A stretch of 61,985 nucleotides of DNA from Chloroflexota bacterium. Its GTDB lineage: Bacteria; Chloroflexota; Anaerolineae; Promineifilales; Promineifilaceae. The stretch lies in assembly GCA_018004935.1 (NCBI GenBank), contig JAGNBF010000003.1, positions 1-61,985 on the forward strand, in the 5' to 3' direction. Under the pieces are notes generated by a model that was given only the letters and a program-made list of their open reading frames with translations, had not been told where the DNA came from and did not search any database. Shown here piece after piece: positions 1 through 61,985 of this stretch. Both the position numbers and the translations under genes were made by a program. The stretch's first letter is position 1. Each line of letters opens with the position of its first letter.

Positions 1-1
1 T

Positions 2-109
2 CGCCATGTGACACCCTTATCTGGGCTACAAGAGAAGCTTCTTGCTTTGTTAGAATTGCCTCCCGACATTTACACCAGACTTGTTACCGTATCAACAAAC
101 TCGACCTAA
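2..109 (+). CDS. 3' end of a truncated gene, possible transposase tail
   Basis: An open frame enters from the left edge and stops at TAA 107-109, encoding about 35 residues. The text contains LSGLQEKLLALLELPPDIYT, which has the composition of a folded protein; the other frames do not. From memory this loosely resembles the C-terminal tail of some DDE-type transposases, but that is a weak impression. The remaining ~218 bases before the next gene hold no inverted repeat or strong promoter that I can see. Confidence 0.35.
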   Translation, partial: RHVTPLSGLQEKLLALLELPPDIYTRLVTVSTNST

Positions 110-327
110 AAATGACCGAACCATAAGAAGATATGGGGCGGTTGGGAAAACCTCTGAAATGTTGCTTGTTGGGTTGCGGAGATAATTAAAGTAGTCTAAG
201 ATACATCGTTACAAAATATGTAATTTATGGGAACAAAATAGATAATCTCTTTGGTCCCTTTTACCCTGAAAATAATCAGCGAGATGGGAGCCAACACAAA
301 ATTTGTGAACCTCGCGGGAGCAGATAA

Positions 328-1893
328 ATGAACAATGATGTGGCCGTTTTCCTTGACCTGGACAATGTTGTCATAGGGGCCACGGAAGTGAACCTCAGCT
401 TCGATGTCAATTTACTGTTGAGCCATGTAAAGCGTGCCACGCAGGGACGTGTGGTGTTACGTTATGCCTATGGTGATTGGCGACAGCAAGAACAAACACC
501 TCGGTCGCTCGCGGCCGCGGGTTTCGAGCTTCAATCTACCGTTCGTCTGAGCCACATGAGCAAGAACCTGGTGGATATGCAGATGGTGGTAGATGCAATG
601 GAAACCCTGGTAGATGGTCATCAATTCTCTACCTACGTTTTGGTAACAGGGGATCGAGATTTTGTGCCCCTGGTTAGCGCCCTACGCAAACGAGGCAAAC
701 AAGTTATCGGGATAGGTTTGCGCCATACCACCAGCCAGAGTCTGGTAGACCTGTGTGATCACTACTATTATTATGATGACCTGGTCAAAATGCGCCAGCA
801 AGAGCGCACCGACAAAGTAGGGGAATGGCTAAAAAAGGCCCTGGAAGAACTTTTGTCAGACCGTGATAGAGTACCAGCCAGTTTGTTTAAAGAACGCATG
901 AGGGCATTAAGCCAGGGTGAATTGGATAAAATCCCGGAAGCGAGGGAAAGTTTTCGTAAACTTCTGGAGCAATATCCGCAATTGGTACAGGTGCAGTTGG
1001 ATGGCACAACCCTGTATGCCACGCGGCCGCAAACGGGTGCTTCGCCTGTTATTCCCACCCTGCCAGCCTCAGCTTTAGCCTCACCTAAAGCCACCTCTAC
1101 CGCTAATGCACAGGCATCGCCCAAATCAGCCCCACCCCCAGCTAAAACGGCACGCGCAGAACGCAAACTTTCTGAGCCGGAAGTGCGCCAACTTCTCATC
1201 CAGGCCCTGTCGGAAATGGAGCAAGGCAAAAAACATGTTCGAGCTGGTCTGTTAAAAGAACGGTTGTATGCCTTAAGCAATCAGACGTTTGATGAAACAC
1301 AGTACAACGTCCCCCACTTTCGGGCTTTTCTGGAAAAATTTCCTGACCTGGTGCAACTGGAACAGCAAGGCACGACTTTGTTTGTCAGCCGAGTATTAGA
1401 TGAGGATGAAGCGGCCGCAGAGCTTCATGTACGTTATCGGCATGCCCTCAAAAAGCGTGGATTACGTGTGGTTCCTGCACAAATTCGTCTGCAAGTTTTG
1501 AAAGATGTCATCACAATTTTGCAGAGCAAAGGCTCGGTGCTGTGGAAAACTATGGTGGATGATATTGTGGATAACCATCAGGGCGATGAGACAGCCTCCG
1601 TTTCTAAAGGTCATGTCCATGATACCCTTCGGGTGGCTCGTCGGGCGGAAATCATTAGCACCACTAATGGGTCAAAATCGCTCACCGCAGACCCGTTGGA
1701 ATTGATATTTACCAGCAATAAGCTCTTTCAAGATGCCGTGATGCGGTGCGATGCTACCTATTTGCAGGAGTTGGAAGAAGCTTTTGGGATAGTTGATTTA
1801 AATGAAGCGGCTATGGCTTTGTATGATTCTAAAGGACATGAACGTTATTTGAAGGTGGTGCAGAATCATTTTAAGGCCAATGGTCAGGCGTGA
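328..1893 (+). CDS. NYN-domain (PIN-like) predicted RNase with two LOTUS/OST-HTH-like modules
   Basis: The N-terminal ~150 residues are an NYN domain (LabA/DUF88 type). FLDLDN gives acidic residues D10 and D12 plus N13; KNLVDMQMVVDAM carries a second acidic cluster, and VTGDRDFVPL gives D109 and D111, together the usual metal-binding set of this nuclease fold. Two ~75-residue repeats follow, at about 165-235 and 285-355. Each has a basic helix (LFKERMRAL, LLKERLYAL), a central F(R/L)xxLE(K/Q)(F/Y)P and an end in TTLxxxR, which fits the OST-HTH/LOTUS module that binds RNA. A Pro/Ala/Ser linker separates them. The C-terminal ~150 residues are helical and unassigned. Family knowledge suggests an RNA nuclease or RNA-binding effector; the target is unknown. 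It is transcribed alone and converges on the next gene with a 4-bp gap. Confidence 0.8.
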   Translation: MNNDVAVFLDLDNVVIGATEVNLSFDVNLLLSHVKRATQGRVVLRYAYGDWRQQEQTPRSLAAAGFELQSTVRLSHMSKNLVDMQMVVDAMETLVDGHQFSTYVLVTGDRDFVPLVSALRKRGKQVIGIGLRHTTSQSLVDLCDHYYYYDDLVKMRQQERTDKVGEWLKKALEELLSDRDRVPASLFKERMRALSQGELDKIPEARESFRKLLEQYPQLVQVQLDGTTLYATRPQTGASPVIPTLPASALASPKATSTANAQASPKSAPPPAKTARAERKLSEPEVRQLLIQALSEMEQGKKHVRAGLLKERLYALSNQTFDETQYNVPHFRAFLEKFPDLVQLEQQGTTLFVSRVLDEDEAAAELHVRYRHALKKRGLRVVPAQIRLQVLKDVITILQSKGSVLWKTMVDDIVDNHQGDETASVSKGHVHDTLRVARRAEIISTTNGSKSLTADPLELIFTSNKLFQDAVMRCDATYLQELEEAFGIVDLNEAAMALYDSKGHERYLKVVQNHFKANGQA

Positions 1894-1897
1894 TAAC

Positions 1898-3472
1898 TCA
1901 GCGGGCAAAGTAACGTATGGCCCATTGTAAGATGAACCATACCGCGGCCGCGGTTAAACCAACAGCCAGCAAAATAATAACCTGAGACCAGGGAAAAGCC
2001 CCTGTTTGGAGCCAAACATACATGGGCGATCTCGGTAAAATAATAAAATCACTGAGGTGTTGGCGGATATCACCCAGGTGCTGGCTGATTTGGTGAACAA
2101 AGGTCGTGAAACTGGTTTCTTGCCAACGGAAATCAGGTTGCATTGAAAGATTCGTTCCCCCTATTTTTTCGGCTAACCCGTATCGTAGCAAAATCCATTC
2201 TTGCACAGCTAATATCAGCCCTAATCCCAGGGTTGTCAGCGCTGTACCCCATTGTGAGTAACGCCAGCGCCCTAACCCCCGCGAAATCAGGTGCAAAAAC
2301 CCTGCATACCCTAATAACAGGATGACCAATTCGCTGGTAAAACGGCGCGGACCAAAACCACCCCCACCAAACCAATCCCGGGTGCTACTATTGACGTAAA
2401 ATTCAAGTAAGAGCACCAGAAGTAAGGGGCCAAAAGTGCGTGGTTTCTGGCGGGTTAGTTCAACTAAACCTATAAAGCTGAATAAGGCGACGGGCATCCA
2501 AAGAAAAAGGCCCCGATAAGTTGAAAAGAGAGTTGGCCACCAAAAAGGGGCTGTCCAAACCACAAAGTCATTACCTTGGGGTATAGCAACCCAACTTCCG
2601 TAGAAGAGTCGCCAGACATACATCTGTGGCGTAAAAACTATTAACGCGGCCGCGCCCATAGCCACCCCATAAAGAAGCAACGGTTTTACTGTCTGGCGGC
2701 GTTGCTCCGGCAGTAAAGTCAACCAGTGCCACGCGGCCGCAACAGTCGGTAACGCCAGATACATCAAATGTTGCCAACGAACCAGGGTTGCCAATCCTAC
2801 TAATGCCCCCAACAAAGCGCCACGACTCCAGGTATAAGGCCTTTCACGCCAGTGCCACCAAACATACACCACCAACCCTGTGGTGAGGGCTGAGGCTGTG
2901 TGAGAATAAATAGGATCACGGAACTGGTAAAAGAGAAGCGGGGTGGTGAACATGAGGGTAATCGCGGCCGCGGCCGCTAATGTACGCCCTACCACTGGCT
3001 GGGCCAACCGGTATCCCAGCCAAAAAGCCAACCAACCATATACGGTAGAGACAATGGCGATTGTTACAATAAACGGCCCTTCATAACCCGTTATAGCGGT
3101 TGCCGGGTCTAATAACCAGGGCATAAGAAACCGCACTCCCGCCAGCCAACCTGCCCATAACAGGCTACTGCCAATAGCGAATGGAGCATCCACCCGTCCT
3201 GTGATTGTCCGTTGTTGCTCCATTCTATCCAGACGACTGGCCTGAAAATGGGGGCCTACATATGGGTACGCGGTCATTAAGTCATTTTCCAGGTTTAGAT
3301 CCTGGTCAAAAACAAATGAACGAGCAAAGGCATAATAATATGCCGCATCCCATTCCGGTACATGAGGGGAGAACAGCACCAACCATTGGGCCAAAAAAAT
3401 GAGGGCTACGAGGACAAAAGTAGCCATATGTATGTATACGGTGTGTTTTACAGACTGTGATTTGGGGGTCAT
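1898..3472 (-). CDS. multi-pass membrane protein, GT39/ArnT-like glycosyltransferase
   Basis: About 525 residues with roughly ten to twelve hydrophobic segments. After the first membrane segment comes an extracytoplasmic loop with PEWDAAYYYAFARSF, whose acidic residue is in the position expected of polyprenyl-phosphate-sugar-dependent transferases, and later RDWFGGGGFGPRRFT. This is typical of GT39/PMT-like proteins annotated in Chloroflexota; donor and acceptor are unknown. I chose the methionine at 3472 (MTPKSQSVKH) because the longer frame, to 3508, would start 2 bp from the divergent neighbour. Another start at 3427 is possible. Two further proteins of this kind lie at 49296-52714. Confidence 0.75.
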   Translation of the reverse strand: MTPKSQSVKHTVYIHMATFVLVALIFLAQWLVLFSPHVPEWDAAYYYAFARSFVFDQDLNLENDLMTAYPYVGPHFQASRLDRMEQQRTITGRVDAPFAIGSSLLWAGWLAGVRFLMPWLLDPATAITGYEGPFIVTIAIVSTVYGWLAFWLGYRLAQPVVGRTLAAAAAITLMFTTPLLFYQFRDPIYSHTASALTTGLVVYVWWHWRERPYTWSRGALLGALVGLATLVRWQHLMYLALPTVAAAWHWLTLLPEQRRQTVKPLLLYGVAMGAAALIVFTPQMYVWRLFYGSWVAIPQGNDFVVWTAPFWWPTLFSTYRGLFLWMPVALFSFIGLVELTRQKPRTFGPLLLVLLLEFYVNSSTRDWFGGGGFGPRRFTSELVILLLGYAGFLHLISRGLGRWRYSQWGTALTTLGLGLILAVQEWILLRYGLAEKIGGTNLSMQPDFRWQETSFTTFVHQISQHLGDIRQHLSDFIILPRSPMYVWLQTGAFPWSQVIILLAVGLTAAAVWFILQWAIRYFAR

Positions 3473-3510
3473 ATCCAAAATTTTGACCAAAGTGGTACAA
3501 TCAGACAACT

Positions 3511-4227
3511 ATGGGCGAATCTATATTGCGCGGAATTATACTGGTTACGACCATTATTACGCTTTTTCTTTTGCTCTTACAACTTATCAACCTGTGGTTG
3601 ATGAGTTGGGGGCATCGCTTCCGGGCGCAGGCGGCTACCCATCATCGGTGGAATTATCAACCATACATCCGCGCCCTGTTCCAAAAAGGTGTAGTTTTTC
3701 AATTAAATAGTTGCACTGATGAAGCCATCCAATGGGAACTGAATGCTTACCAATCGGGTCTAAACAAAGTGCGGCTTCATTGGTATAGTGAATCAACTTG
3801 TTTTCCCGAAGGGCTGGTGGTTGTTTACCCGCGTCCTGGACGTATTATGAAAGTTGTACCTCGTTCACTTATTCCTACCATGTTGAACCGGGTATTTGGA
3901 CCTGTGGCTGTGCCTTTAAGTGATCATGTGGTGGAAACCCCCTTAGGGGATGAGATGTTAGATGAATTGTTTTTTGTTTTTGCCGCCCATCGTGCGCTTG
4001 TGCCCCGTTTGCTGACTCCGGCCATTCGTAATTTATTGGTGCATTGGCCAGCACCTAAAGGTTACACGCAACGCCCCATCGTTTCTCTTTTCCATCGGGG
4101 TTTACGCCTGGAAACGGTAGAACCTGTTTCTGTCAATGATTGGCTGACCACTGAGCGTTTTGTGGGGCTGGGCGAAACTATCAGTCGTTATATTAACCCG
4201 TTTCTCTCGCACTCTGCCGATGAGTAA
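3511..4227 (+). CDS. hypothetical protein with N-terminal membrane anchor
   Basis: A 238-residue protein with one hydrophobic segment (about residues 8-32, rich in I/L) followed by a soluble domain of about 200 residues that I do not recognise. The rest is mixed alpha/beta in composition with no cysteine pair or metal motif. No Shine-Dalgarno precedes the ATG; instead TACAAT (3496-3501) sits nine bases upstream, compatible with a leaderless transcript. It is divergent from the membrane glycosyltransferase and is followed by a ~180-bp gap before the next gene. Confidence 0.75.
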   Translation: MGESILRGIILVTTIITLFLLLLQLINLWLMSWGHRFRAQAATHHRWNYQPYIRALFQKGVVFQLNSCTDEAIQWELNAYQSGLNKVRLHWYSESTCFPEGLVVVYPRPGRIMKVVPRSLIPTMLNRVFGPVAVPLSDHVVETPLGDEMLDELFFVFAAHRALVPRLLTPAIRNLLVHWPAPKGYTQRPIVSLFHRGLRLETVEPVSVNDWLTTERFVGLGETISRYINPFLSHSADE

Positions 4228-4411
4228 GAGGTGCAGGTTCTCCGGTTGCATCCTGACCTTTGTGCCGTTCAAGTTTACCAAACATGGGTTGAGATTAGCG
4301 CTGTGCCAGGGGATTGTAAAGGGCATCAGAAAAGTAACCAGTGAACTACCCTGGGGGACTTTATTCCAGGTAGCATTTCCCACTTTGAATTGATAATATA
4401 CCCCCTTCATT

Positions 4412-5170
4412 ATGCCAACACCATTTATGCACCTGCAAATGGCCGAATGGATTCGCGGGGATACTCGCTTATGCGGCCGCGCCCGCACCCTTGTACAACA
4501 GGAGTGGCCCGCGTTCTACCTGGGTAGTATCGCTCCTGACCTCAATGCCATTTCCGACATTCGCCGATTCGCCTCGCATTTCTACCATACTCCACCGGCT
4601 CCCGGCGAATGGGGGTACACAGGTCTCTTTGCTTCACATCCGCACCTGGCCGAAAGCGACAACCTGGCCCCAGATCATGCCATCTTCATCGCGGCCTATA
4701 GTGCCCACCTCATGTTGGATGTGCGCTGGTTTCGCCAAATACTCGTGCCCTACTTTTTTGAACAAGGGGAATGGCAAGACAACAAAGAACGTTTTCTCAT
4801 TCATAACATTTTACTCACATATCTAGATAAATTGGCCTTTGCCACCTTACCTGAGGATGCGGGCCAAACGCTCGCGGCCGCGACCCCTCAAGCATGGCTT
4901 CCTTTTGCCGCCGATGAACTCCTCATCAACTGGCAGAAAACCATTGTTTCCCAACTGTACCCTGGGGCTACCATCCGTACTATCGAGATTTATAGCGGCC
5001 GCATGGGCATGACACCCTCTGAATTTTCCGCCCACCTGGATGATCCCTCCTGGATGGTCGCCAACCTGTTTGAGCGTGTACCCATTACTCAGGTGCAAAC
5101 TATCCTTCAGGATGCTATTGGGCAAAGCATTGATCTGATTACAACCTACCTGCAAAACCATTCAGTTTAA
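4412..5170 (+). CDS. zinc-dependent phospholipase C-like / S1-P1 nuclease-fold protein
   Basis: 252 residues. The N-terminus MPTPFMHLQMAEWI supplies a histidine at residue 7, GSIAPDLN supplies an aspartate, RRFASHFYHT a histidine pair, and AAYSAHLMLDVRW the H-x3-D element. This order (P-x2-H-L-x2-A, G-S-I-A-P-D, S-H-F-Y, A-Y-x-A-H-L-x-L-D) is the metal-binding pattern of the bacterial zinc-dependent phospholipase C superfamily. No signal peptide is visible, so a cytosolic hydrolase is likely. Substrate unknown. Three GCGGCCGC octamers fall within the gene without breaking it. Confidence 0.75.
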   Translation: MPTPFMHLQMAEWIRGDTRLCGRARTLVQQEWPAFYLGSIAPDLNAISDIRRFASHFYHTPPAPGEWGYTGLFASHPHLAESDNLAPDHAIFIAAYSAHLMLDVRWFRQILVPYFFEQGEWQDNKERFLIHNILLTYLDKLAFATLPEDAGQTLAAATPQAWLPFAADELLINWQKTIVSQLYPGATIRTIEIYSGRMGMTPSEFSAHLDDPSWMVANLFERVPITQVQTILQDAIGQSIDLITTYLQNHSV

Positions 5171-5263
5171 ACGTACATTGAGAGTTAGAGCACGAGCGAG
5201 AGGAAGACTGAACTCATTTGCCTGTTGCTCAACCTCTATCCGCTACATTTCTAGAGGTATCCA

Positions 5264-6958
5264 ATGATTTCTCCCGCAACTCCCCGCCAAACGGTTCAGG
5301 TTCGTTTCCCTGATGGACAGGCTTTTAATGGCCCGGTTGGCACAACCTTAGAAGCCTTTGTACAAACGGCTAACCCTACCGTATGTGGCCGTGTTGTCGC
5401 CGCCCTGGTGAATAATCGGCTTCGTGAACTCAGCCAACCAATCCTACATGATGCCGACGTTGTGCCGATTACAATGGCCGATTCAGATGGCACCCGGATT
5501 TATCGCCGGTCGCTCAGTTTTCTGATGATCGCGGCCGCACGTGAATGTTTCCCTCTCGATCACATCTCCATCGAACATTCCATGCCCTTTGGTGGTTTTT
5601 ACTGCGAAACGACAAACCGCCCACCCTTTACTCAGGCAGAATTAGAGCACCTGGCGGCGCGTATGCATGAATTGGTGGCCGCCGATTTGCCTATTCAGCA
5701 GGTACAACTTCCCCTGGATGAAGCTCTGGCCTTGTTCCGCCAGCTAAATGACCAGGAAAAAGCTGAACTTTTTGCCAAACGGCGCAAAGATTATCTGACA
5801 TTGTATGAAATTAATGGCGTACGAGATTACTTTCATGGGTTCATGGTTCCGCGTACCAGCTACCTTAACCTGTTTGCCCTTCACAGCTATAGCAACGGCT
5901 TCATTCTTCAGTTTCCTCGCCGCTCTGACCCAGACCGGTTACAACCATTTGAAGATGAACGCCGGTTGGCCCAAGTCTTTCAGGAATACAACGACTGGCT
6001 AAATATTATCGGAGTGCCCAGTGTATCATCCCTAAACCAGGCGATCAGTAGCGGCCGCAGTCAAGAAGTAGTCCTCGTCGCCGAAGCCCTCCATGACCGG
6101 CAGTTAGCCAGCATCGCCAACGCCATTGCCGACCGCCATGTACGAGTTGTCCTTATCTCTGGGCCTACCTCGGCGGGTAAAACCACTTTCAGTAAACGAC
6201 TGGCTGTCCAATTGATGACCCATGGTTTACAACCCGTAGCCATTGGCATGGATGATTACTTTGTCGAACGTGACCGCACCCCCCGTGATGAAGAAGGCAA
6301 CTACGACTTTGAAATTATTACCGCCCTGGATTTACCCCTCTTTCAAACCCATCTGCGCCATTTACTCCTCGGCGAGACCATCCAACAACCTCGATACAAC
6401 TTTCATACCGGCCAACGGGAAAAAGGGGGTGAATTGCGCATTGATCCCGAACATATCCTCATTGTCGAAGGTATTCACGGTCTTAACCCGCTCCTGGTAG
6501 GTGATGAAATACCCTCGCAGGCCATGTATCGCATCTTTATCTCAGCGTTCACCCAGTTAAACCTGGATCGTCATAATCGTATTCCCACCACCGACACCCG
6601 CTTACTCCGGCGTATCGTGCGGGATGCCGCGCACCGGGGTTATACCGCAACCGATACCCTGCGCCGCTGGCCCAGTGTGCGCCGAGGTGAAAAACGACAT
6701 ATTTTTCCCCATCAGACAAACGCCGACGTTTTCTTTAACTCGGCTCTGGTATATGAACTATCCATTCTGAAACCCCTGGCACAACCACTCCTGCTTCAGG
6801 TGGAGCCAGGTACGTTAGAACGGGTAGAGGCCAATCGTTTGCTGGCTTTTTTGCAATGGTTTGATGCCATTCCCCTGGATTTTGTCCCCAGTGATTCCAT
6901 TCTCCGTGAATTTGCCGGTGGCTCTATTATGGAAGATTTCCGCCCCTGGAAGCGCTAG
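5264..6958 (+). CDS. uridine kinase-like nucleoside kinase fused to TGS/SAD-like N-terminal domains
   Basis: 564 residues in three parts. Residues ~9-75 form a TGS (ubiquitin-like) domain. About 80-240 resemble the second additional domain of threonyl-tRNA synthetase (AARECFPLDHISIEHSMPFG then GFYCETT). From ~290 there is a uridine kinase-type P-loop domain with Walker A GPTSAGKTT (about 299-307), the substrate motif IGMDDYFVERDRTPRDE, the E-G-I-H-G loop (IVEGIHGLNP) and RIVRDAAHRG. Known relatives with this architecture are annotated as nucleoside kinases. They probably phosphorylate uridine or cytidine, but the TGS-SAD part suggests a nucleic-acid or aminoacyl link. A weak GAGGT precedes the ATG. 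Confidence 0.85.
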   Translation: MISPATPRQTVQVRFPDGQAFNGPVGTTLEAFVQTANPTVCGRVVAALVNNRLRELSQPILHDADVVPITMADSDGTRIYRRSLSFLMIAAARECFPLDHISIEHSMPFGGFYCETTNRPPFTQAELEHLAARMHELVAADLPIQQVQLPLDEALALFRQLNDQEKAELFAKRRKDYLTLYEINGVRDYFHGFMVPRTSYLNLFALHSYSNGFILQFPRRSDPDRLQPFEDERRLAQVFQEYNDWLNIIGVPSVSSLNQAISSGRSQEVVLVAEALHDRQLASIANAIADRHVRVVLISGPTSAGKTTFSKRLAVQLMTHGLQPVAIGMDDYFVERDRTPRDEEGNYDFEIITALDLPLFQTHLRHLLLGETIQQPRYNFHTGQREKGGELRIDPEHILIVEGIHGLNPLLVGDEIPSQAMYRIFISAFTQLNLDRHNRIPTTDTRLLRRIVRDAAHRGYTATDTLRRWPSVRRGEKRHIFPHQTNADVFFNSALVYELSILKPLAQPLLLQVEPGTLERVEANRLLAFLQWFDAIPLDFVPSDSILREFAGGSIMEDFRPWKR

Positions 6959-7565
6959 TTTGAAGCGTTCCTATTGCCCAGGATTGGTCTCTACGCCGCC
7001 AAACTCCCGTTCCCCAGTCCAGGGTCAGGGTCAGGCGTAGGGGTTTTGCTGTCAAACTATACTTACTTGAGTTTAGAGTTCAGATCCCGAGCTAGAGGGC
7101 TTTCCAGAGTAATTTCCTTTCGCTCTAAATTCCAGTACTTATCACAGTCATAAAGTGACATTTTGTTGGTGACCACATCTCGGGTAAATTTGGGCTGAAG
7201 ACCCATCATCCGTCCTCTTCCCTCTTGTTGATTAAAAAAACAGTCAGGTAATAGGGTTTCCCCCACCCTAACCCCGCCCCTGGGGTGGGGGTTTCCCCAG
7301 ATAAACCGATCCTGAGACGGGTCACAAATCAAAGGCAACCACAAAGGTTGCCTCTACCTCTGGTGTCAACCCACTGAATTCCCCAAGAACCGCTATTTCA
7401 CAGTTGATTTGGCCCCACCAAACTTGAAGAGAAGAGGAATCACTAATCTTGCAACTTCAAGAAAACATCTTGCGTATTGAAAGCGTTGACGAATTTGCAC
7501 CGTCCTCATACAATGTGACAGAGTTTTAGCGTCACTGGACACACCTTTTAGGAGGCCACCTTACC
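6959..7565. other. non-coding gap made of decayed repeats
   Basis: About 600 bases between genes. It holds a copy of the F scaffold (AGTCATAAAGTGACATTTTG at about 7145, CCCCGCCCC-TGGGGTGGGG at about 7272) without its central hairpin, followed by a decayed E-type piece (7331-7391) with the GGCAACCACAA...GTTGCC dyad. Open frames here are repeat translations and not genes. Confidence 0.6.
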
Positions 7566-7862
7566 ATGAATGACATGAATATTACAGATGATGACAAATT
7601 ATGGGCTTTGTTAAGTATGGTTTTTGCCCCGTTAGTGGGCATTATAGCCCTACTGATTGAAGACAAGAAGAGCCGCCCCTTTATCAAGTATTACGCCGTT
7701 CAAAGCATTGTTTTGGGGGTGTTATCTATCTTATTAAGTGGTATCTGCATTGGGGTACTTGTGTGGGTGTATGGTATTTATGTGGGTGTAAAAGCCTACG
7801 GCGGTGAAATGGTTCAAATCCCTGTTATCACCGATTTCTGCAGGAATCAGGGTTGGATTTAA
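7566..7862 (+). CDS. small membrane protein, DUF4870-like
   Basis: 98 residues preceded by AGGAGG (about 7551-7556) at good spacing from the ATG, so the start is well supported. The pattern DDKLWALLSMVFAPLVGIIALL, a polar stretch EDKKSRPFIKYYAVQSI, then a second hydrophobic hairpin matches the DUF4870/Tic20-like family of three-helix membrane proteins. The function of the family is not established. A terminator-like hairpin follows at 7892-7935. The neighbouring DUF4013 protein is also a small membrane protein but is separated by an H repeat, so co-transcription is doubtful. Confidence 0.8.
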   Translation: MNDMNITDDDKLWALLSMVFAPLVGIIALLIEDKKSRPFIKYYAVQSIVLGVLSILLSGICIGVLVWVYGIYVGVKAYGGEMVQIPVITDFCRNQGWI

Positions 7863-7891
7863 CCTCAACTTGACCCCACGATGTGAACGAT

Positions 7892-7936
7892 GACGCCACT
7901 TGTTTTCTGAATAAGTGGCGTTATTTGTTTTTTGGG
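7892..7936 (+). terminator. rho-independent terminator after the DUF4870-like gene
   Basis: CGCCACTT pairs with AAGTGGCG across an 11-base loop and is followed by TTATTTGTTTTTT. It lies about 30 bases after the stop codon. Confidence 0.75.
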
Positions 7937-7937
7937 C

Positions 7938-8034
7938 ATCTTCTCAACATTGCGGGAGAACCGTAGGGTGAACTTGTCGAAGGCGGTTGGTTGCGACAGG
8001 CTCAGCCAGCGTCACCCCACTTTATTGAGAAGAG
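7938..8034. repeat. H element, copy 1
   Basis: About 97 bp bounded by ATCTTCTCAA and TTGAGAAGA in inverted orientation, with an inner GTCGAAGGCGGTTGGTTGCG / CGACAGGCTCAG motif. Related copies lie at 14466, 24581, 43387 and 57116. Confidence 0.7.
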
Positions 8035-8103
8035 ACTTTTTTGGGTTAGGCAAGTGGGAACCACATGAAGGCAAGATCTTTCTCTGGCTGGCGACAGATT
8101 GTT

Positions 8104-8124
8104 AAACGTGAGTCGCTCACGTTT
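8104..8124. promoter_or_regulatory. perfect 9-bp inverted repeat upstream of the DUF4013 gene
   Basis: AAACGTGAG-TCG-CTCACGTTT forms a short perfect dyad 42 bases before the next start codon. There is no U-tract, so it is more likely an operator or 5'-leader hairpin than a terminator. Its function is not known. Confidence 0.35.
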
Positions 8125-8165
8125 GAATTTTAGATGCAAGTTGTGATGCTAAAGGAGTTGTAACG

Positions 8166-8873
8166 ATGGATTTTGGTAAAGCTTATACGTATATCACGGA
8201 AGATGCGGATTGGGTGATGAAAGTTGTGATCGCGGCCGCGATCATGTTATTTAGTGGTTTCTTGCTCTTTATCCCTGCCCTTATTCTTCTGGGCTACCAG
8301 GTAGCCATTACCCGCAATGTGTTAAATGGGGAATCCCGGCCTTTGCCTGCCTGGGATAATTTCGGCCAGATGTTTATGGATGGCCTCTACCTCTTCATTG
8401 CCCGTTTTGTTTATGGACTGCCAGTCTTTGTGCTCCTGTGTTTAGGGATGGGTGGCTTCTTCTTGCCCGCCCTGAGTGGGGGTAATGAAGATGTTGCCGC
8501 GATTTTTGCCGGTGTTAGCTTTCTTGGCTTCGGGGTGATGTTCTGTCTGGTGTTGTTATATGCCCTGGTAATGGCTTTTGTGACACCCGCCATTAACATT
8601 CAGTACATTCGCTCTGGGGGTAATTTTGCCGCTTGTTTCCGCTTCAATGAAATCTTTGCCATTGTGCGCGAAAATTTTGTGGACATTTTGTTGGTAGGAC
8701 TGGCCGCTATGGCGATTACTCTGGTTCTGCAAACAATTGGTTCGCTACTTTCTTTCACCATTTGTGCCCCTTTCATTTTCAGCTTTGGCGGGGCAATTTG
8801 GGTTCTGTGTGCGAATGGACATCTCTACGGACAGATTGCCTCCCGCAGTAAAAAGGCGATGGGCTACGTTTAA
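8166..8873 (+). CDS. DUF4013-type integral membrane protein
   Basis: 235 residues with about five or six hydrophobic segments. The opening MDFGKAYTYITEDADWVMKV and the later LLGYQVAITRNVLNGESRPLPAWDNF are characteristic of DUF4013 proteins (G-Y-x2-x-x-R-N-V-x-G-E-x2-P-L-P-x-W). AAAGGAG at about 8151 gives a clear ribosome-binding site. The role of the family is unknown. Downstream is a D element. Confidence 0.85.
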   Translation: MDFGKAYTYITEDADWVMKVVIAAAIMLFSGFLLFIPALILLGYQVAITRNVLNGESRPLPAWDNFGQMFMDGLYLFIARFVYGLPVFVLLCLGMGGFFLPALSGGNEDVAAIFAGVSFLGFGVMFCLVLLYALVMAFVTPAINIQYIRSGGNFAACFRFNEIFAIVRENFVDILLVGLAAMAITLVLQTIGSLLSFTICAPFIFSFGGAIWVLCANGHLYGQIASRSKKAMGYV

Positions 8874-8891
8874 CCGTCTGGGATTGACGAT

Positions 8892-8958
8892 TAAATAACT
8901 TGAACATTTGCTGTGGCCGATCTCCTGACCGAGCCATTCCCCGCGAACAAGTTATTTA
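8892..8958. repeat. D element, copy 1
   Basis: The core GCTGTGGCCGATCTCCTGAC followed by CGAGCCA (8910-8936) is enclosed by an 11-bp perfect inverted repeat, TAAATAACTTG at 8892-8902 and CAAGTTATTTA at 8948-8958. Other D copies share the core but have different enclosing arms. Confidence 0.75.
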
Positions 8959-8986
8959 CACTTACCACGGTCATAAAGTGATATTC

Positions 8987-9021
8987 CGGCGCGGTGGGGG
9001 GGGACTGCCCCCACCGCGCCG
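8987..9021. repeat. F element hairpin, copy F2 (CGGCGCGG type)
   Basis: Arms CGGCGCGGTGGGGG (8987-9000) and its exact complement (9008-9021). It lies next to the CATAAAGTGATATT and GAAAAGTTCTCTGCCC pieces of the F scaffold. Confidence 0.75.
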
Positions 9022-9119
9022 AGAAAAGTTCTCTGCCCTGGGGGTAAGGTGAGGGGTGAGGGTGGCCTCAGATATCCTCGACGGGGCGATAAAGCGACAC
9101 GGCGACGCCGAATATGCGC

Positions 9120-10346
9120 TTAGACAGAAACTCCCACGGTATAACCACTGGCCCAAGCCCACTGGAAGTTGTAACCGCCAATCCGGCCATCCACATCACA
9201 AATTTCACCACACAGATGTAAACCTGGGCAGTGTCGGGAACTCATTGTTTTCAGGTCTAATTCGTTGAGGGGAACACCACCAGCGGTGACTTCGGCGGTG
9301 GTGAAGCCTCGATGACCGGTGATGGGCAGAGGTAAACGGGTCAGTGCGGTGATCAAGGTGCGGCGTCGCGGCCGCGTTAACTGCCCGCTTGTGGTTCCTC
9401 CCTCCAACCCGGCCTGTTCGAGTAAGGTGCGAGCCAGACGTTCCGGCAACCATTCGCGCAAAAAACGTAACAAAGAAAGTGAACCTGCCTGCAATAATGT
9501 GCTTTCCAACGTTTCGCTCGTAAATGAGGGCAACCAATTAACCGTTAGATGCGCGGCCGCGTCCTCTAGCTGTGCTTCCAGGTAATAACGACTCATATCC
9601 AGCATCACCGGCCCAGAAAGTCCAAAATGAGTACACAACAGGGAACCGGTAAAAGCCTGCATTTTTTTCTGTGTTCCAGACCAAAGTTCCAGAGTGGCCG
9701 GGGCCGCTACCCCACTCAGACCGCAGAGAAAATGGGTTGGGGTTAAGGTGAGCGGCACAAGAGCGGGCCAGAGGTGTGGTGTCAGGTTATGGCCCAGGCT
9801 TTGAGCCAGGGCGTAACCATGACCATCCGAGCCACTTTTGGGTAAACTTTTGCCCCCGGTTGCCAGAACCAATTTTCTGGTGTTTATCTCTCCCCAGTTA
9901 CCTGTTACGAGAAACCCCTTTTCTGTAGACTGAACAGTCTCCACACGGCGGGGATGGGCGATGGTGACATTGGCGGTTGCGGCCGCGGTCAGTAATGCCT
10001 GTAATACGATTCGTGCTGTATCTGCTACTGGAAACAATTTGCCAGTTTCTTCCCGTTTTAACTCTACACCCACTTCCTGAAAAAACTGTACCACCTGGGG
10101 CACATCAAAACGGCGTAATACCTTGCCGATGGCATTCCGTGATGACCCGGCAAACGCTTCTGCTGTAACAACATCATGGGTGACATTGCACCGTCCGCCC
10201 CCAGAAACTAAAATTTTTGCCCCAAGTGTCTTGGCTCCATCTACAATCAGGATACGCCGACGAGGGTTTGTCCGTCCGGCCCAAATACCCGCCATAAGTC
10301 CGGCGGCACCTGCTCCAATAATGAGAATATCCGTATCGTGGGACAT
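9120..10346 (-). CDS. BaiN/HI0933-like flavoprotein (NAD(P)/FAD-dependent oxidoreductase)
   Basis: About 408 residues. The dinucleotide-binding site DILIIGAGAAGLMAG is at the N-terminus, followed by LVSGGGRCNVTH, the signature of the HI0933/YhiN/BaiN family. A second glycine-rich motif, LATGGKSLPKSGSDG, occurs near 170, and the C-terminal GEICDVDGRIGGYNFQWAWA closes the FAD site as in the family. The reaction is unknown for most members; BaiN reduces bile-acid intermediates in gut bacteria, which need not apply here. The start at 10346 places the FAD motif within six residues of the N-terminus; an ATG at 10412 would add 22 residues with no family resemblance. Confidence 0.88.
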   Translation of the reverse strand: MSHDTDILIIGAGAAGLMAGIWAGRTNPRRRILIVDGAKTLGAKILVSGGGRCNVTHDVVTAEAFAGSSRNAIGKVLRRFDVPQVVQFFQEVGVELKREETGKLFPVADTARIVLQALLTAAATANVTIAHPRRVETVQSTEKGFLVTGNWGEINTRKLVLATGGKSLPKSGSDGHGYALAQSLGHNLTPHLWPALVPLTLTPTHFLCGLSGVAAPATLELWSGTQKKMQAFTGSLLCTHFGLSGPVMLDMSRYYLEAQLEDAAAHLTVNWLPSFTSETLESTLLQAGSLSLLRFLREWLPERLARTLLEQAGLEGGTTSGQLTRPRRRTLITALTRLPLPITGHRGFTTAEVTAGGVPLNELDLKTMSSRHCPGLHLCGEICDVDGRIGGYNFQWAWASGYTVGVSV

Positions 10347-10788
10347 AACAGACAGAGATGAGAAATGGAGGAACGTTTTTGAGCCTGGTTCAAAAGTCAG
10401 TAAATTTCTCACCGAATGGGGAACGAGTCAGGGGGACCAAACCCCACTGAAGTGAAAAGACCCAGGCCAGGCCGTAAAACCCGCTACGAGTCATTGGGTA
10501 CTCATGGCTGAGTATATCCACGTTTTGGGAGAGACCTGACAGGTTTCTTTGTTTATTAAATTTTTAATCGGGTAACACCTTCATTGACCCCATCCCCCCT
10601 GCCGATTCCCACGGGAAGGGGGGAATTCCAATGGGGCATTTTTCGGGGCATTTGCCCCGAAAAATGCCCCTTAGAAAAGTTCCCCGCCCCGAGGGGCGGG
10701 GTTAGGGGGGGATTCCATTACCTGATTAATTTTTTAAACTACAAAAAAACCTGTCACGTCTGTGCCCCACGATTTATGGGTATACTCC
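10347..10788. other. non-coding gap dominated by an F element
   Basis: It contains F3, from about 10587 to 10745: a G-rich run, the hairpin, the CCCCGCCCC-GAGGGGCGGGG dyad (hairpin listed separately), then TTACCTGATTAATTTTTTAA. The same ~160-bp block recurs almost unchanged in inverse orientation at 16040-16200. Nothing else is recognisable. Confidence 0.6.
10633..10670. repeat. F element hairpin, copy F3 (GGGGCATTTTT type)
   Basis: 17-bp perfect arms GGGGCATTTTTCGGGGC (10633-10649) and complement (10654-10670) with a 4-base loop. The same arms occur in F4b at 16113-16150. Confidence 0.8.
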
Positions 10789-11661
10789 TCATGGCTCACT
10801 TTCCCAGCCGATGGGTGTTCCATTGGCTTCACCCCCCAACTCCAGGTAGACAGATTCTATATTGCGTTGGTGCGGAAGGGCATTTTCGGCTGGATAGTGA
10901 TAGGGAATTGAGGTGCACAGAGCGATAGTCTCAGGCAGAGTATGCCCTTGTTGGAGCGAGTGGGTAACGCGGCCGCGAACCTCAGCCAGATATTCCCGAT
11001 CCCTGTGGATACGCCCTTCAATTTCAGTGGGGGTATGGGCTATATGCCCATGTCCTGGAACCAACACCTGAATATTCCATCCTGCTAACATTGCCAAAGT
11101 ACGTTCATAGGCCGCCAGATTATGGCTCACAAACGGGATCTCCACATCACTCAAGATATCTGATGCCCAGAGTAAACCGGTAGCGGCATGGTACATCACC
11201 AATTGATCAGCGGCATGTCCCGGAGCATGGATAAACTGCACCGTCTCAACCCCTACCCTGAGGGTCATCTGCTGACTAAAGGTCAAGGTTGGTTGTGGGA
11301 GAACAAAAGGCATTTCCCGCTCAATTTTTTCTGTGGCAAACCATGACTCAATTGTCTGAGAGATTTTGGCCCCATTTACGCCAGCCGTTTGGGCAAGATA
11401 CTCATGGTGGGTGATGATCGCCAGTGTAGGGAAATATTCGGGGCCAAGAATATGATCCCAATGGCTATGGGTGAGTACAATGTGAGTGAGATGGAGCAGA
11501 TGCGCGGCCGCGAACTCACGCCAGCGGGTGATTTCGTGGGGATAAATGCCAGGATCCAACAAAATCCCTTGATCACCACTAACAAATAACCCGGCATTCG
11601 TTAAGTACAAGCGGCTTTGGTGAAGCCAAAGGTGGGATGTAACAGAAGTATGGGTAAACAT
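10789..11661 (-). CDS. metallo-beta-lactamase-fold hydrolase
   Basis: About 290 residues. LTHSHWDH (near residue 66-71) is the H-x-H-x-D-H zinc signature, followed by HAPGHAADQ, LWASDILSDVE and VLVPGHGHI, which supply the remaining zinc-binding histidines and aspartate in family order. This is the glyoxalase II-like branch; the substrate is unknown. ATG 11661 is preferred over TTG 11667. No signal peptide. The gene stands alone between repeat-filled gaps. Confidence 0.88.
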   Translation of the reverse strand: MFTHTSVTSHLWLHQSRLYLTNAGLFVSGDQGILLDPGIYPHEITRWREFAAAHLLHLTHIVLTHSHWDHILGPEYFPTLAIITHHEYLAQTAGVNGAKISQTIESWFATEKIEREMPFVLPQPTLTFSQQMTLRVGVETVQFIHAPGHAADQLVMYHAATGLLWASDILSDVEIPFVSHNLAAYERTLAMLAGWNIQVLVPGHGHIAHTPTEIEGRIHRDREYLAEVRGRVTHSLQQGHTLPETIALCTSIPYHYPAENALPHQRNIESVYLELGGEANGTPIGWESEP

Positions 11662-11964
11662 AAGCAATTAGTACCTTACGAGTCAACTTCTTATACAGAT
11701 AGCAAGAAGATCAGCTACGAATTGCCCGAATGAGTTTACTGATTCCCATTCACGCTAATTCGTAAAATTGGTGGTAAGCGTTCAGTTGGGTTACAGCAAC
11801 GGATTAAAAAATAAACGGATCTTCCAGAGGTCGTCTTTAATCTGTGCCTTTCTAAATTCGTTGAAGTAACCAAAACGGCCTAAAATCGCCTCTGAACTGA
11901 ACGGTTACAATTCGTAGCAAAAACCTCTTTGGTTCTGGTTTGTTCAGGGTAGGACGAGAAAATT
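11662..11964. other. gap holding a B-type element
   Basis: Most of this gap is the 135-bp element at 11774-11908 described separately. The rest shows no gene or hairpin. Confidence 0.5.
11774..11908. repeat. B-type element inside family-A termini
   Basis: It starts GTAAGCGTTCAGTTGGGTTAC and ends CTGAACTGAACGGTTAC, so the ends are inverted copies of the family-A terminus. The interior is the reverse complement of the 45296-45413 copy (AATCCGTTG...GGTCGTCTTTAATC...CAGAG). Flanks AATTGGTG and AATTCGTA agree at 6 of 8 positions, a possible eroded target-site duplication. Confidence 0.75.
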
Positions 11965-12639
11965 TTATGTTCCCGGATCACGTAAATAAATAGGTGTCAG
12001 ACTGGCCGGGTCATCGGTCTGGTTCTTGCGGAAACGATGCCAGGCCAGATCCGCCAGAAAACCGGCCCGGCGTGGGTTGTTCGCGGCCGCAAGCAGATGA
12101 AACTGTTTGCTACGGTTACGGATCAAGCGAGCGGCTCCCGGAGCAATTTCTCCGGCAAAATAAAGTGGGCCTGCCTCAGCCTCGCCAATTTTAGTCAGGA
12201 GTTCTTCCCAGGTGAGATTCTCCGACCGTTGTGTTGTCTGCCACCCCTGTCGTTTTTGCCATTGATAAACCGCTACACATACCCGGGTGCGCCCGGCTTC
12301 CGCCGCCAGAAGCAGACGGCCAGGTAGTTCACCTACAGAGGCGGCCAGAATATCCAATGTTGGCACTCCAATGAGGGGGATCTGGTTGGCCAGGGCTAAT
12401 CCTTTGGCAAAGCCCAGGCCAATGCGCAAGCCCGTATATGACCCCGGTCCTAAAGCCACAGCCACGGCCTGAATAGACGTTGCGGCCGCGGCTACCTGTC
12501 CTAACAACTGTTTAACCGCCGGAGCCAGTTCCGTCGTTTGTTTATTTCCCGCACGCCAGCTCCACTCAGCCACAATCGCCTCACCATCATGTAAGGCCAG
12601 CCCTGTCCAACTGGTAGCCGTATCAATCGCTAATAACAT
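11965..12639 (-). CDS. tsaB: TsaB, tRNA threonylcarbamoyladenosine complex subunit
   Basis: 224 residues from ATG 12639. LLAIDTATSWTGLAL is the ASKHA phosphate-1 strand, and VALGPGSYTGLRIGLGFAKG is the diagnostic TsaB motif (G-P-G-S-x-T-G-x-R-x-G). In bacteria TsaB pairs with TsaD and TsaE to transfer threonylcarbamoyl to A37 of ANN-decoding tRNAs. A GTG at 12654 overlaps the tsaE stop as GTGA, so coupled translation is possible with either start. Length and motifs are normal. tsaD and the usual rimI are not in this window. Confidence 0.95.
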   Translation of the reverse strand: MLLAIDTATSWTGLALHDGEAIVAEWSWRAGNKQTTELAPAVKQLLGQVAAAATSIQAVAVALGPGSYTGLRIGLGFAKGLALANQIPLIGVPTLDILAASVGELPGRLLLAAEAGRTRVCVAVYQWQKRQGWQTTQRSENLTWEELLTKIGEAEAGPLYFAGEIAPGAARLIRNRSKQFHLLAAANNPRRAGFLADLAWHRFRKNQTDDPASLTPIYLRDPGT

Positions 12640-12650
12640 ACTGTTTTCTC

Positions 12651-13175
12651 TCACACACCAAAGGCACTGCGACGAAATTCCGCTAATAGCCGTACCGAGC
12701 GCCCCCCTGAAGCATTGATCCGCAAACCGCGCCGGGTTTCATTGACATAACGTAAAGAAATCCATAATCGATCAACCGGCAAATGGGACATAATTCGTTC
12801 TGGCCATTCAATCATCAAAGTAGCCTCCCCATACAACAGATCTTCCAGACCCGTGGTAATCCATTCTGCCGCTATGGTCTCTCCTGTCGCCGCTACGGGT
12901 TCCAAACGATAACAATCTACATGATATAAAACTCGCCCATCACGAGCGCGTGGATATTCATTAATCAACGTAAATGTGGGACTGGTAACCCGGAGTGATG
13001 TCCCCCAACCCCGGCCGATGCCGCGAGCAAATACCGTTTTCCCTGCCCCCAAATCACCGGACAGGCAAACAATATCCCCTATCTGTAACAATTCCCCCAG
13101 CCGCACACCCAGACGAACTGTCTGTTCCATACTGCTACTGACGAAATCGAGGCTTTTCTCATCTAATATAGCCAT
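12651..13175 (-). CDS. tsaE: TsaE, ATPase of the threonylcarbamoyladenosine system
   Basis: About 174 residues. GDLGAGKTVFARGIGRG is the Walker A loop, VTSPTFTLINEY is the family-specific switch motif, and MIEWPERI is the W-P-E motif near the C-terminus. TsaE binds TsaD-TsaB and hydrolyses ATP to reset the complex. Its stop overlaps the possible GTG start of tsaB, so the two genes form an operon. The ATG at 13175 is preferred; GTG 13184 is possible. Confidence 0.95.
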   Translation of the reverse strand: MAILDEKSLDFVSSSMEQTVRLGVRLGELLQIGDIVCLSGDLGAGKTVFARGIGRGWGTSLRVTSPTFTLINEYPRARDGRVLYHVDCYRLEPVAATGETIAAEWITTGLEDLLYGEATLMIEWPERIMSHLPVDRLWISLRYVNETRRGLRINASGGRSVRLLAEFRRSAFGV

Positions 13176-13184
13176 TGCTACCAC

Positions 13185-13520
13185 TCATTCCAAAATAGCG
13201 GTCACAACCAGATATGGGCGTTTTTGTACTCAGCACGGTTACAAAGTGACATTTTGTTTGGTGATGGGCGACTAACAAGTCTCTCGTACAATTTTACAGA
13301 ACGCTTTGGTCGTTTAGTCTGAAGGCTATCCCCCCCCACGATTTTCGCGGAAAGTGACGTTTATATTGTTTGCGGTTGGTTGTTACGCCTTTGTACTGTG
13401 GCCGCTCTCCTGACCGAGCCATCAATCAGTGACCGTGTTGAGTCTATTCCCGCATCTGGTTCTCCCCTCTCTGTCTGGGGAAGAAAATCAGGGGATGGAT
13501 TCATCTCCCAACATAGACGA
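13185..13520. other. non-coding gap with D and F fragments
   Basis: It holds an F end fragment (CACGGTTACAAAGTGACATTTTG at about 13237, given here in description only), a C-run, and a D core at 13391-13421. No gene is seen. Confidence 0.5.
13391..13421. repeat. D element core, copy 2
   Basis: ACTGTGGCCGCTCTCCTGAC followed by CGAGCCA. I cannot find clear enclosing arms for this copy. Confidence 0.55.
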
Positions 13521-13550
13521 TTGCTCTACCCAAACTCCAGTCAATATTAT
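13521..13550 (+). promoter_or_regulatory. sigma70-like promoter for the phosphoesterase
   Basis: TTGCTC (13521-13526), an 18-base spacer, TATTAT (13545-13550). It precedes the coding start by about 60 bases and is the best -35/-10 pair in the gap. Confidence 0.45.
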
Positions 13551-13612
13551 ACCTTCTCAAGAGGAACATGGTATTATTGAAGAACGGTTGCGATGAAGAA
13601 GAGGTAGTTTCA

Positions 13613-14341
13613 ATGCGTGTGTTAATCATCTCCGACATTCATGCCAATCTGATCGCTTTTGAGACGGTATTAAAAGACGCCAAAGGACAATGGGACGTGT
13701 TATGGTGTTTAGGGGACGTCATTGGTTACGGCCCTGATCCCAACGAATGTGTCGCATTGTTGAAAGAAGTGGCTCAAGTTAGCCTGTCTGGCAATCATGA
13801 TTGGGCAGTACTAAGCAAAATAGATATCAATACATTTAATCGGGATGCCAGAGTAGCGATTGGTTGGACTCAGGAAACGATTACCGAAGAAACGCGGCAA
13901 TACCTGGACAATCTACCCGCTATGATTATCCGCGATCCATTTACCCTGGCTCATGCCAGCCCACGGTATCCGGTCTGGGAATATATCTTAGACAAGGGAA
14001 CCGCTTCTATTAATTTTGCTTATTTTGATACGCCATGGTGTCTGGTTGGTCATACCCATACCCCTGTGGTTTTTGAAGAAGTGGATGGATTACGCGTCGC
14101 TATTCATGCTCCCAATTACAAAGAAAGCATTCACCTTAATGGTAACCGGCTTATCATAAATCCTGGTAGTGTGGGCCAACCACGTGACTCTGATCCACGG
14201 GCTTCATATGCACTTTTGGATCTAGAAAAAATGACGTGGGATTATCGGCGGGTGGCTTACTCGGTGGAGCAGACTCAGGAACGAATGCGCCAGCATGGTT
14301 TACCGCAACGTTTAATTGCCCGCTTAGAATATGGGTGGTAA
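13613..14341 (+). CDS. YfcE/MJ0936-like metallophosphoesterase
   Basis: 242 residues. MRVLIISDIHANL gives D-x-H, LGDVIGYGPDPNEC gives G-D-x2-G-Y-G, LSGNHDW gives G-N-H-D, and later LVGHTHTP gives G-H-x-H: all five calcineurin-like metal motifs are present. The product is a cytosolic phosphodiesterase or phosphatase of unknown substrate. I chose 13613 because GAGG (13601-13604) is eight bases upstream and the conserved strand begins directly; a frame from 13568 would add 15 residues. Confidence 0.88.
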   Translation: MRVLIISDIHANLIAFETVLKDAKGQWDVLWCLGDVIGYGPDPNECVALLKEVAQVSLSGNHDWAVLSKIDINTFNRDARVAIGWTQETITEETRQYLDNLPAMIIRDPFTLAHASPRYPVWEYILDKGTASINFAYFDTPWCLVGHTHTPVVFEEVDGLRVAIHAPNYKESIHLNGNRLIINPGSVGQPRDSDPRASYALLDLEKMTWDYRRVAYSVEQTQERMRQHGLPQRLIARLEYGW

Positions 14342-14465
14342 TCACCCGGTTCATTTACTTCCCCTGTTTTCACCCTTAGCTTCTACGTATGTGCTCCGCA
14401 TTTTCCCAGAAAATGTGGAGTCGTTTGCTTTTCAGGCTCTAACGGTTTTTCCAGGGAAAGATTGA

Positions 14466-14727
14466 ATCTTCTCAATAAAGGTATGCGTTCAGTTATCCCG
14501 CCCGGCGGTCAAACCGCCGGGCTAAACATACCAGGCCCTACGGGCTAAAACCCCAAGCCAGCGGCCTTTGTAACCATAGCCCGGTCGTTTTACGTCTGGG
14601 CGGGTCTGGCGGATGGATTTATATGACTGAACGCTTACCAATAAAGTGTGGTGACGTTGGTTAAACTTGTCGCAACCAACTGCCTGTGACAGACTCAGGC
14701 TACGTTTCTCTCGCAATATTGAGAAGA
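14466..14727. repeat. H element, copy 2, interrupted by an A element
   Basis: ATCTTCTCAATAAAG (14466-14480) is the left end and ATTGAGAAGA (14718-14727) the right end. The middle matches the uninterrupted H copy at 57116-57212. A 158-bp A element splits it after CAATAAAG. Confidence 0.8.
14473..14646. mobile_element. A element (MITE-like), copy 1, with target-site duplication
   Basis: The element is 14481-14638. Its ends GTATGCGTTCAGT and ACTGAACGCTTAC are imperfect inverted repeats. CAATAAAG occurs directly on both sides (14473-14480 and 14639-14646), an exact 8-bp target-site duplication. The interior lacks coding capacity and is nearly the reverse complement of the copy at 48955-49096, apart from a ~14-base insertion near the left end. 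Confidence 0.88.
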
Positions 14728-14814
14728 GACGAAAGATTGGCCTGAAAACGGGGAACCATTTGTTTGTTCCTGTCGTTTTAAGATACAGACAAAGAAAAGC
14801 AAATGGAGGTTATC

Positions 14815-15780
14815 ATGCAAAGAAAACGATTGTGGATTTTGTTTCTACTCAGCGTCTTGGTATTGGCGGCCTGTGGTGGAACCAATGCCGCTGTACGCTA
14901 TGCTGATGAAGAGGCTGGGGATAGTAGTAATTTTTATGCTTATGAAGAGCCACCAATGGCTCCAGCAATGGAGAACGCGGCCGCGGCCCCCGTTGATATG
15001 GATGGTACTACCATAGAAACTGAGGCTGGATCAACCGATGTTTTGCTAGCACAAAACCAGGCGATCGAGCGGCTTATCATCCGTAACGGTACCTTAAACA
15101 TCTTGGTAACAGATACTGAAGCCATTATTCAGGCCATTAGCCAGTTGGCCCAACAACGAGAAGGTTGGGTAGTCAGCAGTGGTGTCTATGACTATTACCC
15201 TGAGGGTAAACAGGGGACAATTTTTATCCGCGTGCCAGTGGCGCAGTTTGATACCATCATGGCTGAGATTAAGGATCTGGCCCTGGAAGTTCAGTCCGAA
15301 TCTACCAATAGTGAAGATGTTACGGATCAGTATGTAGATTTGACCTCTCGTCTTTCTAATCTAGAAGCTACGGCTGAACGGGTACGGGCTTTTCTGGATG
15401 AGGCGGCAACAGTAGAAGAAGCACTGGCTGTAAACCAGGAGTTGAGTCGGCTCGAAGGTGAAATTGAAGTTTTGAAGGGCCAAATGCAATATTTGAGCCA
15501 GTCAGCGGCTTATTCCACCATTAATGTAAGCCTGATTCCCGACAGCGCTTCTCAGCCAGTAAGTGTGGCTGGTTGGCGGCCGCAGGGAACAGCTAAGGAA
15601 GCCTTAGAAAACCTGGTAACTTCTTTGCAAGATATCGCTGATTTCTTTATCTATTTTGCCATTGCTGGTTTACCGCAGTTGCTCATTTTTGGGATACCGC
15701 TCTATTTTATTGTTCGCTGGGTCTGGCGACGTTGGCGGCGTCCCGTGGCTACCGCTCCGGTAGCACCTAAAGCTGAATAA
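14815..15780 (+). CDS. DUF4349 lipoprotein
   Basis: About 321 residues. The signal ends in VLAAC (C20), a lipobox, followed by GGT. From about 90 the DUF4349 signature appears: a strand GWVVSSGVYDYYPEGKQG, PVAQFDTIM, then a coiled-coil VTDQYVDLTSRLSNLEATAE and EALAVNQELSRLEGEIEVLK, ending in a strand pair and a C-terminal transmembrane helix followed by RWVWRRWRRP. It is therefore anchored at both ends. Function of the family is unknown; an envelope role is likely. GGAGG at 14805-14809 is the ribosome-binding site, which argues for ATG 14815 over 14803. Confidence 0.88.
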   Translation: MQRKRLWILFLLSVLVLAACGGTNAAVRYADEEAGDSSNFYAYEEPPMAPAMENAAAAPVDMDGTTIETEAGSTDVLLAQNQAIERLIIRNGTLNILVTDTEAIIQAISQLAQQREGWVVSSGVYDYYPEGKQGTIFIRVPVAQFDTIMAEIKDLALEVQSESTNSEDVTDQYVDLTSRLSNLEATAERVRAFLDEAATVEEALAVNQELSRLEGEIEVLKGQMQYLSQSAAYSTINVSLIPDSASQPVSVAGWRPQGTAKEALENLVTSLQDIADFFIYFAIAGLPQLLIFGIPLYFIVRWVWRRWRRPVATAPVAPKAE

Positions 15781-15801
15781 AGTTTAGCTGTACTTACATC
15801 C

Positions 15802-15850
15802 CTCAAGCATCTTTTGGCTCCATATGTGGGCCAAAGGATGCTTTTTAATT
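15802..15850 (+). terminator. rho-independent terminator after the DUF4349 gene
   Basis: AGCATCTTTTGGC pairs with GGCCAAAGGATGCT across about ten bases and runs into TTTTTAATTTCT. Confidence 0.85.
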
Positions 15851-15969
15851 TCTAAATAGACTATACTGCCAAAGGGCATAATCTGACATTTTTTCGCCCT
15901 GCCGCCGTGTCGCTTTGGGTATATCCTGGGTCACCCCTGACCCCGCCCCAGAGGCGGAGAACTTTCTAA

Positions 15970-16013
15970 AGTGCCGGTTTTCGAGTGTGTCAGCGCACTT
16001 GAAAACCGGCACT
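15970..16013. repeat. F element hairpin, copy F4a (AGTGCCGGTTTTC type)
   Basis: 13-bp perfect arms AGTGCCGGTTTTC (15970-15982) and complement (16001-16013), with further partial pairing in the loop. It sits right after GAGGCGGAGAACTTTCTA, the scaffold. Confidence 0.78.
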
Positions 16014-16112
16014 TCTGGTATTTCCCCCTTCCCAGTTGTAGTTTAAAAAATTAATCAGGTAATGGAATCCCCCCACCCCTAACCCCGCCCCTGGGGCGGG
16101 GAACTTTTCTGG

Positions 16113-16150
16113 GGGGCATTTTTCGGGGCATTCGCCCCGAAAAATGCCCC
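16113..16150. repeat. F element hairpin, copy F4b (GGGGCATTTTT type)
   Basis: Same 17-bp arms as F3, 4-base loop ATTC. The left flank is the CCCCGCCCCTGGGGCGGGG dyad plus AACTTTTCT. Confidence 0.8.
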
Positions 16151-16316
16151 ATTGGAATTCCCCCCTTCCCTCGGGAAGGGGGCAGGGGGGATATCGCTCA
16201 GTCAAAAACGAACGAGTACCAAGGAATAATAAACCTTCCACAGGTTCCTGTGCAGATGTTGACCATTGATACAAACTTTTGACAGGCGCAACGATTATGT
16301 TATTTAATCTTTGCGT

Positions 16317-17300
16317 CTACGATTTTGTTTGTAAGTAATTTTTGAATTTACTGTGGTGTTTGAGACGCCAGTAAAGCCCAATGGGGTACCCAATCATTTT
16401 GGCGACATCGCCTACAAACCGGATGATGGGGATGAGGGCAAAGGCACGTACACGGGAAGGGGGACGCCAGCCCGATGTGGCTGGCCATAACCGTCGGGCT
16501 GGTTTGAGGCAATAAGCTAATAACCCGGCCAACAAAAGGAACCAGCCGGACCCGCGGCCGCGCCATATTTGTCGTCCCAGCAAAGGAAGACCGAGTAAGT
16601 AAGTGGCATAACGCACGGCATGACGCCGGGGCCATAAATTGGCTTTGCCATCACCACGTGCATAATGGTAATACTGCCAGAAAAAGGCTCGTAAACTCCG
16701 ACGGGGACGGAAGTAAACGACCGCACGAGGATTGAAGGGGAAGAAACCGTATCGTTCACGCAGTTGCAGGTCAAAAATCAGGTCTTCACTGAAATCTAGC
16801 CATTCCGGATAGCCACCGACCGCTTCCCACGCTTCTTTGCGGAAGGCAACGGAGCGGCTTGACGGTAAAAACTTCTCGGGACGGATGTCTTGTCGTTGTG
16901 GCAATACGGTGACACCCATCACTACTTCAAAATCGGTATAGGGATCAGGTTCAAACCAGCCACTCACGACGTGGGCTTTGCCGTCACGGATGGGGCGGGT
17001 GATTTCTTCTAACCAGGCAGGTGAAAGAACAACCCCGGCATCGGTGGTGGCGATAATAGGGTGCGTCGCGGCCGCAATCGCGACATTCCGACCCTGGCTG
17101 ATGTTACTGCCGGGTGCTTCTACAACCTGCAACGGTAACCAGGGTTCGTACTCGGCCAGTACGGACCGGGTATTATCTGTAGACCCGCCATCACACACAA
17201 CTACTTCGGTAGGGGGTAGGGTCTGGTCTAATAATGATTCCAGTAGCGGCCGCAACCCCTCGCCTTCATTTTTGACTGTCATAATAACCGAAACAGACAT
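16317..17300 (-). CDS. family 2 glycosyltransferase
   Basis: 327 residues. SVIMTVKNEGEGLRPLLESL and VVVCDGGSTDNT form the nucleotide-sugar-binding N-terminus, TTDAGVVLSPAWL carries the D-x-D-equivalent, and LDFSEDLIFDLQLRERYGF supplies the E-D acid/base region. A helical, partly hydrophobic C-terminus suggests membrane association. It likely transfers a sugar to a lipid or polysaccharide; the acceptor is unknown. GAGGA precedes the ATG. It is divergent from the next glycosyltransferase, with ~100 bases between them. Confidence 0.88.
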   Translation of the reverse strand: MSVSVIMTVKNEGEGLRPLLESLLDQTLPPTEVVVCDGGSTDNTRSVLAEYEPWLPLQVVEAPGSNISQGRNVAIAAATHPIIATTDAGVVLSPAWLEEITRPIRDGKAHVVSGWFEPDPYTDFEVVMGVTVLPQRQDIRPEKFLPSSRSVAFRKEAWEAVGGYPEWLDFSEDLIFDLQLRERYGFFPFNPRAVVYFRPRRSLRAFFWQYYHYARGDGKANLWPRRHAVRYATYLLGLPLLGRQIWRGRGSGWFLLLAGLLAYCLKPARRLWPATSGWRPPSRVRAFALIPIIRFVGDVAKMIGYPIGLYWRLKHHSKFKNYLQTKS

Positions 17301-17368
17301 AGTGATTCCTCGCTGATTATTGTAACACCGTCAGGCGGGAAAGGTGGTGCACCATTCGTGAGCCAATC

Positions 17369-17396
17369 TTGCTCACAACCCTTGCCATGATAGAAT
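17369..17396 (+). promoter_or_regulatory. promoter for the Dpm1/ArnC-like gene, probably leaderless
   Basis: TTGCTC (17369-17374), 16-base spacer, TAGAAT (17391-17396). Only eight bases separate it from the ATG at 17405 and no Shine-Dalgarno is present. Confidence 0.45.
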
Positions 17397-17404
17397 CTGC
17401 CCCT

Positions 17405-18388
17405 ATGCACATGGATTTAACCCTGGTCATTCCTGTATACAACGAAGCCGAGAATTTACGGCCACTCGTAGAAGAAATTACCTCTGCCCTGGCTCCCCAT
17501 GCCTTTGAATATGAAATTTTCTTTGTTGATGATGGGAGCCAGGATGGGAGTTTTGATTTGATCCGGGCGATGCACCGAGATAATCCCCGTGTGCGGGGTC
17601 TCCGTTTTCGGCGCAATTTTGGACAGACGGCGGCGTTTGCGGCGGGTTTTGCGCACGCTCGCGGCCGCGTTATTGTAACCCTGGATGCTGACCGGCAAAA
17701 TGACCCGGCTGATATTCCCGCCATGTTGCACAAATTGCATGAAGGATACGATGTCGTAAATGGCTGGCGGCAAAAACGGCAAGACGCGATTCTTTCGCGT
17801 AAGTTGCCTTCCAAAGTAGCCAACCGCCTCATCACCCGGACTACCGGTGTACGTTTACGGGATCGGGGTTGCTCATTGCGTGCTTTCCGCGCTGAAGTCG
17901 TACGTGATCTGCATCTTTATGGCGAAATGCATCGCTTCATTCCTGAGCTTGTCCACTTTGCTGGTTTTCGCATGGCCGAAGTCCCTGTGCGCCATCGCCC
18001 CCGGGTGGCCGGTAAATCCAAATATGGTCTTTCCCGTACCTTCCGCGTGCTGTTAGACCTGATCACGATTTTGTTCTTACAACGCTTTGGTGACCGCCCC
18101 ATGCACCTTTTTGGGGGTATGGGCATTTTTGCCGGAGGGGCAGGACTTTTGATTACCCTCACCCTCGCTTTTGCTAAAATGTGGGCGGGCCTTGTGGGAG
18201 GGAGTGAAGGATTTCATGCTTACCAGATTGGTGAACGTCCCTTGCTTCTGTTGGGGATTCTACTCATCATTTTGGGGGGACAATTTATTACCATGGGCCT
18301 TTTGGCCGAGCTGACAATTCGCACGTATTATGAGAGTCAAAACAAATCTGTTTACTTTGTGAAAGAGTTTTTAGGAGAGGGAAGGTAA
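17405..18388 (+). CDS. polyprenol-phosphate glycosyltransferase (Dpm1/ArnC/GtrB-like, GT2)
   Basis: About 327 residues. LTLVIPVYNEAENLRPL, IFFVDDGSQDGS, FRRNFGQTAAFAAGFAHARG and VTLDADRQNDPADIP are in the order seen in polyprenyl-phosphate mannose/glucose synthases, with D-A-D as the metal motif. VAGKSKYGLSRTFRVLLDL is the K-S-x-Y motif before two C-terminal membrane helices. It would load a sugar from a nucleotide donor onto undecaprenyl phosphate, which GT39-like membrane enzymes can use. The start at 17405 matches the -10 spacing. The YihY gene follows two bases after the stop. Confidence 0.88.
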   Translation: MHMDLTLVIPVYNEAENLRPLVEEITSALAPHAFEYEIFFVDDGSQDGSFDLIRAMHRDNPRVRGLRFRRNFGQTAAFAAGFAHARGRVIVTLDADRQNDPADIPAMLHKLHEGYDVVNGWRQKRQDAILSRKLPSKVANRLITRTTGVRLRDRGCSLRAFRAEVVRDLHLYGEMHRFIPELVHFAGFRMAEVPVRHRPRVAGKSKYGLSRTFRVLLDLITILFLQRFGDRPMHLFGGMGIFAGGAGLLITLTLAFAKMWAGLVGGSEGFHAYQIGERPLLLLGILLIILGGQFITMGLLAELTIRTYYESQNKSVYFVKEFLGEGR

Positions 18389-18390
18389 AC

Positions 18391-19260
18391 ATGGAGCGGC
18401 TAAAGGTAGTTTTTTATCTTCTGAAGGATGCGGCCAAAGCGTTTGGTGAAGATAAGGTATCACGGCTCGCGGCCGCGTTGGCTTATTACACCCTTTTCTC
18501 TGTAGCCCCCCTCTTGGTGATAGCCATTGGTATTGTCGGGTTGGTCATTGGAGGAAATAACGCCCAAGACCAGGTAGTCCTGCAACTTGAAGCCACTGCT
18601 GGCCCCCAGGTTGCTGAGGCTCTGACCGAGATGATTGGCAGTGTCAGCCGTCCCTCGGCAGGGGTGGCGGCTACCGTGTTTGGTGTTCTCATCCTGATGT
18701 GGGGTGCTTCTCAGGTGTTGGCGCAACTAAAAGATGCCTTCAACACCATTTGGAAAATCACCCCGGCCCCTGATGCAGGTATCTGGTTTACCATTCGTCA
18801 ACGAATCATCTCTCTTGGGATGGTATTGACGGTGGGGTTTCTTTTACTCGTTTCCCTGGTTCTCAGTGCTGGTGTTGCCTCTATGAATGGCCTGCTGGTA
18901 AATACTGTGCCTGCTTTTACGATGGCTTTGCCTGTCCTTGATTGGATAACCTCTCTGCTCATCATGACGCCACTATTCGCACTTATTTTTCGGGTTTTGC
19001 CTGATACACCCCTGACATGGGGTGATGTGATGGTAGGTGGGGGTGTCACGGCTTTGCTTTTTTTGCTAGGCAAATATCTCATTGGGTTTTATCTGGCTAA
19101 TAGTGGGGTGACTTCGGCATACGGCGCGGCCGCGTCACTGATTATTTTGTTACTCTGGGTTTACTACTCAGCCCAACTCCTCTTTTTTGGGGCCGAAATC
19201 ACCAAAATATACACCTATCGCTTTGGCTCCCGCCGCGCCGAAAAGACAAAAGCAACCTGA
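18391..19260 (+). CDS. YihY/BrkB-family membrane protein
   Basis: 289 residues, six hydrophobic segments. DKVSRLAAALAYYTLFSVAPLLVIAIG is the hallmark N-terminus of the YihY/virulence factor BrkB family, LMWGASQVLAQLKDAFNTIWKI is the second family signature, and AASLIILLLWVYYSAQLLFFGAEITKIY the third. Once mistaken for ribonuclease BN, the family has no agreed function. It begins two bases after the upstream glycosyltransferase with AGGAGAGGGAAGG overlapping that gene's end, so the two form an operon. Confidence 0.92.
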   Translation: MERLKVVFYLLKDAAKAFGEDKVSRLAAALAYYTLFSVAPLLVIAIGIVGLVIGGNNAQDQVVLQLEATAGPQVAEALTEMIGSVSRPSAGVAATVFGVLILMWGASQVLAQLKDAFNTIWKITPAPDAGIWFTIRQRIISLGMVLTVGFLLLVSLVLSAGVASMNGLLVNTVPAFTMALPVLDWITSLLIMTPLFALIFRVLPDTPLTWGDVMVGGGVTALLFLLGKYLIGFYLANSGVTSAYGAAASLIILLLWVYYSAQLLFFGAEITKIYTYRFGSRRAEKTKAT

Positions 19261-19337
19261 ACCTAAACCCTGCCCGAAGATGCATCCCCCGGCCACTTCC
19301 CCGCAGAAAGGGGGGTGGTCAGCGCACCCCCAAAAGC

Positions 19338-19404
19338 TTCCCGCCCGGTCGTTTTATGACCGGGCTATCGTTACAAAGGCCGTTGGCCTGGCGTTTTAGT
19401 CCGT
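19338..19404. repeat. A element fragment
   Basis: CCGCCCGGTCGTTTTATGAC / CGGGCTATCGTTACAAAGGC / CGTTGGCCTGGCGTTTTAGT resembles the interior of the A copy at 48955. Both termini are missing. Confidence 0.6.
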
Positions 19405-19434
19405 AGGGTTTCGTCTCTTGATGCAGAATAGGGT

Positions 19435-19463
19435 TTTACCTTCCTGGCTAATTCGCTTACAAT
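19435..19463 (+). promoter_or_regulatory. promoter for the APH-like gene, probably leaderless
   Basis: TTTACC (19435-19440), 17-base spacer, TACAAT (19458-19463), then eight bases to ATG 19472. Confidence 0.45.
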
Positions 19464-19471
19464 TCTCCATC

Positions 19472-20668
19472 ATGGAAATCAAACAGCTACGCAGTCAGCG
19501 GCCGCGAGCCTGGTCCGCTATCTTGAGCCAGGAACCTGAAATGACCGGGATTGTTGTTACCCGTGTTAGCAGGGAAAAACTTAGCCCCCGGCTTACCCGC
19601 TTCATCCTGGAACTGGCCGATCACAATGAACCTATCACATTGATTGGCAAAGAAACGAATGAAACGGAAGCCCTGTTTTATCAGCAACTTAGTGGCCGAC
19701 TGCCGTACCTGGCTCCCCGTTGCTGGTTTGCTTATGTGCAAGGCGAGCAGAGTTGGGTGGTACTAGACGATGTTTTTTCGGCACGCCCTCCCCAACGTTG
19801 GACAATGGGTGATGCAGAATGTGTAATCAAGGGGTTGGCTGGTTTACACGTAGAATTTTGGGATCGAGAAGATGTATTAGACCAGTACCCCTGGATTATT
19901 AACCCGCTCGAAGGCATGCCGCCAGCAGATCGGCAGTATCTCCGCCGCAAAGTGTTGGAGCAATGTACTTATTATGCACACTGGGATTTGGGTATAACCC
20001 TATCAGACCACGCCATCTGGAGCCTGGGTCAACTAGCGCCGCATTTTCTGCACGCGGCCGCGAGCGTGGCCTTTTTGCAGGATCGTGGGGGATGGCCGGG
20101 TGTATTTGAGTTGCATCATCTGGACGCGGCCGCGGAACTCCTTGATGATCCTGTCCCCATGTTGTACACCCTGCGAGATCAACCCCTTACCCTTCAGCAT
20201 GGCTTTCCCTCCAATAACCATTGGCTCATCACCCTGTTTGGTTCTGCCCGCCTGCTTGACTGGCAAAACCTCACCGCCGGGCCAGGTATTACCGATGTCA
20301 TCCGCTTTGTCGAACAATTTGACTGGCTCTATAACCCCCAAGGCAACCTCTCCCCTCGGTTACACCCCCTTGCCAGCGAAGAAACCCTTATTGATAGTTA
20401 TATTTTGCACCTGGCCGCCGAACTTGGCCCCTTATGTGATACCCGGGCCATACGGCATAGCATTCCGGCCGCCCGCTGTTTCCATCTCCTTTCTTACTGG
20501 TTCCCTCATCTCACCGATTGGTTGCTCGATGCCCAACGGCGAGGCCACACCTTACCCACACTAAGCGACGAACATCTCATTGAGGCCGGACTAGAACCGT
20601 TGGTAGCGCTCAAACCCCTTATCGCCGCTACTGCCAACAGGTTCTGGGCGGCATACAAAATGCTCTAA
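19472..20668 (+). CDS. aminoglycoside phosphotransferase-fold (APH-like) kinase
   Basis: About 398 residues. LIGKETNETEALFYQQL gives the ATP-binding lysine and following Glu helix, WVVLDDV the hinge, LQHGFPSNNHWLI the catalytic loop (H-G-x-P-x2-N-N) and LLDWQNLTAGPGITDV the D-W-Q metal loop. The usual H-G-D is H-G-F here, so the catalytic aspartate is not in its standard place; activity is uncertain. Such proteins in environmental bacteria usually phosphorylate small metabolites. ATG 19472 is chosen because of the spacing from TACAAT; a frame from 19418 exists. The stop overlaps the next start as TAATG. Confidence 0.75.
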   Translation: MEIKQLRSQRPRAWSAILSQEPEMTGIVVTRVSREKLSPRLTRFILELADHNEPITLIGKETNETEALFYQQLSGRLPYLAPRCWFAYVQGEQSWVVLDDVFSARPPQRWTMGDAECVIKGLAGLHVEFWDREDVLDQYPWIINPLEGMPPADRQYLRRKVLEQCTYYAHWDLGITLSDHAIWSLGQLAPHFLHAAASVAFLQDRGGWPGVFELHHLDAAAELLDDPVPMLYTLRDQPLTLQHGFPSNNHWLITLFGSARLLDWQNLTAGPGITDVIRFVEQFDWLYNPQGNLSPRLHPLASEETLIDSYILHLAAELGPLCDTRAIRHSIPAARCFHLLSYWFPHLTDWLLDAQRRGHTLPTLSDEHLIEAGLEPLVALKPLIAATANRFWAAYKML

Positions 20669-21180
20669 TGGATACAATACTCCTTTTTGGTCAGGCGATT
20701 GGTTTTGGGTTAGCAGTTGTCTTTATGGTCATTGGTCTCATTGGGGCCTTCGTGCCTATTTTGCCCGGCTCTCTCTTGGTATGGCTAACCCTACTTCTCT
20801 ACACCGCCATTGTTGATGGCTGGCAGGCTATTACTCCAGCCATTTTTGCCCTCCTTACCCTGATCGCCCTCATCACAGGAACGGCCAACATCTGGCTCTC
20901 TCTACTCGGCGCTAAAACGGGAGGGGCCTCTACCCAATCACTCGTGTTCGGTATCATAGGGGCTATTATCGGTTTATTCGTATTTAACCTTATCGGTTCC
21001 ATCATTGGTTATGCTGTGGGCATAATCATAGGTGAATACCAGAAACACCAAAACTGGAACCTGGCCGTGAAAGCCAGTTTAGGTGGGTTGGCCGGTTGGG
21101 GAGTGGCTACAGCTATTCAGGCGGGCGGGAGCCTGATTATTTTGCTTGTTTTTGTTCTGCGCGTATTACTGACCGCCTAA
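20668..21180 (+). CDS. DUF456 membrane protein
   Basis: 170 residues, hydrophobic throughout. GLIGAFVPILPGSLLVWL is the DUF456 start (G-x3-P-x-L-P-G), and the central GAKTGGASTQSLVFGIIGAIIGLF is its glycine-rich helical hairpin. The start overlaps the upstream stop by one base (TAATG), so translation is probably coupled. Function unknown. Confidence 0.88.
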   Translation: MDTILLFGQAIGFGLAVVFMVIGLIGAFVPILPGSLLVWLTLLLYTAIVDGWQAITPAIFALLTLIALITGTANIWLSLLGAKTGGASTQSLVFGIIGAIIGLFVFNLIGSIIGYAVGIIIGEYQKHQNWNLAVKASLGGLAGWGVATAIQAGGSLIILLVFVLRVLLTA

Positions 21181-21375
21181 ACAATGGCCCCGAAAAACGC
21201 AATACAGGGGTGAACGTTATGCCTGAGCCATGGGGAGAATCTTAAGATTGCGTAGTAGTCACCATATTCATGTTTAAACGAGAATGAGATCCGGTTTGCG
21301 TATAAAACAACAGCCCCTCATTTCCTGTTTCTATCAACCTAATCTCTATCATCTTGAACTAAAGGAGAAACAGAC

Positions 21376-23550
21376 ATGCTTAAGCGACAGCGAATTTTAT
21401 TTTTAATGATTTCGCTCCTGGTATTAGTAGCCCTGGCTTGTGGTGGTAGCAATAACAACGGTGAAGAAAACACCAATAATGCTGAACCCACGGCCACAGC
21501 GGTTCCGGCTGAACCCACGGCCGAACCGACCGCTGAGCCAACTCAAGAGCCAACGGCTGAACCTACCGCTATTCCTACCAATACGGCTGTGCCAGCCACC
21601 CCTACGGCCGAACCGGCCCCCACTGAAGAAACAAGCACCGACGTTTCCCCCCTGCCGGGGTTCGATTTCTCCAGCCTGCCCCAAGGCCCTGTTGAACCCG
21701 GTTGGCTTCACTTTACCAACGCCAACTATGTGCTAGATATCATTTTATTCGACAGCATGATCATCGCTGGCACTGAAGGTGGCATTATTTTCTGGGATGC
21801 CACCACAGGTGATTTTATTGATTGGGATACCACCCTCGATGGTTTACCGCATAATGTTGTCAATACGATAGAAATTTGCAACGTTCCTGATCCGGTACTC
21901 TTTGCCGGTACAGATGCGGGGTTGGCCGCTTACAATGTAGACACCGATAGCTGGGATCCCTGGACTCAGGAAAATACCGGTATGGGGAGTGATAGTGGCA
22001 TTGATACTCTGCAATGTGTGCCGCAATCGAGTGCTTTAGTTGTAGGGTATGACCTGGATGGTGTTGATGTCTTTGAAAGTCTTACGGGAACCTGGACTTA
22101 CTATGAACCCTTCACTGATCTAGAAAGCAGTTTTGCCCTGGACGTGGCCGTGGTTGGTGATCTGGAAGAAATCTGGGTGGCCCACATCGGTGCTGTTTCC
22201 GTTATTCGTCCCGGAGTAGGTGTCACCTACTATGACAATGAAAATAGCAACCTGGATGATGCCAACACTGATGACTTCGAGCATTTTGTCAACGCCATTT
22301 ATGTGGATGACACTGGCACGGTCTGGCTGGGCCAGGGAGGTGGTATAACTCGTGTGGATGGGGATAACCAATTCACATTCTTTAATGGCGATGATGTAGC
22401 TGGATGGCCTTTCTTTTCGAGCGTGGAAGATATGGCTCCTGGCCCTAATGGTACGTTCTACACCAATACGGCTTTTGGGGGAATATGCCAGTTTGACCCG
22501 GCCACGGCTACCTGTCTCACCACCTTTGAAGATGAAGACGGCATGGCGGAAGATTTCAATACCACCATTCTGACCGATGAAGCGGGCCACATCTACTATG
22601 CCAGTGAAGGTTCAGGTATTAGCTATTATGATGGTACTGCCTGGGACAACTGGGTGTTGGAAGAACTGCCCCTGGACAATAGCTATTATGCGGCCGCTCA
22701 GGGTGCGGATGGTTCTATCTGGGTGGGGGGGTTCTTTGGGGCACAACGCTTCCCTGCGTATGCATCTACCGATGGCTGGGAGGATTTGGAAGACGATCTG
22801 GGTTTTGTCTCGGTGAACACTTTCTATTCCTTGCCGGAAGGGATGTGGGTAGGCCATTCCAGTGGGGCCAGTTATTACCTATATGGAGCTGATGCCTGGC
22901 AGACCTATGAGTATGTTGATGAGCCTGGTGCAGGTATCTACTCCGGTGGGGTAACGGCTATCACGCAGGATGGCCAGGGCCGGATGTGGTTTGGCACATC
23001 CAGCGGTGTTACAGTAATGGATGGAGATACCTTTACCTACTATGACCTGCTGAGTGAAGAGGATAAGACGGATGAACTCTCTGCTCCTTATGTGTATGAC
23101 ATCTTGTGGGATGGGGCAAATGTTTGGGTAGCTACCTCGCGGGCGCTCTTCCGCTTTGATGCCAGTGATACCCTTACCCGCTTTGATGAAACCAATACTG
23201 GCCTGGATTTCTTCTTTTTCTCTGCTTATTCGCTGGTACTGACGCCTCCTGGGGAAGTGTTGGCAGGTATCAATGAGCAATTGGTGTTGATTTCTGGTGA
23301 CACCTTTGAAGCTGTGTATGAAGCGCCCGGTAGTATTCGTACCCTGGTAATTGCGGATGATGGGCTGTGGATTGGTACGGATTATTATGGGGCGGTATTT
23401 GTGGGTTTAGATGGCAGTGAGGTTGTTTATACGACGGCGGAAGGGTTGCCTTCAAATGGATTTAACGGCAACCGCACGATAGTGGTAGATTATCTGGGTA
23501 CGATATGGTTTGCGACCAGTGCGGGCGGCCTGGCGAATTACGCGCCGTAG
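21376..23550 (+). CDS. lipoprotein with Pro/Thr linker and sensor-type beta-propeller
   Basis: 724 residues. Signal ending VALAC (C22), then an E-P-T-A repeat linker (about 36-90) that extends the protein from the membrane. The rest consists of repeated blades of the two-component-regulator propeller type (Reg_prop): VWLGQGGGITRVDG, MWFGTSSGVTVMDG, LWIGTDYYGAVFVG, TIWFATSAGGLANY, and others. In histidine kinases this domain is extracellular and senses ligands; here it stands alone, so a binding or sensing role is inferred. AAAGGAG precedes the ATG. A strong hairpin terminator follows. Confidence 0.85.
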   Translation: MLKRQRILFLMISLLVLVALACGGSNNNGEENTNNAEPTATAVPAEPTAEPTAEPTQEPTAEPTAIPTNTAVPATPTAEPAPTEETSTDVSPLPGFDFSSLPQGPVEPGWLHFTNANYVLDIILFDSMIIAGTEGGIIFWDATTGDFIDWDTTLDGLPHNVVNTIEICNVPDPVLFAGTDAGLAAYNVDTDSWDPWTQENTGMGSDSGIDTLQCVPQSSALVVGYDLDGVDVFESLTGTWTYYEPFTDLESSFALDVAVVGDLEEIWVAHIGAVSVIRPGVGVTYYDNENSNLDDANTDDFEHFVNAIYVDDTGTVWLGQGGGITRVDGDNQFTFFNGDDVAGWPFFSSVEDMAPGPNGTFYTNTAFGGICQFDPATATCLTTFEDEDGMAEDFNTTILTDEAGHIYYASEGSGISYYDGTAWDNWVLEELPLDNSYYAAAQGADGSIWVGGFFGAQRFPAYASTDGWEDLEDDLGFVSVNTFYSLPEGMWVGHSSGASYYLYGADAWQTYEYVDEPGAGIYSGGVTAITQDGQGRMWFGTSSGVTVMDGDTFTYYDLLSEEDKTDELSAPYVYDILWDGANVWVATSRALFRFDASDTLTRFDETNTGLDFFFFSAYSLVLTPPGEVLAGINEQLVLISGDTFEAVYEAPGSIRTLVIADDGLWIGTDYYGAVFVGLDGSEVVYTTAEGLPSNGFNGNRTIVVDYLGTIWFATSAGGLANYAP

Positions 23551-23579
23551 AAAAAGAAATCTTGTTAAGCTAGAGAAGA

Positions 23580-23616
23580 CGCGGCCGCATTCTTGCTTTG
23601 CGGCCGCGTTTTTTTT
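23580..23616 (+). terminator. rho-independent terminator built from two GCGGCCGC octamers
   Basis: ACGCGGCCGC (about 23579-23588) pairs with GCGGCCGCGT (23600-23609) across an 11-base loop and is followed by eight T. Both arms are copies of the iterated octamer. Confidence 0.9.
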
Positions 23617-23681
23617 TGTATCCCCTTCCATAACCTTATAAAATCACCCCTCGCCTGCATAGGCTATTTTGTGATAAGGAC

Positions 23682-24368
23682 ATGAAGGTTATGGCAAAAC
23701 TATCAAATCGAAATAACATATTACTGGGCCTGGTTTTCATCCTGGTCATTATTGCGGTCATCCTCGCCCTTCGTAATCAAGCCTGGACCCGTATCTCGGA
23801 CCTCTTTACACCTGAGGCTACACCTACACCGGCCCTAGAAGCCGTAAAATTTATTCCCTTCGGCAGTGATGCCAATGGGCTTTTTTTGGAAGTTCCTGAA
23901 ACCTGGATTGCCCGCGAAGAATTAACCGGTGTTACCGTCGCTACCAGCGAACGAGTTCTCTCTATTGAAAGTTTTGATGATTTACAACAAGATGCTGTCC
24001 TGGTTATCATTCCTGGAGAGATAGATGTTCTAGAGTTTCAGGCTGGCGAAGCCTTTACTGGCCGCGATCCACTCTCTTTGCTAGAGCTTTATGTCAACTT
24101 GTTAAGAAAAGAAGGCCAGGAATATACGGGAGTCGTTCCGCCACAGACTTTTGCGAATGGTAATCAGATGGGAGCTAAAATGATCTTACAATCGCCACAA
24201 ACCGATACAACCCTGGAGATCATAATGGCCGCCATCGTCAATGAAGAGGCCGGTTATGTGGCGTTTGTATCTACGGCGGCCACCACAGAAATGGCGGCCA
24301 CCTATCGTTCTACTTTCGATGCCATTCTTGACACCATTCAGGTTGGCCCTGCGGCCGCACTACAATAA
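23682..24368 (+). CDS. membrane-anchored secreted protein of unknown function
   Basis: 228 residues. One transmembrane segment (about 13-32, ILLGLVFILVIIAVILAL) follows a short basic tail. A PTP linker leads to a ~170-residue domain, FLEVPETWIAREELTGVTVATS ... AKMILQSPQTDTTLEIIMAAIVN ... FDAILDTIQV, whose layout recalls PsbP/DUF1795-like domains, but I cannot confirm it. ATG 23691 is an alternative start. An E repeat begins right after the stop. Confidence 0.7.
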   Translation: MKVMAKLSNRNNILLGLVFILVIIAVILALRNQAWTRISDLFTPEATPTPALEAVKFIPFGSDANGLFLEVPETWIAREELTGVTVATSERVLSIESFDDLQQDAVLVIIPGEIDVLEFQAGEAFTGRDPLSLLELYVNLLRKEGQEYTGVVPPQTFANGNQMGAKMILQSPQTDTTLEIIMAAIVNEEAGYVAFVSTAATTEMAATYRSTFDAILDTIQVGPAAALQ

Positions 24369-24374
24369 ATAATT

Positions 24375-24524
24375 GGGTTCTTTGGGGTTTCGTGGGGTAC
24401 GGGCAACCCTTGTGCCCCACACAGGGCAGGCACAAGTACGGGCAACCCTTGTGGTTGCCCCACACAGGGCGGCACAAGGCCAGCCCCTACATCTGCTGTC
24501 AACCCCCTGAATTCCCAAAGAACC
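24375..24524. repeat. E element, copy 1
   Basis: Bounded by GGGTTCTTTGGGG and CCCAAAGAACC. The inner GGGCAACCCTTGTGGTTGCCC dyad is partly duplicated in this copy. Confidence 0.7.
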
Positions 24525-24580
24525 AGTAACTGTTCGGGAATAAGTTGGGTGGCTCGGTACGGTTTTCTTCCCAAAATGGT

Positions 24581-24676
24581 ATCTTCTCAATATTTTGGGG
24601 CAAACGAGGCCTGAGCTAGTCGAAGGCCGTTAGTTTCAATAGGCTTAACCAACTTCACCACCCATTATTGAGAAGA
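24581..24676. repeat. H element, copy 3
   Basis: ATCTTCTCAATATT ... TTATTGAGAAGA; same length class and inner GTCGAAGGC motif as the other H copies. Confidence 0.7.
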
Positions 24677-24710
24677 CACCCAAAATGGCAGACAAACAAG
24701 AGATTAAGCC

Positions 24711-27620
24711 ATGAGCGCATCCCAAATTGGTCCCTACGAAATCAAAAACACTCTACGCCATGATCGGCAATATGCCCTCTTTGCCGCTTATGATCCTCGA
24801 GTCCGGGAAGATGTGATCCTGAAACTATGGCGCAAAGAGTTTACCCCCCAAGAATTTGCCGCTCGTATTAAACGAGAAGCCGAAATCATCAATACGATGA
24901 ATCACCCGGCGATTGTGCCAATTTGGGGTTTTGGCGACCTGGGTGGAAATACCTACATTGCTACCCTGGAAATGACCGGAGGCACTCTGGCGGAGCGGTT
25001 GAAACGCGGGCCTATGCCCCCAGCCCAAGCCCAGACTCTCTTCACCCGTATTGCCCAGGCTGTGGAGGCATTGCATAACCGCAACGTTGTGCATGGTCAT
25101 ATTCAGCCACAACATATCTTGTTTGATGCGAAAGGGGAAGCTTATCTGGCCTGGACAGCCAGCCAGGTAAACGATGTGGATTATGCCAGCCCTGAACAAT
25201 TAAATAACCAGGCCCCAGCTACCCAGGCCAGTGATGTCTTTTCTCTCGGCATTTTGCTCCTGCAACTATTTACCGGCAAAACATTGGCCACGATTACCGC
25301 TGATGAACTTCCTGCCCAATACGTGCCTTTGCTGGATCGCGCTTTGTATGAAACCCCCAAAGATCGGTTTGGCTCGGTGCGTGAGATGTTGGCGGCATTC
25401 AAAAACCCGGCCAAATCTGCTACCGGCACGGCCCCCGCGCCTGTGGTTGAGGCGGCTGTACCCGATTTTGCGGCCTGGGATTTTGACACACCGGATTCGC
25501 CCGCGACCCCCTTCGCCGATGATGATGACCCATTTGCCGCCTGGGGTGCTACCCTCACCCCACCATCTCCCTCTAACCAACCACCCGCCAAAATCACCGC
25601 TGACCCCTTTGCCGGGTTTGAACTCTCTACAACCCCTAAAAAAGCGGCCGCGCCCGACGCCGACGCCGAAATGATGGCCCTCTTCTCCTTTGACGAAGGC
25701 GAAGATGAACCCCCTCCCGTTGAAGAAAAGAAACCCGTCGCTCCCCTTAAACCCAAACAATTTACCTATGACCCAGGCGATGCCATAGATGAACCCTTCC
25801 CAGACTGGTTGGAAGAAAAAGTAGGTTCCCCCGGAGCGGAGCCGCTCTTGCCCACATTAGATCAATTCCTGACTAATACCACCGCCACAACCGAGGGCGT
25901 TGCCTCTTTGTCTAATGTCGAAGAAATGACCAAACAATCCCCCTCTTTTGCCCTCGATCCGCAAATGAAGCGATTCCTGCTCATTGGGGGGGCTGTTTTG
26001 GTCATAGCCTTGTGCCTGGTTCTGGCAGTTACTCTTGTCCCTGGTCTTTTGGATAAACCGGAAGAAATCGTCATTGTGCCCACGGCTATTCCCTTGTCCA
26101 CAGAAACACCTACCCCAGATCCTAACGCCGCCACTATCACCCCTACACCCACACCCTCTATCAGCATCAATTCCCCCCTGCCGGATACACGGGTGGATCT
26201 GGGCACACCCCTGACTTTGGACATCACGATTATGGACCCGGTGGGCCTACGTGATGCCAGCATCCTGATCAACGGTCAGGTAATTGGCACCTATACACTC
26301 AATGGCGAAACCAATTACACAATCACCCAAGATTGGATTCCTGATCAAGGGGGCACAAAACGCCTCTCTGTTGTGGCCACCAGCCGCACCGGTACAACCT
26401 TCTTCTCGGAGATAGTCGTCATTCGGGCCATTGATCGGGCTATGATTGACCTGAACTCACCCATCTGGCGTGAAGTAGAAGCCAATGTTTCGGCTATACG
26501 CGGGCTTGAGCCATTAAACCCGGTTGAACCGGACCTGGTTAGCCGTACTGAGATGATTCAGCGTTACCGTGATGAAGCCCTGGCCAGTTATACACGCGCC
26601 GACGCTGAAAAAGATGTCTTGTTCTATTACGCCTTTGATATTGTGGCAAGGGATTACGATCTGTATCGCCGTTATACACAATATTTAGGCGAAAGCATTG
26701 TCGGTTATTATGACCCGGCAACCGAAGAATTTGTGGTCGTTAATCGCGGTGAACAGATAACGCCGTTGGGGCAGTTAATTTATGCCCATGAATTTATGCA
26801 TGCTTTGCAGGATCAACATTTTGGTTTAGCCCTTTTGACCGAAACAGCACTAACAACGGATCAAAACATGGCTATCCGGGGTTTGGCCGAAGGGGAAGCC
26901 GAATTAATACAGACCCTTTATCAGGCAGGGGATTTCTTTAGCGCTGAAGAAGAGGTGGATCTATTTAATGAAAGTGCGATTGGTTCCACCCAAGATACCA
27001 GCGGCCGCAACATTCCCCGCCTTTTAGTGGATGCCTTCTATTTCCCCTACCAGACCGGGGGTGAATTCGTAAATTTCCTTTACAGCCAGGGAGGGTGGCC
27101 AGCCATAGACCAGGCCTGGGCGAATCCACCTCAATCCAGTGAGCATATCATCCACCCAGACCGTTATCTGGCTGGAGATGTGCCCCAACCCGTTACCCTG
27201 GTGTCCCTGACAGAGACATTAGGGGCAGAGTGGCAATTGGTACGGGATGAAACGGCGGGGGAATTTTTTATCCGTGAGCATTTGCTTTTGCAGTTAGGTG
27301 AAGTGGAAGCCGCGGCCGCGGCAACCGGGTGGGGTGGTGATCATCTGACCCTCTACTGGAATGCCACCACCGATGAGATTACCCTCTTGTTTCAGGCGGT
27401 GTGGGATACAGCAAATGATGCGGCCGAGTTCGCGGCCGCGTACCAAACTTACAACAACAACGCCGGGCGCACAGCACTGGGCCAACAAGCTGATGGGGCT
27501 ACCTGCTGGCAGAGCCACGATGTTGTCTGCCTTTATTTCCAGGGTGCGGAAACCCTGGTTGTACGTGCCCCATCCTTAGAACTTGTTACCACTTTTGCGG
27601 CCGCGCAATTAAACAGTTAA
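24711..27620 (+). CDS. pseudokinase - transmembrane - zinc metallopeptidase fusion
   Basis: 969 residues. Residues ~7-240 follow the Ser/Thr kinase fold: VILKLWRK (lysine kept), KREAEIINTMNHPAIVPIWG and the late DVFSLGILLLQLFTG. The catalytic loop reads HGHIQPQHIL (128-137) where H-R-D-x-K-P-x-N is expected, and the D-F-G position reads AWT; the glycine loop is also absent, so it should be catalytically dead. A Pro/Asp-rich stretch leads to one membrane helix (about 420-447). Outside are an Ig-like domain (~485-575) and a peptidase domain with HEFMH (H693, E694, H697) and GLAEGEAELI supplying a third ligand. The outer half is homologous to 41285-43129. The kinase half probably binds a partner; the outer half probably cuts or remodels an envelope protein. 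Confidence 0.85.
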   Translation: MSASQIGPYEIKNTLRHDRQYALFAAYDPRVREDVILKLWRKEFTPQEFAARIKREAEIINTMNHPAIVPIWGFGDLGGNTYIATLEMTGGTLAERLKRGPMPPAQAQTLFTRIAQAVEALHNRNVVHGHIQPQHILFDAKGEAYLAWTASQVNDVDYASPEQLNNQAPATQASDVFSLGILLLQLFTGKTLATITADELPAQYVPLLDRALYETPKDRFGSVREMLAAFKNPAKSATGTAPAPVVEAAVPDFAAWDFDTPDSPATPFADDDDPFAAWGATLTPPSPSNQPPAKITADPFAGFELSTTPKKAAAPDADAEMMALFSFDEGEDEPPPVEEKKPVAPLKPKQFTYDPGDAIDEPFPDWLEEKVGSPGAEPLLPTLDQFLTNTTATTEGVASLSNVEEMTKQSPSFALDPQMKRFLLIGGAVLVIALCLVLAVTLVPGLLDKPEEIVIVPTAIPLSTETPTPDPNAATITPTPTPSISINSPLPDTRVDLGTPLTLDITIMDPVGLRDASILINGQVIGTYTLNGETNYTITQDWIPDQGGTKRLSVVATSRTGTTFFSEIVVIRAIDRAMIDLNSPIWREVEANVSAIRGLEPLNPVEPDLVSRTEMIQRYRDEALASYTRADAEKDVLFYYAFDIVARDYDLYRRYTQYLGESIVGYYDPATEEFVVVNRGEQITPLGQLIYAHEFMHALQDQHFGLALLTETALTTDQNMAIRGLAEGEAELIQTLYQAGDFFSAEEEVDLFNESAIGSTQDTSGRNIPRLLVDAFYFPYQTGGEFVNFLYSQGGWPAIDQAWANPPQSSEHIIHPDRYLAGDVPQPVTLVSLTETLGAEWQLVRDETAGEFFIREHLLLQLGEVEAAAAATGWGGDHLTLYWNATTDEITLLFQAVWDTANDAAEFAAAYQTYNNNAGRTALGQQADGATCWQSHDVVCLYFQGAETLVVRAPSLELVTTFAAAQLNS

Positions 27621-27631
27621 ACCACCTGCCT

Positions 27632-28723
27632 ATGCTCACATCCCTTACCTTACCCCACGGCTCCCTCACCTTACCCGCCTTTTTACCAGATGGCACCCAG
27701 GGAGTCGTGCGGAGCGTAGATGCCCAAGATTTGCAAGGGTGCGGCATTCAAGCCGTGCAGATGAATGTATTTCATCTTTTGCAACGGCCCGGCTCCACCA
27801 CTATCCAGGCCTTAGGTGGCTTACACCGTCTATCTGGCTGGTCTGGCCCTATTTTCACTGACTCGGGTGGGTTTCAGGTTTACTCCCTCATCCGCCAGAA
27901 ACCCAAAAGTGGTACCATTACCGACCGGGGAGCCACCTTCCACCTGGAAGGAACTGAGCGCAAATTTAACCTGACCCCCGAAAAAAGTGTGCAATTGCAA
28001 TTAAGCTATGGCTCCGATGTGATCATCTGTCTGGATGATTGCACCCATGCCGATGATCCGTTGGCGGTGCAACAGGTATCTGTCGCCCGCACGGTCAAAT
28101 GGGCCAGACGTTGCCGCACGGAATTTGATCGTTTAATAGGGGAGAAAAAACTCGTGGGGGACTCGCGGCCGCGACTCGTGGCCGTTGTCCAGGGGGGCAA
28201 TCGCCCTGAATTACGTGAACAATGTGCTGAACAGTTGCTCGAAATTGGGTTCGATGGTTACGGCTATGGTGGCTGGCCTCTGGACAGCGAGGGCAAACTC
28301 CTGGAGGAGATGTTGGCCCTAACCCGGGCGCTCATTCCGCCCCAGTTTACCCTGCATGCGCTAGGCGTGGGGCATCCGGCTAATGTGCTGGCCTGCGGCC
28401 GCATGGGCTACACCCTTTTCGATAGTACCATGCCCACCCGCGATGCCCGGCATGGGCGGCTTTGGTCCTTTACCAGCGACCCCCGGCTACCACTTAACGA
28501 CAACTGGTTTCAATTTCTCTACATCAACGATGAAAAACAGATCAAACGGAATGAACCCATCTCCCCATTCTGTGATTGCCATACCTGTCAACATTATACC
28601 CTGGGCTACCTGCACCACCTTTTCAAACTGAACGACAGCCTTTACCCTCGGCTGGCGACCATCCACAATCTTCGATTTATGATGCAATTGATGACCCACC
28701 TGCAAACTTATCCCAACACCTGA
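27632..28723 (+). CDS. divergent tRNA-guanine transglycosylase family protein
   Basis: 363 residues, close to the normal TGT length. FLPDGTQGVVRSV replaces the usual F-M-P-V-G-T, FTDSGGFQVYSL is the catalytic D-S-G-G-F-Q, and VVQGG and FDGYGYGGWPLD the substrate loop. FCDCHTCQHYTLGYLHHLF is the C-x-C-x2-C...H zinc site. The loop after G-G differs from the A-x-G-G-L-S-V-G-E of preQ1-using bacterial enzymes. It should exchange a base for a 7-deazaguanine; whether it prefers preQ1, queuine or another base, or acts on DNA as distant relatives do, cannot be told from sequence. It starts 11 bases after the peptidase gene, so the two are probably co-transcribed. Confidence 0.8.
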   Translation: MLTSLTLPHGSLTLPAFLPDGTQGVVRSVDAQDLQGCGIQAVQMNVFHLLQRPGSTTIQALGGLHRLSGWSGPIFTDSGGFQVYSLIRQKPKSGTITDRGATFHLEGTERKFNLTPEKSVQLQLSYGSDVIICLDDCTHADDPLAVQQVSVARTVKWARRCRTEFDRLIGEKKLVGDSRPRLVAVVQGGNRPELREQCAEQLLEIGFDGYGYGGWPLDSEGKLLEEMLALTRALIPPQFTLHALGVGHPANVLACGRMGYTLFDSTMPTRDARHGRLWSFTSDPRLPLNDNWFQFLYINDEKQIKRNEPISPFCDCHTCQHYTLGYLHHLFKLNDSLYPRLATIHNLRFMMQLMTHLQTYPNT

Positions 28724-28857
28724 TCGCAGGAAACGGTTGAATGTCACCCCCTAACCTGGGCGAGCCAGAATCAAAAAGAAAAAACACAGAGGGCATAAAA
28801 ACAGAGAGGCACTAAAACCATCAAATAGCCGCAAAAAACTCTCTATTTGCGGTTGGC

Positions 28858-29032
28858 TATTCAAAGTAAACGTTCAGTTACCCCCCCTTGGCGGTCAAAC
28901 CGCTGGGCTGTAAGGACGAAGCCCTACGGGTTAAACTGCCAGGCCAACGGCTTTTGTCGCCCTAGCCCGGTCGTAAGACGATCGGGCAGGTTGACGAATG
29001 AATTTACACAACTGAACGGTTACTTATTCAAA
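28858..29032. mobile_element. A element, copy 2
   Basis: The element spans 28866-29024 with ends GTAAACGTTCAGT and ACTGAACGGTTAC. TATTCAAA lies at 28858-28865 and again at 29025-29032, the right copy one base off the terminus. The interior is related to but diverged from the 14481 copy (GCGGTCAAACCGC, CCCTACGGG, AGCCCGGTCG). Confidence 0.8.
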
Positions 29033-29046
29033 TAAGGAGCTAACAC

Positions 29047-29829
29047 ATGAAACAGATTTCCCGTACCCTTATTCGTTTTATCACATTGCTGGCCCTTGTG
29101 TCTTTGGCCTGTGGCGGAACCGGCACTACGGTCAACGTTCCCCAGGTGACGATACCGCAGGGGGGAGTTCCCCAGGCGACGTTAGATGCGGCTTCTACGC
29201 AAGCGGCAATTTTAGCCGGACAAGCTGATAGCGCGGCCGCAACCACCCAGGCGAATGTGGCCCAACAGGCCACCCAGGCTGTGCCCGCGGCCGCGACCAG
29301 CGGTGTTGCGGTTGATGGGGTAGCCACGATTGCCCCTACACTGGAAACCGCCGTGACCCAACTTGTGCCCACCCTTGCGGCCGCAAATTACACCATGGCC
29401 GACCTGGAAGCGATGTTTAGTACCATCCAACCTGATGGCAGTGGCAATATGACCGTAACCATTACTGATGACCAATTGACGAGTGCCGTTGCGGCCGCGC
29501 AAAGCACCGGTCAGGGAGCCGGACAAATTCAAAACGTCACCTTCACCTTCGTCCCTGGCGCTATCCTCATGTCGGGTGATGTCACCCAACCCATCCAGGC
29601 TCGCCTCACCGTCACCTTCTCCCCCTATATCACCAACGGCGTACTCCAATTCGATGTCACCCAGGCCAGCCTGGGCAACATCCAGGTGCCCCCAGCCATG
29701 CTTGATCAAGCCGAAGCTACCCTAAACACCAGCCTTGGCACCGCCGCCAGCCAACTCCCCGCCAACGTCACCCTGCAAACTGTGACCATTGGCGAGGGAG
29801 TGATGACCTTCACCGCCGGGCTAAACTAA
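29047..29829 (+). CDS. alanine-rich lipoprotein
   Basis: 260 residues. Signal ends VSLAC (C22). Residues 40-115 are an Ala/Thr/Gln-rich helical stretch in which four GCGGCCGC octamers are read as Ala-Ala-Ala. From ~120 a beta-rich domain with TFTFVPGAILMSGDV, ARLTVTFSPYITNGVLQF and LQTVTIGEGVMTFTA recalls lipid-binding LmeA/DUF2993-like proteins, but I could not confirm this. AAGGAG precedes the ATG. Function unknown. Confidence 0.75.
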   Translation: MKQISRTLIRFITLLALVSLACGGTGTTVNVPQVTIPQGGVPQATLDAASTQAAILAGQADSAAATTQANVAQQATQAVPAAATSGVAVDGVATIAPTLETAVTQLVPTLAAANYTMADLEAMFSTIQPDGSGNMTVTITDDQLTSAVAAAQSTGQGAGQIQNVTFTFVPGAILMSGDVTQPIQARLTVTFSPYITNGVLQFDVTQASLGNIQVPPAMLDQAEATLNTSLGTAASQLPANVTLQTVTIGEGVMTFTAGLN

Positions 29830-29941
29830 GTAATCGTCCAAAAATTAGTTCTACCCAGACCTGACAGGTTTCTGAAAACCTGTCAGGTCTAAATCGGGAA
29901 GTTATTTTTAGACACCCACTAAATGAGTGTCTAAAAATAAC
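29830..29941. repeat. C element, copy 1
   Basis: TAAGTAATCGTCCAAAAA, hairpin AGACCTGACAGGTT / AACCTGTCAGGTCT (29857-29870, 29877-29890), AAATCGGGAAG, then a second hairpin GTTATTTTTAGACAC / GTGTCTAAAAATAAC (29901-29941). Copy 2 is at 41170. The first hairpin may also end transcription of the lipoprotein gene. Confidence 0.8.
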
Positions 29942-30301
29942 TTGGGTGGCGCGGTCAGGAGACCGGCCACAGCAAATCGCTAAGTTAATTGCGAACAATT
30001 ACTATGCCCCAATTTCTGCTACCAAAACCGTTCCCGGTAGATTTTGGCAGGGTTTCGCCAGTATAGTTTGCCCGGCTTTAAAGAAGGGTTATTTGTTATT
30101 CGTTATTGAGTTCCCCATAGGCCAAAGGCACACCAAGACGGATGAAAATGACGCCACCATTTTTCATCCCCATCCGTGTTTCTTCCTATCCGTGTTCCCA
30201 TTATCCGTGGCTATTTTCGCAAGATCTGATTAACCGGCTCAAGTCTCAATTCCGACAAGTTGAATAACCAATAACCAATAACTCCCATCACGAGGACACC
30301 T
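29942..30301. other. gap with a D core and no gene
   Basis: A D core (GCGGTCAGGAGACCGGCCAC, 29950-29969, opposite orientation) sits at the left between AACTT and AAGTT. The remainder includes GGCACACCAAGACGGATGAA, which is shared with the 36627-36840 duplication. I see nothing else. Confidence 0.5.
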
Positions 30302-31663
30302 GTGATTGATATACCACACATTGCCACTCATACCCAATCCGAAAATGGGCTAAATGGCACCAAACATCCTAAATCATCCCGTTTACCCGGTTTCTACAAA
30401 AAATCATTGGCCGACCGGGTGAAGACGGTGGCGCACTGGGCCAACCTTACGGCTGACGAGCAGAACGTTTTGCTCGGCCAGGGGCTTACCCCCGTGCAGG
30501 CCGCCAACATGATTGAAAACGCCATCGGCACCACCCAATTGCCGTTGGGCGTGGCCTGCAATTTCCTCATTAACGGCCAGGAAATCCTCATTCCTATGGC
30601 CATTGAGGAGCCGAGTGTGTTAGCCGCCGTCAGTGCCTCGGCCAAACTCATCCGTGAGGGGGGCGGGTTTACGGCCACCACCACCGACCCGGTGATGATC
30701 GGGCAGATACAGGTGCTGGACATCCCGGACATGGACGCGGCCATTGCGGCGGTGCAAGCCAACAAAGAGCGGCTGATGGAGCTGGCGAACCAATGTAGCC
30801 CCAGCATTGTGCGGCGGGGGGGCGGGGCGCGGGACATCGAAACGCGGCCTTTCCTGGAGACACCCGTCGGCCCAATGTTGATCATTCACCTGCTGTATGA
30901 CACGCGGGATGCAATGGGAGCCAATGCGATTAATACGGCTGTCGAGACGATGGCCCCGTTGGTAGCGGAATTGACCCGCGGCCGCACCAACCTCCGCATC
31001 CTCTCCAACCTCACCGACCGCCGCCTGGCTCGCGCCGTTTGCACGATTCCCGCCTCAGCCCTGGCCACCAACGGCATACCCGGCCCCCAAGTCGCCCGGC
31101 AAATCGCCGAAGCCAACGCCTTCGCCGTGGTAGACCCATACCGGGCCACCACCCACAACAAAGGCATTATGAACGGCATTGACGCCGTCTGTCTGGCAAC
31201 GGGCAACGATTGGCGGGCCATTGAAGCTGGAGCACACGCCTACGCCGCCCGCAATGGCCGCTATTCATCCCTCACCGACTGGCACGTGGACGAAAATGGC
31301 GACCTGTATGGCGAAATCGTCCTACCCCTGGCTGTGGGGGTCGTCGGCGGGGCCACCAAAGTCCATCCCACCGCTAAAGTGGCGATGAAAATCCTCAACA
31401 TTCAGTCAGCGGCGGAGCTGGCGCAGGTGATGGCCTGTGTCGGGTTGGCGCAAAATTTGGCGGCCATCAAGGCGATGGCGACCGTGGGTATCCAGCAAGG
31501 GCACATGCGCATGCACGCCCGACAGGTGGCTATGGCCGCCGGTGCGCCCGATGATTGGGTGGAAGCCATCACCGAACAACTGATTAACGAAGACAATATC
31601 CGGGTGGAACGAGCTAAAGAGATTTTAGACGGGATGAAGAAAGAAGAATTGGTACACGGATGA
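30302..31663 (+). CDS. class II (degradative-type) HMG-CoA reductase
   Basis: 453 residues from GTG 30302 with GAGGA upstream. The catalytic set of HMG-CoA reductase is complete: MIENAIGT (E72), THNKGIMNG (K287), GNDWRAIEAG (D303) and MRMHARQVAM (H405); DAMGANAINT is the coenzyme-binding motif. The E-N-x-I-G form and the length fit class II enzymes. It converts HMG-CoA to mevalonate. HMG-CoA synthase, thiolase and DUF35 genes follow in the same direction, so a biosynthetic role is likelier than mevalonate degradation. G+C appears higher here and through 34251 than around it. Confidence 0.93.
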   Translation: MIDIPHIATHTQSENGLNGTKHPKSSRLPGFYKKSLADRVKTVAHWANLTADEQNVLLGQGLTPVQAANMIENAIGTTQLPLGVACNFLINGQEILIPMAIEEPSVLAAVSASAKLIREGGGFTATTTDPVMIGQIQVLDIPDMDAAIAAVQANKERLMELANQCSPSIVRRGGGARDIETRPFLETPVGPMLIIHLLYDTRDAMGANAINTAVETMAPLVAELTRGRTNLRILSNLTDRRLARAVCTIPASALATNGIPGPQVARQIAEANAFAVVDPYRATTHNKGIMNGIDAVCLATGNDWRAIEAGAHAYAARNGRYSSLTDWHVDENGDLYGEIVLPLAVGVVGGATKVHPTAKVAMKILNIQSAAELAQVMACVGLAQNLAAIKAMATVGIQQGHMRMHARQVAMAAGAPDDWVEAITEQLINEDNIRVERAKEILDGMKKEELVHG

Positions 31664-31673
31664 GTCTACTGCA

Positions 31674-31734
31674 AAAAGCCCGGTTTCTGACTAATCTAAC
31701 CGTCGCTTTCAGAGAGAAAGAAACCGGGCTTTTA
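31674..31734 (+). terminator. hairpin after HMG-CoA reductase
   Basis: AAAAGCCCGGTTTCT (31674-31688) pairs with AGAAACCGGGCTTTT (31719-31733). The stem is long and T-rich at the end. It may attenuate rather than block transcription, since pathway genes follow. Confidence 0.7.
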
Positions 31735-31821
31735 ACTGGTTTGACCTTTTTTCAGTGGAGTTATCCGTGAAATCCGTGTACAAAAATCTTTCACGCATCA
31801 CGTATTACGCAAGAGGTTATC

Positions 31822-32898
31822 ATGAGTGAACCAAGAAAGAGCAACGGTCTGATGAAACCCCATTTCCCAGTGGGAATTGTGGGGTATGGGGCGTATGTAC
31901 CCCGCTACCGCATCCCGGCGAAGGAGATTTCGCGTATGTGGACGGGCGGTCAGGGGGGTGTGCCGATTACGGAAAAGGCGGTCAATGGGTTGGATGAAGA
32001 TGTGATCACCATGTCCATCGAGGCGTCCCGTAACGCTCTGGCCCGCGCCGAGATTGATCCCACCGAAATTCGGGCAGTTTGGGTAGGGAGTGAGAGTCAC
32101 CCTTATGCCGTCAAGCCGACCAGCACCCTGGTGGCCGAGGCCATCGGGGCCGTGCCGAACACATTGGCGGGTGACTGGGAGTTTGCCTGTAAGGCGGGCA
32201 CGGAAGCGATGCAGGCGGCCATAGGCTTCGTGGGGTCAGGAATGGCCCGCTATGCCCTGAGTGTGGGCATGGACACGGCGCAGGGGCGGCCGGGAGATGC
32301 GTTGGAGTACACCGCGGCCGCAGGCGGAGCGGCTATCCTCATCGGCCCGGCAGAAGAGTCCCTGGCCACGATTGATGGCTCCTACTCCTATGTCACCGAC
32401 ACGCCCGACTTCTGGCGGCGTGCCCATGCCGAGTACCCCTCACACGGGGACCGCTTCACCGGTGAACCGGCTTACTTCAAGCATGTGGCCGCGGCCGCGG
32501 AGGCCCTCATGTCCGAAGCGGGAACCACCGCCGCCGACTATGACTGGGCCGTTTTCCATCAGCCCAACGTCAAGTTCCCCACCCGGGCCGGGCAACTGCT
32601 GGGTTTCTCGGCAGAGCAGATGAAACCAGGGTTACTCAGCGGCCGCATTGGCAACACCTACTCCGGCGCGGCCATCATCGGCCTGACCGCCATTCTCGAC
32701 CAGGCCGAACCGGGCGACCGTATCCTCATGGTCAGCTACGGCTCCGGCGCGGGGTCAGATGCGTTTGACATCACGGTGACAGAGCGGATTATGGAAGCAC
32801 GCGGCCGCGCCCTCCGCACCGAAGATTACATCGCCCGCAGAACGGAGATTGATTACGCGACCTATACGCGATTCCGCGAAAAATTGAAAATGTCCTAA
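31822..32898 (+). CDS. archaeal-type HMG-CoA synthase
   Basis: 358 residues. [15 protein letters not shown] opens the thiolase fold. [34 protein letters not shown] (nucleophile C123) and VFHQPN (H246), with [14 protein letters not shown] near the end, follow the archaeal HMG-CoA synthase pattern. It condenses acetyl-CoA with acetoacetyl-CoA. Archaeal versions work in one complex with a thiolase and a DUF35 bridge, which are the next two genes. AGAGG lies 10-15 bases before the ATG. Confidence 0.92.
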
Positions 32899-32954
32899 AA
32901 GTTGCAGGGTTGCAGGTTGCAGGTAGGGTTATTTCTTTGCTATAGCTTTCAAGA

Positions 32955-33025
32955 AAAAGATTTTGGGTTCGTAGTAACCGCTTTAGCGGTCCCACGCCGG
33001 ACGGCTAAAGCTGTTACTACCAACC
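32955..33025. repeat. imperfect inverted repeat between HMG-CoA synthase and thiolase
   Basis: GTAGTAACCGCTTTAGCGGT / CC near 32972 pairs imperfectly with GGACGGCTAAAGCTGTTACT / AC near 33000, a stem of about 20 bp with a few mismatches. No T-tract. Confidence 0.6.
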
Positions 33026-33096
33026 AAAACCCCAAATGATTTTCTGAACATCTATACCTTGCCACTTTGCCACTTTGCAACTCTTTAAAAAAGATT

Positions 33097-34251
33097 ATGA
33101 CAAACGTATCTATCATCGGTATTGGACAAACAGAAGTTGGGGAGCATTGGGACACCTCGATACGGCATCTGGCCTGGTATGCCATTGAAGCGGCGTTGGA
33201 TGACGCCCACACCAGCAACGTAGACGCCTTGTTCGTGGGCAATATGCTCTCCGGGGCGGTAAACGCCCAAGATCACCTGGGCGCGTTAGTGGCTGATTTC
33301 TCTGGTTTGCGGGGGATTGAAGCGGTCACGGTGGAAGCGGCTGAGGCCAGCGGCGCGGCCGCGTTGCGGCAGGCGATTTTGGCGGTAGCCAGTGGCATGG
33401 TCGAGACGGCTCTGGTGGTTGGGGTGGAAAAAATCACCGACAAAACGGGTAATGCCGCCCCCAGCGCGTTGATGAGTAGCCTGGACGCCGATTATGAAGC
33501 CATTCATGGCGTGACCCCGGCGGCCATCGGGGCCTTGTTAATGCGCCGTTACATGCATGAGTACGGTGTGAAGTTGGAAGATTTTGCCAATTTTAGTGTG
33601 AACGCCCATGCCAATGGGGCGTTGAATCCGCTGGCGATGTACCGAAACAAGCTCAAGGCGGCCAATTTTGCCGGTGCGCCGCTGGTAGCAGACCCGGTGA
33701 ACCTGTTTGATATGGCCCCTTTGGGTGACGGTTCGGCCGCGATTATTGTCACCGGACGGGAACGGGCAATGGACATGGTGGCAAAACCGATTCATATTGC
33801 CGCCTCGGCTATCAGTACAGATACCCTGGCGGTGCATGATCGAGGCAATCCGTTGTGGCTGGGTGCGGCCGCGGCCAGTGCCCAAAAAGCGTACCAACAA
33901 GCGGGCATCACCCCGGATCAACTCAACCTGTTCGAGTTGCATGATTCCTTCACCATCATGGCGGCCCTATCGCTGGAAGCCTGTGGTTTTGCCGAACCGG
34001 GGCGGGGTTGGGAACTGGCCCGTGATAACGCCATTGCCCGCAATGGCCGCCTGCCCATCAGCACTTTTGGCGGTCTCAAGGCGCGGGGCAACCCTGTGGG
34101 GGCAACGGGCGTTTATCAGATTGTAGAAGTGGCCCGCCAGTTACGAGGCGAAGCGGGCGACAATCAGGTCGCCAAGGCCCAAATTGGTATGGCGCAAAAT
34201 TTGGGCGGGAGTGGGGCGACGGCGGTGACGCATATTTTGCGGAATGAGTGA
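33097..34251 (+). CDS. thiolase-fold partner of HMG-CoA synthase, catalytic Cys replaced by Glu
   Basis: About 384 residues from ATG 33097 (TTG 33067 is less likely). SIIGIGQTEVG and NLGGSGATAVTHIL frame the archaeal/SCP2-type thiolase fold, and gene order implies acetoacetyl-CoA formation for the neighbouring synthase. At the nucleophile the sequence is VEAAEASGAAAL, so residue 83 is Glu (GAG, 33343-33345) where the family has Cys. The oxyanion motif reads GGLKARGNPVGATG with N332 in place of His; H282 in LHDSFT is kept. Claisen condensation by the normal mechanism should therefore be impossible. It may be a structural partner, or a decarboxylase-like variant. A terminator follows. Confidence 0.85.
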   Translation: MTNVSIIGIGQTEVGEHWDTSIRHLAWYAIEAALDDAHTSNVDALFVGNMLSGAVNAQDHLGALVADFSGLRGIEAVTVEAAEASGAAALRQAILAVASGMVETALVVGVEKITDKTGNAAPSALMSSLDADYEAIHGVTPAAIGALLMRRYMHEYGVKLEDFANFSVNAHANGALNPLAMYRNKLKAANFAGAPLVADPVNLFDMAPLGDGSAAIIVTGRERAMDMVAKPIHIAASAISTDTLAVHDRGNPLWLGAAAASAQKAYQQAGITPDQLNLFELHDSFTIMAALSLEACGFAEPGRGWELARDNAIARNGRLPISTFGGLKARGNPVGATGVYQIVEVARQLRGEAGDNQVAKAQIGMAQNLGGSGATAVTHILRNE

Positions 34252-34297
34252 TGTAATACGTGAAGCGTGATACGTTTCTTAGACTAAACGCAATAAC

Positions 34298-34338
34298 AAA
34301 ACGTCCCGGAAGGTGTAAGGCTTTTGGGACGTTTTTTG
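34298..34338 (+). terminator. rho-independent terminator after the thiolase gene
   Basis: AAAACGTCCC (34298-34307) pairs with GGGACGTTTT (34326-34335), followed by a T-run. Confidence 0.85.
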
Positions 34339-34530
34339 TTACCAGGCAAGGCCAAAAAATTGACATAACGGCAAAATTTGGCAAATTTGGCAGTTTCTGG
34401 CAGTGTTTTTAGGGCTGTGACAGTCAATGGAAGTGGGGTGGGAGTATAGTTTCCTTCGTCATTAGCCATTTTGGGTGCGTAAACACGAAGACGGATTATG
34501 CACTACGCATTTACGAAAAAGGTGATCAGT

Positions 34531-34941
34531 ATGGAAACAACACGTCATTGGCGGCTCAAAGCACAACGGTACACCCTCGTCGGCGAAACTTGCGATAACT
34601 GCGGCGTTAAACTTTTCCCGCCCCGCGATGTTTGTCTGGAATGCCATGCCCCCGCGAAGACGTTGTACACTTTCACCGGTCTGGGTGAAATCTTCTCTTA
34701 TACCACAGTTTATGATGCTCCAGCCGGGTTTGAACATTATGCTCCGTATACGGTGGCGTTGGTGAAATTGGAAGAAGGCCCTATTGTGACGGCTCAGTTA
34801 ACCGATGTGATGCCCAATGAGGTAGAAATCGGGATGCAGGTGGAGATGGTCACACGTAAGTTACGCACGGATGGGGATGAAGGCACAATCCTGTATGGGT
34901 ATAAGTTCCGGCCAATGGTGGCTCAGTACGCGGCCGCGTAA
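34531..34941 (+). CDS. DUF35 OB-fold protein with zinc ribbon (HMG-CoA synthase/thiolase bridge)
   Basis: 136 residues. ETCDNCGVKLFPPRDVCLEC gives the rubredoxin-like zinc ribbon (C21, C24, C35, C38), then an OB fold (GEIFSYTTVYDAPAGF, PYTVALVKLEEGPIVTAQL). In archaea this protein holds thiolase and HMG-CoA synthase together and shares their CoA-binding site. It is separated from the thiolase by a terminator and ~280 bases, so it may have its own promoter. ATG 34531 has AAGGTGAT upstream; ATG 34498 has none. Confidence 0.9.
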   Translation: METTRHWRLKAQRYTLVGETCDNCGVKLFPPRDVCLECHAPAKTLYTFTGLGEIFSYTTVYDAPAGFEHYAPYTVALVKLEEGPIVTAQLTDVMPNEVEIGMQVEMVTRKLRTDGDEGTILYGYKFRPMVAQYAAA

Positions 34942-34966
34942 CATTCACATTTTACACCTATGAACG

Positions 34967-34994
34967 AAAAGCCGGGTAAGCCCGGCTTTTTTAT
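34967..34994 (+). terminator. rho-independent terminator after DUF35
   Basis: AAAAGCCGGG-TAAG-CCCGGCTTTTTTA: 10-bp stem and T-run. Confidence 0.88.
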
Positions 34995-35284
34995 TTCTTT
35001 AGGACTTACATGCTGTGGCCCGGCGTCGTGATAGATGGTTTGTGCGGCCGCGAGCCAATTCACTCCGGTGGCTGTCGGTTCACCCGTGCCCCTTCGTAAC
35101 CGCAAAAGTGGCGCACACTCAAGACAACTTCTTACCTTGCCATCTCCAGGGGTTATTCGTACAATTCCGCCTCACAAGAGCCTGCATATGGGCCGATGGT
35201 TTGCCCTTTTGCCACCCATCAGCAACCCCACCTGGTTTGACTGCCTGTTATCAGGATGAAATGTCAGATTGGTTATATTGAGAG
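34995..35284. other. gap with a partial D start
   Basis: TTTAGGACTTACATGCTGTG (about 34999) matches the start of D copy 4. The rest has no supported gene; long frames here have no start signal or recognisable domain. Confidence 0.4.
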
Positions 35285-35374
35285 GGTCTTCGGGATTTCG
35301 TGGGGTATGGGCAACCCTTGTGGTTCCCCACAAGAGGCAGGCACAAGGCCAGCCCGTACATCTGGTATCACCCC
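35285..35374. repeat. E element, copy 2
   Basis: TCTTCGGGATTTCGTGGGGT ... GGGCAACCCTTGTGGTTCCC ... ACAAGGCCAGCCCGTACATC; the right terminus is eroded. It abuts the I element. Confidence 0.65.
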
Positions 35375-35575
35375 AATTGGTAGGCCGATTTGCTAAAGGG
35401 TGTGTTTTATTTCGGTTGAGAGGAAGAAAATAATTAATCGGTGAATTTGTGAATTGTTGAATGATTAACGGGGGAAGCGTCTACCGCTTCATTAACCATT
35501 CAACCATTCAACTGTTCAACAATTAATTATTCAACTCATTTGAAACACGCCCTTTGCTAAATCGGCCTACCAATT
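35375..35575. repeat. I element, copy 1
   Basis: Terminal inverted repeats of about 45 bp: the left begins AATTGGTAGGCCGATTTGCT (35375) and the right is its near-complement ending CGGCCTACCAATT (35575). The interior (35420-35530) is itself a long dyad built from GAATTGTTGAATG / CATTCAAC...AACAATT around GAAGCG-TCTAC-CGCTTC. Confidence 0.8.
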
Positions 35576-35618
35576 TGTGAAGATGATCGGAACCATATCC
35601 CAAAATGGTGTTGTTGGT

Positions 35619-35728
35619 ATCTATACAACTTAGGATTTACGCGCTGTGACCGGTGTCCTCACCGAGCCACGATGAGCACAGTCAGGAGACCGACTCAAAC
35701 GACCCCGTAAGTCCTAATCTATACAACT
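35619..35728. mobile_element. D element, copy 4, with 12-bp direct repeat
   Basis: The element spans 35631-35716 with inverted ends TAGGATTTACG and CGTAAGTCCTA around two D-core-like motifs. ATCTATACAACT lies on both sides (35619-35630 and 35717-35728), an exact 12-bp direct repeat consistent with target-site duplication. Confidence 0.8.
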
Positions 35729-35745
35729 GCTAAGAGGAAGACACT

Positions 35746-35970
35746 GTGACTACGAAAGAAGAACACGCGGCCGCACTCAAACGAATCCGCGAGGGTTTGG
35801 CCACCAAAGTCCGTATCTTGGTCCCCGCCGATGCCTGCCCTGTTTGCCGCCATTATGAAGGTGCTTATGCCTTCGACGAACCAATTCCGGGAATTCCTTT
35901 TGAAGGATGTGCCTGCGTAAATGGTTGTAATGCCTATTATGCGCCTGTATTAGATCGGCGGGGGCCGTAG
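35746..35970 (+). CDS. small cysteine-rich protein
   Basis: 74 residues from GTG 35746 with AAGAGGAAG upstream. A helical N-terminus (KEEHAAALKRIREGLATKV) precedes ADACPVCRHYEGAYAFDEP and GCACVNGCNAYYAPVL. Two cysteine pairs (C-P-V-C and C-A-C...C) suggest a bound zinc. The C-P-x-C ... D-x-P-x-P ... C-x-C pattern loosely recalls the tail of phage MuF/gp7-like proteins, but I do not recognise the gene. It carries an octamer as Ala-Ala-Ala. Confidence 0.6.
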   Translation: MTTKEEHAAALKRIREGLATKVRILVPADACPVCRHYEGAYAFDEPIPGIPFEGCACVNGCNAYYAPVLDRRGP

Positions 35971-36067
35971 GCCATTTTTATAGGACTTGGGCGGAAATTG
36001 GTTTTATCGTGCCCATAACCAGTGACCAAAACTCGAAAATGCCCAATTCCGGTTATAACCTGCCTTT

Positions 36068-36544
36068 ATGCGTCATTTCTTACAACTGCAAATAATTGCC
36101 GCTAAAGGGAGCGTCAGTGAGGGGATAGCCTGGGGCTATCTCTGGCTTTATCGTCACACGCGAAACAGCCTTATCCGAAGCGTTTTTACGTTTTGGGGGC
36201 TGTTGGTTCTTTTAACAGCCTGTGGCACTGAAGCGTCCGCACCGACAGCTACTTTAGACCCGGTCGCGGCCGCGGGCGAGATTGTTTTTCAAAAAAATTG
36301 CGGTTCTTGCCACTCAACCGCCCCTGATACCGTTGTTGTTGGCCCTTCCCTGGCGGGTGTTGCTACTCGTGCCGCAACCCGCATTCCCGGTCAGGATGCA
36401 CCCGGTTACATCCTCAGTTCCATTATGCGTCCCGATGAATATCTGGTAGAGGGATTTGATAATTCCATGCCTAATAATTTTGGCCGCAAACTTACCGGCG
36501 AAGAAATAGATTCCGTCATTGCGTATCTGCTCACTCTCAAATAA
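36068..36544 (+). CDS. membrane-anchored monohaem cytochrome c
   Basis: 158 residues. A hydrophobic segment ends LLTAC (C52), a lipobox after an unusually long N-terminus. NCGSCHSTAP is the haem site and NSMPNNFG provides the methionine ligand; the spacing fits a class I cytochrome c. It carries electrons at the outer face of the membrane. The MauG-like protein that follows is a plausible redox partner. TATAAC (36054-36059) lies eight bases before the ATG with no Shine-Dalgarno. Confidence 0.85.
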   Translation: MRHFLQLQIIAAKGSVSEGIAWGYLWLYRHTRNSLIRSVFTFWGLLVLLTACGTEASAPTATLDPVAAAGEIVFQKNCGSCHSTAPDTVVVGPSLAGVATRAATRIPGQDAPGYILSSIMRPDEYLVEGFDNSMPNNFGRKLTGEEIDSVIAYLLTLK

Positions 36545-36626
36545 ATAGTGCTCCCCCTTTGGCCTGCGGTACGGCGTAGTCTACCGTATCCTTCTTATCC
36601 ATAATTCTTTAGTTAGTGGCTATTTT

Positions 36627-36840
36627 CAGAGGAGTTCCCCATGTGCCTTTGGCGCACCAAGAGGGATGAAAATTTGTAGGACGATTTGGTAAATCGTCCA
36701 CTGGGCGATTTTTAAATCGCCCTACATTTTCGTAGGAGTTCCCCATGTGCCTTTGGCACACCAAGAGGGATGAAAATCTGTAGGACGATTTGGTAAATCG
36801 TCCGGGCGATTTGCCAAATCGCCCTACATTTTCGTAGGAG
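36627..36840. repeat. tandem duplication of ~103 bp containing G hairpins
   Basis: GAGTTCCCCATGTGCCTTTG ... GAGGGATGAAAAT ... GTAGGACGATTTGGTAAATC ... CGCCCTACATTTTCGTAG occurs twice in a row (about 36629-36734 and 36735-36839). The copies differ at a few bases and by a short loop deletion. The end CGTAGGAG of the second copy is the Shine-Dalgarno of the next gene. Confidence 0.85.
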
Positions 36841-36847
36841 AAAACAC

Positions 36848-39118
36848 ATGTCCACGCGCAAAAAATGGCTCTACCGCATTCTGGGTGGGATCGTTGGTTT
36901 ATTGATCCTTGTTCTATTAATAGCTGGTTTTGCCCCGGTTCAGATGGATCCGGCCATACCCCCAGAACAATATGGAGCCGGTTCTAGTAGCGTCCAGCCT
37001 TCCTATACAGGGCTTTTGCGCGAATTTCCTCCCGAAAACGCTCCTATAGATAACCCCACTACCCCTGAAAAAGCGGAATTAGGGCGACTCCTCTTTTTTG
37101 ACCCCCTTCTTTCGGCAAATGATGACATTGCCTGTGCCACCTGTCACCATCCTGATTATGGGTTTAGCGATGGGTTGCCGCAGGCCATTGGCGCTGGTGG
37201 TACGGGAACCGGGCCAGAACGGACTACCGGTATTATCCTTAGCCGTAATACCCCTACCCTTTGGAATGTTGGTTATAACCAGGCTTTGTTCTGGGATGGT
37301 CGGGCAAGTTCTCTGGAAGATCAATCTACTACGCCCCTGACCCACGTGGATGAAATGGCCGCTGATCCGGCTAATGTGGTGGCTGAGTTACAGGCAATTC
37401 CTGCCTATACCACTTTGTTCAGTGCGGCTTTTGGTGGCGTGGAAGCGGTAACGATGCAGAATATCCAGTATGCTCTGGCCGCTTTTCAGCGGACGCTGAT
37501 CACCGATGATAGTCCGTTTGATCGTTATGCCGCTGGGCAGGTAGATGCGCTAACTTCCCAACAACGGCGTGGGCTTGATCTGTTTCGCTCTGGGGCGACC
37601 CGTTGTTTTGAATGCCATGCGGCCCCCACCTTTGCTACAGAAACATTCCGGGTAGTGGGTGTGCCGAGTGATGATCCAGGGCGAGCAGGGATTGTAGCGG
37701 CCGCGGCCGCAGGCTCTTTTAAAGTGCCTACCCTACGCAATATCGCTCTCACTGCTCCCTATATGCACAATGGGGCCTTTGCTACCCTGGAAGAAGTGGT
37801 TGAGTTTTATGCCGAAGGGGGCGGCCGCGCTCATAACATCAGTGGTATAGATGACTTCGTGCAGGGATTTGACTTTACTGACCAGGAAAAAGCCGACCTC
37901 GTCAGCTTCCTTTATGCGCTGACGGACGAAAGTGCCCGCCCTGATATACCAGCCAGTGTTCCTTCTGGTTTACCGGTTATTGCCCCTATGCACAATCCGG
38001 CCCGCGAAGCCGCGGCCGCACACAATGCCGCCACAACGGATACTGGTCAACCTGCCAGCCGGGAGCCTATGACCCTTACCGTTGGCACTGGCGAAACCAT
38101 CCAATCCGTCGTAGATAGTGCCCAACCCGGTGATACCATTCTGGTGCCTTATGCCACTTACCATGAACGAGTCGTTATTGACCTGAACGATATCACCCTG
38201 CATGGTTTGCCCAATGAGGCTGGCGATTACCCTATTCTGGATGGGGAGGGCCTCTTGCCTGATGGTGTTGTGGCTTCTGGCAACAACTTTGAAATTGCCT
38301 ACCTGTATGTGCGCCATTACAGTGACAACGGCATTCTGGTGGAAGGGGTCAAGAATGTCCACATCCACCATGTGATCACTGAGGACACCGGTACTTACGG
38401 CATTTACCCGGTACAAAGCAGTGACGTGTTGATTGAGTTTGTCAAAGCCAGCGAGGTAATGGATGCCGCTATCTACGCCGGGCAATGTGAAAATGTCATT
38501 GTGCGGGATAGTGAAGCCTTCGCCAGTGTTCTCGGTATTGAGTTGGAGAACACCGTAAACGGCGAGGTTTATCGTAACCACACCTATGACAACGCCTTGG
38601 GTATCTTTATCGTTGTTCTGCCCAATCTTACTTCTAACATCTCTACCAATACCCGTATTTACGACAACCTCACTGAAAATAACAACCATGTCAATTTTGC
38701 CCGCCCTGACATGACGGTTGCCTTTGTTCCACCAGGATTGGGTATTCTGTTGGCAGGCGCAGACAATGCTGAGGTATATAACAATACGGTACGCAATAAC
38801 AAAACTACGGGCATTGCTCTCTTTAGCCTCACGGCCGCCTTTGACCCTAACGAGTTGGATGTTGGTCCCAATCCAGAGAACAATTATGTTCACGACAATA
38901 TTTTTGAAAATAATGGGTATGATCCTGACTCGTTTGTAAAAGAGATGGGTATTCCTACCGGGGACATTTTGTGGGATGTTTCCGGCTATGGTAATGTGTT
39001 CAACGAGCCAGAGGCGCAGGGAAACTTTCCCCCTATCTTGCCCCAGAATAACTGGCCTGTTCCCTTACAAAAAATTTATTTCCGTGTGCTGAATTTTGTC
39101 ATCTCTCGTTTAAGCTAA
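36848..39118 (+). CDS. MauG/cytochrome c peroxidase-like dihaem protein fused to a NosD-type beta-helix
   Basis: 756 residues. An N-terminal membrane anchor (9-29) is followed by a dihaem peroxidase domain (~55-370): ELGRLLFFDPLLSANDDIAC, first haem C96-A-T-C99-H100, LWNVGYNQALFWDGRASSLE, second haem C253-F-E-C256-H257, and KVPTLRNIALTAPYMHNG. From ~410 a right-handed beta-helix follows: LTVGTGETIQSVVDSAQPGD, then many short repeats with N-N or D-N turns (ENVIVRDSEAFAS, NAEVYNNTVRNN). Peroxidase and helix domains are well known separately; the fusion is unusual. It likely acts outside the cell on a surface glycan or protein. Confidence 0.88.
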   Translation: MSTRKKWLYRILGGIVGLLILVLLIAGFAPVQMDPAIPPEQYGAGSSSVQPSYTGLLREFPPENAPIDNPTTPEKAELGRLLFFDPLLSANDDIACATCHHPDYGFSDGLPQAIGAGGTGTGPERTTGIILSRNTPTLWNVGYNQALFWDGRASSLEDQSTTPLTHVDEMAADPANVVAELQAIPAYTTLFSAAFGGVEAVTMQNIQYALAAFQRTLITDDSPFDRYAAGQVDALTSQQRRGLDLFRSGATRCFECHAAPTFATETFRVVGVPSDDPGRAGIVAAAAAGSFKVPTLRNIALTAPYMHNGAFATLEEVVEFYAEGGGRAHNISGIDDFVQGFDFTDQEKADLVSFLYALTDESARPDIPASVPSGLPVIAPMHNPAREAAAAHNAATTDTGQPASREPMTLTVGTGETIQSVVDSAQPGDTILVPYATYHERVVIDLNDITLHGLPNEAGDYPILDGEGLLPDGVVASGNNFEIAYLYVRHYSDNGILVEGVKNVHIHHVITEDTGTYGIYPVQSSDVLIEFVKASEVMDAAIYAGQCENVIVRDSEAFASVLGIELENTVNGEVYRNHTYDNALGIFIVVLPNLTSNISTNTRIYDNLTENNNHVNFARPDMTVAFVPPGLGILLAGADNAEVYNNTVRNNKTTGIALFSLTAAFDPNELDVGPNPENNYVHDNIFENNGYDPDSFVKEMGIPTGDILWDVSGYGNVFNEPEAQGNFPPILPQNNWPVPLQKIYFRVLNFVISRLS

Positions 39119-39537
39119 ACAGTAACCGTTCAGTTGTGTATACTGCCAAAGGGCATAATCTGATATTTTTGGCTCTTTGGGAATTCAGGGGGTTGACACC
39201 ATATGTACGGCTGGCCTTGTGCCTGCCCAGTGTGGGCAACCACAAGGGTTGCCCGTACCCCACGAAATCCCGAAGACCCACATTTTTTCGCCCTGTCGCC
39301 CTGTTGCTTTATTGCCGCGCTGGGTTTATCCGAGACCACCCCTACCCCTACCCCGCCCCCAAACCGCGCCGGTAGGTTTCTCCCCTTCCCTCTGGGAACG
39401 ATGGGGGATGGGTCTTCAGCCCAAACCTACCAACCTGTTGCCGCCAACAAAATGTCACTTTATGACCGTAGTAAGTATAAATTCATCCACCAGCCCACCC
39501 GGTTGTTTTACGACCGGGTATGGTAACTGAACGTTTA
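39119..39537. repeat. composite element: A terminus, F end, E copy, F end, A terminus
   Basis: It starts GTAACCGTTCAGTTGTG (39122) and ends GGTAACTGAACGTTTA. Inside, in order: TACTGCCAAAGGGCATAATC (F end), E copy 3 (39173-39278), CGCCCTGTCGCC...CCCCGCCCCC (F), a half hairpin AAACCGCGCCGG whose left arm is missing, then CATTTTGTTGGC reversed and an A fragment (39478-39530). No target-site duplication is visible. Confidence 0.75.
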
Positions 39538-39623
39538 TTCCTTCTGCAACCAGCGTAACCTTTGCGCGTATATTTTCTATGGGTTATGTAATCACCCTAC
39601 TTTTTACGCAAGGAAGGTTTGAC

Positions 39624-39815
39624 ATGACAAAACAACAAGGACTTGTTCGGCAAAATGGTATGGTAGCGGGGGTTTGTGGCGGGATTGCCGCCTATACGGG
39701 CATTAGTGCTACCCTGATACGCCTCATTTTTGTGCTTTTGCTTATCCCCGGTGGATTACCTGGGTTGGTGCCCTATCTGGTATTGTGGCTTATTATGCCT
39801 CAATCACGGTATTGA
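39624..39815 (+). CDS. PspC-domain protein
   Basis: 63 residues from ATG 39624 with AAGGAAGG upstream. RQNGMVAGVCGGIAAYTGIS then ATLIRLIFVLLLIPGGLPGL and LVPYLVLWLIMP is the PspC domain: an amphipathic start, G-V-C-G-G-I-A, and one long membrane helix. Related proteins bind or sense envelope stress factors; small stand-alone PspC proteins have no fixed role. A frame from 39579 would add 15 residues of repeat-derived sequence. Confidence 0.9.
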   Translation: MTKQQGLVRQNGMVAGVCGGIAAYTGISATLIRLIFVLLLIPGGLPGLVPYLVLWLIMPQSRY

Positions 39816-39946
39816 TGGAGTTACGGCCGAGCGTTTTTGTTTCCCTGAGAGGGTGAACAGCGTGGTTGTTGTTTAAAAAAAAATAGTCTGGTAATAGGGT
39901 TTCCCCTACCCCTAACCCCGCCCCCAGAGGCGGGGAACTTTCTCCT

Positions 39947-39986
39947 GTGCCGGATATCGAGCGCGGCCGCGCTCGATATCCGGCAC
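39947..39986. repeat. F element hairpin, copy F5: perfect 40-bp palindrome centred on GCGGCCGC
   Basis: GTGCCGGATATCGAGCGCGG (39947-39966) is followed directly by its exact complement (39967-39986) with no loop. The centre is the iterated octamer. The left flank CCCCGCCCCCAGAGGCGGGG / AACTTTCTCCT and right flank TTTTCCCCTTCCC belong to the F scaffold. Confidence 0.9.
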
Positions 39987-40104
39987 GCCTGGTGTTTTCC
40001 CCTTCCCGCCGGAAATCGCCGGGGGATGGGCGAATCAACTCATTACCCGATTAATCATTTAATCAACAAAATGGCTGTTCTATGGCTTGGGTTGTTTTTC
40101 GAGC

Positions 40105-40358
40105 GGGCGATTTACCAAAGGGTGCGTTTCATTTCGGTTGAGTCGTAGGGGCGGGGCAACCGGGGGAAATATTGACTGATCACCCCAACGTGTTCTCCCG
40201 GTTGCCTCGCCCGCCTGCCCCACCAAAGCCTTGTCTGCTACCAGGGTGAGCCAGGTGGGAGATGAGGCCAACCCCACCTGTCCCACCCCTACCCATTGTG
40301 ACAATTGAGCATAGCTGTTATTCAACTCATTTGAAACACACCCTTTGCCAAATCGCCC
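40105..40358. repeat. I element, copy 2
   Basis: Left end GGGCGATTTACCAAAGGGTG / CGTTTCATTTCGGTTGA, right end TCAACTCATTTGAAACACAC / CCTTTGCCAAATCGCCC. The termini match I copy 1, but the interior is unrelated: GGGGCGGGGCAACCGGG / CCCGGTTGCCTCGCCC plus GGTGGG / CCCACC dyads. Confidence 0.78.
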
Positions 40359-40379
40359 TACATTTTCGTAGGAGAATCT

Positions 40380-40892
40380 ATGATAGTACGACTTTATCGT
40401 TTTGTGTTCCTGCCAGGTTTGTTGCTATTGGCTCTACTGGTGGCTTGTGGGGGTGGGGGCGGCAATGAACCAAACGCGGCCGCGACGACGGATCCTGATA
40501 CCCCTGTTCGTTCAGATGAACCTACTCCTACACAAAATAACCTGCCCCCTGGTGGAGCCGTTATTACGGGTACGGCGAGTGTCCATTCTGTAGACCTGCT
40601 CTTGTTGGAGAGCTTTCCCCTGCAAATGACCGCCAGCGTCAAAGGGGATTTGCCTGATGGTTGTACAACGATTGGGGCAATCACACAAACACGTACGGAA
40701 AACATTATCACCCTCAATGTGGCGACAACGCGTCCGGCTGATATGGTTTGTACCCAGGCTTTAGTGCCCTTTACGCAAAATATTGGCGTAGATATTTATG
40801 GTTTGCCCGCCGGGGATTACACGGTGCAGGTGAATGGGGTTGTTGCCGCGTTCACCCTGACAATGGACAATATTTTGCCGGATCAGGAGTGA
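40380..40892 (+). CDS. small lipoprotein of unknown function
   Basis: 170 residues. Signal ends LLVAC (C23), then five glycines, a Thr/Pro/Asp linker and a ~110-residue beta domain: VHSVDLLLLESFPLQMTASV, GCTTIGAITQTRTENIITL, VCTQALVPFTQNIGVDIYGL and DYTVQVNGVVAAFTL. Two cysteines (in GCTT and VCTQ) could form a disulfide. The region looks like a secreted immunoglobulin-like fold; I do not recognise it. The Shine-Dalgarno TAGGAG comes from a CATTTTCGTAGGAG segment identical to the end of the G repeat before 36848. Confidence 0.75.
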   Translation: MIVRLYRFVFLPGLLLLALLVACGGGGGNEPNAAATTDPDTPVRSDEPTPTQNNLPPGGAVITGTASVHSVDLLLLESFPLQMTASVKGDLPDGCTTIGAITQTRTENIITLNVATTRPADMVCTQALVPFTQNIGVDIYGLPAGDYTVQVNGVVAAFTLTMDNILPDQE

Positions 40893-41091
40893 GCGTGGAC
40901 TTCAGGTCATAAATTGGGCAGGTGTAGGGAAAAGCGGTTCTTTTTGTGAGTAGGCAATCCCCCTTGTTACCTTTAGTAAGGAATTCGACATTGGCGTTTT
41001 TCGTTTTTACCAGAGAACGTACAGCCTGGAAAGGCTGTGCTACGTCCAGAGGTCGCATACAAATTCGCCCGAGTCGAATAAGGAATGAGAA

Positions 41092-41163
41092 TTAAATAAC
41101 CTGCTTACTGAAAGTGGCACGGTCAGGAGACTGGTCACAGCAGTTCCGCAGGTTATTTAATTC
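41092..41163. repeat. D element, copy 5
   Basis: A 16-bp perfect inverted repeat GAATTAAATAACCTGC / GCAGGTTATTTAATTC encloses the D core in reverse (GGCACGGTCAGGAGACTGGT / CACAGC). Confidence 0.82.
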
Positions 41164-41169
41164 GCGTAC

Positions 41170-41275
41170 CTAAGTAATCGTCCAAAAATAAGTTCCGCAC
41201 AGACCTGACAGGTTTTTGGAAACCTGTCAGGTCTAAATCGGGAAGTTATTTTTAGATGTTCACTAAGTTAAAAAT
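41170..41275. repeat. C element, copy 2
   Basis: Same order as copy 1: CTAAGTAATCGTCCAAAAAT, hairpin AGACCTGACAGGTT / AACCTGTCAGGTCT (41201-41214, 41221-41234), AAATCGGGAAGTTATTTTTA. The second hairpin is absent. Confidence 0.8.
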
Positions 41276-41284
41276 GAGCGATTA

Positions 41285-43129
41285 CTAATTACTTGTGGAT
41301 GGATACTGGAGATTGATGCTGGTGCGGGCTGTCGGTAGATTGGGCGCACGCACGATAAAGGTTTCCTGGTCGTTCTGATAAAAACAGGTGGCATCATTCA
41401 CCCCATTGACGATGCCTGACCAACAACTCAGATCGTTTTGAACGGTAGCAGTGACGCCATACCGTTGTGTGGCGTAGATGCTGTAGGTGGTGGCAAATTC
41501 AGCTACCTCGCTGAGGGTGTCCCAGGTGTGGCGCAGGGTCATTACGCTCAAGTTTTGGCGGTCATTCCGGTACACGGCATAATGATCACCCCCCCAGCCT
41601 TCCGCGGCCGCGGCCGCGTCTTCCGCACTCACCTGCAATGCCAGGTACTCCCGCAGGAAAAACTCACCTAACACACCCTCCGTCACTTGTTCCCAATCCG
41701 CCCCCAACGTATCCAATAACGAGATAAGTGTGACTGTTTTAGGTGCATCATCGGCCAGGTAGCGGGTGGGATGGAGAATTTGCTCCGTGGATGTGGGCAG
41801 TTCGCGCCAGGCTTCATCCACCCTGGCAAAGCCACCTTCGTTGTAGAGTGCCTGGGCGAATGCCAGACCCGCCTCATAAGGAAAAGCGAAAAGATGGGCC
41901 AGCGGCGGGATGGTACTTTGTAAAGTGTCCATTTCCAGATTGGTGATTTCCTGCAAAAGTTCTTGCTCTTGATTCGGATCCAGATATTCCAGGATATATT
42001 GTTGTTGTACCAGGGTGGCATCCCCTTCCACAAAGGCCCGGAAAGCCAGTGATGCATCCCCAAACATACTTTCATCATTGAAGGCGGTGAGGTTGTAATA
42101 TTGATCCTGAAGGGCGTGGGTATACTCATGGGCATGGGTCAGTTGTTCACCCACACTCAAAATATTATCCGCACTGATAACCACAAATTCCCCGGTGGTA
42201 GGGTCATAATACCCCGCTACCTGTTCACTCAACAGGTCAATCGTAAAATTGGCATAATCAAAATCCAGGGGAACAAAGTCAAAGGCATTTAAGAACAAAA
42301 CCGTTTCTAATGTGTCGGTAACGGCTGTAGGGCTGGCCAGGTCGGTGGTGAGCAGAGCATTAAATTCTTCCGGGGTCATCAAAATGGGTTCGATGGCTTG
42401 CGTTGGGGTTAAACCGCGTAGGGAGATGACGTTGGTTTCTATTTCGGCACGAAGGTCGGCATTGACCTGATCAATGTTTAACACGGTTATTTCACTGGTA
42501 ATCAGCTCACTGTCATGCCCATCTAGATCCACTGCCATTACACCGATGGTATAGACGCCATCGGCTGGGGGCAACCATTGTTCATATTGGGTTACTAAGG
42601 CAACATCATTTTCTGGGGTCAGAGAAAGATAGGTGTTGCCGTCAATGGTAATGTTTAGAGCGACCAATCCGTAGGCGTCACTGGCAGAAACGATAATGGG
42701 GATATTTTGGTTGGGGGCATAGGTGGCACCATTGAGGGGAGAAATGAGGCGTACGTAAGGGGGAATGTCGTGCAGGTCATTCACTTCGGTTTGTAGGCGG
42801 CCCACTTCCGCCTGGGATTCACCGAGATGGACGGTGAGGGTGGCGACTTCCTGTTGAAAGGAGGTTATTTCGGCTTCAAAGGTGGGAATCTGGATGTTAC
42901 TAAGGTTGGCAATCTGGGTGGATTGCGCGGCCGCGACCGATTGGGTCGTGGACAGGGTGTCTTCTGTGTAGGTCAGTGTCATAGCCAATGCGCTATTTTC
43001 ACTGTTTAGGTCGGCTACCTGGGCCGTGAGCCGTTGTCGGGCCTGTACAAAAAAGGTGACTGCGGCCAGTAAGGCCATAAAAAGCATTACCGCTACTAAA
43101 ACGAGTCGTCTATTAAAGGTATGAGCCAT
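41285..43129 (-). CDS. membrane-anchored zinc metallopeptidase, paralogue of the 24711 ectodomain
   Basis: About 614 residues from ATG 43129. One membrane helix (about 9-28) is followed by a coiled-coil (30-115), an Ig-like domain (ISPLNGATYAPNQNIPIIV ...) and the peptidase: AGYYDPTTGEFVVIS, HAHEYTHALQDQY (H334, E335, H338), FVEGDATLVQQQY and EGWGGDHYAVY. The last ~330 residues align by eye with the outer half of the pseudokinase protein at 24711-27620, including HPxRYLAxD and LGEFFLREY/GEFFIREH. The HExxH...E pattern fits the gluzincin group. A longer frame to 43216 is translated repeat. It probably acts outside the membrane; the substrate is unknown. Confidence 0.83.
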   Translation of the reverse strand: MAHTFNRRLVLVAVMLFMALLAAVTFFVQARQRLTAQVADLNSENSALAMTLTYTEDTLSTTQSVAAAQSTQIANLSNIQIPTFEAEITSFQQEVATLTVHLGESQAEVGRLQTEVNDLHDIPPYVRLISPLNGATYAPNQNIPIIVSASDAYGLVALNITIDGNTYLSLTPENDVALVTQYEQWLPPADGVYTIGVMAVDLDGHDSELITSEITVLNIDQVNADLRAEIETNVISLRGLTPTQAIEPILMTPEEFNALLTTDLASPTAVTDTLETVLFLNAFDFVPLDFDYANFTIDLLSEQVAGYYDPTTGEFVVISADNILSVGEQLTHAHEYTHALQDQYYNLTAFNDESMFGDASLAFRAFVEGDATLVQQQYILEYLDPNQEQELLQEITNLEMDTLQSTIPPLAHLFAFPYEAGLAFAQALYNEGGFARVDEAWRELPTSTEQILHPTRYLADDAPKTVTLISLLDTLGADWEQVTEGVLGEFFLREYLALQVSAEDAAAAAEGWGGDHYAVYRNDRQNLSVMTLRHTWDTLSEVAEFATTYSIYATQRYGVTATVQNDLSCWSGIVNGVNDATCFYQNDQETFIVRAPNLPTARTSINLQYPSTSN

Positions 43130-43251
43130 AGTTTTAAATCCTGAAATAAACTGGTGATGTAAGGGCCACCCTTGTGGTTGCCCAACTAATAGGGCGGGTA
43201 CACGACCTACCCCCATCCCTAACCCCGTCCCTTGGGGTGGGGAACTTTTCT

Positions 43252-43289
43252 CGGCGCGGTTTGGGGGCGTCCGCCCCCAAACCGCGCCG
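43252..43289. repeat. F element hairpin, copy F6 (CGGCGCGGTTTGGGGGC type)
   Basis: 17-bp perfect arms CGGCGCGGTTTGGGGGC (43252-43268) and complement (43273-43289), 4-base loop GTCC. Confidence 0.82.
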
Positions 43290-43386
43290 GTAGATTTCTC
43301 CCCTTCCCTCTGGGATCGCCGGGGGATGGGTCTTCAGCCCTAACCTACCCAGGCTGTTGCCGCCAACAATTAGAGGCTCAGGCCAA

Positions 43387-43460
43387 ATTGAGAATTGCGG
43401 GTTGAAACCAACGGCCTTCGCCAGGTTCAGGCCTGGCCATCCTCGAAATTTTGAGAAGAT
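43387..43460. repeat. H element, copy 4 (short)
   Basis: TTGAGAATTGCGGGTTGAAA ... CCTCGAAATTTTGAGAAGAT with the CCAACGGCCTTCGCCAGGTT variant of the inner motif. Confidence 0.55.
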
Positions 43461-43464
43461 AGGG

Positions 43465-44946
43465 TCAGGCCAATAAAGTTATGATGGTTTCCAGGCGGCT
43501 GACAGCGCGGCCGCGACCCAATGCCACCATAGATTCAAACAAGGGCGGAGAAACTTCCTGCCCGGTCATCGCCAGACGCATGACCCCCAGAAAAGGGCCA
43601 GCTTTGCCGTTGGTAGTATGTTTTTCGCCAATCTGGCGTAGCCCTTCGGCCAGCGCTTCACTGGTGAAAGGTTGAACTGTTTGGGTGAAGGCCAGGGCGT
43701 CCTGAAATGCGTTCGCGGCCGCATCTGCGGGTAAATTTTTATGCCCCAATTGCGCCGCGCTCAAGCTGAGGGGAGTGTCTTCAAAGAGAAACTGTAAGAA
43801 AGGAATGGCATCGGTGAGTCGTTTGAGACGCGGCCGCAGGGCTGGTGCCACGGCCAGCAACGCTTCTGCATTCACCTCATAACCGGCTGACTCCAGGAAT
43901 GGTTTCAAAACTTTAGCCAGTGCCAACGGTTCCATCTCTTGAATGTATAACCCATTCAACCAGTCTAGCTTGCTATAGGGCATCCGTGAGGGGGCCGGGT
44001 TCACATCTTCCAGGCGGAACCGTTCAATCGCGGATTCAATGGTAAATTTTTCCTCGTCCGTACCCGATTGCCAGCCCACATTAGCCAGGAAGTTATTCAC
44101 CGCCGCCGGTAAATAGCCTGCCTGCTGAAATTCTTCTACCTTGATCAGCACCCGCAATCCCTCTTCGGTAAAGGCTTGTGACCGTTTGCTCAGTTTGCCG
44201 CGGCCGCTGGGATTTAATATGACCGGCATGTGGGCGATAACCGGCATCTCCCAGCCAAATGCGGCATACAAATTGACATGCAATGGTGCTGTACTGATCC
44301 ATTCATCGGCACGCATGATGTGGGTGATGTCCATAAAATGATCATCCACGACGTTGGCCAGGTGATAGGTGGGCAACCCATCCGATTTGAGCAACACGTT
44401 GTCTTGTACTTGTTTGTTAGGGAAACGAATGCGGCCGCGAATGGCATCATAAAAACTCGTTTCCCCTTCTAGGGCCATCTTAAAACGCACCACATAAGTC
44501 AGTCCCGCCCCCTCTTTCTCGGCTACCTGGGCCGGGCTAAGGGTGCGGCACCGCCGATCATAGCCAATGGGTTGTTTATTGGCCTTTTGCGTTTTCCGCA
44601 TCTCATCCAGCTCTTTTTCGGTGCAGAAACATTTATAAGCGTGTCCGTTTTCCAGCAACCAGTTAGCCCATTGCCGGTACATCATAGCCCGTTGCGTCTG
44701 AATGTAAGGACCAAAGGGTCCCCCGATGTCTGGCCCCTCGTCCCATTCTAACCCCATCCAGCGCAACCCGTTCATAATCACTTCCACTGCCCCTTTAACG
44801 GTGCGTTTCTGATCTGTATCTTCGATGCGCAGGATGAATTTTCCGCCATGTTTGCGGGCGAACATCCAGTTAAACAAGGCAGTACGTGCCCCACCAATAT
44901 GCAAATACCCCGTGGGACTGGGGGCAAAACGAACACGAACAGTCAT
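43465..44946 (-). CDS. gltX: glutamyl-tRNA synthetase
   Basis: 493 residues, normal length. RFAPSPTGYLHIGGARTALF carries the H-I-G-H-type motif (H16-I-G-G19), LRIEDTDQKR and NGLRWMGLEWDEGP are the glutamate/ATP pocket, and GKLSKR (about 248) is the K-M-S-K-S motif. The enzyme charges tRNA-Glu in the cytosol, and possibly tRNA-Gln if an amidotransferase exists. AGAGGA precedes the ATG. Five GCGGCCGC octamers fall in the gene, one in the codons beside the KLSKR motif. Confidence 0.96.
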   Translation of the reverse strand: MTVRVRFAPSPTGYLHIGGARTALFNWMFARKHGGKFILRIEDTDQKRTVKGAVEVIMNGLRWMGLEWDEGPDIGGPFGPYIQTQRAMMYRQWANWLLENGHAYKCFCTEKELDEMRKTQKANKQPIGYDRRCRTLSPAQVAEKEGAGLTYVVRFKMALEGETSFYDAIRGRIRFPNKQVQDNVLLKSDGLPTYHLANVVDDHFMDITHIMRADEWISTAPLHVNLYAAFGWEMPVIAHMPVILNPSGRGKLSKRSQAFTEEGLRVLIKVEEFQQAGYLPAAVNNFLANVGWQSGTDEEKFTIESAIERFRLEDVNPAPSRMPYSKLDWLNGLYIQEMEPLALAKVLKPFLESAGYEVNAEALLAVAPALRPRLKRLTDAIPFLQFLFEDTPLSLSAAQLGHKNLPADAAANAFQDALAFTQTVQPFTSEALAEGLRQIGEKHTTNGKAGPFLGVMRLAMTGQEVSPPLFESMVALGRGRAVSRLETIITLLA

Positions 44947-45148
44947 GGTCTTCCTCTAATGTTGAATTCTGGTGGGCAATGGTTGTGTTTGCCCGACTGG
45001 TGATCATCCCCGTTTCGGCATCCAGACCTGGGGATTGTGGCAATTATACAGGATTGTGCAAGGGTTGGATGAAAATGGGCAGGGCGATTGCATACTGGGG
45101 TTTCCCCCACCCCTAACCCCGCCCCCAGGGGCGGGGAATTTTTTAAGG

Positions 45149-45181
45149 GCCGTTTTTCGCGGTTTGCCCGCGAAAAACGGC
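45149..45181. repeat. F element hairpin, copy F7 (GCCGTTTTTCGCGG type)
   Basis: Arms GCCGTTTTTCGCGG (45149-45162) and complement (45168-45181). The CCCCGCCCCCAGGGGCGGGG dyad is directly to the left. Confidence 0.8.
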
Positions 45182-45286
45182 TCAAGTTGCTTTTACTTCC
45201 TTCCTGCTGGGAAGTGTGAGGAGAAAATGTGGCCTGTGCTTGTCGAAGGCAAACGGGTTTTGACAGGCTCAGCGCTCGAGAGGGTT

Positions 45287-45713
45287 AGTTGTTACGTAAC
45301 TGTTCAGTTCAGAGACGGTTTTAGTCCGTTTTGGATGACTTCAACGGATTTAGAAAGGAACGGATTAAAGGCGACCTCGGGAAAATCTGTTTGTTTCTTA
45401 ATCCGTTGATGTAACCGATACTTACCACGGTCATAAAGTGACATTTTGTTAGCGGCAACAGATTGGTAGGTTTGGACTGAAGACCCATCCCCCTTCGATC
45501 CCAGAGGGAAGGGGGGAGAAACCTACCGGCGCGGTTTGGCGAGCGTCCGCTCGCCAAACCGCGCCGAAAATAGTTCCCCGCCCCCAGGGGCGGGGTTAGG
45601 GGTGGGGGTGGCCTTGGATAAACCCAACACGACGATAAAGTGAGACGGCGACAGGGCGAAAAAATGTCAGATTTTGCCCTTTGACAGTATAACTGAACGC
45701 TTACAGTAGTTAC
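45287..45713. mobile_element. composite element with A termini: B copy plus F8
   Basis: The element is 45296-45704, from GTAACTGTTCAG to ACTGAACGCTTAC. The left part (45296-45413) is an uninterrupted B element: AGAGACGGTTTTAGTCCG ... AACGGATTAAAGGCGACC ... TTTCTTAATCCGTTGATG. The right part is a full F element (45418-45690). Flanks AGTTGTTAC and AGTAGTTAC match at 8 of 9 positions. Confidence 0.8.
45527..45566. repeat. F element hairpin, copy F8 (CGGCGCGGTTTGGCGAGCG type)
   Basis: 19-bp perfect arms (45527-45545 and 45548-45566) with a two-base loop. Against F6 the inner part of the arm differs on both sides in matching fashion. Confidence 0.85.
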
Positions 45714-45725
45714 GAGAAGATATGA

Positions 45726-47228
45726 TTACCAGGATTTAAGTAAGCGCAAGCGGCAAAAGAGATAAACAGCCAAGACGAGTACCAGAAAAGAGGGCAGAAC
45801 ACTTTGTATGATTAGTTTGATGCTCTGCTCTTGGCTGTTAAAGGGTTGGTTTTGTGGGGTGGGGTTGGGGGACAGTTGGCTGATGGGAAAGGGAGCTGGG
45901 GTGGTGATTGACTCTGAGGGGCAGGAAGTAGGGTGGTTATCTTGTGGGTGTTGTGTTGGGAGCGGCTGGGGCGCAAAATGAGGGGCGTCTAACCAGCGGT
46001 GGCTATACCACACCTGTGAGCCTTGCCCGCCTGACCACAGATAGGCCTGCGGCCGCACAAACCATACTACATGTAGTTCATTGCCATTGGCTATGGTGAT
46101 CTCGGGCCATTCGGGTACGTCCCCACTAAATGAGACTATCGGTTCGGGGGTTGACCAGATGTGCCCATTCCAATTGAGGTGTAACAGGTCTAATCCACTC
46201 TGAGGTGCAGTGCGCCGCCCCACCATTACCAGATGCAGATGTCCCAGGCTATCACTGACCATAACGGCATGGTCCAGGCGGCCCTGATAATGGCTCCATG
46301 CACCGTATAAGTTGGGAATGGGGGTGGGCGTATTCCAACTGCGGCCGCGATCTGCGGACACCCCGTAATAGATCAAATCACTGTTCGTATCCTGCCACAC
46401 CACCACCAGATTCCCGGCTCCATCCTGCCCTAACCCTGCCTGGCGGGCCGCCTGTTGTGGCAGGGATAACTGCATTGGATTGGACCAACTTTGCCCCCTA
46501 TCTACAGAGTGGGCAAACTGGATGGTAGTTGGGTCAACCAGTTGCCCTTGTGCCCCCCCCACGCCCGATTCCCATATCAGGAAGAGATTATCGGTGGTAT
46601 CTATATGCAATTGGGGCTTGGCCGAACCGGTGGGTATAAACGAAACATCTATCGCCGGACTCCATTCCTGGAGGGTGGCGTCGCGATATCGGGCATAAAC
46701 ATGGTAGCAGATGGGGCAATTTGAGGTACTGACGTTGCTTGTATAAACCAGGTGAAGGCGGTTTTGGCTATCATGGGCCAGGGTAGAATAATACCCCTGG
46801 CTAATGGGGGTTACTTGCCAGTTATATGCACAGGCGGCCTGACTGATATGAGCCTGGGCATAATAAATGGTGGTATCGCGAAAGGTCAGGTGTATTTGCC
46901 CGGTGCTGTCACTGAGTAACGTAGGGCGGGTTGCCTCAGTGCCACCCTTGACCGGGCAGGCAACAATATCGTTGCCCGGTTGCCAATGTTGACCATCCAA
47001 ACTGCTGGTGTACATGACCAGATCGTAAGCGATACCGGTCTCATCGGCGGGTAGGCCCGAAGTCCAAACAACATGGATTTGCCCGCTACTGTCGGCAGTA
47101 ATATCAGGAAACCAACCATCACCCAGGTTTTGCGGCCGCGACCAGTCACCCGCCTGACTCTCTCCTGCTGGACTTAACCCCACCCATAAAAGGCATAACA
47201 GGGAAAAAGCATATAGCCATTGCCGCAT
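45726..47228 (-). CDS. secreted BNR/sialidase-like beta-propeller with C-terminal anchor, paralogue 1
   Basis: About 500 residues. A signal peptide (MRQWLYAFSLLCLLWVGLSP) is followed by repeated blades: WSRPQNLGDGWFPDI, HVVWTSG, LHLVYTSN, SVDRGQSWSNPMQLSLP and SADRGRSWNTPTPIP (S-x-D-x-G-x-S/T-W Asp-boxes), a Pro/Thr/Ser linker, one C-terminal membrane helix and a short basic tail. GGAGG before ATG 47228 sets the start. It lacks clear sialidase catalytic residues, so binding is likelier than hydrolysis. The gene to its right encodes a close paralogue with the same blade order. Confidence 0.85.
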   Translation of the reverse strand: MRQWLYAFSLLCLLWVGLSPAGESQAGDWSRPQNLGDGWFPDITADSSGQIHVVWTSGLPADETGIAYDLVMYTSSLDGQHWQPGNDIVACPVKGGTEATRPTLLSDSTGQIHLTFRDTTIYYAQAHISQAACAYNWQVTPISQGYYSTLAHDSQNRLHLVYTSNVSTSNCPICYHVYARYRDATLQEWSPAIDVSFIPTGSAKPQLHIDTTDNLFLIWESGVGGAQGQLVDPTTIQFAHSVDRGQSWSNPMQLSLPQQAARQAGLGQDGAGNLVVVWQDTNSDLIYYGVSADRGRSWNTPTPIPNLYGAWSHYQGRLDHAVMVSDSLGHLHLVMVGRRTAPQSGLDLLHLNWNGHIWSTPEPIVSFSGDVPEWPEITIANGNELHVVWFVRPQAYLWSGGQGSQVWYSHRWLDAPHFAPQPLPTQHPQDNHPTSCPSESITTPAPFPISQLSPNPTPQNQPFNSQEQSIKLIIQSVLPSFLVLVLAVYLFCRLRLLKSW

Positions 47229-47420
47229 AACCAACCTCCAGGAAATTAAAGTGGGTTCTGGAGTGCTGATTACAGTTCAACAGAAGCAATCGTAATTGCC
47301 TAGTGACAGTTATCACCTGGATTGGTGCAGAATGTGAGAGATTACTGGTACTGAGGTACTTGTGTATCAGGGCAGAAGTCTCTAGCACAGTACGGCGTAA
47401 GTAGAACCCAGGGTTTTTTC

Positions 47421-48908
47421 TTATTTTTGGAACTGGCGGATGATAAAGGTGGCTCCCATGATGAAGAGAAGTGGCAGGACCAGGCTCTGGAAGATTAAAA
47501 ACACATCATCATTTTCGGTGGTAATGTCGCCGTAAAAACCCAAACTTTCTGTTTGTGCGCCCGCGGCCGAGAGGGGGACGACGGTAGGTGTGGTGAGTAG
47601 TTCAGCGGTGGGAGTCGCTGGTGGGGGGGTGAGCGTTGGTAAAAAAACCTCTTCAACACGGGGCACGTCTAATAAACGGTGGGCATACCATACCTGGGAG
47701 CCAAAACCACCTGACCAGATGTACGCTTCAGGACGAATGAACCAGGTGACATGCAATTCCTGACCATTGGCGATGGTGATCTCTGGCCATTCCGGCACGT
47801 CACCGTAAAACGAGGCAATGATCTCCGGATCGGACCAGGCGCTTCCATCCCAGGTGAGATGGAGCAGATCCAGACTAGACTGATTGGCGCTGGTGCGCCC
47901 TACCAGTACCAGATGTAAATGCCCCTGGCTATCGGCGGCCATGACGTAATGATCCAGCCGTCCAGGATAAATACTCCACCCGCCCCAAATATGGGGAATG
48001 GCCGCGGCCGCAGTCCAGGTACGGCCGCCATCCCCCGAGATACGATAATGAACCAGATCTGTTTGCGGGTTGAGCCAGACTACTACCAGATTACCTTCCC
48101 CATCCAATCCCAGGCCAGGATGTCTCGCCCGTTCGCCATCAGCAGAAAGTTGACTGGGTAGGCTCCAGGTCTCGCCCCGATCTGTGGAGAAAGAGAATAA
48201 AACAACCGTGGGATCAACCAACTGCCCATAAGAGCCACCAATGCCAGCTTCCCAAAAGAGATAAAGGTTGTCTTGCTCATCTATGATCAACTGAGGTTTG
48301 GCGGAACCGATGGGTAAGGTGGAGACATCGGTAGCCGATGACCAGCTTTGCCCATCGTTATCAGAGAAGCGATAAAACAGGTGGTAACAAATGGCACATT
48401 GATCGGAAACGACGTTATCCGTATATAAAAGGTGCATGCGGTCCTGGTTATCGAGGCCAAAAACAGAAAAGTATCCCAGATTAATCGGTTTGAGGGACCA
48501 ACTTCCGGCCTGCCCCGCCAGATCTGCCGGAGCCTGGGCATAGAAGACGGTGGTGTCTCGATAGGTCAGATGTAAGCGGTTGCGGGCATCGGCCACCAGA
48601 TAAGGACGGGTAACTTCACTACCAGCCGATTGCGGCCGCGCCCCAATGTCATTCGGTGGACTCCAACGTACCCCATCGGTACTCCCGGTATACATTACTA
48701 CATCATACCCCTTAAAATTATCGGAATCGCCCACGGCGCTGGCATAAACCAGATGAACATAACCAGTGGCATCGGTAACGATGTCGGGGAACCAGCCATC
48801 ACCCAGACGTAGCGGCCGCGACCAGGTATTATTCTGGCTCTGACCTGGTGGACTGGCCCACAACAGGAACAAGATGAGGAGGGGAATGGCGAGGAGAAGA
48901 CGTTTCAT
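47421..48908 (-). CDS. secreted BNR/sialidase-like beta-propeller with C-terminal anchor, paralogue 2
   Basis: 495 residues with the same plan as its neighbour: signal peptide (MKRLLLAIPLLILFLLWASP), WSRPLRLGDGWFPDIVTDAT, Asp-boxes SFSTDRGETWSLPSQL and ISGDGGRTWTAAAAIP, CAICYHLFYRF (compare CPICYHVYARY in the paralogue), linker and C-terminal helix. The cysteine pair C-x-I-C is conserved in both. Probably a tandem duplication; the genes are separated by ~190 bases without a terminator that I can see, so they may share a transcript. Ligand unknown. Confidence 0.85.
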   Translation of the reverse strand: MKRLLLAIPLLILFLLWASPPGQSQNNTWSRPLRLGDGWFPDIVTDATGYVHLVYASAVGDSDNFKGYDVVMYTGSTDGVRWSPPNDIGARPQSAGSEVTRPYLVADARNRLHLTYRDTTVFYAQAPADLAGQAGSWSLKPINLGYFSVFGLDNQDRMHLLYTDNVVSDQCAICYHLFYRFSDNDGQSWSSATDVSTLPIGSAKPQLIIDEQDNLYLFWEAGIGGSYGQLVDPTVVLFSFSTDRGETWSLPSQLSADGERARHPGLGLDGEGNLVVVWLNPQTDLVHYRISGDGGRTWTAAAAIPHIWGGWSIYPGRLDHYVMAADSQGHLHLVLVGRTSANQSSLDLLHLTWDGSAWSDPEIIASFYGDVPEWPEITIANGQELHVTWFIRPEAYIWSGGFGSQVWYAHRLLDVPRVEEVFLPTLTPPPATPTAELLTTPTVVPLSAAGAQTESLGFYGDITTENDDVFLIFQSLVLPLLFIMGATFIIRQFQK

Positions 48909-48946
48909 GGATGATTAAGTAACGGATTTAAAAAGGAACGGATTAA

Positions 48947-49104
48947 AGATGACCGTAAGCGTTCAGTCATATAACTCCATCCGCCAGACCCGCCCGGACG
49001 TAAAACGACCGGGCTATGGTTACAAAAGCCGCTGGCCTGGGGTTTTAGTCCGCATGGCCTGGTATGTTTAGCCCGGCGGGATAACTGAACGCTTACAGAT
49101 GACC
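48947..49104. mobile_element. A element, copy 3, with exact 8-bp target-site duplication
   Basis: Element 48955-49096 (142 bp), GTAAGCGTTCAGTCATATAA to TTAGCCCGGCGGGATAACTG / AACGCTTAC. AGATGACC is repeated exactly at 48947-48954 and 49097-49104. It is the reverse orientation of copy 1, apart from a ~14-base difference. Confidence 0.92.
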
Positions 49105-49117
49105 TCTGGAAAATTCG

Positions 49118-49252
49118 TTTATTTCGGCATGGTTCAGGTCAGCTTTACAAATTTGTAGGACGATTTGGTAAATCGTCTCGTGGGCGATTTACCAAATCGC
49201 CCTACAAACTGTTAAGCACCATTTGCCGACTTTTGAACCACGCCTTTATTTC
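49118..49252. mobile_element. J element (carrying G hairpins), copy 1, with 8-bp target-site duplication
   Basis: Element 49126-49244 (119 bp) with ends GGCATGGTTCA and TGAACCACGCC (10 of 11 complementary). TTTATTTC flanks both sides (49118-49125, 49245-49252). Inside is the G dyad pair GACGATTTGGTAAATCGTC and GGCGATTTACCAAATCGCC. Confidence 0.88.
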
Positions 49253-49295
49253 TTAATCCGTTGTTGTAACTATAACCGTTCAGTCATGAATATGT

Positions 49296-50963
49296 TTATG
49301 GCCCAACTACGCCCGTAACCTGATAAACCTGAGTTGTTGGATTGGTAAAAACGGGTGTCAGAAAGGGATCATTGGCTGGATGATAACTGCCCAGGGCTTG
49401 CTCGGCTGGGCCGTACAGAACGTAATCCACACTATAGGTTTCCAGAGTCGCCAGCCGCTCCTCATCCGGCGTCTCCGGGGCGAAAAAGGTGTTCACCATT
49501 TCCGTTTTGCCGAAAAAGTCCAACGTTTGTGCCCAATGGGCCAGGAAAGCGTGGGTTCCCGTCAGAGCGGGAATGTATTGCCCGGTGGTGACAGAACTCA
49601 GCACCACATCATCCCCTTCAGCATTTTGCTCCAACCAGGCGAAGGCGTCCAATTCGTCATGGTACAGGTAATAAGGGTAATCGTGGCGGCGCAATTCGTC
49701 AAAACGCCATAACCACAGATAGAGGTTGGTAGGAATAACAACCAGTAAGAACAGGATAGGAACGACTTTTTGCACCGTTTGTGGCGTCAGGGGAAGGCGG
49801 AAACGGCTCAATCCCGGAGCTACCCAGTCATACAACGCCAGCGTCGCCAGGATGCCCATCGGCACTTGCCAGCCGTTGAGCATGTGAACCTGGAAATCGG
49901 TGGGGATGTAGAGCAGGAAGAAGTTGGCGACGAACCAGGCCACCAGGAAGAGGGTTTTGTTGTCGAGCGCGGTGAGGCGATGCGGCCGCAACCGCACCAA
50001 TCCCACAATCGCCAGCCACAACAACGGCCCAAAAAAGATGAGCAGGTGGAACGGGGGCGGCGAGTACACCCCGGCATTGGCAAATTGGGCCAGCACCTCT
50101 TCCCACACCGGGTCGAGCGAGGTCAAAATGAAGGAGTAGAGGGCAGGCCACCAGGAGATCAGCCCCAAAATGATGAGACCCTGCACCAAAAACCAGGGGA
50201 AACGGCGTTCCCGTGCCCAAAACAGCAGGGTGTACGCGCCCAAAATGCCATAAACCAGCACCAGATCGTAGGCGTGTTGCCAGCCGAAAAACAGCCCTAG
50301 CAGTCCGGCGTACACGGCATAACGGAGTTGTCCTTTCTCCTGTCCGCGCAGAAAAAGGTAGAAGATGGCGATGTATAGGGCCGCGCCGATGAAATGGGGG
50401 TAGCCCAAAACGCTCAAAAAGGTGTTGCCTTCGGCGGTGAAGATGTCGAGGAGCCAGCGCAGGGGCAGGTCGGTGTCGAGGAACAGTTCGCGGTAAACGA
50501 TAAGGAGCCAGCCCAGCCCGGCACTGAAGGTGATAAGGAGAAAGGCGGTTTGTCTGCGGCCGCGATCCGGCAAAAACCAGCCGCAAAACAGGTAGACCAG
50601 CGGCAAAAACAGGGCCGTCGCTACCACCCGCAGAACCTGGAACATGCCCGCATACCCCACCCCCACCAGATGGCCCAGCCGTCCCAATCCCCACCAGAGC
50701 AGGTTAAAAAAGATCGGCTGGTTCGGTTCCGGGGTCAGTTTGTTGGCGGATAGGTTGGCGTAGGTCAGTTCGCGCATCCAGGAAAAATATTGGCCGTGAT
50801 CCGGCACATCCAGCATGATGCCCATGAACTGCTTCTCTGGCGGTGCAGTCAGCCAGCCAAAGAGGTAGGGCACACTGGTCAACACCAGAACCAACAGAAC
50901 GATGAACGTGACAAAACGCCATTCGGCGCGGGTGATGATAGGGGAAGATGAAGGTGAGGTCAT
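49296..50963 (-). CDS. multi-pass membrane protein, GT39/GT-C-like, copy 1
   Basis: About 555 residues from ATG 50963. ITRAEWRFVTFIVLLVLVLT opens the first helix. The following loop LDVPDHGQYFSWMRELTYAN has the D-x-G/H pattern near the first outer loop typical of GT-C enzymes, and about ten further hydrophobic segments follow. A C-terminal domain, FAWLEQNAEGDDVVLSSVTT / GQYIPALTGTHAFLAHW, is extracytoplasmic. It likely uses a polyprenyl-linked sugar, which fits the Dpm1-like gene at 17405. The frame to 51074 is translated G-repeat text. This gene and the next are GC-rich compared with their surroundings. Confidence 0.75.
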   Translation of the reverse strand: MTSPSSSPIITRAEWRFVTFIVLLVLVLTSVPYLFGWLTAPPEKQFMGIMLDVPDHGQYFSWMRELTYANLSANKLTPEPNQPIFFNLLWWGLGRLGHLVGVGYAGMFQVLRVVATALFLPLVYLFCGWFLPDRGRRQTAFLLITFSAGLGWLLIVYRELFLDTDLPLRWLLDIFTAEGNTFLSVLGYPHFIGAALYIAIFYLFLRGQEKGQLRYAVYAGLLGLFFGWQHAYDLVLVYGILGAYTLLFWARERRFPWFLVQGLIILGLISWWPALYSFILTSLDPVWEEVLAQFANAGVYSPPPFHLLIFFGPLLWLAIVGLVRLRPHRLTALDNKTLFLVAWFVANFFLLYIPTDFQVHMLNGWQVPMGILATLALYDWVAPGLSRFRLPLTPQTVQKVVPILFLLVVIPTNLYLWLWRFDELRRHDYPYYLYHDELDAFAWLEQNAEGDDVVLSSVTTGQYIPALTGTHAFLAHWAQTLDFFGKTEMVNTFFAPETPDEERLATLETYSVDYVLYGPAEQALGSYHPANDPFLTPVFTNPTTQVYQVTGVVGP

Positions 50964-50979
50964 AACGTGGTGCGTGTTG

Positions 50980-51190
50980 CGTATTTGTAGGACGATTTTG
51001 TAAATCGTCCACTGGGCGATGTGCGTATTTGTGAGTCTACTGAAAAAAGGTCGCGCAGAGGCGCAAAGGCGCAAAGTTACCAGAGAAAAATTCGTGCCAA
51101 TTCGTGTAATTCGTGGCTTCTTTCAGTGGACTCATTTGTAGGACGATTTGGTAAATCGTCCACTGGGCGATTTACACAATCGCCCTACAG
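50980..51190. repeat. G hairpins between the two membrane protein genes
   Basis: Two copies of GTAGGACGATTTNGTAAATC / GTCCACTGGGCGAT (about 50985-51020 and 51137-51186), the second ending in TACACAATCGCCCTAC. The G dyad GATTTGGTAAATC is itself self-complementary. Confidence 0.75.
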
Positions 51191-52714
51191 AGGATCCGTT
51201 AAGGGGCCGACTTTGTTAATGAGGGCCGGTGTAGTTGGGCGAAGCAAAGGCCAGGCCAGAAGAGCCAGAGAGAGCAAAATAACCGGTAGCAGGCTCAGTA
51301 ACCCTTTGAAACCGATGATTGTACCCAGGTTGCGGGCGATGTTACCCGCTTGCCAATGCACCAGCAGGTAATCCGTCCAGGGGTTGGCGATGGTGTCGGG
51401 GGGGAACGCTTGTCCGGCCAGGGTCATGCCCCAGGTTGCCACGAAAGACCAGACGAGCATCAGGGCGAATCCCCATTTCAGCCAGCGGGTTGTGGGGGAT
51501 GTGGGTTGGGTCAGCGGCCGCAACACCACCATCACCGGTAGCAGTAAAAACGGCAACATGGGCAACAAATAACGCGGCCCCACCGAGAATCCACCCCACC
51601 ACATCACCGAGGCACTATTAAACAGGAACATGAAGCCGATGCAGGCCAGCGTCACCAGCCATTCCACCCGATATTGGCGAGAACGCCACCACTGTACCAG
51701 GCCCGGCAAGGCCAGCAGTAACCAGGGGGATAACCAGAACAACCCCCGGAACAGGCCAAAGGTGATCCCCCACACGGCATCGGGGCGGGGCAGGCCCAGG
51801 CTCATAAAGCCGGTGCTGTGGGAATCCACCCACAGTTCTGAGTAGCTGTACCCCAATTCCAGGTAGCCACCGAAGATAGTTTTGTTGTAGAGCATCCACG
51901 CGGCCGCGATCACCCCCGCTGGCCCAATCACCCAGCCAATTCTGCGCCATTCCCCTTGCTGAACCAGCCCGTACAAGGTGTACAGGAACAACACCCCCAC
52001 TAACAAAAAGGTCGGGTACTCCGTCACCACGCTGTAAGCCAGGAACACCCCAATCGTCATCAGCCGACCGGGTGACAGCGGTTTGGCGGCCATAAAGACC
52101 AGATAAAACGCGCCAAACAAGAGAAAGGCACTCAGTTGGTGGCCGTAAAAGGTGTTGGCGTAGGCGAAGGCCGGGGTTAGCAGGCCATAAGCCAGGGCCA
52201 ACACCAGCCGCAACCCCAGATGATCGCTGAACCGCCCCAACACCCGGAACAACAACACGCCCAAAATGGCGGTTGGTACGGCCCCAAACAAGAAGGACAG
52301 GACGACCTGGGCGATAGCGAACCGTACTTTGTCGGTGTTGACGCCCGTGCCATCCGGGTTTAAGGTGGATTGAAAGGCGGAACTGTTGGCGAGCCGCTCG
52401 GTGAGGGGGGCCATGACCGGCAAATCCAGCACTTTACCCAGAGCGGCATAGACAGGAATCCCCAATAACGCCACGCCGGGGGCTTTATCGCTGTAATAAT
52501 GTTCGCCCACTTTGGCATAATCCACCGTGTTGGCGACATATTTATCAATCTGGAACGTGCCATCATCCACCACTGCCACCACCATATCCAGGCGTGAGTT
52601 CTGGTTGGGGTCGGCCCAGCGGGGGAAGAAGTAGCCCGTGCAGAGGAGCAAGACGAGAAAAAGGACTAACTCGATCTGGCGTTCGCGGGTGAGGGATTGG
52701 CGGAGGTTGGTCAT
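51185..52714 (-). CDS. multi-pass membrane protein, GT39/ArnT-like, copy 2
   Basis: 509 residues with about twelve hydrophobic segments. RLDMVVAVVDDGTFQIDKYV and YYSDKAPGVALLGIPVYA form the first extracytoplasmic loop of the GT39-like family (acidic pair then K-A-P-G). ANTFYGHQLSAFLLFGAFYL and WWGGFSVGPRYLLPMLPFLL are later family signatures. Predicted to transfer sugar from a lipid carrier. ATG 52714 follows a 30-base AT-rich stretch with no clear ribosome-binding site. Confidence 0.78.
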   Translation of the reverse strand: MTNLRQSLTRERQIELVLFLVLLLCTGYFFPRWADPNQNSRLDMVVAVVDDGTFQIDKYVANTVDYAKVGEHYYSDKAPGVALLGIPVYAALGKVLDLPVMAPLTERLANSSAFQSTLNPDGTGVNTDKVRFAIAQVVLSFLFGAVPTAILGVLLFRVLGRFSDHLGLRLVLALAYGLLTPAFAYANTFYGHQLSAFLLFGAFYLVFMAAKPLSPGRLMTIGVFLAYSVVTEYPTFLLVGVLFLYTLYGLVQQGEWRRIGWVIGPAGVIAAAWMLYNKTIFGGYLELGYSYSELWVDSHSTGFMSLGLPRPDAVWGITFGLFRGLFWLSPWLLLALPGLVQWWRSRQYRVEWLVTLACIGFMFLFNSASVMWWGGFSVGPRYLLPMLPFLLLPVMVVLRPLTQPTSPTTRWLKWGFALMLVWSFVATWGMTLAGQAFPPDTIANPWTDYLLVHWQAGNIARNLGTIIGFKGLLSLLPVILLSLALLAWPLLRPTTPALINKVGPLTDPL

Positions 52715-52998
52715 AAAGGCGGTTATTGGTGTATTAGTATATTGGTATATTGGTTATTGGGTTTGATGTTGGGTGACAGGTTTAGCCTAGCGGGTTAAAG
52801 TTACAAGTTACCTTACTCAGATGGGGAGTGCGGCCGCGGTCAATCGAGTACCACTAAAAATAGTGGTGGGGCCGAGTGAACATTAGAACATTACAAGATG
52901 TAATAATATGAGTTGGCGATGATCGTTATCGTCAAAAATGGTGGTACTGAAGAGATGTAAATGATGATAGCTGAAGAATAGGTAACGCTCATACCTTG
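52715..52998. other. AT-rich gap with short direct repeats
   Basis: TATTGGTGTATTAGTATATT / GGTATATTGGTTATTGGG is a degenerate run of TATTGG units (52725-52762). One octamer lies at 52830-52837. The composition drops from here rightward. Confidence 0.45.
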
Positions 52999-53892
52999 CT
53001 ATTGGTTAGCATCGTTAAGAATGTCCCCCATTAATGCCTTTAATTTGGCCTGGGCAGTTAATAGCTTTTCACTTAACGATGGGACTTGTGCTTGGTCAGA
53101 CTGATTGAAATAAGCCATTACATCTTCAATTATTTTCACTACTGACTCTACTTCGCCAGCACGTGCAAAGTGTTTTATTATCTGCTCATTAAATTTTTGT
53201 TGTTCGGCACTTGTTATTGCTTTGATTTCAATTAGCTTGCTTTCAGTGGTCGCATTCATATCCTTCAATAATTGTGTTATCTCTTGGTTGAACCAATTGA
53301 ATGCGGTCATCACTACGGTCATGTCCTCATTAGAAACGATCCAGTCATGCGTCTTTTTAGGATGAGTAAGACGATTGCGGATTTTTATCGCCTTTTGAAA
53401 TGCTTCCCAACCCACTCCTCCTACATTAAGTTTAGTATTGGTCTGAAAACCTTTAGCAAGCATTGAAAAAGCAAAACGTAAGTTCTTGTTGATTTCAACA
53501 AAGTTAGTGTATCTTATATTGGTCTCTCCTTTTTCCTCGAGGTAATGGGATTCTTCAAGAAGAAATATTATTTCCTGTCTTGAAAACTCTGCCTGATAGT
53601 ACCCCCCTTGGGTTTTGAAGGCTACCTGCTTCATTTGATAAACAATGCCTTCAATTGAAGCAAAAATGGCCCGGTAAATTGCCCGACGCAAGGTCATATC
53701 TTGTTCTTTGCCTTGAACCAATTTTGCTAATTTGGAAAGATCGTCTTGCGAAATATAAAGAAGCTCAGTGAGTTCACTTAATGACTCCTGCAAAGCTTTA
53801 TGTTCAGCAGTTTTTCGTTTGATTTCCTCTGGGATTCTTGCTTTAATGTGGTCAGGTAGCCCATCTAAAGGATTAGCGATTAGGGATGACAT
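52999..53892 (-). CDS. HEPN-like helical protein, candidate toxin or defence effector
   Basis: About 297 residues from ATG 53892 (325 from ATG 53976). Mostly alpha-helical. KAIKIRNRLTHPKKTHDWI contains R-N-x3-H (RNRLTH), the R-x4-6-H motif of HEPN ribonuclease domains, in a helical context of the right kind. The N-terminal half (RIPEEIKRKTAEHKALQ ...) and C-terminal half are coiled-coil-like. Base composition is more AT-rich than the neighbours and no GCGGCCGC occurs in 52838-54472, which suggests recent acquisition. A small gene on the same strand lies just upstream (54038-54298) and might be its antitoxin or partner, but I cannot show that. Confidence 0.6.
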   Translation of the reverse strand: MSSLIANPLDGLPDHIKARIPEEIKRKTAEHKALQESLSELTELLYISQDDLSKLAKLVQGKEQDMTLRRAIYRAIFASIEGIVYQMKQVAFKTQGGYYQAEFSRQEIIFLLEESHYLEEKGETNIRYTNFVEINKNLRFAFSMLAKGFQTNTKLNVGGVGWEAFQKAIKIRNRLTHPKKTHDWIVSNEDMTVVMTAFNWFNQEITQLLKDMNATTESKLIEIKAITSAEQQKFNEQIIKHFARAGEVESVVKIIEDVMAYFNQSDQAQVPSLSEKLLTAQAKLKALMGDILNDANQ

Positions 53893-54037
53893 AGCATATG
53901 TCTCGTAAACATTAGTTGCAAGCTGCCCCTCAAGTAAGAGATGAAATGGGGAGACTGAAGGCTCGTTGCAATGCAAATTAGCGGGTTCTTTATTTCAAGA
54001 AAAGAGCTACGATCTCAAGGCGGCTAGATTGGCTACT

Positions 54038-54298
54038 TTATTCGAGCAATTCTTTCAAGCCGTTTAAAAATTTGGGCGAAAACACTTCTTCCTGTATGGC
54101 ATTCTTGAATAATTGAAGCAAATCCTCTTCGCGGATGTCCAAAGGGCGTGGGACTATATTGTTGTTCTTCCACCATGAAAAACGGATTTCCTCATTGCCA
54201 GTTTCTTTGATTTCCAGTTTCTCAATGCGACATTCTGTATTATCAGGAAAAGAAAGAATGGCACGTTTAATTTCTTTGGCATATGGAGTATCTCTCAT
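54038..54298 (-). CDS. small hypothetical protein upstream of the HEPN-like gene
   Basis: 86 residues: KEIKRAILSFPDNTECRIEK, LEIKETGNEEIRFSWWKNNN and LDIREEDLLQLFKNAIQEEV suggest a small alpha/beta fold of ~60 residues followed by helices. No recognised family. AGGAG precedes the ATG. It shares strand, AT-richness and lack of octamers with the HEPN-like gene, so they may be one acquired unit, though the ~60-150-base gap has no sign of coupling. Confidence 0.6.
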   Translation of the reverse strand: MRDTPYAKEIKRAILSFPDNTECRIEKLEIKETGNEEIRFSWWKNNNIVPRPLDIREEDLLQLFKNAIQEEVFSPKFLNGLKELLE

Positions 54299-54562
54299 TG
54301 TTTTAATCTCCTGTCTTCTAAACTATTGGCAACGCACGATGAAAAATAATACGGATAAAAAGCTGGAGCGTCAATGGGCTACTACCGCCTGAATGAGTAG
54401 GCTGGGAAGTAGGGCAGGTACTCATAGGGAGTGATTTGGTGACTGAAGGAAGGGGTGATAAGTTCGTGGAATGCGGCCGCGCCAGGTCATTGGCGCACGA
54501 ATAACCATGATGCCTTTATACCCAACTCTCTATGAGCGCGGAAAGGTCAGCAAGGAGCAAAA

Positions 54563-54782
54563 ATGAGTAGAGAAGAAGACCCCATTGCGGCCGCAATCGG
54601 CGCGATCATCAATAGCGGTGCTCTTCGGCGGCTGGTGGCAAGCCGATCCCAACGATAACTCAGTGCTGATCCTTCTGGCTCACAACATAGTCGAGCGGGA
54701 GCAGTTCGATCAAGGCATCGGGTTTGGCATCTATGAGGCCATTGCGACGTTTCAGGCATGGGCGTCGGCCTTGCCAGGGTAA
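54563..54782 (+). pseudogene. small possibly frameshifted gene
   Basis: AAGGAG (54552-54557) precedes ATG 54563, which encodes 31 residues (MSREEDPIAAAIGAIINS ...) to TAA 54658. A neighbouring frame continues with SVLILLAHNIVEREQFDQGI and ends at TAA 54780-54782. Together they could be one ~73-residue protein broken by a frameshift. I do not recognise it. Confidence 0.35.
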
Positions 54783-54791
54783 AGACGAACG

Positions 54792-54902
54792 GGTTCTTCG
54801 GGAATTCAGGGGGTTGACACCAGATGTACGGGCTGGCCTTGTGCCTGCCCAGTGTGGGGCAACCACAAGGGTTGCCCGTACCCCACGAAACCCCGAAGAA
54901 CC
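54792..54902. repeat. E element, copy 4
   Basis: Best-preserved E: ends GGTTCTTCGGG and CCCCGAAGAACC are inverted. The interior has GGCCTTGTGCCTGCC and GGGCAACCACAAGGGTTGCC. Confidence 0.82.
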
Positions 54903-54903
54903 A

Positions 54904-55022
54904 GGCATGGGTCAGGCCAGCTTTATAAATTTGTAGGACGATTTGGTAAATCGTCTCGTGGGCGATTTACCAAATCGCCCTACAAACTGTTAAGCACTGC
55001 TTGCCGACTTTTGCACCACGCC
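54904..55022. repeat. J element, copy 2
   Basis: 119 bp from GGCATGGGTCAGG to GCACCACGCC, the same length as copy 1 and nearly identical inside (GTAGGACGATTTGGTAAATC / GTCTCGTGGGCGATTTACC). The termini are less well matched and no flanking duplication is visible. Confidence 0.85.
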
Positions 55023-55066
55023 GGTTTTCAGGTACAAGGGGGTGGGGACGCGGCCGCGTAAACACA

Positions 55067-55096
55067 TTGACGGTGGGCATCGTTGTTGACTATACT
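55067..55096 (+). promoter_or_regulatory. strong sigma70-like promoter for the ABC exporter
   Basis: TTGACG (55067-55072), 18-base spacer, TATACT (55091-55096). It is one of the closest matches to consensus in the window and lies about 50 bases before the start. Confidence 0.6.
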
Positions 55097-55146
55097 GCGG
55101 GGCTGATCGTGCCCGATGACCCCAAACCAACAACAACCTTTGTCTA

Positions 55147-56898
55147 TTGGATAAAAAATTGGTAGCTTCCCGACGCCAGAAATTCCTCTCTTACTACAAG
55201 CCCTATCTGGGTCTGCTTTTGGCCGACCTGGTCTGTGCGCTGATCGTCTCGGCCACGACCCTGCTCATCCCCCTGTGCATCCGCTACATCACCAAAAATG
55301 TGTTGGCCGACAATACACCTGATGCCCTCAACCAAATCTACCTGATGGGCACGGTGATGCTGGCCCTGGTGCTCGTGCATACGGTGTGCAACATGTTCGT
55401 TTCCTATCAGGGGCACATGATGGGGGCCATGATGGAAAGCGATATGCGGCGTGAGTTATTTGACCATTTTCAAAAGCTGTCGTTTGCTTTTTATGATGAA
55501 CAAAAAACGGGCCAGCTCATGACCCGCATCACCAATGATTCCTTTGACATGTCCGAGTTGTATCATCACGGCCCTGAAGATGTCGCCATTTCTTTCTTAA
55601 ACTTTGTCGGTGCGTTCATTATCTTGATCAACATCAACGCCCAGCTTACCGTCATCACCCTGCTTTTTTTGCCCATCATGGCGGTTTATGCGTTTCACTT
55701 TAACAAGAAGATGAAGCTCGCCTTGAGAAGAAGCAAGGACAGAATTGGCGATATCAACGCCCAGGTGGAAGATACGCTTGCGGGCATCCGGGTGGTTAAG
55801 TCATTTACCAACGAAGAGATCGAAACGAAGAAGTTTGCCACCGAAAACAACCGGTTTGTGGACAGCCGCAGAGATGGGCATAAAAGTGAGGCCTATTTTT
55901 ATGAAGGGTTGATCGCCTTCACCCAGATCATGACCATTGCCGTGGTCATCTTTGGCGGCGTCAGGATTGTCAACGGTTCCCTGGACCTGGCCGATTTGCT
56001 AACGTTTTTGTTGTATATTGGCATCCTCATTGAACCGATCCAACGCTTTGGTAATTTCACCCGGCTGTACCAGGAAGGCATGACCGGGTTTGAACGGTTT
56101 ATGGAAATTTTAGAGGTGGAGCCAGATATTGAAGATACACCTGGAGCCACTGAACTCACCCAGGCTCAGGGGCATGTGGAATTTAGAGGCGTCAGTTTCA
56201 AGTACAAAGAAGGGCATAATGATGTGCTGAGGAACATCTCGCTGGAGATACAAGCGGGCGAATATATCGCCCTGGTGGGGTTTTCCGGCGTCGGTAAAAC
56301 AACGCTGTGTTCTTTGATACCCCGCTTTTATGAAGTAAACACGGGGGAGATACGGCTCGATGGGCGGGACATCCGGGGTATTCGTTTGCATTCGTTAAGA
56401 AGGCACATTGGCATTGTCCAGCAGGATGTTTATCTGTTTGCCGGGACGGTGGCCGACAATATCCGGTATGGGAAGTTGGATGCCAGTCGAGAGGAGATTA
56501 TCGCGGCCGCGCACAAAGCCAACGCCCACGATTTTATTATGGCCCTGCCCCAGGGGTACGACACGGATATTGGGCAACGGGGCGTCAAACTCTCCGGCGG
56601 GCAAAAACAGCGGTTGAGCATTGCCCGCGTCTTCCTGAAAGACCCCCCCATCCTCATTTTTGATGAAGCCACAAGTGCCCTGGACAATGAAAGCGAAAAG
56701 GCGGTCAAAGAGTCACTGGAGAAGTTAAGCAACAATCGCACCACCCTTGTCATCGCCCATCGCCTGTCTACCATCCGCAACGCCCAACGGATTGTGGTCT
56801 TAACGGATAACGGCATTGGGGAACAGGGCACACATGACGAGCTAATCGTTCTAAACGGAACTTATGCCAATTTATACAACCTGCAAGCCAAGATATGA
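55147..56898 (+). CDS. ABC exporter half-transporter (membrane domain plus ATPase)
   Basis: 583 residues from TTG 55147; no ATG lies nearer the conserved start, and no Shine-Dalgarno is evident. Six membrane helices (~15-290), then the ATPase: GFSGVGKTT (Walker A), VQQDVYLFAGTVADNI (Q-loop), KLSGGQKQRLSIAR (signature), ILIFDEATSALD (Walker B), and IAHRLST (H-loop). All motifs are intact. It resembles MsbA-like exporters common in Firmicutes. No second half-transporter or regulator is adjacent, so it probably forms a homodimer. Only one octamer occurs in 1.75 kb. Confidence 0.88.
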   Translation: MDKKLVASRRQKFLSYYKPYLGLLLADLVCALIVSATTLLIPLCIRYITKNVLADNTPDALNQIYLMGTVMLALVLVHTVCNMFVSYQGHMMGAMMESDMRRELFDHFQKLSFAFYDEQKTGQLMTRITNDSFDMSELYHHGPEDVAISFLNFVGAFIILININAQLTVITLLFLPIMAVYAFHFNKKMKLALRRSKDRIGDINAQVEDTLAGIRVVKSFTNEEIETKKFATENNRFVDSRRDGHKSEAYFYEGLIAFTQIMTIAVVIFGGVRIVNGSLDLADLLTFLLYIGILIEPIQRFGNFTRLYQEGMTGFERFMEILEVEPDIEDTPGATELTQAQGHVEFRGVSFKYKEGHNDVLRNISLEIQAGEYIALVGFSGVGKTTLCSLIPRFYEVNTGEIRLDGRDIRGIRLHSLRRHIGIVQQDVYLFAGTVADNIRYGKLDASREEIIAAAHKANAHDFIMALPQGYDTDIGQRGVKLSGGQKQRLSIARVFLKDPPILIFDEATSALDNESEKAVKESLEKLSNNRTTLVIAHRLSTIRNAQRIVVLTDNGIGEQGTHDELIVLNGTYANLYNLQAKI

Positions 56899-56902
56899 GC
56901 GT

Positions 56903-57110
56903 AGGAAACGCGGCGTGCGCCCAATCTGGAGATAACCGGAGAATCGCTATGGCCGGTCCCCTGACCGTGCCACTTTGTTGCAGAGTGAGAATTAGGGTCA
57001 GGCGTTACCCATTTCTCTTTTCGCTGACACCAGCTACAATCGTTTGGCACACCACAGCAAAAAATACCCGCGGCCGCAACGGTGGCAGAAATCCCCTTTT
57101 TAATGTCCTT
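56903..57110. repeat. D-core copy 6 and flanking text
   Basis: CTATGGCCGGTCCCCTGACC followed by GTGCCA at 56946-56973 is a D core. GAGAATTAGGGTCAGG follows. The enclosing arms are unclear. Confidence 0.5.
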
Positions 57111-57115
57111 TATGT

Positions 57116-57212
57116 ATCTTTTCAATAAAACGCGGTGACGTTGGTTGAGCTTGTCGCAACCAACCACCTTCGACAGGCTCAGGCTACGTTTCCACCGAAA
57201 CATTGCGAAGAT
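57116..57212. repeat. H element, copy 5 (uninterrupted)
   Basis: ATCTTTTCAATAAAACGCGG / TGACGTTGGTTGAGCTTGTC ... AGGCTACGTTTCCACCGAAA / CATTGCGAAGA. It matches copy 2 on both sides of that copy's A insertion and so represents the empty site. Confidence 0.8.
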
Positions 57213-57261
57213 ACTCCTTTATCAATAAATCCCAATTCTTTACACTTGGAGCATAATAGCT

Positions 57262-59520
57262 GTGGCACACCTTTTTACTTTTTTGGAAGCACCGCAATTT
57301 GCCGATGAAGATAAAACACGTCGCGCTCGTGCCCTAAATGCCTTACATATCAATATGGGCAGTGCCATGCTGGTGTTAGGCTCATTAGGCATCCTCTTCA
57401 TATTCCGTGAAAAGGTTATCACAACCCTCATCGTCCTCATCGGCTCCCTCATTGTCGGCCTAAGCATATTTTTTAATCGGCGCGGTCAGGTTTTTGCCAG
57501 TGGCATCACCTTGCTTTGCTTTTTGTGGCTCATAACCATCTTCATGACCATTATATCCGGGGGGATACGTAGCCTGGATATCATCTTTTTCGTTTCCGGG
57601 ACAGTAGTGGCTGGTATTATTTTGGGGGCCAATGGCGCCCTGGTTTATGCCCTATTAAGCCTGCTCACCGGTTTAGGTCTCATTCTGGCCGGTTATCTGG
57701 GATTCACCTTCCCTCAGCTATTCACCTTTCCCCCCATCTCCGCCTGGATCATCCTTTTCATCAACCTCGTTTTTACAGTCGTCCCTCTGCAAGTCGCCCT
57801 AAAAAGCCTTTCCGAATCCGCCGCACGCTCCCTGGCCAGCGAAGAACGTTACCGCCTGATCGCTTCGGTGATGTCCGATTATGCTTTTTCCGTCACCTAT
57901 GGCACCAACGGGGAAATAGAAGATCAATGGTTAAGTGGGGCTTTCACTTCTATCACCGGCTACACCCCTGAAGAATATTTTGCCCGGGGTGGGTGGCTCG
58001 CCCTCTTGCATCCTGATGACCTGGAGCAAGATGAACAGGACATGGCCCAATTGCGGCTGAATCAAAAAGCGATCACCCAAATCCGTATCATCCGCAAAGA
58101 TGGCACCATTCGCTGGGTACGCGCCTATGCGCATCCCCAATGGGATGAAAATGAGCGACGGCTGGTTGGCATTTATGGAGCAGTGCAAGATATCTCAGAA
58201 CAAAAGGAAGTAGAGACCAGTTTGCGTCAGCGGGAAGTGATACTAGAAGTGGTGGCGGATGCGGCTAACACCTTCCTCAAAATTCCTGAATGGACGCCAG
58301 AAATATGGAACACCGAAATTAACCGGCTTCTGGAACAGTTAGGAACCATTATGAAAGCGACTCACGCCTATCTCTTTGAGCATCACGCCCTACCCGATGG
58401 TTCCCCCGGTTTATCTCTGCGGTATGAGTGGACATTCCCCGGTTTTGAAAGCGATCTGGACAACGCGGCTTATATCAATTTATCGGCCGATTTATCAGTT
58501 TATAGCGATGATTTTCGCAGTTGGAATTATCATATGATGTCCGGCTTACCCTATGTGGGGGATGCCCAGCATATCAGCGCCCAGGAATTGACGAACTTGC
58601 ACACGCGGGATATTGAAGCCCTGTTGGATGTGCCCATTTATATTGATGGATTGTGGTGGGGCATTATTGGGTTTGATGAGATGACGCGGCCGCGTGAATG
58701 GTCTAATGCAGAAGTAGACGCGTTAATCACAGCCGCCAGCCTGCTGGCCGCCACCATTAAACGGCGGCAAACCGACTCCATGTTGCAGGCGGAACTGCAA
58801 CAACGAAAAATACTCATTGATGAACTAGAAGCCCGCAATGCCGAACTAGATCGGTTCAATTACACCGTATCCCATGATCTCAAAACCCCCCTGGTCACTA
58901 TCAAAGGATTTCTCGGTTTTCTGGAAAAGGACGCGGCCGCGGGCAACATCGAACGCCTCAAAGAAGACTCCAAACGCATCGCCAACGCCGTAGACAAAAT
59001 GAACAGCCTCCTCCACGATCTGCTCGAACTCTCACGCATTGGCCGCGTCACCAACCCCTCCGAAGAAATCCCTTTTGCCGAACTCGTGCACGAAGCCCGG
59101 GAACTAACCCATGGTCGGCTAGAGCAACATGGCACTCATGTACACATTCAGCCAGATTTGCCCATCGTCTATGGCGACAAACCCCGCCTGGTGGAAGTCC
59201 TACAAAACCTGCTCGACAATGCCGCCAAATACATGGGTGATCAACCCCACCCCATCATTCATATCGGTCAATGCGGCCAAGAAAACGACCAGACCATTTT
59301 CTACCTGCGTGACAACGGCATTGGCATCGCTCCCGAATATTACGACCGTATTTTTGGCCTCTTCAATAAACTTGATGCCCTCAGCGAAGGCACAGGCATA
59401 GGTTTAACCCTCGTCAAACGAATCATAGAAGTACATAGCGGCCGCATCTGGGTTGAAAGTGAAATGGGAAAAGGTTCCACCTTTTACTTCACCTTACCAA
59501 CCCACGGGCAAGGTAACTAA
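57262..59520 (+). CDS. membrane PAS-GAF histidine kinase, copy 1
   Basis: 752 residues from GTG 57262 (TTGGAGC upstream). About six N-terminal hydrophobic segments (~25-190), a PAS domain (~200-315, GYTPEEYFARGGWLALLHPD and IRIIRKDGTIRWVRA), a GAF-like domain (~330-500), a coiled-coil, then HisKA FNYTVSHDLKTPL with H538 and HATPase_c (LQNLLDNAAKYM, DNGIGIAPEYYDRIF, GTGIGLTLVKRI). All catalytic boxes are intact. No response regulator is adjacent. The next kinase starts on the base after the stop codon, so the two are co-transcribed. Confidence 0.92.
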   Translation: MAHLFTFLEAPQFADEDKTRRARALNALHINMGSAMLVLGSLGILFIFREKVITTLIVLIGSLIVGLSIFFNRRGQVFASGITLLCFLWLITIFMTIISGGIRSLDIIFFVSGTVVAGIILGANGALVYALLSLLTGLGLILAGYLGFTFPQLFTFPPISAWIILFINLVFTVVPLQVALKSLSESAARSLASEERYRLIASVMSDYAFSVTYGTNGEIEDQWLSGAFTSITGYTPEEYFARGGWLALLHPDDLEQDEQDMAQLRLNQKAITQIRIIRKDGTIRWVRAYAHPQWDENERRLVGIYGAVQDISEQKEVETSLRQREVILEVVADAANTFLKIPEWTPEIWNTEINRLLEQLGTIMKATHAYLFEHHALPDGSPGLSLRYEWTFPGFESDLDNAAYINLSADLSVYSDDFRSWNYHMMSGLPYVGDAQHISAQELTNLHTRDIEALLDVPIYIDGLWWGIIGFDEMTRPREWSNAEVDALITAASLLAATIKRRQTDSMLQAELQQRKILIDELEARNAELDRFNYTVSHDLKTPLVTIKGFLGFLEKDAAAGNIERLKEDSKRIANAVDKMNSLLHDLLELSRIGRVTNPSEEIPFAELVHEARELTHGRLEQHGTHVHIQPDLPIVYGDKPRLVEVLQNLLDNAAKYMGDQPHPIIHIGQCGQENDQTIFYLRDNGIGIAPEYYDRIFGLFNKLDALSEGTGIGLTLVKRIIEVHSGRIWVESEMGKGSTFYFTLPTHGQGN

Positions 59521-61851
59521 ATGAAAGAAAAACACTTACGGGCTACAGGACTGGCAGAGTTCCTGGAAGAGCAAGACATTGCCAGCGTCTTACGCCTCAA
59601 TGCCTGGTTATTCCTCGGCCTGGCCCTGGTGGCCTTTACCGGATACGGCTTCATCGGCGGTGCTAACTGGTCCCATTTCGCACGGAATTCCACTCTCGTA
59701 CTTATCGGCAGTATTCTCGTCCTCTTTTTCTTAAACAAAAAACAAGTCACACAAGCCGCCTATTCCTCACTCATCATTTATGGGATCATCATTTTTTACT
59801 CCGCCTGGAACGGCGCTGGTGTTCAAGGCATCGCTTACATGCTGTTTATTCTGGTGGTATTAGGCGCTTCCCTGTTCATTGGTCGGCGTGCCGGTTATCT
59901 CACCGCTTTATTAGGCGCACTCCTCGGTTTCATCCTGCTTCTGGCCGGACGTGCCGGTTTACTTATCAATATCCAAAGGCCATCCGTAGACATCATCATT
60001 TGGATGATGCTCGTGGCCGGATTCTTTATCGCCGCCCACCTTATTGGCCTGGTGGGTAGACAGGTAGAACGTTCGCTGGTCAGCGCTCAGACAGAATTAT
60101 CCGAACGTATCCGGGCCGAAGCTGAAGTTCGCCGTATCAACAGCGAACTAGAGCAACGCGTGGCCGAACGCACCGCCGAACTCACCACAAACCAGGAAAT
60201 ATATCGTCGTCAGGCCCATGAAATGTCCCTCCTTTACAAACTCGGCAATTCCCTCGCCGCTGGTCAAAGTCTATATAACACCCTAAACGCCTTACAGACC
60301 GAGATAACCCAAATCATTCAGGCCGATGCCTTTTATGTCGCCATTTATGACGCCGACACCGATATCGTTCATTACCCCATTTATTTTGATCAGGGCGTCC
60401 CTACCCTTATCCCCTCACGCCAACTAAAAGAAAGACCCGGCCTTACTGGCGCAGTAGTCTTTGGTGGCAAAACCCTCTACTTGCCTGATATGTTCACCCC
60501 TGCTGTCGAAGCCCTCTATGCCCCCATAAACGACAATCAAATTAACTTGCATACCTTCTTAGGGGTGCCTTTAATTTCCCACGATCTCGTCATCGGCATG
60601 TTATCCGTGCAAAGCAATCAGATAAATGCCTACGATCCCGACCAAATCCTGCTCGTAGAATACATTGCCGTACAGGCCGCCTTAGCCATTGACAAAGTCC
60701 GCCTACTCGATCAACTCCAACAAGAGCTAAGCGAACGACAACGAACCGAACAGGCATTAAGTTTCTCTGAAGAGAAATTCTCCAAAGCATTTCATACTAC
60801 CCCCATTCTGATGAGTATTGAAGGTGCCAATGGTCGTTTCATTGATGTCAACCAGGCCTTTGCCCAGGCCATTGGTTATCCGCGTGAAGCATTCATTGGT
60901 CGTCGCGCTTCAGACCTGGATATCTGGGCGGCCAATGAAGATATAAAGAAGGTTCGTACCTTACTCCAGGAGCAAGATTACTTCCAGGATGTGGAAATAC
61001 AGTTCCGCCAGCAATCAGGTGAGGTAGGGGTTGCCTTAATGTCTAGCGAACGGTTCAAAGTGGGCAACCAGCAATACTCCATCACCTCAGCCCTGGACAT
61101 TACCGAACGTAAACGGGCTGAAGCCGAACGCGAGAAGCTCATTGTGGAATTAGAAGCCAAAAATACTGAGCTAGAACACTTTACTCACACCGTCTCCCAC
61201 GATCTGAAAGCCCCTCTGGTGACAATTCGTAGTTTTTTGGGCTTCTTAGAGCAAGATGCCCTGGCCGGTAATTTTGAGCGTATGAGGAGTGACCTGGCCC
61301 GCATTGTGGGGGCAACTGATAAGATGCAACGGCTGGTAAGTGAACTGCTAGAACTTTCACGGGTTGGCCATACCATGCACCCACCTGAAGCCATTCCCTT
61401 TGAAACCATTGCCCAGGAGGCGCTCACGCTGGTATCTGGCCGCATTACCCAACGGGGAGGAATTCGGGTGAATATTGCGCCGGGACTCCCCGTTGTTTAT
61501 GGCGACCGGACGCGCCTTGTTCAGGCAATGCAGAATCTTATTGATAATGCGGTGAAATTTATGGGCGCTCAGCCAGATCCTCGTATCGAGGTGGGGCTAC
61601 GGGGGTATGAAAGTGATGGTAAACCTATCTTATTTGTTCGAGATAATGGGGTTGGCATTGCGGCACAATATCACCACAAAGTGTTTGCCCTCTTTAATAA
61701 ATTGGATGAACAGGTAGAAGGAACGGGGGTGGGACTGGCACTGGTGAAACGAATTATTGAAGCACACAGCGGCCGCATCTGGGTAGAGAGTGAAATTGAT
61801 AAAGGCGCAACCTTTTGTTTTACCTTAAAGGGAATTGGTACATCAAAATAA
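59521..61851 (+). CDS. membrane GAF-PAS histidine kinase, copy 2
   Basis: 776 residues beginning right after the stop of the first kinase. Six hydrophobic segments (~25-180), a coiled-coil (QTELSERIRAEAEVRRINSE), a GAF domain (~230-400), a PAS domain (~420-540, ILMSIEGANGRFIDVNQAFA), HisKA FTHTVSHDLKAPL (H560) and HATPase_c (MQNLIDNAVKFMG, DNGVGIAAQYHHKVFALFNK, GTGVGLALVKRI). The kinase cores of the two proteins are clearly paralogous, but their sensor halves are in different order (PAS-GAF versus GAF-PAS). Ligands are unknown. Confidence 0.92.
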   Translation: MKEKHLRATGLAEFLEEQDIASVLRLNAWLFLGLALVAFTGYGFIGGANWSHFARNSTLVLIGSILVLFFLNKKQVTQAAYSSLIIYGIIIFYSAWNGAGVQGIAYMLFILVVLGASLFIGRRAGYLTALLGALLGFILLLAGRAGLLINIQRPSVDIIIWMMLVAGFFIAAHLIGLVGRQVERSLVSAQTELSERIRAEAEVRRINSELEQRVAERTAELTTNQEIYRRQAHEMSLLYKLGNSLAAGQSLYNTLNALQTEITQIIQADAFYVAIYDADTDIVHYPIYFDQGVPTLIPSRQLKERPGLTGAVVFGGKTLYLPDMFTPAVEALYAPINDNQINLHTFLGVPLISHDLVIGMLSVQSNQINAYDPDQILLVEYIAVQAALAIDKVRLLDQLQQELSERQRTEQALSFSEEKFSKAFHTTPILMSIEGANGRFIDVNQAFAQAIGYPREAFIGRRASDLDIWAANEDIKKVRTLLQEQDYFQDVEIQFRQQSGEVGVALMSSERFKVGNQQYSITSALDITERKRAEAEREKLIVELEAKNTELEHFTHTVSHDLKAPLVTIRSFLGFLEQDALAGNFERMRSDLARIVGATDKMQRLVSELLELSRVGHTMHPPEAIPFETIAQEALTLVSGRITQRGGIRVNIAPGLPVVYGDRTRLVQAMQNLIDNAVKFMGAQPDPRIEVGLRGYESDGKPILFVRDNGVGIAAQYHHKVFALFNKLDEQVEGTGVGLALVKRIIEAHSGRIWVESEIDKGATFCFTLKGIGTSK

Positions 61852-61882
61852 CTCCTAAGGATTGACGATTGTAACTCTACAC

Positions 61883-61976
61883 GTAACCGTTCAGCCTTCA
61901 GAAGGTTTGTATCACTGGTCAACACCTTTGCGGAAACCTTTGAAAGGCTCTTTTTCGCAGGGAACTAAACGCTTAC
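61883..61976. mobile_element. short element with A-type termini
   Basis: 94 bp from GTAACCGTTCAG to CTAAACGCTTAC. The interior (GAAGGTTT ... AAACCTTTGAAAGG) is unlike other copies. Flanks ACTCTACAC and ACTATATAC agree at 7 of 9 positions. Confidence 0.6.
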
Positions 61977-61985
61977 ACTATATAC

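Follow-up and report, generated by a model that had tools for sequence, protein, structure and literature searches.

Bacterial MITEs such as MITEPsy1 of Pseudomonas syringae are short, non-coding elements with terminal inverted repeats that make target-site duplications of fixed length and are present in multiple copies (PMC3189936). Among insertion sequences, ends beginning with GTAAGCG together with 8-bp duplications are a published hallmark of IS66 (PMC11946415), with GTAAGCG ends also reported elsewhere (PMC12888890) and 8-bp duplications described for several members (PMC3281130). A third kind of repeat is represented by the GTAG-tagged REP / REPIN palindromes (PMC3733652).

Here we describe a nest of three non-coding elements, called A, B, and J, in an uncultured lineage of the Anaerolineae (Chloroflexota); the window is the whole 61,985-nucleotide stretch of DNA that we analysed. 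The three families share the general features of MITEs, i.e., they are short, lack a transposase gene, have terminal inverted repeats, make duplications with a fixed length of 8 bp, and are dispersed in multiple copies with consensus lengths of 119-158 bp, too short to encode a transposase. The likeness to MITEPsy1-type elements lies in these features, and the locus differs from them in that two systems are nested and in the high copy number, with 288 exact occurrences of GTAAGCGTTCAG in the genome (reversed control, 0) and 341 of GGCRTGGTTCA (reversed control, 3). No previous account of the A, B, and J MITEs turned up in literature searches.

The nest is direct sequence evidence of movement by two non-coding repeat systems, the larger of which is tied to IS66. 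It is very probably a nest of three MITEs in which A and B derive from IS66 and J from a second system, both moved in trans. The locus is ordinary in kind: small genomic parasites have clearly moved, by the ordinary route of MITE transposition, with two systems involved. The host genome carries hundreds of MITE ends without a detectable transposase for them, and how MITEs outlive their enzymes is a question that can be tested by comparing relatives.

Architecture of the nest

The nest lies in the gap between two minus-strand ORFs, neither of which is interrupted: a 495-aa ORF with a BNR repeat domain that starts at 48908 and a 592-aa ORF without a Pfam match that ends at 49296. A BNR repeat-like domain match is found in both of the adjacent window ORFs at 45726-47234 and 47421-48908. 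The preliminary description had proposed that a B element is split here by a 142-bp A and a 119-bp J, each with its own 8-bp duplication, and the exact repeats are indeed there: A and J are 29 bp apart, and each lies between perfect 8-bp direct repeats (AGATGACC for A, TTTATTTC for J; Table 1). At this base composition, a single 8/8 match arises by chance with p = 1.5e-5. The nested A is a member of the 158-bp family with an internal deletion, and the nested J is one base off the 37-copy consensus. Neither end of the nested B itself is left; on the left side about 45 bp with the terminal repeat are missing, as judged by alignment with the B consensus.

When each insert is excised in silico together with one copy of its duplication, what remains is a colinear B core that is 89% identical to the window's B at 45343-45415, as had been predicted, and 88% identical to a second B copy at 11790-11862. 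The first of these B elements had been regarded as intact from 45296 to 45413 and as the empty site for both insertions. It is unoccupied and colinear, but it is a paralogous copy and not the ancestral empty site; it extends to about 45425, its right end has decayed, and no duplication is visible around it. Among 29 aligned genomic B copies, the target site of A is uninterrupted in all but 1-2 deleted copies and that of J in all but 3 deleted copies.

Table 1. Positions of the nested elements and of further family members in the window
Feature	Coordinates	Strand	Basis
B remnant, left part (B core)	48917..48954	+	BLAST to 45343-45415; alignment with B consensus
A target-site duplication, copy 1, AGATGACC	48947..48954	+	
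A, 142-bp IS66-type MITE, non-coding, ends GTAAGCGTTCAGTC / AACTGAACGCTTAC	48955..49096	+	
A target-site duplication, copy 2, AGATGACC	49097..49104	+	
B remnant, middle part; last bases are copy 1 of J duplication	49105..49125	+	Alignment
J target-site duplication, copy 1, TTTATTTC	49118..49125	+	
J, 119-bp MITE, ends GGCATGGTTCA / TGAACCACGCC	49126..49244	+	
REPIN-like palindrome inside J, two inverted GTAG-tagged hairpins	49155..49205	.	
J target-site duplication, copy 2, TTTATTTC	49245..49252	+	
B remnant, right part; right terminal repeat lost	49253..49270	+	Alignment with B consensus
B paralogue, uninterrupted; left end GTAACTGTTCAG kept, right end decayed	45296..45425 (end approximate)	+	
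Complete B with both IS66-type ends (GTAAGCGTTCAG / CTGAACGGTTAC)	11774..11908	-	
Second A copy, 158 bp, 8-bp duplication CAATAAAG	14481..14638	-	
Diverged 158-bp A copy, the third in the window; flanked on each side by TATTCAAA, offset by 1 base	28866..29023	-	
Second copy of J, its duplication now unrecognisable	54904..55022	+	

The same duplication length recurs across the genome, for which pairs of ends and hairpins were counted in a 1.22-Mb contig sample of the host with targeted regions added. Among oriented end pairs less than 6 kb apart in the 1.22 Mb, 7 or 8 of the 8 flanking bases are equal in 21/40 A-type pairs and in 14/33 J-type pairs, the latter including three overlapping pairings from one tandem J array, and for J a clear gap separates the matched pairs from the background. 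Perfect matches are found at k=8 (19/38 for A-type, 8/19 for J-type), with few or none at k=7 or 9.

A and B as one IS66-type system

The ends of complete B copies (GTAASCGTTCAG) are those of A, and these copies are likewise flanked by 8-bp duplications, which are perfect, e.g., at C88:28509-28644 (GCGTGAAG) and C76:55626-55744 (CAAGGAAT). The 136-bp B consensus starts with GTAACCGTTCAGTT and the A consensus with GTAAGCGTTCAGTC, while both end with AACTGAACGCTTAC. Because complete B copies share the ends and duplications of A, the two form one transposition system; A therefore inserted into an element of the system to which it belongs itself, and the mobile systems at this locus are therefore two. 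This is the correction that matters: the two non-coding insertions with 8-bp duplications stand as evidence of movement, but A and B, which had been treated as separate families, share one IS66-type system.

Further size classes with A/B ends measure 94, 225, and 247 bp. Two 225-bp B variants (G000:C145:148576-148800 and C36:20786-21010) hold an additional block rich in CTC/GAG repeats within the same ends. A 94-bp element with A-type ends is present twice in identical form (window 61883-61976 and C190:62110-62203); the two copies share their flanks, stand on opposite sides of a gap, and are perhaps a scaffolding duplicate.

By their ends, A and B are IS66-type MITEs, because both their GTAAGCG-beginning ends and their 8-bp duplications agree with the published IS66 signature and because an element in a relative has exactly these termini; the link is thus drawn from end sequence and from this single element. 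It lies in Anaerolineae bacterium ACE_CHL11 (G049), one of the relatives searched for the end, measures 1,570 bp, and has the inverted end GTAAGCGTTCAGTTGG on both sides, identical over 16 bp. The protein encoded between these ends (491 aa) has matches to DDE_Tnp_IS66 (3e-32) and, above cut-off, to the NCBIfam IS66 transposase model NF033517 (1.1e-85). The element has no recognisable duplication (3/8) and differs from the IS66 family in having one long gene, not the usual three. A wider scan with its protein recovered this contig again and, beyond it, no more than a remote protein from the Spirochaetaceae. Copies of A and B share their ends and duplications with single-gene IS66 insertion sequences, but they are about 94-250 bp long and carry no gene. 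The search for an IS66 gene in the host assembly was negative; this assembly, a draft in 229 contigs, may lack multi-copy insertion sequences. The search for a transposase by its ends that had been recommended earlier thus gave IS66 for GTAAGCGTTCAGT in a relative, but nothing in the host assembly and nothing for GGCRTGGTTCA. One 1,696-bp pair of A-type ends (C50:20584-22279) was set aside as a candidate on the basis of its ends and flanks: it has no duplication, and the two ends belong to short elements that are separate from each other.

We infer that an IS66 transposase that recognises GTAASCGTTCAG ends and makes 8-bp duplications would have mobilised B and A, both of them non-autonomous IS66-family relatives, in trans. 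It is quite improbable that a transposase of another family moved them and that its ends resemble those of IS66 by coincidence. Such an enzyme would sit well with the absence of a detectable IS66 gene in the host and with the single autonomous-looking copy in relatives, but not with the identical 16-bp end on both sides of the IS66 gene in G049, nor with an A/B end and duplication length that fit the published hallmarks (PMC3281130, PMC11946415).

J, its hairpins, and candidate enzymes

With termini of GGCRTGGTTCA and 8-bp, mostly AT-rich duplications, J belongs to a system different from A/B. J-type ends in related genera (G008, G012, G017, G028, and G049) enclose unrelated interiors and are likewise flanked by 8-bp, mostly AT-rich duplications. 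J would have been moved in trans by the transposase of this second system, whose hallmarks are GGCRTGGTTCA ends and 8-bp AT-rich duplications. Searches of the host for transposases of IS66, IS1595, ISL3, IS6, and IS256 gave no match for any of the five families. IS6, ISL3, and IS256 were rejected as the source of J's enzyme: copies of IS6 in relatives end with GGTTCTGTTGCAAA and not with J ends, copies of ISL3 and IS256 in relatives lack J ends, and none of the three was detected in the host. Neither the 1.22-Mb sample nor the fetched regions of four relatives yielded a long element that is bounded by J ends and flanked by an 8-bp duplication, and a 945-bp candidate in G017 contains ordinary sequence and no transposase. 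It is a tentative and on balance unlikely proposal that J and its sister MITEs across the bacterial family represent an undescribed transposase family (GGCRTGGTTCA ends, 8-bp AT-rich duplications) and that J is a hybrid with a REPIN body.

The interior of J resembles the REP / REPIN palindromes (PMC3733652) in consisting of two GTAG-tagged hairpins in inverted orientation. Such hairpins are also abundant outside of J, but those of J sit within a MITE that has its own ends and duplication. The 1.22 Mb contain 197 GTAG-tagged hairpins (permuted tags, 0-20); inverted pairs number 65, only 13 of them near a J end. Since the hairpins are abundant and mostly away from J ends, the palindrome is therefore a repeat of its own that is carried by J. 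Solitary GTAG-tagged palindromes resembling the J interior are present in the window at 36670-36836, 50983-51020, and 51134-51189. The hairpin pair inside J and these genome-wide counts would also be expected if a REP-type tyrosine transposase had spread J by acting on the hairpins, with the J ends being incidental. We consider this very improbable, given that J copies have exact common outer ends and 8-bp duplications, as from DDE transposition, and that the ends of J enclose different interiors in the J-type MITEs of relatives.

A tandem J array at G000:C50:7606-8406 has a period of 125 bp with units joined by CTCTAC; as a whole it is flanked by CTCTCTAC, and it is partly N in the assembly.

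Order of insertions and nesting elsewhere

Neither A nor J lies inside the other, so the order of insertions can be read only from divergence. The nested B is 16% off its consensus (family median 7.7%), compared to 7.1% for the nested A (family median 7.7%) and 0.8% for the nested J (family median 2.5%), which suggests that B is the oldest, followed by A and then J. An old B would thus have been struck by A and then, probably later, by J.

Associations of J with B recur in the genome. In a second B copy (C165), J has inserted independently and is flanked by a duplication of its own (AAAACAAC as given on the strand read), and a third J adjoins the right end of a B, with CTATTTTT on both sides. 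This repeated association may reflect an AT-rich target and survival between genes and not a true preference. A chimaeric assembly of three abundant repeats is almost certainly not the explanation of the nest: the draft state of the assembly (229 contigs) and N runs in some J arrays speak for it, but a chimaera would yield neither exact 8-bp duplications matching the B target nor the genome-wide 8-bp rule, and J has independently entered another B copy with a duplication of its own. At another locus (L372, G000:C36:115600-116300), a J is enclosed by an A-like interior, which is apparently a further case of nesting.
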